From: Ureibacillus massiliensis 4400831 = CIP 108448 = CCUG 49529
GTDB lineage: Bacteria > Bacillota > Bacilli > Bacillales_A > Planococcaceae
Direction of reading: 5' to 3'
DNA length: 45,652 nucleotides
Assembly (NCBI RefSeq): GCF_000772965.1
Contig: NZ_JPVQ01000027.1
Coordinates: forward strand, 1-45,652
Shown: positions 1 through 45,652 of the stretch, piece by piece
Layout of the letters: every line of letters begins with the position of its first letter
How positions within the stretch are numbered: the stretch's first letter is position 1
The notes under the pieces: generated by a model
Seen by the model: only the letters and a program-made list of their open reading frames with translations
Told to the model about the DNA's origin: nothing
Databases searched by the model: none
Position numbers and translations under genes: made by a program

Positions 1-47
1 CGTCGTGCGTACCGAAAGGTGCGCTGTTTTTTATATTTCGGGCTTAC
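1..47 (+). mobile_element. Right-end fragment of an IS66-family element (rest lies left of the window)
   Basis: The first 47 bases match the right terminus of the complete IS66 element at 33677-36058. Both contain CGTCGTGCGTACC, a small palindromic GCGTACC/GGTRCGC block, and end in TATTTCGGGCTTAC. The last nine bases are the terminal inverted repeat CGGGCTTAC. The middle differs from the intact copy in several bases and in length, so this is a related but diverged copy. Only its right end is visible. The target duplication, which would begin with AATTTAAA at 48, cannot be tested here. Confidence 0.7.
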
Positions 48-49
48 AA

Positions 50-93
50 TTTAAAAACGCAAGAACGTTGTTTCTTCAACATTCTTGCGTTTT
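50..93 (-). terminator. Rho-independent terminator of the left TolC-like gene
   Basis: AAAACGCAAGAA (54-65) pairs with TTCTTGCGTTTT (82-93). After one mismatch the stem continues as GTTG/CAAC around the loop TTTCTT. On the minus strand the stem is followed by a T-rich tract. It lies 60 bp past the stop of the gene ending at 153, between that gene and the IS66 end. Confidence 0.85.
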
Positions 94-152
94 CTATAGT
101 TACAGTGTCCCTTGGGAAACTCATAAGCATAATACTATTTTAGGTACATAAA

Positions 153-1658
153 TTAATTGGCTGGAATAACCCCAGCTTCAACTAACTCGATTTGTTTAGT
201 AACTAAGTAATATTGATATTTTGCATTTTGATAATTAAATTCTGCTTGTGTAACAGGCGTATTTGCTGCGTCAAATTCTTGTTTTGATAATAAGCCTAAG
301 TCAAAGTACACTTGTAAATCTTGATGATCAACCTTCGCCTCAGCTAATTCTTTTTCCGCTGTTTTAAGAGCAGAGTATTGTTGTTGGACTTGTTGATATA
401 GATTTTTAATTACTTTTTCTAAATCAACTTCTAGTTTTTCTTTACTTAATTTAGCAATATCCAACTCGATTTCAGCTAGTTCTTCATCTTCTTTTACTCG
501 GTTAGGTAAATCATCTACTTCATCCAGCTTATCTTCAGCACGTAATACTGCATTTTTCGCAGCTACCATATTAAAGCTGTTTTTAATAAGCTCTTCTGTA
601 GATTTTGTTTGTTCAACTAATGAAATATCACCTAATTCAGGAACCTCAATTGAATAATCGTCATCATATGTAATTCCAATCGTTAAGGCAAATGTTGCTT
701 TGTCATTTTTTAACTGCTTTTCTAAATCGGTAATCTGAGTCTCTAAATCTGAGATACTACGTGTTTCCTTTTCATAGTCTCTAGCAGAAATTAACCCAAG
801 CTCATAACGAGTTTTCATTGCGTCGATTTGAGTTTGTTGTGTGTTCAGCATATTTTTCAAGTGATTAATCTGATCTTGTAACATCACTAAACCTAAATAA
901 GATGACGTTATAGACACTTCCATGCTTTCACGGGCTACAACACGATTATTGAAAATTGTTTCGTATTGAGAATCTAGGTCGTCTAGGGTGTTTTCTAGGC
1001 TGGTTACAGTGCTACGTAAAGTAGCGATGTTTGTTTCCACTAAAGCCAATTGTTCTTTAAGCAGTTGATCATTTTTGTATTCAGTATTTTCTTTTATATA
1101 GGTTTGTAAAGCATCTAGAAAACCTTGTAGATTATCAATTTGACTGTTCAAACCACTAGATTCATCCTGTGGTGTTGCTTCTTCTGCAGCAGCTTCGATA
1201 TCTTCAACTGGAACCCCAGCATCTTGTAACGATTCTAGTAAGTTGCTTATTTGAGTATTTAAATCTTTAGTTGCAGTTTCTAATGTAACGGAGTCTGGTG
1301 TAGTCTCAAGTTTTTTCTTTAATTCATCTCTTTGTTTAATGGCACTTTCGAGAGAACTCTCTGCAACATCATATTGATCATCCAATTTATCTTCGGTTAC
1401 ATTCAATTGTTCAAGGGCAAACTCTAATTCTTTTAATGAATAGCTACTATTTAAGCCATAACGTACAGCATCTTCTAAAGTTAACGATTCCACCTGTACT
1501 TTCTCAAAGAATCGTTCATTTTCTTCATCTTTATCTTTTTTATTAGTTGCAGCGAATGTTTCAACAGGTGATTTACTAGCTTCTGCTGCTAACACTGCTG
1601 GGGAAATGCTACCTGTAACTAATAATGCAGCAAGTCCCATCGTGATTCCTTTTTTCAT
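153..1658 (-). CDS. TolC-like exported coiled-coil protein, copy 1
   Basis: A secreted protein of about 501 residues. It has a clear signal peptide (MKKGITMGLAALLV..., cleavage near VLAAEA), then a TolC/outer-membrane-efflux type fold: a SLTLEDAVRYGLNSSYSL motif like the start of each TolC repeat, long heptad-rich coiled-coil stretches, and a second related helical half. It is paralogous along its whole length to the product of 31454-32944; both share DAVRYGLNS/EAVRYGLNS, the LGLIS-RDYEKETR block and the QLKNDK-TFALTIGITYD block. The frame opens at 1691, but ATG 1658 is preferred because it begins the signal peptide and lines up with the paralogue's start. TolC is an outer-membrane channel in Gram-negatives. 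This host should have no outer membrane, so the role is unknown; a periplasm- or S-layer-associated export or scaffold role is a guess. It is the last gene of the polysaccharide locus. Confidence 0.75.
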   Translation of the reverse strand: MKKGITMGLAALLVTGSISPAVLAAEASKSPVETFAATNKKDKDEENERFFEKVQVESLTLEDAVRYGLNSSYSLKELEFALEQLNVTEDKLDDQYDVAESSLESAIKQRDELKKKLETTPDSVTLETATKDLNTQISNLLESLQDAGVPVEDIEAAAEEATPQDESSGLNSQIDNLQGFLDALQTYIKENTEYKNDQLLKEQLALVETNIATLRSTVTSLENTLDDLDSQYETIFNNRVVARESMEVSITSSYLGLVMLQDQINHLKNMLNTQQTQIDAMKTRYELGLISARDYEKETRSISDLETQITDLEKQLKNDKATFALTIGITYDDDYSIEVPELGDISLVEQTKSTEELIKNSFNMVAAKNAVLRAEDKLDEVDDLPNRVKEDEELAEIELDIAKLSKEKLEVDLEKVIKNLYQQVQQQYSALKTAEKELAEAKVDHQDLQVYFDLGLLSKQEFDAANTPVTQAEFNYQNAKYQYYLVTKQIELVEAGVIPAN

Positions 1659-1749
1659 GACCATACCACTCTTTTCTATATTATCTAGCAATCCAAAATC
1701 CCGTCTACAATTTACCTACAATGGAAGAACAATCGTCATTTCGTCCTCA

Positions 1750-1778
1750 ATTATATCCTGTAAATCCAATTCGTACAA
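1750..1778 (-). promoter_or_regulatory. Sigma-A type promoter of TolC-like copy 1
   Basis: On the minus strand, TTGTAC (1773-1778), a 17-bp spacer and TATAAT (1750-1755) sit about 90 bp upstream of the ATG at 1658. The -10 is perfect and the spacing is ideal. The gene therefore probably has its own promoter, separate from manC upstream, whose transcript ends at the hairpin at 1858-1889. Confidence 0.65.
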
Positions 1779-1857
1779 GGAATCGCTAATACTATTTTAG
1801 ATTAATAGAAGTTTGATTCGGAGAAAGTTCGTAATTTTCAAGCTGATTAAATTAAAT

Positions 1858-1889
1858 ACTCGCTAAGGTATACTATTTACTTAGCGAGT
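1858..1889 (-). terminator. Terminator of manC, potentially bidirectional
   Basis: ACTCGCTAAG (1858-1867) pairs with CTTAGCGAGT (1880-1889) around a 12-base loop. Minus-strand exit runs into ATTTAATTT and plus-strand exit into AGTTTTTT. It lies 10 bp past the stop of the gene at 1899. Confidence 0.8.
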
Positions 1890-1898
1890 AGTTTTTTA

Positions 1899-3269
1899 TT
1901 ATACAATTAGAGTACTACAATTTTCTTCTACTTCTTCCCAAGTCATAAAAATACGTACAATGTCTTCCTCAATTAGATGCGAACCAGATTGAACTTCTAT
2001 AAATTCTAAATCAGTTGTTGCTTTAATTCCATGTTTCGCCTCAACAGGAATAATTAATACATCCCCTGTTTTCACTTTACGGATTTCATCATTTAACACG
2101 AATTCACCTTCACCTTTAATAATTGTCCAAACTTCGCTACGAGCGAAATGTTTTTGGTAGCTCAGGTTTTTCCCAGCCTTAACTCCGATTCTTTTTGTAA
2201 GTATCTCGTTACCTTCATCAAACTTAGTATGATCAAGTACTTTATACCAACCCCATCGACGTTCCTCATACATAGGACGGTTGTCAAAACCTTTTAGTAT
2301 TTCTTTTATCCGTGGACTTTGTGCCTTATCGGCTACTAAAATCCCATCTGGACTAGTAGCAACAACTGCGTTATTAATACCAATTACTGTTACAGGAATA
2401 TCTAATTCATTAATCAAATGAGTATTTGGAGAATCATCGGTTAAAATTCCCTTTCCAATTAAGTTGGAACCCATTTCTTCAGTTAATGTATTCCAAGTAC
2501 CTAAATCTTTCCATGTCCCCTCATATGGTAGAACGACGATTTTTTTAGTTTTCTCAACGACTTCATAATCAAAACTAATCTTTTCAAGTGTATTATATTG
2601 ATTTAATAATTCGTCATAATCAGTTGGTAATCCCTTACTTTGAAGTAAAGAAATTAGATAGCCTAGTCTAAACGAAAAAACCCCACAATTCCAAAATGCA
2701 TTATTTTCAATTAATTTTTTTGCTTCCTCTTCAGTTGGCTTTTCTTTAAAATGACTTACGTTATAATATTTATTTGTTTTATTTTCTGTGGGAACAATAT
2801 AACCGTATTTTTCAGAAGGATATGTTGGTGTAACACCCATTAAAGCCAAATCCGCTTCAGAATTATGTAAAACTTGTTCTAAATCTAATATTCTATTAAA
2901 GAATTGATCTTCTACATAAGGATCTACAGGCAATACCCCCACTACTTCATTTAAGGATGTACCTTTAATTGAATATAGGAATGTTGCTGCTAGTGCTATT
3001 GCAGGGAATGTATCACGTCTTTCAGGTTCAATAATAAGTGGGATATGATTACCTAGTTGACTTTGTATCATATCAACTTGGGATTTACTTGTTGCTATAA
3101 CAGCAGACTTTTGTATACCTAAATTCCCCAGTTGTCTCCAAACTCTTTGTACCATTGATTCTAGACTATTACCATTATCTAACACTTTTAAAAATTGTTT
3201 TGATCTAGAATCATTAGAAAGCGGCCATAATCGCTTTCCAGAGCCCCCCGATAATAGTATTAATTCCAT
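1899..3269 (-). CDS. manC: Mannose-1-phosphate guanylyltransferase (type II, with C-terminal cupin domain)
   Basis: Makes GDP-mannose from GTP and mannose-1-phosphate in the cytoplasm; many family members also carry phosphomannose isomerase activity. At 456 residues it has the usual length of the two-domain ManC/AlgA/XanB enzymes. The N-terminal nucleotidyltransferase signature GGSGKRLWPLSN and KQFL are present, and EKPTEEEA fits the sugar-binding loop. The C-terminal cupin has the SYQKHFARSEVWTIIKGEGE block and GDVLIIP. RBS AAAGGAG precedes ATG 3269. GDP-mannose feeds Gmd (28171-29139) and Rmd (27205-28155), making GDP-D-rhamnose, so this gene supplies the start of that branch although it lies 24 kb away. 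No phosphomannomutase gene is in the window; it must be encoded elsewhere. Confidence 0.9.
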   Translation of the reverse strand: MELILLSGGSGKRLWPLSNDSRSKQFLKVLDNGNSLESMVQRVWRQLGNLGIQKSAVIATSKSQVDMIQSQLGNHIPLIIEPERRDTFPAIALAATFLYSIKGTSLNEVVGVLPVDPYVEDQFFNRILDLEQVLHNSEADLALMGVTPTYPSEKYGYIVPTENKTNKYYNVSHFKEKPTEEEAKKLIENNAFWNCGVFSFRLGYLISLLQSKGLPTDYDELLNQYNTLEKISFDYEVVEKTKKIVVLPYEGTWKDLGTWNTLTEEMGSNLIGKGILTDDSPNTHLINELDIPVTVIGINNAVVATSPDGILVADKAQSPRIKEILKGFDNRPMYEERRWGWYKVLDHTKFDEGNEILTKRIGVKAGKNLSYQKHFARSEVWTIIKGEGEFVLNDEIRKVKTGDVLIIPVEAKHGIKATTDLEFIEVQSGSHLIEEDIVRIFMTWEEVEENCSTLIV

Positions 3270-3374
3270 ATGTAAATCTCCTTTAATCTTTAAGATAATG
3301 TATGTAACATAAACATATTCTATACTTTTAATAATCTAGAAAATGCAATCTCTAGATATATATATTATTACATA

Positions 3375-3414
3375 ATTAAAATAAAAATGCCAACTCAATA
3401 GTATAAGAGTTGGC
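3375..3414 (-). terminator. Terminator of galE
   Basis: GCCAACTC (3389-3396) pairs with GAGTTGGC (3407-3414). On the minus strand the stem is followed by ATTTTTATTTT. It begins 13 bp past the galE stop. Confidence 0.85.
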
Positions 3415-3426
3415 CGTACTACAAGT

Positions 3427-4410
3427 TTATTTCCTCTTTACTAATATAGACTTGTGCCAATTCCAAGCACTTTTTATTATGTCCTCTATGTCTATAGTTG
3501 CTTTCCAACCTAACTCTTTTAAAATTTTTTTTGAATTTGCAACTAACACATCAGGATCTCCAATACGACGTTTATCCAATTTAACTATTGGTTTAATACC
3601 AGTTATTATTTCACAAGTATCAATAATTTCCTTAACTGAGTATCCGTTACCATTCCCAAGATTAAATATAGCATTCGTAACTTCCTCATTAAGTACAGCA
3701 TTAAGTGCTAAAACGTGGGCTCTAGCTAAATCAGTAACGTGAATATAGTCTCTTATACAAGTTCCATCCTTGGTATTATAATCATTCCCATAAATCGAAA
3801 TACTTGATTTTTTTCCAAGTAAATGTTCCAATACTAAAGGAATTAAATGGGTTTCAGGATTATGATATTCTCCTATTTCTCCAGTTTTATAAGCACCTGC
3901 GGCATTAAAATACCTTAGTGTTACATATTTTAATCCGTAACTATAATGAAAATCTTCAACAATTTGTTCAACCATCAATTTTGATTTACCATAAGGGTTA
4001 ATTGGATTCGTCAAAGTATTTTCATCAATAATATCAACGCTTGGAATCCCATAGACTGCAGCACTTGAAGAAAATATAAATTTATCTATTTTATTCTCTT
4101 TCATTACTTTTAATAACGTTAATGTAGAGGAAACATTATTCTCATAATATTTAATTGGGTTAATTACTGATTCTCCTACTAAACTAGATGCTGCAAAATG
4201 CAAAACTGCTTCTATATTATATATTTCAAAAACCTTTTGAAGTAATTTAGAATCGGCCATATCTCCTTCAATAAAAATTGCACGTTCATCAACTGCCCAA
4301 CGATGACCAGTACTAAGATTATCTAAAACAACTACTTCTCTATTGTCCTCAACTAATTCTTTAACAACATGACTGCCGATATAACCTGCACCACCAACAA
4401 CTAGTAACAA
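3427..4410 (-). CDS. galE: UDP-glucose/UDP-GlcNAc 4-epimerase
   Basis: Extended short-chain dehydrogenase/reductase that interconverts UDP-glucose and UDP-galactose (some members also the N-acetyl forms) using bound NAD. The Rossmann motif GGAGYIGSH sits at the N-terminus, with the SSSAAVYG and YGKSK catalytic blocks and RYFNAAGA, as in GalE. An ATG at 4419 is possible, but the GGAG ribosome binding site (4420-4423) touches it. TTG 4410 (MLLVVGGAGYIGS) has 8-9 bp spacing and fits the family N-terminus, so I chose it. It lies next to the priming sugar-1-phosphate transferase, which suggests that galactose or GalNAc is in the glycan core, as in characterised S-layer glycans. Confidence 0.88.
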   Translation of the reverse strand: MLLVVGGAGYIGSHVVKELVEDNREVVVLDNLSTGHRWAVDERAIFIEGDMADSKLLQKVFEIYNIEAVLHFAASSLVGESVINPIKYYENNVSSTLTLLKVMKENKIDKFIFSSSAAVYGIPSVDIIDENTLTNPINPYGKSKLMVEQIVEDFHYSYGLKYVTLRYFNAAGAYKTGEIGEYHNPETHLIPLVLEHLLGKKSSISIYGNDYNTKDGTCIRDYIHVTDLARAHVLALNAVLNEEVTNAIFNLGNGNGYSVKEIIDTCEIITGIKPIVKLDKRRIGDPDVLVANSKKILKELGWKATIDIEDIIKSAWNWHKSILVKRK

Positions 4411-4483
4411 AATCCCCATCTCCTATAAATGATTCAATCAAGAATTAATATCAATCAATAGCTATGTAAACTTTTATATAGAA

Positions 4484-4511
4484 AAAGTAAACCCATACTG
4501 AATGTATGGGT
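4484..4511 (-). terminator. Terminator of the priming transferase gene
   Basis: ACCCATAC (4491-4498) pairs with GTATGGGT (4504-4511), loop TGAAT. Minus-strand exit is TTTACTTTTTC. It lies 28 bp past the stop at 4539. Confidence 0.8.
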
Positions 4512-4538
4512 AAGATAAAGTACTGAATCAATTAAATT

Positions 4539-5945
4539 TTAGTAGGCGTTTTTATTTATTAAACCTCTTACTATCGTTTTCAAAATTATCTTCACATCTA
4601 ATAATAATGTCCAATTTTCGATATAATATATATCATGTTCAATACGATCTTTAATTGACGTATCTCCACGTAAACCACATACCTGTGCCCAACCTGTAAT
4701 TCCAGGACGTACTTGGTGTTTAATCATATACTTTGGAATTTCCTCTTTGAATTGATCAACAAAAAATGGACGTTCTGGACGAGGACCAACAATACTCATA
4801 TCCCCTTTAAGCACATTAAAAAGTTGTGGTAATTCGTCTAAACTAGTTTTTCTAATAAATGTGCCAAACTTTGTTCTTCTAGGGTCATTTTCAACTGTCC
4901 ATTTTGTATCTGAAGCATTATCGAACATTATTTTCATTGAACGAAATTTGTACATTATAAAAGTTCTACGATTTAATCCCACTCTTTCTTGTTTGAATAG
5001 TATTGGACCAGGTGAACTTAATTTCACACCGATTGCAATTCCAATTAATAATGGCATTGTCAGAATAATTCCTATAATAGCAATCATTATATCTGACAAT
5101 CTTTTTAAAAAGTTATTAATTCTATCATCAAGTGGTACATCACGAACATTTATAACAGGTAAATCACCGAAGTTTTCAAAGTGAGAATTCGCAGGTAGTA
5201 TATCATAGAAGTCTGGTATAATTGACACACGTACACCTACTTTTTCACAAGTCATTATTATTTTTTGATATTTATCATAAGCTGAGATAGGAAGCGCAAT
5301 AACTACTTCATCAATTATTTCATTTTCCAATATCAATTTTAAATCATTAATTTTACCTAGAATAGGCCTATTAACTGAATTAATTTTACCTAAACTTTCT
5401 TTATTGTCATCCAGAAAACCAAGTATCTCAAAACCATATTCCGGGTGATAGGATAATGTATGTATAAATTTTTGAGCTAAAGACCCAGCGCCTATCACTA
5501 AAATAAATTGTTTATTATATCCTTTTGTTCTTAAGATACTAAGAGTAATCTTAACAATATAGCGATATCCAATAATGAATGTTAAGTTTGATAAAATATA
5601 AATTACTAGAAATACCCTTGATGTGTCGATATTTCTTACAATAAAAAGTAAACTTAGTAGTACAAACATACTGAATAAGTTTGCTTGTATAATTTTAGAA
5701 ATTTCATTAGAAAATTTCTTTCTTCTCTTCGACTTATATAAGGATATAAAATTCGCAATAATTATGTAAGTAATGGAATAAACGACATTCCAAAAAAAGT
5801 AATCTGCTAAAGATAGATCATTTGCGACAATTCCATCAAGAAAATAAAATCGACAAAACCATGCTATAAAAAATGAAAGTTGAATAATTAAGAAATCTGT
5901 TCCAACATATAATGTTGTGATAAATCTTTCATTTCCTCTAATCAT
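4539..5945 (-). CDS. Undecaprenyl-phosphate sugar-1-phosphate transferase (WcaJ/WsaP type), glycan priming enzyme
   Basis: Membrane enzyme that starts glycan assembly by moving a hexose-1-phosphate from a UDP-sugar to undecaprenyl phosphate. The N-terminal half has several transmembrane helices (about residues 10-130) and a CoA_binding_3-type Rossmann region (LVIGAGSLAQKF). The C-terminal bacterial sugar transferase domain shows KRLSDI, SPGPILFKQERVG, YKFRSM, TSLDELPQLFNVLKGDMS, VGPRPE and RPGITGWAQV. The ending VCGLRGDTSIKDRIEHDIYYIENW is typical of the WcaJ glucose branch, though WsaP-type galactose enzymes of S-layer loci look similar. The sugar cannot be assigned from sequence. RBS CGGAGGAAAG precedes ATG 5945. 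The neighbour galE makes Gal-1-P a reasonable guess. Confidence 0.88.
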   Translation of the reverse strand: MIRGNERFITTLYVGTDFLIIQLSFFIAWFCRFYFLDGIVANDLSLADYFFWNVVYSITYIIIANFISLYKSKRRKKFSNEISKIIQANLFSMFVLLSLLFIVRNIDTSRVFLVIYILSNLTFIIGYRYIVKITLSILRTKGYNKQFILVIGAGSLAQKFIHTLSYHPEYGFEILGFLDDNKESLGKINSVNRPILGKINDLKLILENEIIDEVVIALPISAYDKYQKIIMTCEKVGVRVSIIPDFYDILPANSHFENFGDLPVINVRDVPLDDRINNFLKRLSDIMIAIIGIILTMPLLIGIAIGVKLSSPGPILFKQERVGLNRRTFIMYKFRSMKIMFDNASDTKWTVENDPRRTKFGTFIRKTSLDELPQLFNVLKGDMSIVGPRPERPFFVDQFKEEIPKYMIKHQVRPGITGWAQVCGLRGDTSIKDRIEHDIYYIENWTLLLDVKIILKTIVRGLINKNAY

Positions 5946-6071
5946 TAACTTTCCTCCGATATATCATACTTTATTTTATGTCTACTAAATAAAATTAAAT
6001 AACTAGTTTCAAAACTAAATTTCTAACAATATTATTATATATCGAAAATAAGAAAATATAAAAGGGTTCTA

Positions 6072-7160
6072 TTAATTTTCTTGAATTATTGTTTCAACTA
6101 ACTCTAGTATACTATCTCTAAATCTTTTACTACTAAATTGTTCAGCATGAATTCGGATTTTAATTGGATCAAATGATGTTTTTTCAAATTCGTTTATTGC
6201 TTCCACTAGTGATTCAACTGATTGATCATTGAACAAAACACCCGTTTTTTTAGGAATTACTGTATCTAATGCTCCCCCTTTACCATATGCTATCACAGGC
6301 TTCCCACAGGCTTGCGCTTCAACTGGAGCAATTCCAAAATCCTCATATCCCGGGAAAAGAAAGGCGTTGCATTTTTGCATATATTCTTTCACAATCTCAT
6401 CTGATTGGTAACCTAGAAATTCTACTGATGGTCCTGCCATTTGTTTCAAGTTATTAAGTTCTGAACCTGAACCAATAACAATTAACCTTTTATTAAGTTG
6501 GCTACAAGCTTGTACTGCTAAGTCAATCTTTTTGTATGGCACTAAGCGACTAACAACTAAGTAAAAATCTTCACTCTCAGTAGACATTTTAAAACGTTCA
6601 ACATCAACAGGAGGATGAATAATTTCTGCGTCTCGTTGATATATTTTTTTGATTCTTTCTTTGACAATCGTTGAATTTGAAATGTAGTAATCAACTCTAT
6701 TCGCTGAGAGTTGATCGTACATTCTTAAATAATGCATCAGAAAAGGGATTATTTTTCGTTGAAACCACCCACTATAATTTAGATATTCATGGTAAAAATC
6801 CCATGAATATCGAGGTGGTGTGTGACAGTAGCAGATATGTGCACTCGAAGAATCACGAATAACCCCTTTCACCCCGATTGAAGCCGTACTACTTATAATT
6901 AAATCATATTCTCGTAAATCAAAAGCTTCAAATGCTATCGGGAACAGTGGTAGGTAACGGTTATATTTTGTTTTGCTAAATGGAAGCTTTTGAATAAAGG
7001 TCGTTCGTATATCCATTTCTCTAAATTCAGGATCCAACTTATCATAGTTAACAACAGATGTATAAATTGGTGCATCAGGAAATAGCTTGTGTAATTCAGC
7101 CACTACCTTATCCGCACCACCCATTCCTATTAACCAATCATGTACGATTGCGACTTTCAT
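6072..7160 (-). CDS. GT4 glycosyltransferase (WbaZ-like)
   Basis: GT-B fold retaining glycosyltransferase of 362 residues. The N-terminus MKVAIVHDWLIGMGGADKV is the acceptor-side signature of the WbaZ-like mannosyl/rhamnosyl transferase group. The donor-side E-x7-E motif is EDFGIAPVE, near residue 275. The start overlaps the end of the upstream gene by 23 bp, with RBS AAAGGTGG inside that gene, so the two are probably translationally coupled. With GDP-mannose and GDP-rhamnose made by this locus, a D-Man or D-Rha donor is likely but not shown. Confidence 0.85.
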   Translation of the reverse strand: MKVAIVHDWLIGMGGADKVVAELHKLFPDAPIYTSVVNYDKLDPEFREMDIRTTFIQKLPFSKTKYNRYLPLFPIAFEAFDLREYDLIISSTASIGVKGVIRDSSSAHICYCHTPPRYSWDFYHEYLNYSGWFQRKIIPFLMHYLRMYDQLSANRVDYYISNSTIVKERIKKIYQRDAEIIHPPVDVERFKMSTESEDFYLVVSRLVPYKKIDLAVQACSQLNKRLIVIGSGSELNNLKQMAGPSVEFLGYQSDEIVKEYMQKCNAFLFPGYEDFGIAPVEAQACGKPVIAYGKGGALDTVIPKKTGVLFNDQSVESLVEAINEFEKTSFDPIKIRIHAEQFSSKRFRDSILELVETIIQEN

Positions 7161-8202
7161 CTAATTCCACCTTTAGTTTTGTATACACTGCATAATGCTC
7201 CTTTTTAAACTTAGAAGCACTAAATGCCATTTGTCTATTAAAGCTTTTAGCTTTTAGTTCTACTAGTAATTCTTTATCCAAAAGTAATTGCTCCATAGCA
7301 TTCGTAAATTCTTTCTCTGATGGTTCTATTATCACCCCGGCATCACCAACTACTTCAAAAATAGGACCCCTATTTGAGGCGATAATTGGTAAACCTTTAC
7401 TCATTGCTTCTACAAGAGGCAAACCAAATCCTTCACAGAGAGATGGATATAAAAGAGCTATAGCAAATTCATACAATCCATATAACTCTTCTTTTGATAT
7501 ATTCCTTTTAATATGAATAAAATCCAAATGATAATCTTCAAAGTCCCCAACTAGTACCAAGTCAATTTTGTAACCTTTACTACGCAGTTTAATAATACTT
7601 TCAACTATTATATTGGCATTTTTGTATCTTTTTTTGTTTCCAACATAAATAAAATAAGGGTTGAATATGGTTGGTGAAATCGAATTCTCAATATATTTCA
7701 CATCATCAAAATTATATGAATAGATTTCCCTTACTTTGTTTTCATTTACTTTAAAAAAACGTATTATTTCCTCTTTAGAGTAACCAGAAACTGTTAATAT
7801 ATATTTTGATTTCTGAACAAGCAGTTGAATGTAAATTTTATAATACAGAAACTTTAGTATTCCAAAGTCTTCTTTGAAAGTTGCAGGTATAATATCATGG
7901 ATCGTTAAAACTAGGTTTTTCACAAAGAATGGTGCCGTATAATAGGGCGAATGGAAAATATCATATTTCACTTTTTTTAGTTTAAGAGGTATTTCGATTT
8001 GTTCGTTTAAGGTAAATGGAGCAGCATTTATTTTCAACCATTCCACATTTCTGCTGATAACATGTTTCTTTTGCTCATCATTGTTATACAAAACAGTAAT
8101 ATTCGAACCTTCAAATCCACTCATACAATCGATTAGGGCAATTGTGTGTTTACCTATACCATGAAAAGGACTTGCCAATCGCCCATCAATTATTATTCTC
8201 AT
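7138..8202 (-). CDS. GT4 glycosyltransferase
   Basis: GT4-family cytoplasmic glycosyltransferase of 354 residues. The N-terminal MRIIIDGRL and GIGKHTIAL, VLTIHDIIP and the donor-site motif EGFGLPLVE followed by AMSKGLPII are all present. A TTG at 8211 would add three residues, but ATG 8202 has better spacing from the GATAGG ribosome binding site and begins the conserved beta strand. It follows the previous gene almost directly and overlaps the next by 23 bp. Donor and linkage are unknown. Confidence 0.83.
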   Translation of the reverse strand: MRIIIDGRLASPFHGIGKHTIALIDCMSGFEGSNITVLYNNDEQKKHVISRNVEWLKINAAPFTLNEQIEIPLKLKKVKYDIFHSPYYTAPFFVKNLVLTIHDIIPATFKEDFGILKFLYYKIYIQLLVQKSKYILTVSGYSKEEIIRFFKVNENKVREIYSYNFDDVKYIENSISPTIFNPYFIYVGNKKRYKNANIIVESIIKLRSKGYKIDLVLVGDFEDYHLDFIHIKRNISKEELYGLYEFAIALLYPSLCEGFGLPLVEAMSKGLPIIASNRGPIFEVVGDAGVIIEPSEKEFTNAMEQLLLDKELLVELKAKSFNRQMAFSASKFKKEHYAVYTKLKVELDESRNRT

Positions 8203-8212
8203 TCTATTCAAC

Positions 8213-9286
8213 CTATCTTTTTGAATATTTTAATAATACTTTCATTAATTCATTAGCGCTATTGTCCCAATTATATCTACTTTTGATTTCATTATACTTT
8301 ACTTGATTGATTTCATATGTTTCTTTTTCAGACAGTTCTTCCATTGCACGAACATAAGATGTTGGGTCCATGGTTTCTACCATGAAACAAGAGTCACTAT
8401 ATATTTCTTCAAGGGAAGAATTACTAGCAACAATTGCAGGCAAACCAGCATAAATGGCTTCTAAAACAGGTAGCCCAAATCCTTCGTACATGGACGGGAA
8501 GATGAAGCACACTGCTTCTTGATATAATTTATATAATTCCTCATCTTCCACAAAACCAGTAAATTGTATATCTTTTTCTATATTCGGTGGCACAACGAGT
8601 GTATCATTTCTCCAATTCTTTTGACCAACAACTACCAGCTTATGTGGATATCCTTTTTCCTTAAAAAGGGAAAATGCATTCAACAAAGACTGAATATTTT
8701 TCCTTGGCTCTGCACCGCCAATAGTAAGAAAGAATGGTTTCATATGTATTCGAATGTTTTGCTCCTTAGAACCTGAACTTGCGTTTGGGCCTAGTGGAAT
8801 TACATGAATATTTTCAATGTGTTTAATCGCTAATACATCGTTTCTGGAGAATTCAGAAATTGTTACAACGGCTCTTGCCTTTAAAGCATTTTTTAATAAA
8901 ACATGGTGATAGATAAATCTTAACTTATTTTTTAAATAATTCTCTGGAAAATGAAATGGAATTAAATCTAAGATAGTCGCAATTGTCCTATGACGATACA
9001 CGAATGGAACAGTAAAATTTTTAGTAGAATAAAAAAGATCAATCTTTTCATTAAAAATATGATACGGCAAAATGAATTGTTCCCATATTGGTTTTATTTT
9101 CATAGAGACATGAATGACTTTTACATTGGCGTGGGTTTCTTCATATTTTCCAATTGTATCCCGATCACCAAAAAGAATCCATCGATGCGCATTATCTACA
9201 ATTAGTTTTTCTAATAATTTTTGCTGCATTGTTACTGTTCCCGTTCTTTTCGTACCAATTAAACGGGCATCATATCCGATAATCAT
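8213..9286 (-). CDS. GT4 glycosyltransferase
   Basis: GT4 enzyme of 357 residues. Starts at MIIGYDARLIGTKRTGT with the RBS GAGGTAGTGAA. The open frame extends 72 codons further upstream (to 9502), but that stretch overlaps the previous gene and has no family similarity, so the shorter start is used. Features include a mid-protein VVTISEFSRNDV, GGAEPRKN at the start of the donor domain, and the E-x7-E motif EGFGLPVLE with AIYAGLPAIV. It begins only 4 bp after the previous stop, so it belongs to the same operon. It resembles its downstream neighbour (7138-8202) in architecture, perhaps an old tandem pair acting on successive linkages. Confidence 0.83.
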   Translation of the reverse strand: MIIGYDARLIGTKRTGTVTMQQKLLEKLIVDNAHRWILFGDRDTIGKYEETHANVKVIHVSMKIKPIWEQFILPYHIFNEKIDLFYSTKNFTVPFVYRHRTIATILDLIPFHFPENYLKNKLRFIYHHVLLKNALKARAVVTISEFSRNDVLAIKHIENIHVIPLGPNASSGSKEQNIRIHMKPFFLTIGGAEPRKNIQSLLNAFSLFKEKGYPHKLVVVGQKNWRNDTLVVPPNIEKDIQFTGFVEDEELYKLYQEAVCFIFPSMYEGFGLPVLEAIYAGLPAIVASNSSLEEIYSDSCFMVETMDPTSYVRAMEELSEKETYEINQVKYNEIKSRYNWDNSANELMKVLLKYSKR

Positions 9287-9290
9287 TTCA

Positions 9291-10487
9291 CTACCTCTTT
9301 GTATTTTGACAACATTCATCAATAAACTCAACGTATTTTTTGATAATAACATCCCATTCATAATGTTGGGAAACATACTTTTTTCCGTTTCCTCGCATAT
9401 TTTCAACGAGAGTAGTATTTGTGAGCATTGATTGAAGACCATCTTTAAATTCTTCATAGTTACGATATGAAAGTCCAGCTTGACTTCTTTCAACATGTCC
9501 ATTTAAAACTTCACATGATTTATTAACAAATACAGGAGCTCCAAAATTCATAGCTTCTAATGTAGCTATTGAAAAACTTTCAAATCTGGAAGGCATAATA
9601 AACGCTCTCGCATGTTCAAGTAGATATTTTTTTTCTTGTTCACTTACGAATCCAAGATAACTAATATTTTTTTGTTTGGGTATGTCCATTTGTAGCGAAC
9701 CTGTTAAATACAAGCGTAAATCTGATCCAGTGTCCTTAATAAAACGATTAAAATAATCAACTAGTTCGCCTATATTTTTTTCTGTATCGATTCTACCTAC
9801 ATAAACAACATAATCTTCACTTGCTGCCTTTTCTATTTTCGAATCGATCTCTGTAGTGGCTGTCAGTTGTTTAGTTTGATCGTCTATGCCCATGCCAATC
9901 ACACGATAATTTGATTGCAAGCCCGGAAATCGTTTAAAAACAAAGTCTTTTTCTTCTTCAGTTAAAAAAACGTGCCCCTGAGCAAGATGAAAAACCGTAT
10001 TAAACATAGAATAATAAATAGGTGGTTCATCATGAGCTGTTGGAATAAGAACAGACTTATGTGGTGCAATCTGTAAACCATAATAGCTGTTAAAATAGAG
10101 ATACGTAACAAAAATGATTAAGTCATAATTATCTTGATGATTCTCTAAATAGGCTAATAAATTTTTAGAATATGGGCCCTGTAGATTCATCCAAGTCACT
10201 TCATCAAGAACGGTCTTGTTTTTTTTCTTCTGCAAAAATTTAGTATAACGACCAAATAATCGATTTCTTTTTTTATCATTACGAAAACGGAGTACAGTGA
10301 CCCCATTTTCAACAGTCTTTCCTTCTGGATATTCATTCTTCCACGATTCATAACTTTTTGCACAGGTTGTAAGAATGTCTACGTTGTAAGTGTTAACAAG
10401 TCTTTCAGCTAGTTCACGACAATACGTTTCCGAGCCTCCTACGATTTCTTCACCATAACGTTGAATGACAAAAGCTATATTTTTCAT
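9291..10487 (-). CDS. GT4 glycosyltransferase
   Basis: GT4 enzyme of 398 residues. The true start is MKNIAFVIQRYGEE at 10487 with RBS GGTGAA; the frame opens at 10526 without an RBS. GGSETYCRELAERL is a typical GT4 N-terminal acceptor loop, YVGRIDTEKN starts the donor half, and ESFSIATLE is the E-x7-E motif. Downstream spacing is 4 bp. The upstream gap to the GtrA gene is 85 bp and holds an imperfect TCAAGA/TCTTGA dyad with no clear terminator tail. Confidence 0.83.
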   Translation of the reverse strand: MKNIAFVIQRYGEEIVGGSETYCRELAERLVNTYNVDILTTCAKSYESWKNEYPEGKTVENGVTVLRFRNDKKRNRLFGRYTKFLQKKKNKTVLDEVTWMNLQGPYSKNLLAYLENHQDNYDLIIFVTYLYFNSYYGLQIAPHKSVLIPTAHDEPPIYYSMFNTVFHLAQGHVFLTEEEKDFVFKRFPGLQSNYRVIGMGIDDQTKQLTATTEIDSKIEKAASEDYVVYVGRIDTEKNIGELVDYFNRFIKDTGSDLRLYLTGSLQMDIPKQKNISYLGFVSEQEKKYLLEHARAFIMPSRFESFSIATLEAMNFGAPVFVNKSCEVLNGHVERSQAGLSYRNYEEFKDGLQSMLTNTTLVENMRGNGKKYVSQHYEWDVIIKKYVEFIDECCQNTKR

Positions 10488-10572
10488 AAATTCACCACAA
10501 TCTAATGATAACTTAACATATATCAAGAATTAAAATACACTTTATATTATCTACTCTTGATGATATAACATA

Positions 10573-10932
10573 TCATCTCTTCAATATGTACTTTGATAAA
10601 AAAAATGTAATTGGCACTGAAATAATAATTACTATAATCGGTGCTAACACTTCATTTATTAAATTATTTCCAACCAATAAATTCAAAATAACTACATTTA
10701 ATAGATACTGAATACCATACACTAATGGATATTTTATAGCTTTCTTAAATGAAATATCCACCTTAAAAACATACTTTGTATTTAATAAAAAGGAAATTAT
10801 AATTCCTGATAAATATGAAATTAAATATGCAAGATTATAATTAAGAAATGGTAGCAGAATCAGATAACTAACATATGTTGATACAGTATTAAATATACCG
10901 ACAAATAGAAATCGTATAAATTCTTTATTCAT
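10573..10932 (-). CDS. GtrA/GtcA-family membrane protein (putative polyprenyl-phosphate sugar flippase)
   Basis: Small protein of 119 residues with four predicted transmembrane helices; FIRFLFVGIFNTVSTY and the SFLLNTKYVF loop are typical of the GtrA family. Members are thought to flip polyprenyl-phosphate-linked sugars across the membrane. ATG 10932 overlaps the stop of the upstream GT2 gene by 8 bp (ATGAATAA), so the pair should be translated together. An upstream in-frame start at 10974 would lie deep inside the GT2 gene and is not needed. GT2 plus GtrA is the same pair as CsbB/GtcA in Bacillus subtilis. Confidence 0.85.
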   Translation of the reverse strand: MNKEFIRFLFVGIFNTVSTYVSYLILLPFLNYNLAYLISYLSGIIISFLLNTKYVFKVDISFKKAIKYPLVYGIQYLLNVVILNLLVGNNLINEVLAPIIVIIISVPITFFLSKYILKR

Positions 10933-11854
10933 AAACCTTGTCAACAATGTACCCTGGTCTTTTCCTTGTTTCATCTAATATTCTCCATAAGTATTCCCCT
11001 ATGATTCCTAACATCATCATTATCATTCCGAGTAATAAAGTAATTAATGCAATAAGAGTTGTCCATCCTTGGACATTTATATTCCCCACAAAATAACTAA
11101 TTACTGTATACATTGCATATATAAAGCTCAATATCGCGACTACAAATCCCATTCCTGTCATAAATCGAATTGGTGCATAGGAAAAACTTACAAAAGAATC
11201 GACAAATAGTTTTATTTTTTTTGAAAATGTCCATCTTGATTTTCCATGTTCCCTGGCTTGACGAACATAGGGAATGGTTTCTTGCTCAAAACCTAATGAG
11301 AATATCAAACTCATGATATTCGTATTTTTTTCTTTAATTCTGTTAAGTTCTTCAACTACATGACGATCAATCAAGACAAAATCAAAACCACCTTTTGGAT
11401 AATCCTTAATTGCAAACTTATCCATTAGGTAATAATACGTATTGGAGAATAACTTTTGTGAGAACGACTCAATTCTATCTTCCCTTGTTGCCATAACAAT
11501 TTTCTTTCCATTTTCCCAACTAGTAATCATTCTCTCAAATAATTCCGGTGGGTCTTGAAGGTCAGCAGCAATAATACCAACACAATCACCAGTAACAAAT
11601 GTTAATCCAGCTTGAATAGCTTGCATAGAGCCATAGTTTTTACTTAACTTAATAACTTTTATTCTTGAATCATTTTTCTTTTCTTCCAATAATAATCTTA
11701 ATGAGTCATCTTTTGAACCATCATCCACAAACACAAATTCTAAATCATAATTAGGAAGTAAACTTGATAATGCTTGTAGTCTCGGTACAGTATGTGGAAT
11801 ATTCATCTCATTAAAATAAACAGGTATCAAAATAGAAAAAGTTTTCTTACTCAT
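10925..11854 (-). CDS. GT2 polyprenyl-phosphate glycosyltransferase (GtrB/CsbB type)
   Basis: GT-A glycosyltransferase of 309 residues that should charge undecaprenyl phosphate with a single sugar. ILIPVYFNE, the DDGSKDDS nucleotide-binding motif, and AADLQDPPE with its DxD-like acidic cluster are present. Two C-terminal transmembrane helices (about 230-255 and 262-290) match the GtrB/DPM1-like group. Its ATG overlaps the stop of the aminotransferase gene by 8 bp (ATGAGTAA), and its stop overlaps the GtrA start in the same way. With the YfhO-type protein at 17705-20401, all three parts of a CsbB-GtcA-YfhO-type extracellular glycosylation system are in this locus. Confidence 0.85.
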
Positions 11855-12938
11855 ATTTATTAATTACCTCTACTACTTGTTTTACTTCATCTAATGTTAA
11901 TACCGGACTCATTGGTAAACTAAGAACTTCTTTATGAATTTTTTCCGATATCTCATAGGTTAAATGATTCCACTCAGCATACGCATCTTGTTTATGTGGA
12001 GGGATTGGATAGTGGATTAATGTTTGAATACCGTTAGCCAATAAATATTTCTGTAAACGATCTCTTTCTTCTGTTCTAACAACGAACAAATGCCAAACAT
12101 GATTTTGAATATCTGATTCTACTGAAGGTAGAACAATTTTCTTATTAGTTATATTGTTCAAATAATAAGTTGCGATTTCTCTTCTTTTACTATTTTCTTG
12201 ATCTAAAAAGTCTAGTTTTACAGTAAGCACAGCAGCATGAATTTCATCTAATCTACTATTAGTTCCTTTATAAAGATTTTCGTATTTTTTATGTGAGCCA
12301 TAATTTCTAAGTGCTACTAATTTTGTATATAATTCTTCATCATTCGTAGTGATGGCACCACCATCACCTAAAACACCTAAATTTTTACCAGGATAAAAAC
12401 TAAATCCAGCTGCATCACCTAGATTTCCTGCTCTTTTTCCTTTATAAAAGGCTCCATGTGCTTGAGCACAATCTTCAATCACTTTCAGATTATACTTTCT
12501 AGCGATTTCTAAAATAGGCGTCATGTCACAACTTTGACCATATAAATGAACTACCATAATAGCTTTAGTTTTTTCAGTAATATTACTTTCTATTTTTGTA
12601 GGGTCAAGATTATATGTATTAATATTCGGTTCAACTAAGACTGGAGTTGCTTCATTTGCAGAGATTGCTAGAACAGAAGCAATGTAGGTATTGGATGGAA
12701 CAATTACTTCATCCCCTTTACCAATTTCATAAGCCTTTACAATCAGTGAAAGTGCATCTAGACCATTCGCAACGCCAACACAATATTTTGTTCCACAGTA
12801 GGATGAAAATTTTTCTTCAAATTCATTTACTGATTTACCCAGAATATACCAACCACTATCAATCACTTGATTTATAACCGATTTCAACTCATCAGCATAT
12901 TGTGCATTAATTTCTTTAAGATCTAAAAAGGGAATCAT
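11847..12938 (-). CDS. fdtB: DegT/DnrJ/EryC1 aminotransferase, probably dTDP-3-keto-6-deoxyhexose 3-aminotransferase
   Basis: PLP-dependent sugar aminotransferase of 363 residues. The Schiff-base lysine is K185 in SFYPGKNLG, and EDCAQAHGA supplies the PLP-contacting aspartate (D156). The C-terminus has the usual HLFVVR and HYPIPPH segments of this family. It lies with rmlA, rmlB, a FdtA/QdtA-type ketoisomerase and a hexapeptide acyltransferase, which gives the assignment: amination at C3 to dTDP-3-amino-3,6-dideoxyhexose. Whether the product is galacto (Fuc3N, FdtB) or gluco (Qui3N, QdtB) cannot be read from sequence, so the symbol is provisional. RBS TAAGGAG precedes ATG 12938. A hairpin at 12979-12996 separates it from the ACP gene. 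Confidence 0.82.
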
Positions 12939-12978
12939 TAAACATAAACTCCTTAAAATTTATTGGATAAAAAGTACA

Positions 12979-12996
12979 AGTGCCTTTTCAGGCACT
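12979..12996 (-). terminator. Terminator-like hairpin between the ACP gene and fdtB
   Basis: AGTGCCT (12979-12985) pairs with AGGCACT (12990-12996) with a four-base loop. Minus-strand exit is TGTACTTTTTATCC, a weak T tract starting five bases off the stem. It lies 30 bp past the ACP stop inside the operon, so it may only reduce read-through or protect mRNA ends. Confidence 0.5.
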
Positions 12997-13025
12997 GTAT
13001 AATTCAATATCAAATTTACTTTACC

Positions 13026-13259
13026 CTAGTCTTGTAATTTTTCCTTAACTAATTCTACTAAGTCTGAAAATTTTACAGACTCCCGTAAATTCTGATCACT
13101 AACTTTAATGCCTAGTTCATCTTCACATAGTGCTAAAAAAGCTGCTTGAGATAGTGAATCCCAATCCTCTAACTCATCCAGAACTGTCTCTAATGTAATA
13201 ACTCCTGGATCAACCATCACTATATTTTCGAAGTTTTCAATAAATTCCTTTAATGTCAT
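13026..13259 (-). CDS. Acyl carrier protein dedicated to the amino-sugar cluster
   Basis: 77-residue acidic ACP. Serine 35 in EDWDSLSQ is the expected phosphopantetheine site (the DSL motif). The helical pattern and length match free-standing ACPs, but it is clearly not the housekeeping AcpP (which has DSLDTVE). ATG 13259, with RBS AAAGGAGAG, overlaps the end of the ketoacyl-ACP synthase gene by 23 bp, so the pair is translationally coupled. It probably carries the acyl group made or moved by that enzyme and used by the hexapeptide acyltransferase on the 3-amino sugar. That link is inference. Confidence 0.85.
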   Translation of the reverse strand: MTLKEFIENFENIVMVDPGVITLETVLDELEDWDSLSQAAFLALCEDELGIKVSDQNLRESVKFSDLVELVKEKLQD

Positions 13260-14271
13260 TTAGATTCTCTCCTTTTGGATTCCATATTATTGAATTAGCA
13301 AACCAAGAATAGCCCACGCCAAAACCTACCAGCATGATATTATCACCAACTTTAATCTTACCTTCTTCAAAATCTCTATATAAGGCAATTGGTATAGTAG
13401 ATGAAACCGTATTCCCACAATCAGCAAGTTGTACAGAGAACTTTTCCTTCGGTATTCCTAATTTTCTTCTTAATGTTTCCATCATATACTCATTTGCTTG
13501 GTGGAATATGAAGTAATCATAGTCTTCTAGTTTTTGATTATTTTTACTTAATAAATCTTCAATTGCTCTTGGAATCTCTCTGACTGCAAAATTGAAAATT
13601 TCTTTACCATTCATATATAAATTTTTACGAGTTCTTACATTACCACGACTATCTTCAGTTTCTTCAAATGAAGTGTTACTAATCGGTTCTTTGAGCCCAC
13701 CAGCAGGAACAATTAGATTTTCTGCTCCACTTCCATCTGTTCCAAAAACGATTGAACCAATACATTCCTTTTCGAGATAATCTGCTCCAGTAATTAAAGT
13801 TGCAGATGCACCATCTCCAAACAACGGTTTAACTGTTCCATCCAATGGATTAATATATTTACTGTAAGTATCCGCTGTAAGTAATAATACATTTTTCGCA
13901 ATTCCTGTTTCTATAAATCCTTTAGCCATTGATAAACCATAGCCATATCCCGAACAACCTAAATTGTAATCAAATGCACCAACTGACTTTTTAAGACCCA
14001 ATCGATCTTGTATTATACATGCTGTAGTAGGTAAAAAATAATCTGGTGATTGAGTGCAGTAAATCAACATATCTATTTCATCTTTATTGCATAAATTTTT
14101 AGAGAATAATTCTTCCGCTGCATAGTATGCCAAATCAGATGCAAATTCATTCTCATTGGTTACATGTTTACTAAATATACCAATTTTTTTGGTCATTCGA
14201 TCGTTACTATCATTGGATACAATTTCTGAAGGTAGATAATAAGTAATTGCTTTGATATAGGACTTTATCAT
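13237..14271 (-). CDS. Ketoacyl-ACP synthase III (FabH-like) in the amino-sugar cluster
   Basis: Thiolase-fold enzyme of 344 residues. The full KAS III catalytic triad is visible: C106 in NLGCSGYGYGLS, H257 in FHQAN and N287 in DCGNTVSST. FGDGASATLI and GFGVGYSWFA complete the family pattern. It should therefore be an active condensing enzyme or a thiolase-fold acyl transferase, not a decayed homologue. RBS AGAGGAG precedes ATG 14271. It sits between the acyltransferase and the ACP gene within the dTDP-3-aminohexose cassette, so its likely job is to supply an acyl-ACP (for example a 3-oxoacyl or derived group) for N-acylation of the sugar. No reductase or dehydratase is nearby, so housekeeping enzymes would be needed for any reduced product. 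Confidence 0.85.
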   Translation of the reverse strand: MIKSYIKAITYYLPSEIVSNDSNDRMTKKIGIFSKHVTNENEFASDLAYYAAEELFSKNLCNKDEIDMLIYCTQSPDYFLPTTACIIQDRLGLKKSVGAFDYNLGCSGYGYGLSMAKGFIETGIAKNVLLLTADTYSKYINPLDGTVKPLFGDGASATLITGADYLEKECIGSIVFGTDGSGAENLIVPAGGLKEPISNTSFEETEDSRGNVRTRKNLYMNGKEIFNFAVREIPRAIEDLLSKNNQKLEDYDYFIFHQANEYMMETLRRKLGIPKEKFSVQLADCGNTVSSTIPIALYRDFEEGKIKVGDNIMLVGFGVGYSWFANSIIWNPKGENLNDIKGIY

Positions 14272-14288
14272 TTTATTGAACTCCTCTC

Positions 14289-14978
14289 TTATTCGTTTAA
14301 ATCCCTTCTTAAGTTACTTGGTACTTTTGAAATAACTTTTGCAGGATTACCTGCAACAATTACACCTGAGGGAACATCTTTCTTTACTACACTACCTGCA
14401 GCAACGATACTTCCTCTCCCTATTTTAACATTAGGAAGAATAGTTGCACCTACACCAATTGATACAAAATCCTCAATCACAGCGCCCTGTACATCGTCAT
14501 TAAAACCGTTACGGCCAAATAAATTATCATTAGCCATACTTACCCCAACACTAATAAAGACATGGTCTCCAATTTTCACACGGCCTGTAATATGTGTGTT
14601 ATCCATTATTCTAGTATGATCACCTATCTCAACATCTGAATTGATAGTAACCTGTCTACTAATCAATACACTATCACCAATTTTGACATTAGATAAAATA
14701 GACGCATGATCTCCAATAAGACAATCTTTACCCATTTTTACACCTTTGTAAATAACTGCATGTGCGGAAATAGAAACATCATCACCAATTTTGACATAAT
14801 CTCGTTCTTTTTCTTTTCTAACCATTGCCTTTGTTGGAGCTAGAGAACGCCCTATAACAGCATGTTCTCCGATGACAACGTTATTTCCAATAACACATCC
14901 ATCATATACTATAGAGAATGGCGCAATTATTAAGTTTTCTCCAATATCTTGTGTAAATATCATAGAATGCTCAGTCAT
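14289..14978 (-). CDS. fdtC: Hexapeptide-repeat sugar N-acyltransferase (FdtC-like)
   Basis: 229-residue left-handed beta-helix transferase with many isoleucine/valine hexapeptide turns (VIGNNVVIGEHAVIG, VKIGDDVSIS, VEIGDHTRI and others) and a C-terminal AAGSVVKKDVPSGVIVAGNPAKVI. It is expected to acylate the 3-amino group of the dTDP-sugar. In the Aneurinibacillus pathway FdtC uses acetyl-CoA. Here a KAS III and an ACP directly follow it, so an acyl-ACP donor is possible. RBS GAGGTGAATT precedes ATG 14978. The gene is 8 bp from the ketoisomerase gene and 17 bp from the KAS III gene. The acyl donor is not shown, so the symbol is tentative. Confidence 0.78.
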   Translation of the reverse strand: MTEHSMIFTQDIGENLIIAPFSIVYDGCVIGNNVVIGEHAVIGRSLAPTKAMVRKEKERDYVKIGDDVSISAHAVIYKGVKMGKDCLIGDHASILSNVKIGDSVLISRQVTINSDVEIGDHTRIMDNTHITGRVKIGDHVFISVGVSMANDNLFGRNGFNDDVQGAVIEDFVSIGVGATILPNVKIGRGSIVAAGSVVKKDVPSGVIVAGNPAKVISKVPSNLRRDLNE

Positions 14979-14986
14979 AATTCACC

Positions 14987-15409
14987 TCATAATAATAAAT
15001 ATTGTTTATTTCCATAAACAGATACAAACTCATCATAATCTCTAATATAATCATTACTATCGTAATGTTCAGAAGCTAAAACAAGTAAAACACAATCATC
15101 TGAGAAATCATACATCTCATGCCAATCATTTGGTTCTAATATTAAAACTTTATTTGGTGAATCTAGTATAACCTCTTCTTTTCTTATAGTATTATCTAAA
15201 AATACTTTACAAGTTCCAGATACGCTTACTAATGCTTGTCTAGTTTTGTAATGAGCATGAAATCCTCTTCTGATATTTTCTTTTGTGCTGAAAATATAAA
15301 ACACTCTTCTAATTTCAAATGGTATTTGTTTATTACTTTCAATTACAGACAATGAGCCACGTTCATCAGATAGGCTATTTATTTGAATAATTTGACTTTT
15401 AACAGACAT
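14987..15409 (-). CDS. fdtA: dTDP-4-keto-6-deoxyglucose 3,4-ketoisomerase (FdtA/QdtA type cupin)
   Basis: 140-residue WxcM-like cupin that moves the keto group from C4 to C3 of the RmlB product. The RGFHAHYKTRQ block carries the paired histidines (H51, H53), which correspond to the catalytic pair of characterised FdtA. LEPNDWHEMYDFSDDCVLLVLAS is the second conserved cupin strand region. FdtA (galacto product) and QdtA (gluco product) differ by very few residues, so the stereochemistry is undecided. RBS TAGGAGAG precedes ATG 15409. It starts the ketoisomerase-acyltransferase-KAS III-ACP-aminotransferase run and is 143 bp from rmlB. Confidence 0.85.
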   Translation of the reverse strand: MSVKSQIIQINSLSDERGSLSVIESNKQIPFEIRRVFYIFSTKENIRRGFHAHYKTRQALVSVSGTCKVFLDNTIRKEEVILDSPNKVLILEPNDWHEMYDFSDDCVLLVLASEHYDSNDYIRDYDEFVSVYGNKQYLLL

Positions 15410-15502
15410 ATTTTTCTCTCCTAAAGTTCTTTTCTGAGGATAAAATAGAAATCAGCTTATCCTTATAAACGGTATAATATATCATAATTCATCTACTTGA
15501 TT

Positions 15503-15522
15503 CCAAAACAATGCTGTTTTGG
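15503..15522. other. Perfect 8-bp stem-loop between rmlB and fdtA
   Basis: CCAAAACA (15503-15510), loop ATGC, TGTTTTGG (15515-15522). The 143-bp gap also holds a 7-bp AGGATAA/TTATCCT dyad around 15433-15465. Neither is followed by a T tract on the minus strand, so this is not a standard terminator. It could be an mRNA processing or stability element, or a weak plus-strand terminator. Confidence 0.4.
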
Positions 15523-15552
15523 GTTTTAAAAAATCATAAACTTAAATTACAA

Positions 15553-16563
15553 CTACATATACTTATGGATATACCAATCAATTGTCTTTATTATGCCTGT
15601 TTCAAATGTTTCTTTTGCTTGCCACCCTAAATCACTCTCTAATTTTGATGCATCAATAGCATATCTGAAGTCATGTCCAGGACGGTCTGTTACAAATTGA
15701 ATCAACTCTTTATAACTTTTCTCGCTCGGTACTTTCTTATCTAAATATTCACAAACTGCATATGCTATTTCAAGTGTAGTACGTTCATTGTGTCCACCAA
15801 TTAGATAAGTTTCACCTGCTTTCGCTTTATGAAAAACAAGATCAATTGCGTTACAATGATCCTCAACAAATAACCAATCTCGAATATTATTTCCATCTCC
15901 ATAAATAGGTAATGGTTCACCGTGCAAAGCTTTTCGAATTAAAGTTGGTATAAGTTTCTCATCATGTTGTTTAGGTCCATAATTATTTGAGCAATTTGTC
16001 GTTACAACATTCATTCCAAATGTATGATAATAACTTCTAACTAGCATATCAGAACCCGCTTTACTTGCACTATATGGACTATTTGGTGCATAAGGGGTTT
16101 GCTCTGTAAAGTAACCAATTTCACCTAATGTTCCATATACTTCGTCAGTAGAAATATGATAAAATCGAGATCCTTGGTACTTTTCTTTGTAAAGAAAAGG
16201 GGCATCCATCCAATGCTGTTTTGCTATGTCTAATAGGTTTAAAGTTCCAATCACATTTGTTTCTGCAAAGATTGCTGGGTCCTTAATAGAATTATCTACA
16301 TGTGATTCTGCCGCAAAATGTATGATATGTTGGATATCGTATTTGTCAAAAAGACTCATTAAAAAAAATCTGTCTCGAATATCCCCTTTTTCAAATGAGT
16401 AATTTTGGCAATTTTCCACTTCATGTAAATTGGATAAATCTCCAGCATATGTAAGTAAGTCCAAGTTAATAATATGATAATTAGAGTATTTTTTAATAAA
16501 ATATTCAATAAAATTTGAACCAATAAAACCTGCTCCACCTGTAATTAAAATAGTTTTATCCAA
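15553..16563 (-). CDS. rmlB: dTDP-glucose 4,6-dehydratase
   Basis: NAD-dependent extended SDR of 336 residues that turns dTDP-glucose into dTDP-4-keto-6-deoxyglucose. It has TGGAGFIGSNF at the N-terminus, HISTDEVYG (catalytic Asp-Glu), YSASKAGSD (YxxxK) and the family block NNYGPKQ..EKLIPT. The start is TTG 16563 with RBS AGGTG; no ATG is nearby. It lies 2 bp from the rmlA stop, so they are co-transcribed. No rmlC or rmlD is in the window, so the product is probably committed to the 3-aminosugar branch here rather than to L-rhamnose. Confidence 0.92.
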   Translation of the reverse strand: MDKTILITGGAGFIGSNFIEYFIKKYSNYHIINLDLLTYAGDLSNLHEVENCQNYSFEKGDIRDRFFLMSLFDKYDIQHIIHFAAESHVDNSIKDPAIFAETNVIGTLNLLDIAKQHWMDAPFLYKEKYQGSRFYHISTDEVYGTLGEIGYFTEQTPYAPNSPYSASKAGSDMLVRSYYHTFGMNVVTTNCSNNYGPKQHDEKLIPTLIRKALHGEPLPIYGDGNNIRDWLFVEDHCNAIDLVFHKAKAGETYLIGGHNERTTLEIAYAVCEYLDKKVPSEKSYKELIQFVTDRPGHDFRYAIDASKLESDLGWQAKETFETGIIKTIDWYIHKYM

Positions 16564-16565
16564 AA

Positions 16566-17465
16566 TTAAACACCTACCAAACTTAAAGTTTCATGTTTAG
16601 TCTCATTAGCTATATCAATTAAATATTGTCCATAATTATTTTTCTTTAACGGATCTGCCAATACCAATAATTGATTTCTAGTTATATAATTCATTCGGTA
16701 TGCGATTTCTTCTAAACATGCAACTTTAAATCCTTGTCTTTTTTCAACCGTTTCTACAAACTGAGAAGCCTGTAGTAAAGAATCGTGTGTGCCTGTATCT
16801 AGCCATGCAAAGCCTCTTCCCAATAGCTCTACCTTTAATTTTTTTCTTTTTAAGTATTCGCTATTGATATCTGTAATTTCTAGCTCACCTCTTGCTGAAG
16901 GTTTAATTTCTTTAGCGATTTGAATTACATCATTATCATAAAAATAGAGACCAGTAACAGCAAATTCAGATTTTGGATTTATTGGTTTTTCTTCAATTGA
17001 AATAGCATTTAATTGAGTATCGAATTCGACTACTCCAAATCTTTCAGGATCTTTGACACGATATCCAAATATAGTTGCGCCATCCTTCCTTTGAGCAACA
17101 TTTTGTAATAGGTCTGTAAAACCTTGCCCGAAGAACACGTTGTCTCCTAATATTAAAGCAACACCGTCATTTCCTATAAACTTTTCACCGATAATAAAAG
17201 CTTCAGCTAATCCATTTGGTTCTGCTTGTACTTCATATTCGATTGAGATTCCAATTTCACTACCATCACCTAATAATTGTTTATACATAGGTAAGTCTCT
17301 AAAGGTAGAAATTATAAGAATTTCTCTAATACCTGATAACATTAAAACTGATAATGGATAATAAATCATTGGTTTATCATAAATTGGAAGTAATTGTTTA
17401 GATATTGTTTTTGTTAATGGATATAATCGGGTTCCACTACCACCTGCTAATATTATACCTTTCAT
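16566..17465 (-). CDS. rmlA: Glucose-1-phosphate thymidylyltransferase
   Basis: Makes dTDP-glucose from dTTP and glucose-1-phosphate. The 299-residue length fits the family. Signature [34 protein letters not shown]-type N-terminus, ILGDNVFFG (metal-binding aspartate), [16 protein letters not shown], and [15 protein letters not shown] near the C-terminus. Strong RBS AAAGGAG precedes ATG 17465. A decayed copy of a similar N-terminus lies just upstream at 17556-17684. Confidence 0.93.
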
Positions 17466-17555
17466 ATAAATCTCCTTTATTCATTCTATAAGAACGAACT
17501 AATTTTTGTTTACGAAAATAAAGATACTCTCTTTTTATTTCTTCCATCCATAAGT

Positions 17556-17684
17556 TTATTTGAAACCTAACATCATTGGATCCTTTAGAACAAGTACAGT
17601 TTTTTCATTTAGTTCTACTATATTTTGATTTTGTAGAGGATATAGCCTTATACCACATCCTCCTACTAAAATCCCCTAACCCAT
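17556..17684 (-). pseudogene. Remnant of a nucleotidyltransferase (rmlA-like) N-terminus
   Basis: Minus-strand translation from ATG 17684 reads M-G-stop and then GILVGGCGIRLYPL, followed by a degenerate stretch containing LKDPMM and a stop at 17556. GI(I/L)xGGxGxRLYPL is the diagnostic start of RmlA-type enzymes, and KDPMM resembles the DKPMI of the same region. The fragment is about 40 codons, has a stop at codon 2 and lacks the rest of the enzyme. It sits 90 bp upstream of the intact rmlA, where it forms part of a 239-bp leader region. Confidence 0.65.
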
Positions 17685-17704
17685 CTCAATCTTATATTAT
17701 ATAT

Positions 17705-20401
17705 TTAAGTATTATTATTGTCTCTTCTATAATCAATATATAAATAAATCAAACAAATAAAGCATAGAATAATTGATATTAATAGAAGACAATACACATC
17801 AATAGGAACATATCTAAATTCTACTATATTACTTCCTTTGGGTACTTCAATACCCTGGACTAAATTATTGACTTGGTATATTGGTACAGCTTTATTATTA
17901 ATATATGCTCTCCAGCCTTCATCATAAGATTCTGAAAAAACTATAAATGAAGCTTCCTTAGAATTAACTTCTGCTTTTACCTGACCATTACTATAATTAA
18001 TAATATTAATATTAGATTTATTATACGAATCTTGAAGGTTAGCTTGAGAATGAACAATTGCATTATTCGTATAATCATTAATTTCATTTTTATTATCAGC
18101 TTTAATTACATTGCTAACAGAATATAATGTTTCTAAGACATTTTTATTTTTGTAAATCGAAAATGTATTATCTACAAAGACTTCTTGATATTTACTTTCA
18201 TCAGTGATATTACTATTTATACCCATCTTTTCTACTGTAAATTTGTGTAGTAGATTATCTGACTTCAAATAATTTAATAGCCTAACTTGTGTAGATTCAG
18301 GTACCTGTTGCTCATCAACATAAAAATATGCCTCAGTGAATGTTTCACCGTTTCTTAAAACAGTTTGTAAATTTGCTAAATCAAAATTTTCACCATAAAA
18401 GTCGATAAATATTTCACCATTTATAGGTCTTTCTAAACTTAAGGAAACTTTATAAAGGTTATTTTTTTCTAACTTTATATCCTTAGTAAATAAAAACAGT
18501 TCCCCATTACTATTAGGTAAATATTCTTTATTGATATCAATTAAAGTTGTATTATCCGATGTAAATCCTCTATTGAGCAAATCAAATTCTTTTTTATATA
18601 CATTATTAATTATAATATATTTGATATTCAAACTAGATAATAATGTGTTATCTACAAGTAATTTCTCTACACTGTTGAAATCTGAAACTCCTCTTTCATC
18701 AATATATAATAAATCCTTTTTATCTTCTGACATAAATGTAACATATCCATTTAAAGTCCTAAATTCATTAAATAAATTCTTGTTGGGAGATATAGCCATT
18801 TCTATATCTGCATTTGAAGTCAAGACAGGCCAAATCCTATCATTCCCATCATTTACAGATTCCAAGTAATAAACCATCTCAGAATCTTTGTTTATATCAT
18901 TAAATTTATTAATATTATAAAAATTAAATAAATGTAAATCTATGAAAATGAAAATAAATAAAATAGAGATCAACAGGTTCGGATTTTTATCTTTAAAATT
19001 CCGCATAGACATTAAAATACCTAGGTAGATTAACATTAATATAACTGGTATAGTAATTGCTGTATTACTAAAGGTTAATACATCCATCAATCTGACGTTA
19101 TTAATAATAATCTCTTCATTATAATATGACTGAACTTTACTTAAAACAAATCTTAATAGTACTAAAGAACCTGTTAAAAATACAACTAATTTAAAAGAAA
19201 ACTTTTTTAAACCTATAATTAAATTTCTGTCTTTTTCAAAAATAATTTTATTTAAACATAACGAAGATAAAACTACAATTCCAAATGAAAAGACAAATAA
19301 TATTCTCGATGGAACTCTAAAATAATTAAATCCAGGAATATGATAAAAAATTGAGTTAATAAATTCTAATTCACTTCCTAAAGCAAATAATAACGAAAAG
19401 CTTATAATTAAGCTCCACAATAGAATATATCTTTCTTTAAATGCATATTTAAATATACAATACAAAGCTAAAAATATAGGAATAATACCAATATAAAACC
19501 CATTTTCCACTATACTTCCTTCTCCAAAAAAAGGTATTTTGTATAAAGGTAATTGATTTTCTGGAAACGGAGTACCATAAAAATAAGGGAAAAATAAAGT
19601 CAAGATATTCTCTATTGGTAACGAAAAACTACTAAAAAAATCATAAGTTATTTCATCTCTACCAACTGATTTTGATAATTTTAAAGTAGGAATGATTTGA
19701 AAAGCTGTTAATGTTAATACAAGTATTGAAAACAAAACCTTATGTTTAAACCATAATTTTATGTTTTCATAGCTCTTAATAGAAAAAATGAAGTAGACTA
19801 ATAATATTACAGCTGTATAAAATGCAATTTGTATGAACCCTGCCAGAATTTGCATAGAATAAGCGAAACTCATCAGTATTACATATTTAATCTTCATTGA
19901 TTGTTTTAATTTTTCGTAAAAGTATAACACTAATGGTAACCAAATTATTGAGTTTAAAATAGTTACATGTGAAAATCTTACGTTTAGTACTGCAGAGAAC
20001 ATAAAAGTCACTCCACCTAAGAATGCAACTTTCTTATCTACTCCTATCTGTTTTAAAAACATATACGTAAAGATTCCAGCTAATGTTAAATGGAATAATG
20101 GTAAATAATTATAGGCTAAATCGAATGGTAAAATCGAATATAAAAGAAGATTAGGTAGATATAAAAGGGCAGACTGTATGTCCCCTATATTACTAATTCC
20201 CAAATTTATACCATTGTTCCAAAATGGTAGCTCAAAATTAGAGAGAGCTTGGTCATACAAATATTTATTTGGAGCATATGATTCTAACGCATCACCAATT
20301 CCCCATATTCCATTAGAATAAAAGAAATTGAAATAAAATACAAATGGTAGAATACAATATGTTACATAGATAAATATATCTTTTGAATATCTTTTTAACA
20401 T
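17705..20401 (-). CDS. YfhO-family multi-pass membrane protein (putative GT-C glycosyltransferase)
   Basis: 898-residue membrane protein with a dozen or so hydrophobic helices in residues 1-490, a long extracytoplasmic domain (about 500-860) and a final helix before the basic C-terminus. The N-terminal loop WGIGDALESYAPN carries the acidic residues expected in a GT-C active loop, and the C-terminal YDEGWRAYINN is a hallmark of YfhO proteins. In Bacillus subtilis YfhO works with CsbB and GtcA to put sugars on lipoteichoic acid outside the membrane. Here the GT2 (10925) and GtrA (10573) genes could provide its polyprenyl-phosphate sugar. RBS AGAAAGGAAG precedes ATG 20401. The acceptor could be the S-layer glycan, the cell wall polymer or lipoteichoic acid. 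Confidence 0.82.
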   Translation of the reverse strand: MLKRYSKDIFIYVTYCILPFVFYFNFFYSNGIWGIGDALESYAPNKYLYDQALSNFELPFWNNGINLGISNIGDIQSALLYLPNLLLYSILPFDLAYNYLPLFHLTLAGIFTYMFLKQIGVDKKVAFLGGVTFMFSAVLNVRFSHVTILNSIIWLPLVLYFYEKLKQSMKIKYVILMSFAYSMQILAGFIQIAFYTAVILLVYFIFSIKSYENIKLWFKHKVLFSILVLTLTAFQIIPTLKLSKSVGRDEITYDFFSSFSLPIENILTLFFPYFYGTPFPENQLPLYKIPFFGEGSIVENGFYIGIIPIFLALYCIFKYAFKERYILLWSLIISFSLLFALGSELEFINSIFYHIPGFNYFRVPSRILFVFSFGIVVLSSLCLNKIIFEKDRNLIIGLKKFSFKLVVFLTGSLVLLRFVLSKVQSYYNEEIIINNVRLMDVLTFSNTAITIPVILMLIYLGILMSMRNFKDKNPNLLISILFIFIFIDLHLFNFYNINKFNDINKDSEMVYYLESVNDGNDRIWPVLTSNADIEMAISPNKNLFNEFRTLNGYVTFMSEDKKDLLYIDERGVSDFNSVEKLLVDNTLLSSLNIKYIIINNVYKKEFDLLNRGFTSDNTTLIDINKEYLPNSNGELFLFTKDIKLEKNNLYKVSLSLERPINGEIFIDFYGENFDLANLQTVLRNGETFTEAYFYVDEQQVPESTQVRLLNYLKSDNLLHKFTVEKMGINSNITDESKYQEVFVDNTFSIYKNKNVLETLYSVSNVIKADNKNEINDYTNNAIVHSQANLQDSYNKSNINIINYSNGQVKAEVNSKEASFIVFSESYDEGWRAYINNKAVPIYQVNNLVQGIEVPKGSNIVEFRYVPIDVYCLLLISIILCFICLIYLYIDYRRDNNNT

Positions 20402-20775
20402 AGTACTTCCTTTCTACAATTGTTATTGTAAAATCTGTCTCGTTATCGAGTCATTTATAGATTATATGAGCTTCATTCATTTCTTAATAGAAGAATATTA
20501 AAGGCTTTATTAACATTAATGCCGATAGATAAAAAATGTAAGTAAAGGCTAAGTCAATTGTTAAATAAATTTAAATAAAAATAGAGCGTCTTAGTTATCA
20601 CTCATATTCCTTCTTTTCTAAATTGCGGTATGAACCACTCACCATATTAATATACGCGCACAATATTTGAGACGATCTGCTAATACTTTTATACTAACAG
20701 GGGGACACGTTGTTAGTACAATTTTGTTGAATTATAACAAGTCCTGTCGTTACATTACATACTTATCACTAATAT
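20402..20775. other. 374-bp gene-free gap
   Basis: No open frame of note. It holds a 7-bp dyad ACTAACA/TGTTAGT (20693-20717, loop rich in G) without a T tract, and the YfhO ribosome binding site at the left end. On the minus strand, short patches such as KVLADRLKYCARILI and MVSGSYRNLEKKEYE read like protein but are broken by stops. They may be remains of a lost gene or insertion sequence; I cannot identify them. Confidence 0.5.
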
Positions 20776-22110
20776 CTACCAAATACGTTCAATTTCTTTC
20801 AAACTTTGTCTTATAATCTTATTTTCACATTCACTATTTAAAGAAAATTTATTAATTTGTGATGATATTTCATCATATAATTTATTTAAGAAAAGTTTAC
20901 TATTGCATTGTTCTTCTATTAGAATTTGTTTAATAAAACTTATATACTTGAATGAGCAATCTTCTATACTTAAGTATTCTGTAGCATATTTCATAATATT
21001 TTCTTTATATTTTTCTCGAGTTATTTTATTGTTTAGAAGTTTTAAATAGTCAACAATATTTTTTTTCTCATCTTTTCCTTGTTCTATCTTAATAACAACA
21101 TCCTCTGGTAAATCTGAAAATGATCCTACATTATTTACAAATACTATTTTCCCATAACCTAAAAGTCTATTTAATGTTGCAGAAGACTCTCCTTGAGTGG
21201 GATATCTTAAGTTAAAGCATATATCAGTTATCTTCATATAATCTTTAAAAACATCCATTGTTACAAATCCAGTGATTTTTACATTGTCTATCAAATCATA
21301 CTTATGTATTATCTCTTCTACATTTAAATCAGGCGCAATGTCACCCACTACGTAAAAAATAAAATTACTATTTATTTTTTTATATTCGCCTAAAGACTCC
21401 AGAATTTCTAATATTCTTTTATTTTTTGATAAAAAACCAAACGTTCCTAATACTAATATATCCTCTTCTATTCCTAGTTTCTTGCGTGTTTCTTTATTAA
21501 TACTCTCTTGCATTTCCAAATCTAATATTTCTGGAGCATGTACTGGGATATTACAAATTGGAAGAGTATCTTTTTTTATCTTATTATATACAAATGACGA
21601 TGTAGTAATTATTCCTCTAGCATGATCAGTTATTCTTTTAATAAGAGGATATTGTAAAGAATAATTTTCCCATAATGGTTGTATCTTTCCTTCAAGGAAT
21701 TCATTAGCCAGTTGAAAACCATTTAAACCGTAATTATAAATCATTTCTTCTATATAGTTATTTACTCTATTGTTATTCAGATAATATTCTGCAAAGAAAT
21801 GATGTAAAGCATAATCATGTATAACAACAATACCTGGATATTTTAATAGTGTTTCATAAATTTCGTTGTGGATTGAGCAATTATTTCCCATGTGATATAT
21901 GTATGTATTATATTCATGTTTTTTCATCTCAAACTCTTTATTAGAGTAAATTTGAAACATATCCTTTAATACTTTATTTGAAACAGATTTTGGATTTTTT
22001 ACATATATATCAATAGTAAGATATTTTCCCAGTAGTGGTAATAATTCTTCGCTATAATCTGAAATGCCTGATTTTTCAGGATTTAAGGGACTGAAATATG
22101 CAATTTTCAT
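20776..22110 (-). CDS. GT4 glycosyltransferase
   Basis: 444-residue GT4 enzyme. The N-terminus MKIAYFSPLNPEKSGISDYS, HDYALHHFF in the first half, and GTFGFLSKNKRI opening the donor domain are typical. The donor site is of the NLRYPTQGESSATLNRLLGYGK kind: the first glutamate of E-x7-E is kept, while the second position is a leucine, as in a known subgroup with PTxGExS. The C-terminal 60 residues are helical and charged. RBS GGGAGGAG precedes ATG 22110. It is isolated by gaps of 374 and 795 bp, so it may be transcribed separately or be a survivor of a rearranged segment. Confidence 0.83.
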   Translation of the reverse strand: MKIAYFSPLNPEKSGISDYSEELLPLLGKYLTIDIYVKNPKSVSNKVLKDMFQIYSNKEFEMKKHEYNTYIYHMGNNCSIHNEIYETLLKYPGIVVIHDYALHHFFAEYYLNNNRVNNYIEEMIYNYGLNGFQLANEFLEGKIQPLWENYSLQYPLIKRITDHARGIITTSSFVYNKIKKDTLPICNIPVHAPEILDLEMQESINKETRKKLGIEEDILVLGTFGFLSKNKRILEILESLGEYKKINSNFIFYVVGDIAPDLNVEEIIHKYDLIDNVKITGFVTMDVFKDYMKITDICFNLRYPTQGESSATLNRLLGYGKIVFVNNVGSFSDLPEDVVIKIEQGKDEKKNIVDYLKLLNNKITREKYKENIMKYATEYLSIEDCSFKYISFIKQILIEEQCNSKLFLNKLYDEISSQINKFSLNSECENKIIRQSLKEIERIW

Positions 22111-22905
22111 TTAGTCTCCTCCCTCTTTAAATGTTGATAGTAACTTTAAAATAAATATCAAAAAGTAAATGGTAGTAATTATTTTCAGTTCAATAATAGG
22201 ATGCACATTGGATTACTACGATGATTATGATCATGTACCTCCATCTATCCTGGCGTCTAATAAATACAAACATACGTTCGATAATCATAAGGCAGAGGCT
22301 GGTAATGTTTCCATAGGGACTCGTAATCAGCTAGAATACCGTGTTACCCGCTTCTATATGTCAAGCTTTTGTATTTAAAGTCAAGCTTAGGGTTAATCTT
22401 ATTTCTAGGATTAAATCTTTCTAAATATGTAACAGGCAACTAACCCCCCTCACACATTAAAAATGCAATGACACGTGTACTTTTGATGGAACTTCAATTG
22501 AAGATTACCCATCCTCTAGTTCTTTGAATTTGTTCACATGGTTTAGAATCACAACGGGAAGTTACTCCCATGTTTAAAGAAAACAATCTGCGGAATTCTT
22601 TCATTGTTAACTTTAGCACAACAGTCACTAATACTGCATTCCTGCCAGAACTGCACATAAAGCTAATATTTTTTCATAAGCTACACACTTCTAAAATGTT
22701 ATTAAGGATAAGGTCTTTTTGGAGCACTCATTTTAGTTTCAATTTCTAAGCATAATGTTTGTTCTTTATGATACCGGTACCTTAGACGAGTATAAATTAA
22801 GTTACTTAATTTTTGACCCGTCTCTGAATTCATTAATGTAGTCCTCCTGTATGATGATGGATCATAAATAGCTGTTGGGACTAATGCTCTTTATAGGGAA
22901 TGTTG
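22111..22905. other. 795-bp decayed spacer between two glycosyltransferase genes
   Basis: No intact gene of normal size. Both strands show short patches of plausible coding sequence interrupted by many stops, for example minus-strand YEKILALCAVLAGMQY near 22660 and CEQIQRTRGWVIFN near 22515. A plus-strand frame at 22169-22378 has no ribosome binding site. The base composition is less AT-rich than the neighbours in 22200-22340. This looks like the debris of a deleted gene or mobile element inside the operon. The one ORF with a good RBS is listed separately. Confidence 0.5.
22702..22833 (-). CDS. Hypothetical 43-residue ORF or 5' remnant
   Basis: ATG 22833 follows a strong ribosome binding site (ACAGGAGGA, 9 bp spacing). 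It encodes a basic 43-residue peptide starting MNSETGQKLSNLIYTRLRY and ending in SAPKRPYP. I do not recognise it. It sits in decayed sequence, so it may be the head of a broken gene that kept its translation start. Confidence 0.35.
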   Translation of the reverse strand: MNSETGQKLSNLIYTRLRYRYHKEQTLCLEIETKMSAPKRPYP

Positions 22906-23958
22906 CTATTTTAGAGTTGCCGTTAATTCATCAACTACATTATCCCACGTAATATTTTTTACCATGTCATATCCATTCTGTCCGAATTCTTTAATTTTAA
23001 TAGTTGAATTGTTAATCAAACAATTAATTTTCGCTGCAATTATTTCTGAGTTAACATCACATATATATCCGTTGACATCGTTTTTTACAAACTCTAATAC
23101 ACCACCAGAATCAAAACACGTGATTACAGGTTTTTTACTTAAAAACGCTTCAAGTGTAATATAACCGTAGTCCTCATCTAATGGAGCATAGTAAACACCT
23201 AAACAGTTTGCATATAACCGAAGTAATTCTTCATCTTCTACAAAACCTAAAAATTTCACCCTGTCATGTAAATTATACTTCTCAACAAGTTCTTTTAAAT
23301 ATGTTTCCTCTGGTCCTTTTCCACCTATAACGCATTTAACTTTAGTATCCGTATATCTCATTGCTTGAATTAATAAATCAATTCTTTTTAATTTGTCTAA
23401 TCTACCAACAGATAATATATATGGTTCCTCATTTTCATTGTAATATTTACCGACGTGTTTCGGAGGATGATACAGTACTTCACTGTCAATACCATTAAAC
23501 TTCTTTAATCTATTTTTAGTATTTTGAGCATTCGTATAGATTTTTTTAGATTCAGATAAAGCAACATTATCAAATTGGGAAATCCCAGTTTTAATTGCAA
23601 TATCTTCTGGCGTTCCTTTAAAATCAGAATATTCAGTTCCGTACAAATCATATACTTGTCTAAACTGATGTATTAACCATGTAACTTTATTAGGATGCTG
23701 AATACCATACGAAGGGAATTTAGTGCCTATCACTAGGTCTATTTCTTCCCCATTTGATTCTGTTAAATCTAACATTCGCCACAAAAAAGCATGCTTTAGA
23801 ATTTCTTCTTTTGGATACCACTTAAAAGGAATTTTAATAATATCTACATCAAAATTGCGTTGCCTAAGATTTAAGTAAAGTTGTTCTACATGAATCTCTG
23901 CTCCTCCACTAACAAAGGGAACTTGTGAATGACAAATGGCTATTTTTTTCTTTTTCAA
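22906..23958 (-). CDS. GT4 glycosyltransferase
   Basis: 350-residue GT4 enzyme. KIAICHSQVPFVSGGAEIHVE is the acceptor-side start, with LSVGRLDKLKRIDLLIQAM leading the donor domain and EDYGYITLE the E-x7-E motif. The start is TTG 23958 with GGTGAT five bases upstream; no ATG is close. It begins 14 bp after the methyltransferase stop, so it is in the exporter operon. Similar enzymes are common beside Wzm/Wzt exporters. Donor unknown, with GDP-D-rhamnose a candidate. Confidence 0.84.
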   Translation of the reverse strand: MKKKKIAICHSQVPFVSGGAEIHVEQLYLNLRQRNFDVDIIKIPFKWYPKEEILKHAFLWRMLDLTESNGEEIDLVIGTKFPSYGIQHPNKVTWLIHQFRQVYDLYGTEYSDFKGTPEDIAIKTGISQFDNVALSESKKIYTNAQNTKNRLKKFNGIDSEVLYHPPKHVGKYYNENEEPYILSVGRLDKLKRIDLLIQAMRYTDTKVKCVIGGKGPEETYLKELVEKYNLHDRVKFLGFVEDEELLRLYANCLGVYYAPLDEDYGYITLEAFLSKKPVITCFDSGGVLEFVKNDVNGYICDVNSEIIAAKINCLINNSTIKIKEFGQNGYDMVKNITWDNVVDELTATLK

Positions 23959-23972
23959 TTACATCACCAACT

Positions 23973-25148
23973 TTATTTTTTTGCAATAACACAATAATCT
24001 TGGTAATTAAAGACTATATTGTTAATTTTCTCAAAGTTACTATTTAACATTTCAATCGATTTATTATCCGAAAATTCACCTTGTTCTTCCAATACCTGTA
24101 ATTTATTTAGAGGATCGACAGATGATAAAAATTCTACTTTTATATCTTTATATCCAGCACTATCACAAATAAACTTAAGTGTACCAGGGTGTACTGGTTT
24201 AATATGGGTTATATCTTGATAAAATGAGTTTGCGTAGATATATAACGACGTTGGGTTCGGAGTTTCCATTATTAAGACTCCATTTGGTTTTAATTTCTTA
24301 TAGCTCATTGAGATCATATCAATTAACTCTATTGGTGTGATATGTTCAATAACATGACTTAAAAATATTCCACCTAATGAATTATCCTCAATATTTGGTA
24401 AAAAATCGAAAAGATTTTGATGATATACCTCAAACCCTTTTTGTACACAGTATTCCACCATCTTCTCGTCTAAATCAATACCTTGACATGGAATGTTATT
24501 TTCTGTTAATAGCTCTAGAAACTCTCCTCTACCGCAACCAACATCTATTACCTTTCCAACACCTTGTAAGTACTCTAAATACCATCTTTGTCTATTTTTT
24601 ATTTCTGCAACTGGACCTCTAAATATTTCTTCGAACTTATAATAATTGAACTTTTCAGCTAAATCATTTCCATCATTAGTATTTAAAGCATCAACTAGAG
24701 TCGAAAGTTGATTTTCCAAAAATTTAACCTTCTCATCAGCAATTATTGAATAATTACTTTCTAATATTTTAATTTTATCATCAACTTTTAATAGTTCATT
24801 TTTTAATTCTATGTTTGTACTAACTAATTCATTTATAGTTTCTAAAAGGAAATTTAATGTTTTATTGACACCAAAATTATGTCTATTTTGTTTTTCAATT
24901 AATGGTTGAATATACCATCTTAATCCAAACTTCTTAATTAACTTTTTCACAAACACAATTGCGTTACCTAATATTTTTCTATGTGATGTTATCGGTGGTT
25001 CTGATATATGCCAATTTTCATTATACTGAGCAATATAACTATCCATATTTAATGCATCTTTATTATCATTTTGAAAATCAATTTTATTATTTTTTAATAT
25101 TAATAATTTATTAAAGATTTCATTATCAGTACTATCAAATTTATCCAC
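23973..25148 (-). CDS. SAM-dependent methyltransferase with coiled-coil segment (candidate glycan chain-capping enzyme)
   Basis: About 391 residues. The N-terminal third is charged, and residues about 110-165 form heptad-like coiled coil (LLETINELVSTNIELKNELL...). The class I methyltransferase domain follows: VIDVGCGRGEFLELL (motif I), QGIDLDEKMV (motif II), LGGIFLSHVIEHI and LKPNGVLIMETPNP. The open frame starts at TTG 25163, but GTG 25148 has the GGGGGT ribosome binding site at good spacing. It lies directly after wzt. In E. coli O9a WbdD and in Geobacillus WsaE, a methyltransferase ends the chain and the Wzt carbohydrate-binding tail recognises the cap; the same pairing is proposed here. 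No kinase domain is visible. Confidence 0.75.
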   Translation of the reverse strand: MDKFDSTDNEIFNKLLILKNNKIDFQNDNKDALNMDSYIAQYNENWHISEPPITSHRKILGNAIVFVKKLIKKFGLRWYIQPLIEKQNRHNFGVNKTLNFLLETINELVSTNIELKNELLKVDDKIKILESNYSIIADEKVKFLENQLSTLVDALNTNDGNDLAEKFNYYKFEEIFRGPVAEIKNRQRWYLEYLQGVGKVIDVGCGRGEFLELLTENNIPCQGIDLDEKMVEYCVQKGFEVYHQNLFDFLPNIEDNSLGGIFLSHVIEHITPIELIDMISMSYKKLKPNGVLIMETPNPTSLYIYANSFYQDITHIKPVHPGTLKFICDSAGYKDIKVEFLSSVDPLNKLQVLEEQGEFSDNKSIEMLNSNFEKINNIVFNYQDYCVIAKK

Positions 25149-25174
25149 TATTATTACCCCCAATCTAATAATTT

Positions 25175-26398
25175 TTAAATATTTAGATGTTTACATTTTT
25201 CAATTTCTAAATAATTTACACCGATAAAATAAGGGTTAGTACCTGGAACTATTTGTAAGGTTGCAGCTTGATCCCACCAATTATAACTTTGACTAACATG
25301 AGTTGGTCCACTATGAATTGCAGCGGTTATACTATAATTTCCGACTCCCAAATCTGCATTAAACTTAAATTTAATTTGCTTCACCTCTTTTTTATAACAT
25401 TTACCTAAGTTATAATTTAAATTATATGTATTAGTTCCATATACATCATTCCCTACCCTATCCTTAATAATAAATCCAACAGTGGGGGCATCAATATCCT
25501 CAAAAAATTCTACTTCTATTACTAGTTCTATAGTATCGTGTACCTGAACTGCATTTACTTCCTTATTATCCCTTTCAAAAAATACTCTTTTAACTTCCGC
25601 CTTATAATTTCCAGATTTGGTTATTACTTTGTTTCCTTTTCCCTTTGTTTGTCTTATTTTATAGTCTGCCTCTTTTTGTGCAATATTTGCATTATAAAAA
25701 TCTAAAATTTCATCAGGATGGCCATCTTTTATCTGTTGTCCTTTATCTAGTAAAATTGCCCTATTACATAAACTTTTTACTGCCGCAGGATCATGTGATA
25801 CATATAATAGAGTAGTTCCTTCATTTAAAAATTCTTTAATTCTATTAAAACATTTATGTTGAAAGTATGCATCCCCAACTGCAAGTGCCTCATCAACAAT
25901 TAAAATATCTGGTCTTTTAGCTGTTATGACAGAGAACCCCAATCTTACTGTCATCCCACTTGAATATGTCCTAATAGGATTATTCATATGGTCGCCAATT
26001 TCAGCAAATTCTTCAATTTGTGGTAGCAACTCTTCAATCTCTTGATTACTCAAGCCCATCAATTGACCAGTCATAAATACATTTTGAATTCCTGTAAAGT
26101 CTGGATGAAAACCCATCCCTAATTCTAGAATTGCAGAAACAGAACCATTTACATTTAATCTACCTTCTGTTGGCAATATTGTCCCTGTTAATAATTTTAA
26201 TAACGTACTTTTACCAGCACCATTTTGTCCGATAATACCTACAGATTCTCCTTTTTCTATTTCAAAATCTAAACCTCTTAAAGACCAGAATTCTTTGGAG
26301 TGTTTTTGTTTCGATGATACCCATTCTTTTAGTCGATCAAATGGTTTATTATAAACTTTGTACTTTTTCCCTAAATTTCTAACTTCAATTACAGACAT
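25175..26398 (-). CDS. wzt: Polysaccharide ABC transporter ATPase with C-terminal carbohydrate-binding domain
   Basis: 407 residues in two parts. The ATPase has Walker A GQNGAGKST (residues 57-65), the ABC signature YSSGMTVRLGF, Walker B ILIVDEALAVGD and a switch histidine in LLYVSHD. A C-terminal beta-sandwich from about residue 255 (KAEVKRVFFERDNKE... to the end) is the Wzt_C type tail that binds the exported glycan's end in O9a-like systems. Exporters of teichoic acid (TagH) carry different tails. Its ATG shares one base with the wzm stop (TAATG), giving tight coupling. It drives export of lipid-linked glycan together with Wzm. Confidence 0.9.
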   Translation of the reverse strand: MSVIEVRNLGKKYKVYNKPFDRLKEWVSSKQKHSKEFWSLRGLDFEIEKGESVGIIGQNGAGKSTLLKLLTGTILPTEGRLNVNGSVSAILELGMGFHPDFTGIQNVFMTGQLMGLSNQEIEELLPQIEEFAEIGDHMNNPIRTYSSGMTVRLGFSVITAKRPDILIVDEALAVGDAYFQHKCFNRIKEFLNEGTTLLYVSHDPAAVKSLCNRAILLDKGQQIKDGHPDEILDFYNANIAQKEADYKIRQTKGKGNKVITKSGNYKAEVKRVFFERDNKEVNAVQVHDTIELVIEVEFFEDIDAPTVGFIIKDRVGNDVYGTNTYNLNYNLGKCYKKEVKQIKFKFNADLGVGNYSITAAIHSGPTHVSQSYNWWDQAATLQIVPGTNPYFIGVNYLEIEKCKHLNI

Positions 26399-27183
26399 TA
26401 TAATTCATCCACCATTTCACTTAATAGTTTCTTATATATATAAAACCCTATTAGCATTAAAATTACAGAAATAATAAACACAACTAATATTGAGTTAAAA
26501 TCAGGTATTTTATTGTATAAAAGAATATTTTGATATCCATTAATAATAGGGAACATTATATTGTAATTAAGTATAGAGTATGTCCAATCTGGTAGAATGT
26601 CTTTAACATATACTATTGGTGTTAACCAAAACCAAAATTGTAGTCCTAAACTTAAAAAGTGCCCAATATCTCTAAAGAATACATTAAGTATGCCTAAGAT
26701 AAACCCGAAACTAGCAGATAGAATAATTTGTACTATTAGTAGTGGTATTATATATAAAATGGTCTCATAGGGAAATTGATTACTAATAATCAAAAAAAGC
26801 AAGAAAATACAGAAAATGATTAGAAAATTCATCGTTGTTGTTACTACAATATAAACTGGTAACGTGATCTTTGGAAAATTAACCTTAGTTAGAATATTTC
26901 TATTATCTAAAAAAACAGAAACCATTCTTTGACATGTTTCTGCGAAGAAATTCCATGTTAATAATCCTGCACATAAATAAATAGAATAGGCAAAAACGTC
27001 ATTTATTCCAGGTAATTTAGCACTCATAACATTTGCAAAAATAACCGTATAGATTATGATAAATGTCAAAGGATGTATTATTGTCCATAAGGAACCTAGA
27101 ACAGAATTCAAATATTTTGTTTTAAAGTCTTTTTTAACTAACCCAATTATAAAATTTTTATAATTCCATAATGCTGTAATCAA
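26398..27183 (-). CDS. wzm: ABC-2 polysaccharide export permease
   Basis: 261-residue ABC-2 permease with six hydrophobic segments. KYLNSVLGSLWTIIHPL is the conserved N-terminal amphipathic start, and FWLTPIVYV precedes the last loop, as in Wzm/TagG proteins. Pairs with wzt (one-base overlap) to move undecaprenyl-diphosphate-linked glycan to the cell surface. It lies 21 bp from rmd. No Wzx/Wzy pair is seen, so this locus uses the ABC-dependent route. Confidence 0.9.
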   Translation of the reverse strand: MITALWNYKNFIIGLVKKDFKTKYLNSVLGSLWTIIHPLTFIIIYTVIFANVMSAKLPGINDVFAYSIYLCAGLLTWNFFAETCQRMVSVFLDNRNILTKVNFPKITLPVYIVVTTTMNFLIIFCIFLLFLIISNQFPYETILYIIPLLIVQIILSASFGFILGILNVFFRDIGHFLSLGLQFWFWLTPIVYVKDILPDWTYSILNYNIMFPIINGYQNILLYNKIPDFNSILVVFIISVILMLIGFYIYKKLLSEMVDEL

Positions 27184-27204
27184 ATCTTCACACCCAATAC
27201 ATGT

Positions 27205-28155
27205 TTATATTGTTCTCTCATAATTTAATATATCTATAATTGTCTCTTCTATAGGATAAGATGGTTCCCATTGAATATGTTTCTTTATTTTATTATTATT
27301 CCCCTCATAAATAGGGATATCCGATGGTCGTAATCTATTTTTATCTAATTGAACTTCGATATTCACCTTAGAATTGATAATTATTAAGTCTAAGATTTCC
27401 TGTATAGGCCTTTTATTCCGAGAACACACATTATAGATTTCACCCATTCTACCCTCTATAATTAACTGATAATATGCCTTAACAATATCTCTTACATCAG
27501 TAAAGTCACGTTTTGCAGATAAGTTTCCAACTAATAATATAGGCTTTTTATCGCCCTTTTCAATCGAAACTACTTGTTTAGCAAAATCAGTAGTTACAAA
27601 TCCTTCAGATTGACCTGGTCCAATGTGATTAAACGGTCTTGCATGAATTACGTTTAACCCATACGCTTTATGATATTGCTGGATTAGCATGGATACCACC
27701 GCTTTAGATGCCCCATACGGACTCATTGGTCGCAATGGTGTTGTCTCTTTAATAGGAAGCTCATGCTCTTCAACCTTCCCATATTCTTCTGAAGACCCTA
27801 CTGTTAACAATCTCATATTAGGATTCTCTTGTTGATATTTCTCACATGCATCTAACAAAAAAATTGTTTTATTCACATTTGCATAAAACGTTCCTTCTTT
27901 GTCTTCCCAAGAATGTTTCACATTACTTTGACCTGCTAAATGAAATATGTAGTTGGGCTTAAAGTTATGAAGGAGTTGATATATATCTTCTGTTTGATTT
28001 AGATCATTAATAATAACATTGACCTCACCATTTTTTAAACGAAGGATGGGGGATTCCTGTCTTGAAGTCCCCCATACCTCTATTCCAAGTGATAGTAAAT
28101 GATCTGCTAAATACTTTCCAACGAATCCTTGAACTCCGGTAATTAGTGCTCTCAT
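27205..28155 (-). CDS. rmd: GDP-6-deoxy-D-mannose (GDP-D-rhamnose) reductase
   Basis: Extended SDR of about 316 residues. The NAD(P) motif is ITGVQGFVGKYLADHL, with SSEEYG, the YGASK catalytic pair and RPFNHIGPGQSEGFV. These match Rmd from Aneurinibacillus and Pseudomonas and differ from GDP-L-fucose synthase, which starts with a GHxGMVGS motif. It reduces the 4-keto intermediate made by Gmd to GDP-D-rhamnose. Starts at 28164 (GTG), 28161 (ATG) and 28155 (ATG) are all in frame; 28155 has the best spacing from AAGAG. It begins 15 bp or less after gmd. Confidence 0.87.
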   Translation of the reverse strand: MRALITGVQGFVGKYLADHLLSLGIEVWGTSRQESPILRLKNGEVNVIINDLNQTEDIYQLLHNFKPNYIFHLAGQSNVKHSWEDKEGTFYANVNKTIFLLDACEKYQQENPNMRLLTVGSSEEYGKVEEHELPIKETTPLRPMSPYGASKAVVSMLIQQYHKAYGLNVIHARPFNHIGPGQSEGFVTTDFAKQVVSIEKGDKKPILLVGNLSAKRDFTDVRDIVKAYYQLIIEGRMGEIYNVCSRNKRPIQEILDLIIINSKVNIEVQLDKNRLRPSDIPIYEGNNNKIKKHIQWEPSYPIEETIIDILNYERTI

Positions 28156-28170
28156 TTTCATCACACTCTT

Positions 28171-29151
<981 letters not shown>

Positions 29152-29189
29152 TCAGGTTTCATAATTAATATTTATATAATGAGTCTAAA

Positions 29190-30764
29190 TTATTTAGAAG
29201 TGACTTCTTCTTTAGAATATAAAATACCCATTACTATTCCTATAATTGTAAACATCATACCTGTTGTACCAGGTAAAGAATCATTTATGAACGATTGAAT
29301 TAAAAAAGCAATCCAAGCAATACATAAAGGTAATAACAATATTTTTTCTGTATTAAATTTAAATATTTCCCTAACTGCAACCCAAGCCGTTAAAATAACA
29401 ATTCCTAGAAAGCCTACTAGACCTAGTATTCCAGTTCCAAATAAAGTACCTACATAAAGACTGTGAGGTTTATCAACAATGGTAACCATTGCTAAATTCC
29501 CTCTAGCTTCTAAATTATTATGCGGGAAGTGATATACTAGAGAATCTAAACCATAACCAAATAGTGGTCTCTCTTGAACTAGCTTTAAGGTTTCTTCCCA
29601 AATATAGACACGCCCTGTCCCTGCGGACCATGCACTCTCTGGTAAAACTGGTAACGTGAATTCCCCATCAGAGGCATGGACCGTTGAGCCTAATAGGTCG
29701 AGACCATAGTCATTACCGTTATAAGAAACTGATTCAGGCTGTTCCATTGAATATAATCCTTCTAAACCAAAGAACCCAATTGATTCATCCCATGCTTCAG
29801 GATTAATCGATGCTAAAATATGTATTATTATAGCGGTAATACAATAGAAAAGTGCAAGATAAATAAATGAAGTTACTTTTTTACAACTTTTAATTGCTAT
29901 CCAAATTAATAATGGTGTAATACAAATAAACGTAACAAAACCACTTGCAGACATGGCCATTAGCATTGTGGCCATTGCTATAAGTGCAATTATAAAATTA
30001 ATTATTTTTCTTATTTTATTCGTATCAATTAATACCCACACTATACATATCATAGACATAATAATAAATGTTCCACTCATATAGTTAAAATGATTTAACG
30101 TACCGAGTAATATCGAACCACCAGATATGTTAGTTCCTTCGGGAAGAAATAGCGAAATAATAGCTCTTGTTATATTATAATTTAAAAGATCATTCCCAGA
30201 AAAATTCATCGTAGTAATAAAAAAGTTAATTAATATGAAGGGATATAAAGAATAAATTATATAATGCACTGCTTTTTTAGGGTATTGCACGTTAATTGCA
30301 ATAAATAATAATGCCATATAACATATCCATGTAAACGCACCATCTGAACGGTTATATAATCCGTTTGCTGCGATTGTAATAGTCGGCGATAGGATTGTTG
30401 AGACGACAATTATCAACGTCATGCCACCTATAAAATAATTCAGTATAGTTTTTCTAATGGTCCCGCCCATAAAGAAAATCTTCGCTAACAATAATAGGCT
30501 CGTCATTACCGTAATGGTAATCGTTACTACTGATTTATAGTGCGTGAAAAGATCGCCTTTTATACCTGAATTTAAAAGTGGCGTATCTGAGACTAACGGA
30601 CTCACGACTTCTTCCACATGCCCAAGAACGATTAAAGGCATGAAGCCTATTAACACCAAAAACAAACGAAAGATCCACTTATCTACAGTTTCACGGGAAA
30701 TTCGATTTCCCTCTTCATCGCTGATTATATTTTTTTCACGATATTCTCCATAAAATGAAGTCAT
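29190..30764 (-). CDS. O-antigen ligase/polymerase family membrane protein (candidate glycan-to-protein ligase)
   Basis: 524-residue protein with about twelve hydrophobic helices. The Wzy_C region carries GTGRVYIWEETLKLVQERPLFGYG, a large extracytoplasmic loop with HFPHNN, and VDKPHSLYVGTLFGTGILGL; the Arg and the PHSLYV histidine are the conserved residues of WaaL-like ligases. In S-layer loci such proteins are proposed to transfer the finished glycan from undecaprenyl diphosphate to the S-layer protein. As export here is ABC-dependent, a ligase role is more likely than a Wzy polymerase role. The TPR gene upstream is 15 bp away. Confidence 0.83.
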   Translation of the reverse strand: MTSFYGEYREKNIISDEEGNRISRETVDKWIFRLFLVLIGFMPLIVLGHVEEVVSPLVSDTPLLNSGIKGDLFTHYKSVVTITITVMTSLLLLAKIFFMGGTIRKTILNYFIGGMTLIIVVSTILSPTITIAANGLYNRSDGAFTWICYMALLFIAINVQYPKKAVHYIIYSLYPFILINFFITTMNFSGNDLLNYNITRAIISLFLPEGTNISGGSILLGTLNHFNYMSGTFIIMSMICIVWVLIDTNKIRKIINFIIALIAMATMLMAMSASGFVTFICITPLLIWIAIKSCKKVTSFIYLALFYCITAIIIHILASINPEAWDESIGFFGLEGLYSMEQPESVSYNGNDYGLDLLGSTVHASDGEFTLPVLPESAWSAGTGRVYIWEETLKLVQERPLFGYGLDSLVYHFPHNNLEARGNLAMVTIVDKPHSLYVGTLFGTGILGLVGFLGIVILTAWVAVREIFKFNTEKILLLPLCIAWIAFLIQSFINDSLPGTTGMMFTIIGIVMGILYSKEEVTSK

Positions 30765-30779
30765 ATATGTATACCTACC

Positions 30780-31277
30780 TTACAACTTATTTTCAATTTT
30801 GCTCAGTAAATCAGCAACTGTTGCTTGATACTCTGGGAACTCTTCAGGTGCCCATCCCGTCTCTAAACATCTAGTTAAAACCACTCTAGCATCCACATAA
30901 CGTTCAGCCTGATAGAACGATTCTCCAAGTTGTAACATGAACATTGGTTCTTCTACTCGATAGGGGTTTAAATCTAATGTTTTCTGAAAGAGAATGGCTG
31001 CTTGTTCTTTTTCCCCTGTATTTACAGCAATTAGAGCTCCTAAATAATTAGCGGCTTCCGAATTAGGTTTTGTTTTTAGTAACTCATTGATATAAACTGA
31101 GGCTTCTTCAAAATTACCTGCACTTGCTAACTGATTAGCTTGTTGATATAAGGCATCTTCTATTGAGAATTGTTCATCTTGCCCACTCGCCATGACATTT
31201 GAAACGACTACGCCCAAAATGACAAGAACGACCAACCCTAGTAAAATATATCTTCTTGTAGATTCTCTTAAATTCAT
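30780..31277 (-). CDS. Membrane-anchored TPR protein
   Basis: 165 residues. One N-terminal transmembrane helix (about 11-30, YILLGLVVLVILGVVVSNVM) is followed by tetratricopeptide-like helices, with units near residues 42-75, 76-108 (AANYLGALIAVNTGEKEQAA) and 112-145. The helix orientation suggests the TPR part lies outside the cell. It is 15 bp from the ligase gene. Many O-antigen ligases carry a C-terminal TPR domain; here the TPR part is a separate gene, so it may be the ligase partner. A TATAAT box on the minus strand at 31318-31323 may be its promoter, but the -35 is poor. Confidence 0.75.
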   Translation of the reverse strand: MNLRESTRRYILLGLVVLVILGVVVSNVMASGQDEQFSIEDALYQQANQLASAGNFEEASVYINELLKTKPNSEAANYLGALIAVNTGEKEQAAILFQKTLDLNPYRVEEPMFMLQLGESFYQAERYVDARVVLTRCLETGWAPEEFPEYQATVADLLSKIENKL

Positions 31278-31403
31278 AAACTCAACCCTTTTTTCGACAT
31301 GAAATAACTTATTATCTATTATACATGAAATCTATGTAGTGTGCTTTACCAATTTTAATGCAATTTCGTAAACATTGTTACTAAAGTAATTTTTTGAGGT
31401 GAA

Positions 31404-31443
31404 AAAGGGTACATTGTTCCTAAGATGGACAATGTACCCTTTC
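31404..31443 (-). terminator. Terminator of TolC-like copy 2
   Basis: AAAGGGTACATTGT (31404-31417) pairs with ACAATGTACCCTTT (31429-31442), a 14-bp perfect stem. Minus-strand exit is TTTTTCACC. It lies about 11 bp past the stop at 31454 and separates this gene from the ligase operon. Confidence 0.9.
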
Positions 31444-31453
31444 GAAAAATTTA

Positions 31454-32944
31454 TTATTGTACTGGAATGACTTTCATTTCCAGTAGGTCAACTTGTTTTG
31501 TCGTTAAATAGTACTGATATTTCGCATTAGAGTAATTCATTTCTGCTTGTTCAAGTGCAAGTGCAGCATTATCAAAATCTTGCTTGGCAAGAAGACCTAA
31601 GTCATAATTGATTTGTAAATCCTGATGGTCGATTCTTGCTTCCTCTAAATCTCTTTCAGCATTTTTCATAGCTTGGTATTGTACTTGGATTTGGTGATAG
31701 ATATTGTTAATTGCTTTTTCTAAATTTACTTCTAATGCTTCCATTTTTAACTTTGCGATATTTACCTTAATTTCAGCCATATCTTCATCTTCTGGTGTAC
31801 GATTTGGCATGTCGTCCACATCATCTAAATTGTCCTCAGCTTGATTTAGCTCTGTTCGTGCGTTAACCATGTTCAAACTATTTTTAATTAACTCATCGGT
31901 TGGAATCTCTTGCTTTAGTAGACCAAGCTCACCAATTTCAAGTTCTTCGAGCTGGTAATCTTCATCATATGTAATACCAATTGTTAAAGCAAACGTGGTT
32001 TTATCGTTTTTCAATTGTTTCTGTATATCGGCTATTTGTGTTTCTAAATCTGTAATGTTACGAGTTTCTTTTTCATAGTCTCTGTAAGATATAAGACCTA
32101 AATCATATCTTACTTTGTTTGCATTAAGTTGATTTTGTTCAGTTGCTAAGGTATTGTTTAAAAACTCAAGCTGATCCTGAAGCATTAGTAAACTAATATA
32201 GCTAGATTCAATTGACACTTTCATTTGTTCACGTCTTTGAATACGATCGTTAAAAAGGGATGTATTTTGCAAATCGATACTGTCTAATGAATTTTCTAAA
32301 GTGTCAAGTTGTGTTCGCAATGTGAGAATGTTTGTTTTTACTAATTCGAGTTGCTCATCCAGCAACTGATATTCTCGATTTTTTTCATATTCTACAAGAT
32401 AGGCTTCTATCTCATTTAGAAATCTTGTTAAGTTGGAAATAGTACCACTTAACCCTGTTGAGGGTGACATGGGTGCCTCGATATCATTGATATCTACATT
32501 AATGTTGTCTAAACTAACCACTAACTCATTTATTTCCTTAGCAAAATCAATTGAAGCCGTGTCCATTGTAGCGGTATCTGGCGTAGTTGCGTCGATTTGT
32601 TTTTGTAACTCATCTCTCTCTTTAATAGCCGAGTTAAGGGAACTTTCTGTAACCGATACGCGGTCTTCCATTTGGTCTTCCTGTTCATCTAATAGTTCCA
32701 AGTTATAGTCGATTTCCATTAAGGAATATGCACTATTCAACCCATATCGAACAGCTTCCTCTAAGGAAAGCGAATCAACTTTAATTCGCTCGACAAAAAT
32801 ATCCGTCTCAGCATCGTAATTAATATGATTACCTTCCTCAATTGTATTGAGTGGTGCTTGCTTAGCTTTTGCAGAAACGATTGTTGGGGATAAACTACCT
32901 AGTAACAGTATCGTAGTTACTCCAACTGATACTCCCTTTTTCAT
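31454..32944 (-). CDS. TolC-like exported coiled-coil protein, copy 2
   Basis: About 496 residues. Signal peptide MKKGVSVGVTTILLLGSLSPTIVSA, then the same layout as the product of 153-1658: a SLSLEEAVRYGLNSAYSL motif, coiled-coil arms with little but charged/polar residues, LGLISYRDYEKETR, QLKNDKTTFALTIGITYD, and a C-terminal half that repeats the pattern (LGLLAKQDFDNA). A GTG at 32956 is in frame, but ATG 32944 aligns with the paralogue and starts the signal peptide. It has its own promoter and terminator. Function in a host without outer membrane is unknown. It marks the right edge of the glycan locus as copy 1 marks the left edge. Confidence 0.75.
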   Translation of the reverse strand: MKKGVSVGVTTILLLGSLSPTIVSAKAKQAPLNTIEEGNHINYDAETDIFVERIKVDSLSLEEAVRYGLNSAYSLMEIDYNLELLDEQEDQMEDRVSVTESSLNSAIKERDELQKQIDATTPDTATMDTASIDFAKEINELVVSLDNINVDINDIEAPMSPSTGLSGTISNLTRFLNEIEAYLVEYEKNREYQLLDEQLELVKTNILTLRTQLDTLENSLDSIDLQNTSLFNDRIQRREQMKVSIESSYISLLMLQDQLEFLNNTLATEQNQLNANKVRYDLGLISYRDYEKETRNITDLETQIADIQKQLKNDKTTFALTIGITYDEDYQLEELEIGELGLLKQEIPTDELIKNSLNMVNARTELNQAEDNLDDVDDMPNRTPEDEDMAEIKVNIAKLKMEALEVNLEKAINNIYHQIQVQYQAMKNAERDLEEARIDHQDLQINYDLGLLAKQDFDNAALALEQAEMNYSNAKYQYYLTTKQVDLLEMKVIPVQ

Positions 32945-33012
32945 GATTTTCTTCACTCTCTTCTAAAATAGAATTCTCATAACTTTATTCCAATGGATAC
33001 TAACTATTTTAT

Positions 33013-33041
33013 AGTATAAATGTAAAAATCATTCGATTCAA
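33013..33041 (-). promoter_or_regulatory. Sigma-A type promoter of TolC-like copy 2
   Basis: On the minus strand, TTGAAT (33036-33041), a 17-bp spacer and TATACT (33013-33018) lie about 70 bp upstream of ATG 32944. Layout and leader length resemble the promoter of copy 1. Confidence 0.65.
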
Positions 33042-33668
33042 CTAAATGCCTTGTTTTTTATATGATTTGTCATAGTCAGTTCATCAGTTATCATTTAATA
33101 CAACCACACCCTTATACTTCCACAAGTGCTAATCTAGCGAACTAATGGAATGTATCTAACGCACTAGATGCGGAATCAACAACTTATTTTGGTTTGATAT
33201 TATGCATAGATTTTATAACCATTCATACCTTTTGAACAATCCTCTAGAATAGAGGTCTTTCTAAATTTAATTTTATGTCCTAAATAGTCCTAAATATTTA
33301 TTTTATTAGTGATCTATCATTATGATTTATCTGGATTTGTAGTTCTTGGTTACATATTCGACAACTTAAGCATCTGAGTAATATCCATCAAATAATCTTT
33401 TGGTTTAATTTTTTATAAGACTGTTTATTTTTTATTGGGGTTTAGCTGTTTGGAATTATTATTGATCATACTTTATCAGAGAGAAACGTTACCACATATA
33501 AATGTACCGACGATTTCTATAAAAAAGGACCATCATACAAAGTCTTTTTAAATGAAACATATATTGTCCTACCCGTAGTCTCAGTTTTTGTATTGTTTAA
33601 TTCTTATTTAGGTAATATAAATTCACTATACGGGAAAATTTAATCTAACTTCTTCACACCAAATGATA

Positions 33669-33676
33669 TGTATCCT
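33669..33676. repeat. IS66 target-site duplication, left copy
   Basis: TGTATCCT directly precedes the IS left end GTAAGCCCG. The same eight bases follow the right end at 36059-36066. An 8-bp duplication is normal for the IS66 family. Confidence 0.92.
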
Positions 33677-33760
33677 GTAAGCCCGTAATCAAATAACGCA
33701 TTTTTTCAGATCGCACCTCTCGGTATTATAAAGGTATCAATTACAAGGGAGGTGCTTTTT

Positions 33761-33955
33761 ATGTCTACCGACAAAGTATCAATCGTTCCAGTCAAATTGG
33801 AATCCACTTCAACTTCTTCAACTTATGCAGGTCGTACACCTGCAAAACCAATTTGCGTTATTCAAGCAAATCATATGAAAGTCTCCTTCTACCCTGATGT
33901 TAAGAACTATGTGATCCAAACGGTTATTAGGGAGTTGCGCCAACATGATTCATGA
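33761..33955 (+). CDS. tnpA: IS66 accessory ORF1 (short TnpA-like)
   Basis: 64-residue protein starting MSTDKVSIVPVKLES with RBS AAGGGAGGTG. An upstream GTG (33752) overlaps the ribosome binding site and is not used. The C-terminal part IQANHMKVSFYPDVKNYVIQTVIRELR is recognisable from small first ORFs of Gram-positive IS66 elements. Its stop overlaps the tnpB start by 11 bp. The role in transposition is not well defined. Confidence 0.75.
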   Translation: MSTDKVSIVPVKLESTSTSSTYAGRTPAKPICVIQANHMKVSFYPDVKNYVIQTVIRELRQHDS

Positions 33956-34298
33956 TTTTACTAAGGTGAAAAATATTTATATCATTTGTGGCCGTACAGA
34001 TATGAGAAAAGGAATAGATGGATTAGCAACACTTGTACAGGATACCTTTCAACTTGATCCATATAGTGATGCAGTATTTCTTTTCTCTGGATGGAGTCGT
34101 GATCGCTATAAATGTTTATATTTTGATGGTGATGGATTTGCTTTACTATATAAACGTATTGATAACGGGAAGCTACAGTGGCCAAAAAACGAAGCTGAAG
34201 TTCAGAACTTAACACAACAAGAATTACGCTGGTTGCTAGAAGGTCTATCCATAGCCCAACCGAAAGCAATTACTAAATCTTCAAAAGGTGTCTTTTAG
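33945..34298 (+). CDS. tnpB: IS66 accessory protein TnpB
   Basis: 117 residues, full length for the family. IYIICGRTDMRKGIDGLATLVQ, AVFLFSGWSRDRYKCLYFDGDGFALLYKR and LQWP are the family's conserved blocks. It has no frameshift. TnpB is required in IS66 transposition, but its biochemical function is unclear. Confidence 0.95.
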   Translation: MIHDFTKVKNIYIICGRTDMRKGIDGLATLVQDTFQLDPYSDAVFLFSGWSRDRYKCLYFDGDGFALLYKRIDNGKLQWPKNEAEVQNLTQQELRWLLEGLSIAQPKAITKSSKGVF

Positions 34299-34359
34299 AC
34301 ACTATATTTCAGATGGTATAATCAACATAGATAAACTGTACTGAAATGTGGTGAATGCG

Positions 34360-35932
34360 ATGAGTAATAAAAATTCAACTGATAAATTAATAGCATTATT
34401 AGAAGATCAAGTAGCTTTTATGAGACAACAAAATGAAGAGCTATCAAAAAAGTTAGATCAATCTATAGCCCAAAACAAATACTTATCAGAACAAATTCAC
34501 CATTTAACAAAAGCATTATATGGATCAAAGTCAGAAAAATCAAAGTATCAAGCTCCAGATGGACAATGTTCTTTATTCGAAGTTGATCCGTCTTTTAGCG
34601 AATCTGAGCACACAGAAGAACAAAGCACGGAGACTGTCAGCTATACAGTTGTACGTAAAATCAAAAGCAAAAAACGCAATGATTCATTTAAGGAAAATGT
34701 AGAAATTGAAGAAGTTCACCATCATCCTTTGGATCTTCAATGCGGCTGTTGTCACGAGAATATGCATGAAATCGGTAGCAATATTGTTCGTGAAGAAGCC
34801 AAATATATTCCAGCGAAGATGGTTCGTGTTCAGCATATAGAGCATGCATATGAGTGCAAACATTGTAAAACAGATATAGCTGAAAAAGCACAAATTAAAC
34901 GTGGTAAAGCGCCGATGGCGGTTATTCCCCGCAGTATTGCAGGACCAACTGTGTTAGCCAAATTAGTTTATGATAAGTTCATTCAATTTCTACCATTATA
35001 TCGTCAAGTGAAAGAATGGGAGCGCTCAGGGTTACTAACGAATGATAAAAATCTGTCCAACTGGGTAATTCGTGTATCAGAAGAATGGCTGTTACCAATC
35101 TACAACAAGTTGAAAAAAGTGCTCCTTACAAAGTCAATTCTTCATATTGATGAAACTTACGCTTAGGTCATAAATAGATCCGATGGGAAACCCGCTCAAT
35201 CTAATGCATATAACTGGGTATTCAAAACTGTACCTTCACAAGGACCAGTCATTGTCCTTTTCCAAAGCGCATTAACCAGAGCACGTATGGTGTTGGAAGA
35301 ATTCACAACAAACTTTAGAGGAACGATCAGATGGATATTCAGCTTACGATAAATTACCGAATATCACATTCGCTAACTGTTGGGCTCATGTTCGACGTTA
35401 CTGGTTAAAGGCAGACAGTAAGAATGGTCGCATTGGGGTTAGTTATTGTGATCAGCTGTATGAGCTTGAGCGTCAGTTTAGGAATTGTTCACCAGGGAAA
35501 CGACGAAAATTACGTAAGAAATATTCAAAACCTATAGTTGAGGAATTTATAAAATGGGTTGAAGAATCGCCTTTCTATGGGAAGAATGCATTAGCGAAAG
35601 CAGCAGAGTATACGTTGAATCGTGTAGAGGAATTAAAAGCATTTCTTTCGGATGGTAGAATTGAAATAGATAATAACTCAGCTGAAAATGCAATACGTCC
35701 AACTGTAGTAGGGAGAAAAAATTGGCTTTTCTCTGTTAGTGATGCTGGTGCAAAAGCGAATGCAATTTGTTTAAGTTTAGCGGAAACTGCAAAAGCCAAC
35801 GGGATTGATTTTTATCAATACCTCGTGAAATTACTAACGGATCTTCCAAACTTACCGATTCATCAGCAACCGGAAATTTTACATAACTACATGCCTTGGT
35901 CAAAATTGATTCAAGGAACATGTAAAAAATAA
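34360..35932 (+). pseudogene. tnpC: IS66 transposase TnpC, broken by an amber codon and a frameshift
   Basis: N-terminal coiled coil (LLEDQVAFMRQQNEELSKKL), the zinc-finger region with CGCC and CKHC pairs, and the transposase core are all recognisable. The frame from ATG 34360 stops at TAG 35164-35166, right after HIDETYA, which holds the first catalytic aspartate; the family has glutamine here (CAG to TAG). Reading through continues correctly (VINRSDGKPAQSNAYNWVF) to about 35328. The frame then shifts by +1 (probably a 5-base loss between GTI and DGYSAYDKLP). The rest is intact to 35932, including the last catalytic glutamate in NNSAENAIRP. An intact gene would encode about 525 residues. Confidence 0.93.
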
Positions 35933-35996
35933 TAACCTTCTATCCCAAAAAGTAACGGATTGAAGGTTATTCGTCGTGCGTACCTAAGGTACGCCA

Positions 35997-36058
35997 TTTT
36001 TATTTCTATTTTTTATTTCGGGCTTACTTTTTATTTCTATTTTTTATTTCGGGCTTAC
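35997..36058. repeat. 31-bp tandem duplication of the IS66 right terminus
   Basis: 35997-36027 and 36028-36058 are identical 31-mers, each ending in the terminal repeat CGGGCTTAC. The target duplication follows the second copy, so the outer copy was the one used for insertion, or the duplication arose before or during transposition. Confidence 0.95.
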
Positions 36059-36066
36059 TGTATCCT
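36059..36066. repeat. IS66 target-site duplication, right copy
   Basis: TGTATCCT, identical to 33669-33676, immediately after the right inverted repeat. Confidence 0.92.
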
Positions 36067-36095
36067 AAATTACATGTGTATGTCATCAAGAAATA

Positions 36096-36129
36096 AAAAA
36101 ACTCTATGGAATTTTCCATAGAGTTTTTG
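36096..36129 (-). terminator. Strong terminator of the S-layer gene
   Basis: ACTCTATGGAA (36101-36111) pairs with TTCCATAGAGT (36114-36124), extended by five A/T pairs on each side, with a two-base nominal loop. T/A tracts on both sides make it bidirectional. It lies 17 bp past the S-layer stop codon. The IS66 inserted 30 bp beyond it and so left the S-layer transcript intact. Confidence 0.9.
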
Positions 36130-36145
36130 TTAATTACTATATTAA

Positions 36146-39100
36146 TTATTGAAGGAAAACTTTAATTGCTTGAGATTTACCATCAATTGATAATGTAAGT
36201 GTGAACGAATCACCAGATTCAAGTCCATCAGAACCTAAATCAACTGATAGGTTTTGACTAGCGTTGCCAGTAACAACACCTTTATCATTGTTAGAATTAA
36301 TATCAGAGATTGTAAATACAACTTTTTCTGTATCAGTACCATTAGCGAATGTTACTTCACCGTTAGTCACGTTAATATTACGTGGACCTGAATTAGAATT
36401 TAAGTCATTACCATTAGCATCATAAGTTTTTAGAACATCTTGATCAAATTGATCTTCAACATCGAATTTACCTTCAGAAAGGATTTCATTAATGATTTCA
36501 TCAAGTTTTAATGCTCCATCATTACTATTAACAGTGCTATAATCAACAGTAATATCCTCTAATAATGAGTTTCCTAATGAGTCTTTATCAACAACAGCAA
36601 ATCTTGCTGAAACTTTTGGTTCTTCATTAACAAGAGTTAATGCATGTGTAATTGAAGTACCATCTTCATTAATGATTACTGTAACTTCTGTTTCAACTTT
36701 ATCGCCTTCGTCAGTTAAAACATTGTTATAAGATCCAGAAGCAGTAATTCCTGTGCTACTATCACCTGTTAAATATTTTCCTGGTATAATTTGATATGAA
36801 TTAGGGTTTGTTAATTCAATTTCAAGTCCGTTACCTAATACACCATAAACTGTAATACCCGCATCATCGCTTGTATCGATAGCATCTACAACTCCATCGC
36901 TTTTTACAACATATGACTTGAAGTCTTCAAACTCTACAGTACGGAATGTTACATCTAATGTATCTAAAATTGGGTTATCTTGAACATCTTCTCCAACTAA
37001 GCTAAATTCAACTGTTGCATTCCCACCATTTGCAGTGAATGTAAACTTACCGTCACTGTTGTTGTTAATTGTTTGGTAAGTTGTGCCATTAACAACTTCA
37101 GTAGAATCTCCTGATGCAATGATATTATTATTTAATACTCTCGCACGTACTTTATATTTTTCCCAAGAACGATTACTATCAGCTGGTGCAGCATTATGAT
37201 TTGCAGCATCGTTTGAGTAATCATCATAAATACGACCGTATTGATCTTCAAAAACAATATCTTCAAATTTGATCGTAGTTGTATCACCTGATGCAATATA
37301 AGTTAATGCATTATCAGCGATTTTTACAATTTTTTCTGGGTGAGCATTTGGTTCAACAAATAAAGTTAGTGTATTCTCAACACCAGATTTATCAACTTCA
37401 ATCTCGATATCAAATTCTTCTGCTTCATCTCTTAGATTGTCGCTAGATTTGAATTTCAAGTATACTTGACCATTTTTCTCAACAAATGTGAAATCAGTCG
37501 CTTGGTTTCCAGTCGCATTTTTTACTAAACCATTATCTGGTTTAACAAGAATTTTATCTTCACTTAAGTCATCATTTAAAGATTTAGCATTTGTTATTAA
37601 TTCACCGCTAGCATCGTAAGCAAATACTGGTAGTAAAACATCTTCATCACCAGCAATTACTTCATTTGGTAAGCCAAGTTCAATGCTATGTGGTTCACCA
37701 CTATCTGCAACAGTAAATACTTGTGATGTTTCTTCACCTGTAGCTTGTGATCTGAATGTTACAGTGTTATCTCCACTCTTAACATCTGTTATATCATCAG
37801 CGAAGATATCAATTGCAAAATAGTATTCACCATCTACGTTAATTACTTCTACACCGTCAAGACCGTGTCCAGAACCATTATCATCTGCATCTTCAATTTC
37901 AAAGATATCATCATCTGATACATCAACAGAAAGTCCTTCTCTAACTTGTTCTAACATTGTAGTATCGCCTGATGATGCATTTGAATTAGTATCATCTGCA
38001 AATTCCGCATCCATTTCAATACCGTATTGATCTTTTACTTTGAATAGAATTGAGAATTCAGCGTTACGATCTTCTAAATTTTCTACATTTAACTCATCAT
38101 CATTTGGGCTGTATAATCCTACGATTTCTACTTGAGCAGGTTCACCTTCATCTGAAAGTTGAACATCATGTTTCACGTTGATTTCTTCATCATTACGCTC
38201 ATAAGTAAATTCTACAGAACCAGTAGCATCATCATCTTCATCTCCGTCTACCCATACAACAAACTTACCATCTTCTACATATGGTGCTTTTACATATGTT
38301 TGATTTGCATCTTCATATACATCGATACCATTCACATCTAAATCTTTTAAATAACTTTCGTTTACAGATTCTGTAATATCTTCGCCGTATTGGTTATAGA
38401 TAGCAAAAGTAATGATAGCTTCTTTGTATTCTTCTCCTCCAGCAACCGGAGTGTTTTCTCTTCCAGTTAATACTAATTTGTCAGATAAGAATTCAATAGT
38501 AGTTACTTTTTCACGAGTAGTTGTTACTGTCGCTGTTAAGTCTTGTTCAGTTACACCACTAACTGTTAATGTGTATGTTGCATCTGAGAAAGTTCCGTCA
38601 ACTGTTAATACAGCTTCTGTTTTTTCTTCATTCCAATCAACATCACTTACAGCGATTGCTGTTGAACTTTGTGCTAATGCAAATTTTGCAGCTTCAGTGT
38701 CAACTGAACCATTGAATTGTACTGTTAATTGACTTTTACCAGTAGCTGTCAGTGATTGGATAGCCGTTGCTGCTTCGCCAGCTGGTGCTTCAGCTTTAAT
38801 AGTAGCGTTTAAGAATGAAGCGAATTGGCCACGAGTTACTGTTCCAGTTGGGTTGAAGTTAGCTGGAGCTGTGATACCAAGTTTTTTCATTGCTAATACA
38901 GCTGGTTGATATGGAGCGTAGATAGCATCGATATCGCCTAATACTACGTCAGAAGTGTCGCCAGCAAGATCTACTAAAGATTTACCAGTTACAGCTTCGT
39001 AAGCAGAGTTTAATACTACTGCTAATTGTACACGAGAAAGGTTTTGAGCTGGTTTTAAAGAACCGTCTTCATAACCTTCGAAAATACCAGCAGCTTTAAC

Positions 39101-39448
39101 TAAAGCATAGTATTTTTTGTTGTCATCAGTTAAGTATGATGGGTAATCTGTGAAGTATTCTTTTTCTAAGTAGTCAGCTGGTACTTCTATACCTTGAGCT
39201 TCAGCCCATTTACCAAGCATTAATACTACTTGTCCACGAGTTACAGCTTCGTTTGGAGCGAATGTACCGTCTGCTTTACCAGATACGTACCCTAATTCTA
39301 GTAAGTCTTTAATATTTTGTTCGTGGTCGTTACCAGCGATATCTGAAGGTGTTGCTGCAGATGCCACAGGCACGATCGCAGATGCTACTAAAGTAGCTGT
39401 TGCAGCAGATGCTACAAATTTTTTGTATTTCTTTGGTTGGTTAGCCAT
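36146..39448 (-). CDS. S-layer protein with three SLH domains
   Basis: 1100-residue surface-array protein. Signal peptide residues 1-32 (basic MANQPKKYKK, then FVASAATATLVASAIVPVASA). Three SLH domains follow at about 33-83, 98-152 and 170-217, each with a DGTFAPNEAVTR- or NLSR-type core; these bind the secondary cell wall polymer. An Ig-like domain occupies about 231-325, then a long beta-rich, acidic, threonine/aspartate-rich region without cysteine. Motifs of the type SGDTT, SGDST and GDSST recur at least five times in this part and are possible O-glycan sites. RBS AGAGGAGGAAA is near-perfect. With a strong promoter and terminator it is built for very high expression. It is the likely acceptor of the glycan made by the left-hand locus (inference). 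Confidence 0.92.
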   Translation of the reverse strand: MANQPKKYKKFVASAATATLVASAIVPVASAATPSDIAGNDHEQNIKDLLELGYVSGKADGTFAPNEAVTRGQVVLMLGKWAEAQGIEVPADYLEKEYFTDYPSYLTDDNKKYYALVKAAGIFEGYEDGSLKPAQNLSRVQLAVVLNSAYEAVTGKSLVDLAGDTSDVVLGDIDAIYAPYQPAVLAMKKLGITAPANFNPTGTVTRGQFASFLNATIKAEAPAGEAATAIQSLTATGKSQLTVQFNGSVDTEAAKFALAQSSTAIAVSDVDWNEEKTEAVLTVDGTFSDATYTLTVSGVTEQDLTATVTTTREKVTTIEFLSDKLVLTGRENTPVAGGEEYKEAIITFAIYNQYGEDITESVNESYLKDLDVNGIDVYEDANQTYVKAPYVEDGKFVVWVDGDEDDDATGSVEFTYERNDEEINVKHDVQLSDEGEPAQVEIVGLYSPNDDELNVENLEDRNAEFSILFKVKDQYGIEMDAEFADDTNSNASSGDTTMLEQVREGLSVDVSDDDIFEIEDADDNGSGHGLDGVEVINVDGEYYFAIDIFADDITDVKSGDNTVTFRSQATGEETSQVFTVADSGEPHSIELGLPNEVIAGDEDVLLPVFAYDASGELITNAKSLNDDLSEDKILVKPDNGLVKNATGNQATDFTFVEKNGQVYLKFKSSDNLRDEAEEFDIEIEVDKSGVENTLTLFVEPNAHPEKIVKIADNALTYIASGDTTTIKFEDIVFEDQYGRIYDDYSNDAANHNAAPADSNRSWEKYKVRARVLNNNIIASGDSTEVVNGTTYQTINNNSDGKFTFTANGGNATVEFSLVGEDVQDNPILDTLDVTFRTVEFEDFKSYVVKSDGVVDAIDTSDDAGITVYGVLGNGLEIELTNPNSYQIIPGKYLTGDSSTGITASGSYNNVLTDEGDKVETEVTVIINEDGTSITHALTLVNEEPKVSARFAVVDKDSLGNSLLEDITVDYSTVNSNDGALKLDEIINEILSEGKFDVEDQFDQDVLKTYDANGNDLNSNSGPRNINVTNGEVTFANGTDTEKVVFTISDINSNNDKGVVTGNASQNLSVDLGSDGLESGDSFTLTLSIDGKSQAIKVFLQ

Positions 39449-39496
39449 AGAAAGATTTCCTCCTCTAATTCAATTAAAATTTTAGTTACCCGACAC

Positions 39497-39524
39497 TTAT
39501 GTGTAGATAAACTAGTACACATAA
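39497..39524. promoter_or_regulatory. Dyad at the start of the S-layer transcript
   Basis: TTATGTGTA (39497-39505) and TACACATAA (39516-39524) form a perfect 9-bp inverted repeat with a 10-bp centre. It begins right after the -10 box and covers the expected transcription start, so it could be an operator or, if transcription starts early in it, a 5'-end hairpin protecting the mRNA. Confidence 0.45.
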
Positions 39525-39525
39525 A

Positions 39526-39554
39526 AGTTTAGTAGTATATAAATTAGTTGTCAA
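39526..39554 (-). promoter_or_regulatory. Sigma-A promoter of the S-layer gene
   Basis: On the minus strand, a perfect TTGACA (39549-39554), a 17-bp spacer and TAAACT (39526-39531). The predicted start gives an untranslated leader of about 70 nt to the ATG at 39448. Confidence 0.75.
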
Positions 39555-40026
39555 TCATTTTTTAGCACAAATTACATTTTTATTATAATTGTAACTATAA
39601 ATGAAAAACTAGGTTTATATGCTACGGGATAACTTAAAATCTATATAGATTATTACATAAAAAAATATAAAAAACCAATAGATTCTTCCCACAATTATCA
39701 TATCACTATATTAATATAACTATTAGGTTGTGTATCGTTAATATAAAATTAATAATGTAGGAGTCTAGCAATTCTATTTACTATTGTAGAAATAGTATTA
39801 TTTTGTTGGTTAATCGTGAAATTACTAGGAATATTGGAGAATTATAGTTTCATTGTAATTAGACGGGTGGTTTCTGAAGAAGTTTCATGTAATTTGAAAT
39901 TTATTTTTGTTATTTATACGTTAAGTAATTGTCATTCTTTTAAAGTGGTTTTTAGTGGTTTGTTATTATCCCTAAGTAGCTTTAATCCCTCGACTATTAT
40001 ATGACTAGTTTCCTAATTTATGCATA
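39555..40026. other. Gene-free region between the S-layer promoter and the tagA terminator
   Basis: Very AT-rich. A plus-strand frame of 62 codons at 39816-40004 has no ribosome binding site and no recognisable similarity, so it is not called. It may hold upstream promoter elements of the S-layer gene; I see no clear second promoter. Confidence 0.5.
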
Positions 40027-40068
40027 AAAAGAAGGTCTAAGCAGTGCGAGCTACTTAGACCTTCTTTT
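40027..40068 (-). terminator. Terminator downstream of tagA-like gene
   Basis: AAAAGAAGGTCTAAG (40027-40041) pairs perfectly with CTTAGACCTTCTTTT (40054-40068), a 15-bp stem with a 12-base loop. It is 190 bp past the stop at 40261 and insulates the S-layer gene from upstream transcription. Confidence 0.85.
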
Positions 40069-40260
40069 CGGGCTACCAACCGTTTTTTTCCTTGCAGGGA
40101 AATTACTATATATCATAGAGAAAATCTTACTTCTAGTACAGTGTACCACCTTTATTACATTTTAACAATAAATTATTACAAAGATTACAGGATTATTTTT
40201 ATTTGCATAGATTACCCACTTTGAGCAGTTCTTTCTCTCGATTGGATAATCCTTCTTTTA

Positions 40261-40986
40261 TTACACTTGCTTTTTCTTTGATCCGCGCGCCACTTCTAAT
40301 AAGAAGAGAGGTAATGCAATTTGGCGCTTGATTCGTTTTGGTTCCTTCATTAATCGATAGAACCATTCCATACCGATTTTTTGGAATGCCTCTGGTGCGC
40401 GTTTTACGTTACCAGCTAATACATCAAAGGAACCCCCTACCCCTTGATAAATCGTTGGGTGAAGTTGTTCTCGGTTTGCATTGATCCAGCTTTCCTGCTT
40501 TGGACTTCCCATAGCTACAAATAGGAGATCAGGCTTTGCTTCATTTATTTTCGCAATAACTTTTTCATTATCTTTTTCATAGCCGTCTTGTGTCCCACTA
40601 ATAATGATACTTGGATATAGCTCCCTCAGCTTCTCAGCAGCCTTATCTGCTATCCCAGGTTTTCCTCCATATAAAAAGATAGCCTTTTGTCGCTTCGCCG
40701 CTTCTTCACAAAGTCGCATCATCATATCCACACCTGTAACCCGTGAAGTAATTTGTCCTTTTTGAATTTTGGAAGCAAGGATTACCCCTATACCGTCTGG
40801 AATTTGAAATTCCGCATCGTTAAGTAATTTTTTAAGGGATGGATCATTTTTGGCTTTGATAATCTTTTCCGGATTGATCGCAACAATTAGAGATTTCTCT
40901 TTTGTTTCAATTCTGTCGAAAATCATGGGGATCAGTTCATCATAGTTTTCTGTATTTACATTTATACCTAGTACTGTTTCTTTCAT
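40261..40986 (-). CDS. tagA: WecG/TagA/CpsF-family glycosyltransferase (GT26)
   Basis: 241-residue GT26 enzyme. Members add ManNAc or a ManNAc-derived sugar to lipid-linked GlcNAc in teichoic acid linkage units, capsules and secondary wall polymers. VLGINVNTEN, FQIPDGIGVILASK (the aspartate of the active site, D64), FLYGGKPGIADKAAEKL, VAMGSPKQE and GVGGSFDVLAGNVKRAPE are all present. At the site where TagA/WecG enzymes have TxN, this protein has AIN (A36), a variant I believe occurs in other Bacillales members. The basic C-terminal tail (KEPKRIKRQ...) would target the membrane. Next to a UDP-ManNAc dehydrogenase gene, it probably builds the wall polymer bound by the SLH domains. Confidence 0.83.
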   Translation of the reverse strand: MKETVLGINVNTENYDELIPMIFDRIETKEKSLIVAINPEKIIKAKNDPSLKKLLNDAEFQIPDGIGVILASKIQKGQITSRVTGVDMMMRLCEEAAKRQKAIFLYGGKPGIADKAAEKLRELYPSIIISGTQDGYEKDNEKVIAKINEAKPDLLFVAMGSPKQESWINANREQLHPTIYQGVGGSFDVLAGNVKRAPEAFQKIGMEWFYRLMKEPKRIKRQIALPLFLLEVARGSKKKQV

Positions 40987-41055
40987 ATTGAATTCTACCG
41001 TCCATTACATCACCTATGGAAGTGATGGTTTTTATTTTAGTTATTTCCATCTTAA

Positions 41056-41096
41056 CAAAAAAAGAGGCAGCATGCATCTTTCATTGCACACTGCCT
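41056..41096 (-). terminator. Terminator of the wecC-like gene
   Basis: AGGCAG (41065-41070) pairs with CTGCCT (41091-41096), with partial inner TGCA pairing. Minus-strand exit is CTTTTTTTG. It lies 9 bp past the stop at 41105, so tagA probably has a separate promoter or depends on read-through. Confidence 0.8.
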
Positions 41097-41104
41097 AGGT
41101 TCAA

Positions 41105-42376
41105 CTATTTATTTTTAGAATCACCAAGTAAGTGGTATTGGAAGCCTGCTTCCTGCCAAGCTTCACGGTTTAAGCAATTTTTCGTATCAAACACAATTTT
41201 GTTTCGCGCTGAGATTGATAACGGATTGTATTCTTTAAACTCATTATGATCCGTTAAGAATAAAAGAATATCGGCTTCTTTTGTCGCTTCTTCTAAGCTT
41301 TGCGTTTGTGTTACATGTTTATTTTCCTTTATATGTGGATCATAAGACACGACGTCTAAGCCCAATTTTTGAAGTTCGTATATAACTTCTGTTGATGGAC
41401 TTTCTCGCATATCATCGACATTGCCTTTAAATGCTAGTCCAAGCACTGCTACTTTTGCACCTGCAATTTTATTTTGGTTTAAAATGGCTTGTGTTTTCTG
41501 TGCAGTGAATGCTGGCATATTATCATTTGTGTTACGTGACATATGAACGATTTGCGCTTTTTCTCCACCAAGCTCTACTAGGAACCACGGGTCTACCGCA
41601 ATACAGTGTCCCCCAACACCAGGGCCAGGGAAATGGACATTTACACGTGGGTGATAGTTCGCAAATTTAATTGCCTCCCAAATGTTCACGTCTAACAAAT
41701 CTGCCATTTTTGCTAGTTCATTCGCAAAAGCAATATTTACATCACGATATGTGTTCTCCATTACTTTTACTAACTCTGCAGTCGTTGCATCTGTTAAATG
41801 GATTGTTCCTTTAACGAAAGTTTCGTATAGTTCTTTTGTCATTTCAGCAGATTTTTTATTAATTCCACCAACAATACGATCATTATTCACTAACTCATCG
41901 AAAATACGACCAGGAATAACACGTTCTGGTGAATGGGATACAAATAAATCCACACCTATTTCTAGGTCTGATTTGATCAATTCAGGAATCATAATACGCT
42001 CCACAGTTTTTGGTGGAACTGTTGATTCAAGGATTACTAAGTTTCCTTTTCTTACATAAGGAACGATTGCTTTAGTTGCTTCACGAACATATTCTAGGTT
42101 CGCTGTTTTATCTGGATTGATTGGTGAAGGAACAGCAACGATAAACACGTCGGCTTCCTCTGGTGTAGTAGAGGCAGTTAAGAATCCTTCATCTACCGCT
42201 TTATTTAAGCGTTCTTGTAAGCCATTTTCCTCAATGTGTAATTGCTTTTCCTGAATGCTTCGTACGGCTGCTGGATTCACATCCACTCCATGCACCTTTA
42301 CACCGTGGTTTGCAAACATAACTGCTGTTGGTAAGCCAATATACCCTAACCCAACAACACAAATTTTCTTTGTCAT
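41105..42376 (-). CDS. wecC: UDP-N-acetyl-D-mannosamine dehydrogenase type nucleotide-sugar dehydrogenase
   Basis: 423-residue UDP-glucose/GDP-mannose dehydrogenase family enzyme, oxidising C6 of a UDP-sugar to the uronate with two NAD. N-terminal CVVGLGYIGLPTAVMFANHG, VPSPI, ESTVPPKT, SPERVIPG, and the catalytic cysteine in PGVGGHCIAVDPWFL. This pattern fits the WecC (UDP-ManNAc) branch better than Ugd. ManNAcA is a known part of Bacillales secondary wall polymers, which matches the S-layer and tagA neighbours. Epimerase wecB is not in the window. Start ATG 42376 has AAAGGAAG about 13 bp upstream, a rather long spacing. Confidence 0.85.
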   Translation of the reverse strand: MTKKICVVGLGYIGLPTAVMFANHGVKVHGVDVNPAAVRSIQEKQLHIEENGLQERLNKAVDEGFLTASTTPEEADVFIVAVPSPINPDKTANLEYVREATKAIVPYVRKGNLVILESTVPPKTVERIMIPELIKSDLEIGVDLFVSHSPERVIPGRIFDELVNNDRIVGGINKKSAEMTKELYETFVKGTIHLTDATTAELVKVMENTYRDVNIAFANELAKMADLLDVNIWEAIKFANYHPRVNVHFPGPGVGGHCIAVDPWFLVELGGEKAQIVHMSRNTNDNMPAFTAQKTQAILNQNKIAGAKVAVLGLAFKGNVDDMRESPSTEVIYELQKLGLDVVSYDPHIKENKHVTQTQSLEEATKEADILLFLTDHNEFKEYNPLSISARNKIVFDTKNCLNREAWQEAGFQYHLLGDSKNK

Positions 42377-42542
42377 AATGATCGTTACTTCCTTTCAAAT
42401 ATTAAGAACAATTATGTTTATATAATTTCATTCGTTAATTTTAACCTATTTGGTTCAATCCTGCATTTTAGTATACAACTTTCGAGTTGGTCTGTGAATT
42501 AAAATTCAATTAAATCATTGTTACATTGTTCAAGACCGGAGG

Positions 42543-42886
42543 TTTTGAGCGCATACTAAATATACTTGATCATATAAGTCTTCATTATGGGTACTTAAAA
42601 ACCAGGTTTAAAGCACATACTTTTTATTTGAGCGAACAAGCGCTTCATTGGATCACTTATTCTTATAATTGGTCGTATACTACTTTCTCTTGATCACATA
42701 GCCACTTTTTAAAATATTAAAGTCACCTTTCGAGCACATAAACATGGATTTTGAGCGCTTGTCTAATTAATTGGATCACTTAATATGTTCTCTTGATTAC
42801 TTAGCATTCGCTTTTGGTCACATAACTTTCTTTTGAGCGGATAAGTAATTCATTGGATCACTTATCTAAACATTTGGTCACATAAT
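42543..42886. repeat. Array of about 17 degenerate 20-21 bp units
   Basis: Related words recur at almost constant distance. Forms include TTGATCATATAAG, TTGGATCACTTAT (three times, one as ...TTAA), TTGGTCACATAA (twice), TTGATCACATAG, CGAGCACATAA, TGAGCGGATAAG and TGAGCGCATAC. Their cores fall near 42546, 42568, 42590, 42611, 42630, 42650, 42671, 42691, (42711 very weak), 42732, 42752, 42773, 42794, 42815, 42834, 42855 and 42875, a mean spacing of about 20.5 bp, two DNA turns. The text between cores is variable. The array fills the gap between wecC and the NERD gene; 42377-42542 holds only the wecC leader. Confidence 0.85.
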
Positions 42887-42921
42887 TTTTGTTAGCCTAT
42901 ATTAGATGCTATTCGAAGCGT

Positions 42922-43860
42922 CTAATTACTTAATATATATCTGCTTGATTTAGTTGCGCCAATTCTTTCTAAACTATTTGCTTTTAGAATTCTTTTAGCT
43001 TCATGTCTGTTTCTTAATTGTAAGAAAGATACAGCTTCTTGCGTTGTGACAGTTTTGTTTATTAGCATATAATAGTCCTTCAATGCTTGTTCATGGGCGT
43101 GCATATTACTCTTTTTACATTTTGGACAATACCATGTTCTTAACGTTCTTACCATTGGAATGGTTCCACATTGCGGACATTCTACTCCTGAGATAATTTC
43201 ATTTCTTTTAATTTCATATTTGTTACATAACGGAAAAGTAGTACTTTCATAAGGAATGTTACTTAGTATTCTAACCAATTTTTCTGTATCAATTAGTTTT
43301 TGCGATTCTGATTGATTCCATAGATAAGTTATTATTTCTCTACCAATTTTTACTGGAAATATATCTGATGGTGTTTTAATGATTGCGTTGTTAAATGGAA
43401 ATACGATCACACCATATATAGGTGCTTTTATTTTCATACTTTCTAGTAAAAGTTTCAGCCCTAGACAATATTGTTCTAGCTGGATTTCTGGACTTCCTAG
43501 AATCTGATATTTCCCGTCCTCTTCTTCACGCACGAGTTGTCTTGGATTTTTTCTGAAATGAAGAAACCCTTTGATGTTTTTAACTTCTAATAGGAGACAC
43601 AAGCTTGGTGCTACAATCAACACATCAATCTGCACATCTACCTTCGATTTGAATTGAACATTGTGTAATACATAAGTGTTTTTAGGGAGTTCGTTTTCTG
43701 AAAGTAGTTGAAGAATATACTGCTCCCCTTGTTCGCCAGCTTCGTAGCGGGAGAGTTCTTCTATTATAGTAGGATATTTTTCGTGTGTGGGAGGGATGCG
43801 ATTTTTAAGAGCGGTAAGTCCGAGTGTTATATCGTAGCTTGAAAATGGTTTTGCGATCAA
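42922..43860 (-). CDS. NERD-domain protein with C-terminal zinc ribbon
   Basis: 312 residues. The nuclease-related domain (NERD) occupies about residues 38-160: GEQGEQYILQLLSE, VDVQIDVLIVAPSLCLLLEVKNIKG carries the D-x-n-E-x-K pattern of the restriction-like fold. A zinc ribbon follows with CPQC and CPKC (about residues 226-248), then a helix-turn-helix-like tail. The start is TTG 43860 with AAAAGGAGAG upstream; no ATG is near. NERD proteins are common in Bacillales; the function is unproven, with a role in DNA processing assumed. No obvious partner gene nearby. Confidence 0.82.
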   Translation of the reverse strand: MIAKPFSSYDITLGLTALKNRIPPTHEKYPTIIEELSRYEAGEQGEQYILQLLSENELPKNTYVLHNVQFKSKVDVQIDVLIVAPSLCLLLEVKNIKGFLHFRKNPRQLVREEEDGKYQILGSPEIQLEQYCLGLKLLLESMKIKAPIYGVIVFPFNNAIIKTPSDIFPVKIGREIITYLWNQSESQKLIDTEKLVRILSNIPYESTTFPLCNKYEIKRNEIISGVECPQCGTIPMVRTLRTWYCPKCKKSNMHAHEQALKDYYMLINKTVTTQEAVSFLQLRNRHEAKRILKANSLERIGATKSSRYILSN

Positions 43861-44296
43861 ATTTCTTCTTCTCTCCTTTTTGCTTATAAGATATCAAGTT
43901 TCGAAGGGGATGGGAATAGTGGTTCTGGAAACTTTTTATTTGGGAGGAACTTTGATTGGCAAAATCGATTTTTGGAGGGTGGGTTTTGAGACCCTATCGT
44001 ATCGGTTCAAATGGACTTTTTCTGAGAGAGGTCTTCTATCAAGCTCCCATTATAGATTTGTTGAACCCAATTATATTTCTTTAAGATGCATATTCCTCAA
44101 CGATATTTTCATAAGTTGTTTTTATATATTTCGTTTGCATTCAATATAGTACGAAGGCTCTAGAATGATTAAATTTTATCATCCTAAGATTCATGCAATG
44201 TACAATTTTTCAATGTTCGAATAAATTATAGAAACTATGTATAATAAGTTCATTATTTGGTAATAATAGGGTGTAACAACAGAAGGAGGGATATGA
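43861..44296. other. 436-bp gap
   Basis: Holds a plus-strand open frame (43880-44149, 89 codons) with weak coding character, which I do not call, and a TATAAT box at 44240-44245 that may drive the small ORF at 44297 (nearest -35 is a poor TTCGAA at 18 bp). Confidence 0.45.
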
Positions 44297-44398
44297 ATGA
44301 AAGATTCAAAACACTATTCTTTAAGTAAAACAGATTGGATATTCGGGATTGTTGGTTCTGGTATTGTTGTTTTGGTCATTCATTTTTTTATCTCTTAA
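44297..44398 (+). CDS. Predicted 33-residue single-pass membrane peptide
   Basis: ATG 44297 follows GAAGGAGGG with seven bases between. The peptide starts MKDSKHYSLSKTDW and continues with one hydrophobic helix (IFGIVGSGIVVLVIHFF). The ideal ribosome binding site and the clean N-polar/C-hydrophobic layout support a real gene. An overlapping ATG at 44293 opens only an 11-codon frame. I do not recognise a family. Confidence 0.55.
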   Translation: MKDSKHYSLSKTDWIFGIVGSGIVVLVIHFFIS

Positions 44399-44534
44399 TG
44401 AACTGAATTTCGGTTATTTTGATTTTGCCTATCAAATCGCATAGCTTCCCCTCCCTTTATAGAATGATTTTCTAATAGATTCGAATATCCGAGTTTTTTG
44501 GATCTTTCATCCATGCCTTCTATTGTAATAGTAA

Positions 44535-44567
44535 AAGCACCTGCTCCTTATTGGATTGCAGGTGCTT
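44535..44567. terminator. Terminator between the two tiny ORFs
   Basis: AAGCACCTGC (44535-44544) pairs with GCAGGTGCTT (44558-44567). Plus-strand exit is CTATTTTTG; minus-strand exit TTACTATTAC. It abuts the stop codon of the minus-strand ORF at 44568. Confidence 0.8.
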
Positions 44568-44639
44568 CTATTTTTGTGTGACAATCATATTTTGTAATGC
44601 GACCGCGTATTGTGAATATAAGTTTTGTAAGTCCATCAT
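44568..44639 (-). CDS. Predicted 23-residue microprotein
   Basis: ATG 44639 follows CGGAGGAAAGG at normal spacing. The amphipathic peptide starts MMDLQNLYSQYAVALQN and ends IVTQK. The stop codon touches a terminator hairpin, as for a true last gene of an operon. It lies 79 bp downstream of the IDEAL-domain gene. No family is recognised. Confidence 0.5.
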   Translation of the reverse strand: MMDLQNLYSQYAVALQNMIVTQK

Positions 44640-44718
44640 GCTGCCTTTCCTCCGTAGCAATTCAAAAATTCGTTATTCGTGGATGTTGGTGGATGGGTTC
44701 TGAAATTCGATGTAGCTC

Positions 44719-45192
44719 TTAACTACTTTTTGATTTCAACTTTTCTTTTCTTACCACTAAATCATAAAAAAGTTTTTCATTTCTTGCGGTAAGCGCTTCG
44801 TCAATTAGGCGTTCGAGATTTTTTTCTTCTAGTGAGTTGATAATATGATCGATTTCCGTCTCATTTTCCATCGGTACAAGGTTCAGCTGTTGCTTTTGTG
44901 ACATCGCCTCGTCAATAATTGGCATCAGGTGATCATGTACATTTGATTGAACGAGTAATTGATATAATGGGTAGCGAATAAAACGATTGCCTTTTTGGAA
45001 CACAAAGACTTCAGACAGGTTTTCAATCTGCATTGTGTTCAGATTGATAATCATTTCCTTCCCTTCCACTGGAATGAAGTGATACAATTCGTTTTCTTTA
45101 ATAATGGAGAAGTATTGATAAGCAAATACCAAGCGTAAGTTATCCCCCGACACCTTCGTATAAAAAGGCTTTATATATTGAACATGAACCAT
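44719..45192 (-). CDS. IDEAL-domain protein
   Basis: 157 residues from ATG 45192 (MVHVQYIKPFYTKVSGDN) with RBS GGAGGGGG; an in-frame start at 45234 lies upstream of the RBS. The N-terminal 100 residues form a small beta-rich domain. The C-terminal ERLIDEALTARNEKLFYDLV contains the IDEAL motif found in Bacillus proteins such as YpiB and ComK-related regulators' partners. IDEAL segments are short helical docking modules. Its specific function here is unknown. Confidence 0.8.
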   Translation of the reverse strand: MVHVQYIKPFYTKVSGDNLRLVFAYQYFSIIKENELYHFIPVEGKEMIINLNTMQIENLSEVFVFQKGNRFIRYPLYQLLVQSNVHDHLMPIIDEAMSQKQQLNLVPMENETEIDHIINSLEEKNLERLIDEALTARNEKLFYDLVVRKEKLKSKSS

Positions 45193-45224
45193 ATATCCCC
45201 CTCCTAAATTTCGAATTTTATGAC

Positions 45225-45253
45225 ATTTTAACACATTTTCGTATGTTACCCAA
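45225..45253 (-). promoter_or_regulatory. Probable promoter of the IDEAL-domain gene
   Basis: On the minus strand, TTGGGT (45248-45253), a 17-bp spacer and TAAAAT (45225-45230) lie about 33 bp upstream of ATG 45192. Confidence 0.55.
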
Positions 45254-45501
45254 GTGTAAGCGTTTGCAGATTAATAGTTTTATGCGGTTTCTTTATGAGA
45301 ATTTAATCGCACTTTCATGTGTTAAATTGTGGTTATTATTATCATACGAAATACATGTGGTGATAATGATATATTCCCCACACTTTTCATCTTTCAAACT
45401 TAGGAGAGGTCGGAATTTTTGGCATTTAGAATTTTCGTTGGGTATTGGGGATTGTTTGAGAATGTGGGTTGTGGTGTAGGATTTTTTAGGGCGAAATTTT
45501 C

Positions 45502-45652
45502 TTTGGATCACATAAAAAGTGCTCTGGATCGCATAGCTTGCCGTTTTGGGCGGATAGCCGACTGATTGGAGCGGATGTGTTTTTTCGTTAGAGCTGCTGT
45601 ATGGATTCGAGCGGATACGCTTTTCTTTGGATCACATAAATAGTGCTCTTGA
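45502..45652. repeat. Second array of the 20-21 bp degenerate repeat, running off the window
   Basis: Seven units, each 20-21 bp, with cores at about 45505 (GGATCACATAA), 45526 (GGATCGCATAG), 45547 (GGGCGGATAG), 45568 (GGAGCGGATG), 45589 (AGAGCTGCTG), 45609 (GAGCGGATAC) and 45629 (GGATCACATAA), and an eighth starting TTGA at the edge. The first and seventh units share GGATCACATAAAnAGTGCTCT-like text. Same word family as 42543-42886. The remaining bases 45254-45501 hold no supported gene. Confidence 0.85.

Follow-up and report, generated by a model that had tools for sequence, protein, structure and literature searches.

Helically phased repeat arrays beside NERD-domain genes in Bacilli as candidate targets of the neighbouring protein

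Iterons are direct repeats on plasmids that lie about two helical turns apart, are separated by degenerate spacers and sit beside the gene of the Rep initiator. In the ParR/parC and TubR/tubC centromeres a DNA-binding protein is encoded beside a phased array. KOPS/SRS and Chi are sequence signals oriented by replication, and what makes a signal one of this type is its recognition by FtsK/SpoIIIE or AddAB. REP sequences and BIMEs are dispersed intergenic repeats paired with RAYTs, which are Y1 HUH transposases.

Here we describe a repeat array next to a NERD-domain gene of Ureibacillus massiliensis. The window, by which we mean the whole stretch of DNA analysed, has 45,652 nucleotides and contains the following features.

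42543..42886, plus strand: degenerate array directly 3' of the NERD gene (autocorrelation, core list and unit learning on the NERD strand)
42922..43860, minus strand: NERD-domain protein, 312 aa, TTG start (Pfam NERD, 1.7e-14; alignment of 24 sequences)
42925..43104, minus strand: coding region of the helix-turn-helix (HTH)-like C-terminal domain (domain-wise correlation; alignment)
45504..45652, plus strand: second array with the unit and orientation of the first, on the 5' side of the NERD gene, past an IDEAL-domain gene

Like iterons, NERD-associated arrays have units about two turns apart, stand beside the gene of the presumed binder and differ in specificity from system to system. Unlike iterons, they are chromosomal, number several per genome, contain from 4 to some 60 units and have dispersed copies, and their partner has a NERD domain. 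We reject an iteron/Rep system for the window, where the neighbours of the array are NERD, wecC-like and IDEAL genes (Pfam); two NERD queries found no homologue in 72,556 plasmid records, in which a wecC-like positive control matched 1,002. A putative DNA binder encoded beside a phased array also recalls ParR/parC and TubR/tubC, from which the NERD system differs in its nuclease-like domain and its many dispersed arrays. Dispersed intergenic repeats and one nuclease-like protein are shared with REP sequences and RAYTs, but the NERD-associated units are tandem direct repeats. Because the partner is a NERD protein and not a Y1 HUH transposase (Pfam), a REP/RAYT system can be dismissed.

The 2004 paper by Grynberg and Godzik on the NERD domain (PF08378) is said to be a sequence analysis. 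The window protein is a member of this family (54.7 bits against a cut-off of 22.1). Among the titles and abstract openings searched, largely of open-access papers, no report ties NERD genes to repeat arrays, and passages of PMC12802215, PMC12567373, PMC10910872 and PMC9040797 do not mention an array partner. Within this literature the NERD-linked phased array is undescribed. A passage of PMC12567373 states nuclease activity of NERD as shown, crediting the 2004 paper, and a passage of PMC9040797 says that the function of bacterial NERD had not been studied.

The array at 42543-42886 was described in a first-pass annotation, made from the letters alone, as about 17 related words recurring every 20-21 bp. 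Autocorrelation and the core list confirm its boundaries. Identity at lag 21 is 0.449 and exceeds the 0.285 of dinucleotide shuffles (z 7.04), none of 1,000 attaining it. This is the excess that the annotation had expected; lags 40, 42, 61 and 62 are raised as well. No other 21-bp signal in the window is as strong. Iterative unit learning finds 16 cores with starts from 42545 to 42874, the weak one at 42587, and successive spacings of 21, 21, 22, 19, 21, 20, 21, 40, 21, 21, 21, 21, 19, 21 and 20. Hence the period is borne out, while the count drops to 16 and the spacings cover 19-22 plus a single 40. The core is of the type TTGRTCACATAA, which reads TATGTGATCAAA on the NERD strand. Tandem Repeats Finder, run on the window, did not detect this array. 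No ORF of at least 60 aa overlaps it, in agreement with its description as non-coding, and we reject coding repeats as an explanation. CRISPR arrays consist of near-identical repeats and unique spacers of constant size. The array instead has degenerate cores of about 12 bp and spacers of 7-10 bp that recur in blocks, so a CRISPR array is rejected here too, as the annotation had judged.

The array is not alone. The one at 45504-45652 is a chain of 6 units with a score of 44.1 (best among 20 shuffled windows: 9.0) and is cut by the end of the contig (C88, 45,652 bases). Two more arrays of the window's unit lie on contig C78 of the host genome (G000), where the reversed-pattern control gave 0 matches. 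A strict two-unit pattern matches at 1 place in the host genome; a second pattern, made for the commoner variants, matched at 20. The annotation had named many arrays as the support to look for and a solitary one as its refutation; with a second array in the window, two on C78 and many in relatives, that refutation does not apply.

The NERD gene and the IDEAL-domain gene lie between the two arrays of the window. The NERD protein consists of a NERD domain (residues 42-155), a CxxC...CxxC zinc ribbon (228-248) and the C-terminal domain (about 253-312). All 24 aligned NERD sequences share Q77, D79, K94 and the four cysteines, and E92 is nearly invariant. The helix-turn-helix-like pattern of the C-terminal domain was judged by eye; among Pfam profiles and PDB sequences we found no HTH match for it. 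Compared to its counterpart in G015, which forms with the host the closest pair compared, the C-terminal domain is 93% identical (dN/dS 0.08). The linker at residues 156-222 (window 43195-43395) is 40% identical between the same genomes, with a dN/dS of 0.46.

NERD relatives are present in 23 of 25 genomes of the genus, 133 of 151 of the family and 110 of 299 of the class (54 of 118 genera); the loci that we examined are the best matches of each search. When loci were scanned with a position-weight model of the window's unit, chains appeared at 6 of 29 others (L003-L006, L011, L012), and the more distant NERD loci gave none. We therefore turned to a period-only scan and to unit learning. In the period-only scan, which misses the window's own array and counts five places twice, 56 of 66 loci have a stretch with a period of 17-25 bp; the control bands of 28-36 and 48-56 bp give 3 and 4 loci.

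For unit learning 102 loci were read. Left out were L001; L013, L024 and L025, with a broken or remote NERD; the second copies L032, L033, L037, L041, L042, L120, L127, L133, L138 and L139; and the NERD loci of other architecture, which were scored separately (L108-L111, L121, L128, L129, L134, L135, L137). From the 102 we dropped the second copies L115 and L141 and eight loci of a sub-clade with a 52-bp period (L112, L116, L117, L119, L124-L126, L132). Arrays flank 68 of the remaining 92 distinct loci: 59 loci have one on the 3' side and 23 on the 5' side, with 14 counted in both. We set the criterion by means of 240 random segments of 800 bp from the genus, of which 3 pass as single segments, while each NERD locus offers two 800-bp sides. 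One of the three random segments is the place L105 and two lie inside a 666-aa ORF. Among the 24 loci that fail, 12 have a raised lag 21 or 42, with coding sequence possible on the 5' side; lag-21 peaks can come from coding sequence too. Five of the 11 loci from beyond the home family pass (L146, L149, L156, L158, L165), and L159, L162 and L163 have a 21-bp periodicity below the criterion on their 5' side, where coding sequence is possible.

The 68 arrays contain 1,245 spacings, 67% of exactly 21 bp and 83% of 20-22 bp, under a model that permitted 18-24 and a criterion that favours 20-22. Some arrays (L144, L149) have a 20-bp period. In the sub-clade that was set apart, 7 of 8 loci have arrays with a 52-bp period (z 11 to 29), on the 3' side at L112, L117, L119, L124, L125 and L132 and on the 5' side at L126; L116 has none. 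Lag-21 scans had made this sub-clade appear to be without arrays, a view that the 52-bp period rules out. Its C-terminus differs from that of the others (LFP...TT...WC). The annotation's equation of the period with two turns of the helix therefore fits the units of mostly 21 and sometimes 20 bp and fails for those of 52 bp, which is about five turns. That 21 and 52 bp are about two and five turns supports the importance of helical phase.

Could these be ordinary minisatellites, formed by slippage beside genes and unconnected with the NERD protein? The arrays are associated with one protein architecture, which argues against this. None of the 10 NERD genes of other architecture passes the criterion and none has a lag peak, compared to 10 of 12 genes of the array-bearing architecture with a lag peak in the same family search. 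Random DNA is also nearly free of arrays. The 398 kb surrounding 20 NERD genes contain 45 peaks of at least 0.44 at lags 20-22. Random DNA of equal length (398 kb in 20 stretches of the same six genomes) contains 3, which lie in ORFs of 563, 842 and 86 aa. With the threshold at 0.42 the random stretches have 7 peaks, five in ORFs of 470-842 aa, one in the 86-aa ORF and the seventh at L105. This last stretch (about 5850-6100 of L105) lies outside ORFs of at least 60 aa and may be a true array, with no known NERD gene beside it. Eleven unit models found no match in the 20 random stretches and found further arrays up to 9 kb from a NERD gene; arrays some kb off have the unit of the local NERD gene.

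Changes in the arrays themselves are more in keeping with minisatellites. A block of 103 bp (5 units) is repeated on C78 of G000 and one of about 142 bp (7 units) in G015, and G015 has one copy more than the window of a 205-bp block (10 unit lengths) of the 3' array. The annotation had offered a tandem repeat as its alternative, and such copy-number change agrees with it. Core and spacer diverge equally between G000 and G015 (11/192 and 12/150, p 0.51), less than the 4-fold sites of wecC (31/181) and more than the adjoining intergenic stretch (2/167). However, within arrays about 12 positions per unit are conserved while the remainder varies, and the core tracks the protein rather than the genome, as set out below. 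Hence we consider slippage unconnected with the protein very improbable.

Each NERD gene tends to have a private core that appears matched to the C-terminal domain. The 3' and 5' arrays of one gene have a mean similarity of 0.70 in forward comparison and 0.23 in reverse complement, compared to a mean of 0.31 across genes. For 20 genes both flanks could be compared, and in 18 of them the forward value exceeds the reverse-complement value, in a comparison with a looser cut (score 70) than the criterion behind the 68 of 92 loci; at L029, L059, L131 and L045 among these genes the two arrays are unlike or only partly alike. Such a mostly preserved orientation relative to the gene would also suit arrays that are transcribed with the NERD gene from its 3' side and act as RNA. 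But many arrays lie 5' of the gene or at a distance, and an Rfam scan of 42300-45652 at gathering scores gave no match. A role at the RNA level thus seems extremely improbable.

Among the 68 genes, the more alike two C-terminal domains are, the more alike their cores tend to be (rho 0.173; 0 of 500 permutations), a relation that hardly exists for the NERD domain (0.048; 42 of 500) or the zinc ribbon (0.041; 54 of 500). Partial correlations are 0.176, -0.051 and -0.013 in the same order, and the reverse-complement control for the C-terminal domain gives -0.022. The C-terminal domain is thus the part of the protein with which the core correlates best. In a test by nearest neighbours, the C-terminal domain (0.609) is about as good a predictor of the array as the NERD domain (0.585; permuted mean 0.306), which speaks against a special role of the former. 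Core similarity between paralogues of the same genome (16 pairs) is 0.257, compared to 0.306 for pairs across genomes. By eye, residues of a helix-like stretch go with particular cores: [DE]SR with CGCWCGTAA, ESQY with TCGCTGATAA and DSM or ESM with CTATTAT, with L014 and L035 as exceptions. The zinc ribbon may be dispensable, because L131 and L136 have arrays without a plain CxxC pair.

Two cases bear on the link between gene and array. L118 (G015) and L123 (G000) have closely similar NERD genes, the former almost without an array and the latter with 21 units, which counts against the link. At L013 and L025 (G006:C9), a single case, the NERD gene contains several internal stops and an array was not detected.

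From the match between protein and core we infer that the C-terminal domain very probably binds the core. With one site per two helical turns many copies would face the same way on the DNA and form an ordered nucleoprotein array. The array as a whole is probably the private target of the neighbouring NERD protein, as far as sequence comparison can tell. The annotation had proposed binding sites on one side of the helix for a DNA-organising protein. We favour its first half; in place of a general organiser, the tendency of each NERD gene to have its own core makes the adjacent NERD product the likely binder. There is about an even chance that the putative nuclease domain works on the DNA of the array or close by.

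What purpose would this serve? Of 13 genomes, 10 have matches to two-unit patterns made for three other units, and the reversed controls have none. The number of places is 230 in G149, 92 in G072, 79 in G110, 44 in G005, 39 in G144, 31 in G084, 20 in G004, 5 in G024 and 1 each in G154 and G012; G040, G057 and G013 have no match to these patterns. We placed replication arms by dnaA, GC skew and dif-like sites, the latter found in 6 of 9 genomes with at most 2 mismatches to the dif consensus. In G072, where dnaA is on another contig, the arms come from dif and skew. Taking the orientation of the NERD gene as reference, the motif is a leading-strand one in 38 of 40 arrays listed: 20 of 21 in G072, 8 of 9 in G005 and all 10 listed for G149. 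For G149 this concerns the right arm, from 288 kb to 1.08 Mb, among the matches listed; its three-unit matches number 174, of which 20 are on the reverse strand without arm placement.

This bias suggests that the arrays could be polar signals comparable to KOPS or Chi. The NERD nuclease would read them while the chromosome is replicated, repaired or segregated, and selection would keep their orientation. Polarity together with the lack of plasmid and phage matches (two NERD queries found none among 50,697 phages either, and a single-protein scan of IMG/VR no relative) suggests a chromosomal role. Going by mechanically called ORFs, arrays run in the direction of the upstream gene in 31 of 39 cases and of the downstream gene in 24 of 39. 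Of the 8 arrays that oppose their upstream gene 6 follow replication, which again favours a host signal. Yet the excess of 38 of 40 over the rate for upstream genes is modest (p 0.0065; 33 of 35 and p 0.016 without the arrays beside NERD genes), and the support from G149 is limited to matches listed on one arm. Some NERD genes are themselves on the lagging strand, for example at 2862 kb in G072.

Against a host signal speaks G015, where the window's unit forms 9 clusters between 521 and 894 kb, with 5 clusters on the leading strand and 4 on the lagging one. In a pattern search of this whole genome 18 of 19 matches fall between 521 and 891 kb, and none of the window's unit was found at 2.0-2.4 Mb. 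Positions are also poorly kept in two congeneric pairs that are more distant than G000 and G015, an observation that bears on a transposable element as well, the mark of which is insertion into an empty site with duplication. Flanking genes are shared with an array locus of G072 for 1 of 7 loci in G084, and of 6 loci in G004 the NERD locus alone is in common with G005; both lists are of places with two consecutive perfect cores, and G084 and G004 are drafts. In the closest pair, both C78 arrays of the host sit at places with arrays in G015 too. Finally, KOPS/SRS and Chi are single short words, whereas NERD arrays are long, phased, private per protein and turn over in position, although orientation by replication, biased in G072, G005 and G149 but at 5 of 9 clusters in G015, would be a likeness. 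We therefore regard a host signal for replication direction as unlikely.

NERD domains occur in defence proteins, which raises the question of whether the protein is a nuclease against phages or plasmids, with the chromosomal arrays as its store, its decoy or a mark of self. The NERD gene diverges faster than its neighbours, as a defence gene might: it is 73% identical between G000 and G015, where three neighbour genes are 96-99% identical, and 54% against 83-91% in another comparison. The NERD part has weak partial matches to MAD6 in the window and to PglW at L032 and L144. However, the match to MAD6 is far under its cut-off and PADLOC gives no match for the window protein. Defence appears improbable to us.

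By a narrow margin over the host signal, our tentative preference is for a satellite-nuclease pair, that is, a repeat family spread by its own nuclease, as dispersal, block amplification, turnover and strand bias suggest. The NERD protein would bind its own helically phased array through the HTH-like C-terminal domain, and the NERD domain would cut or nick DNA at bound sites. Repair of such cuts at replication forks could then expand and spread the units. Such a cycle would yield block amplification, dispersal and turnover, and cleavage at forks would yield strand bias. Whether such pairs are widespread, with each NERD protein recognizing and spreading its own repeats, recognition domain and repeats changing together, and several mutually private systems sharing a chromosome, is more doubtful, and judged from sequence we rate it as a possibility. 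If it were true, NERD, a domain of unsettled purpose in many bacteria, would gain a DNA partner, and dozens of naturally diversified pairs of protein and site would be available for reading a recognition code. Several private, replication-oriented systems per chromosome would then amount to either a new repeat parasite or a new polar chromosome signal.

A second unit, of the GTGAGTGGACAAAA type, forms arrays near those of the window's unit (L070:18486-19269). In G015 such arrays lie at 732.7-733.2, 761.7-762.3, 771.1-771.7 and 865.6-866.3 kb, and among the NERD genes none was found that matches these strong arrays, a point against the private-target reading. One array of this type adjoins a gene that by eye we named a group II intron reverse transcriptase. 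Unrelated to the arrays, the window has a perfect 31-bp tandem duplication at 35997-36059, just 3' of an S-layer-like gene.
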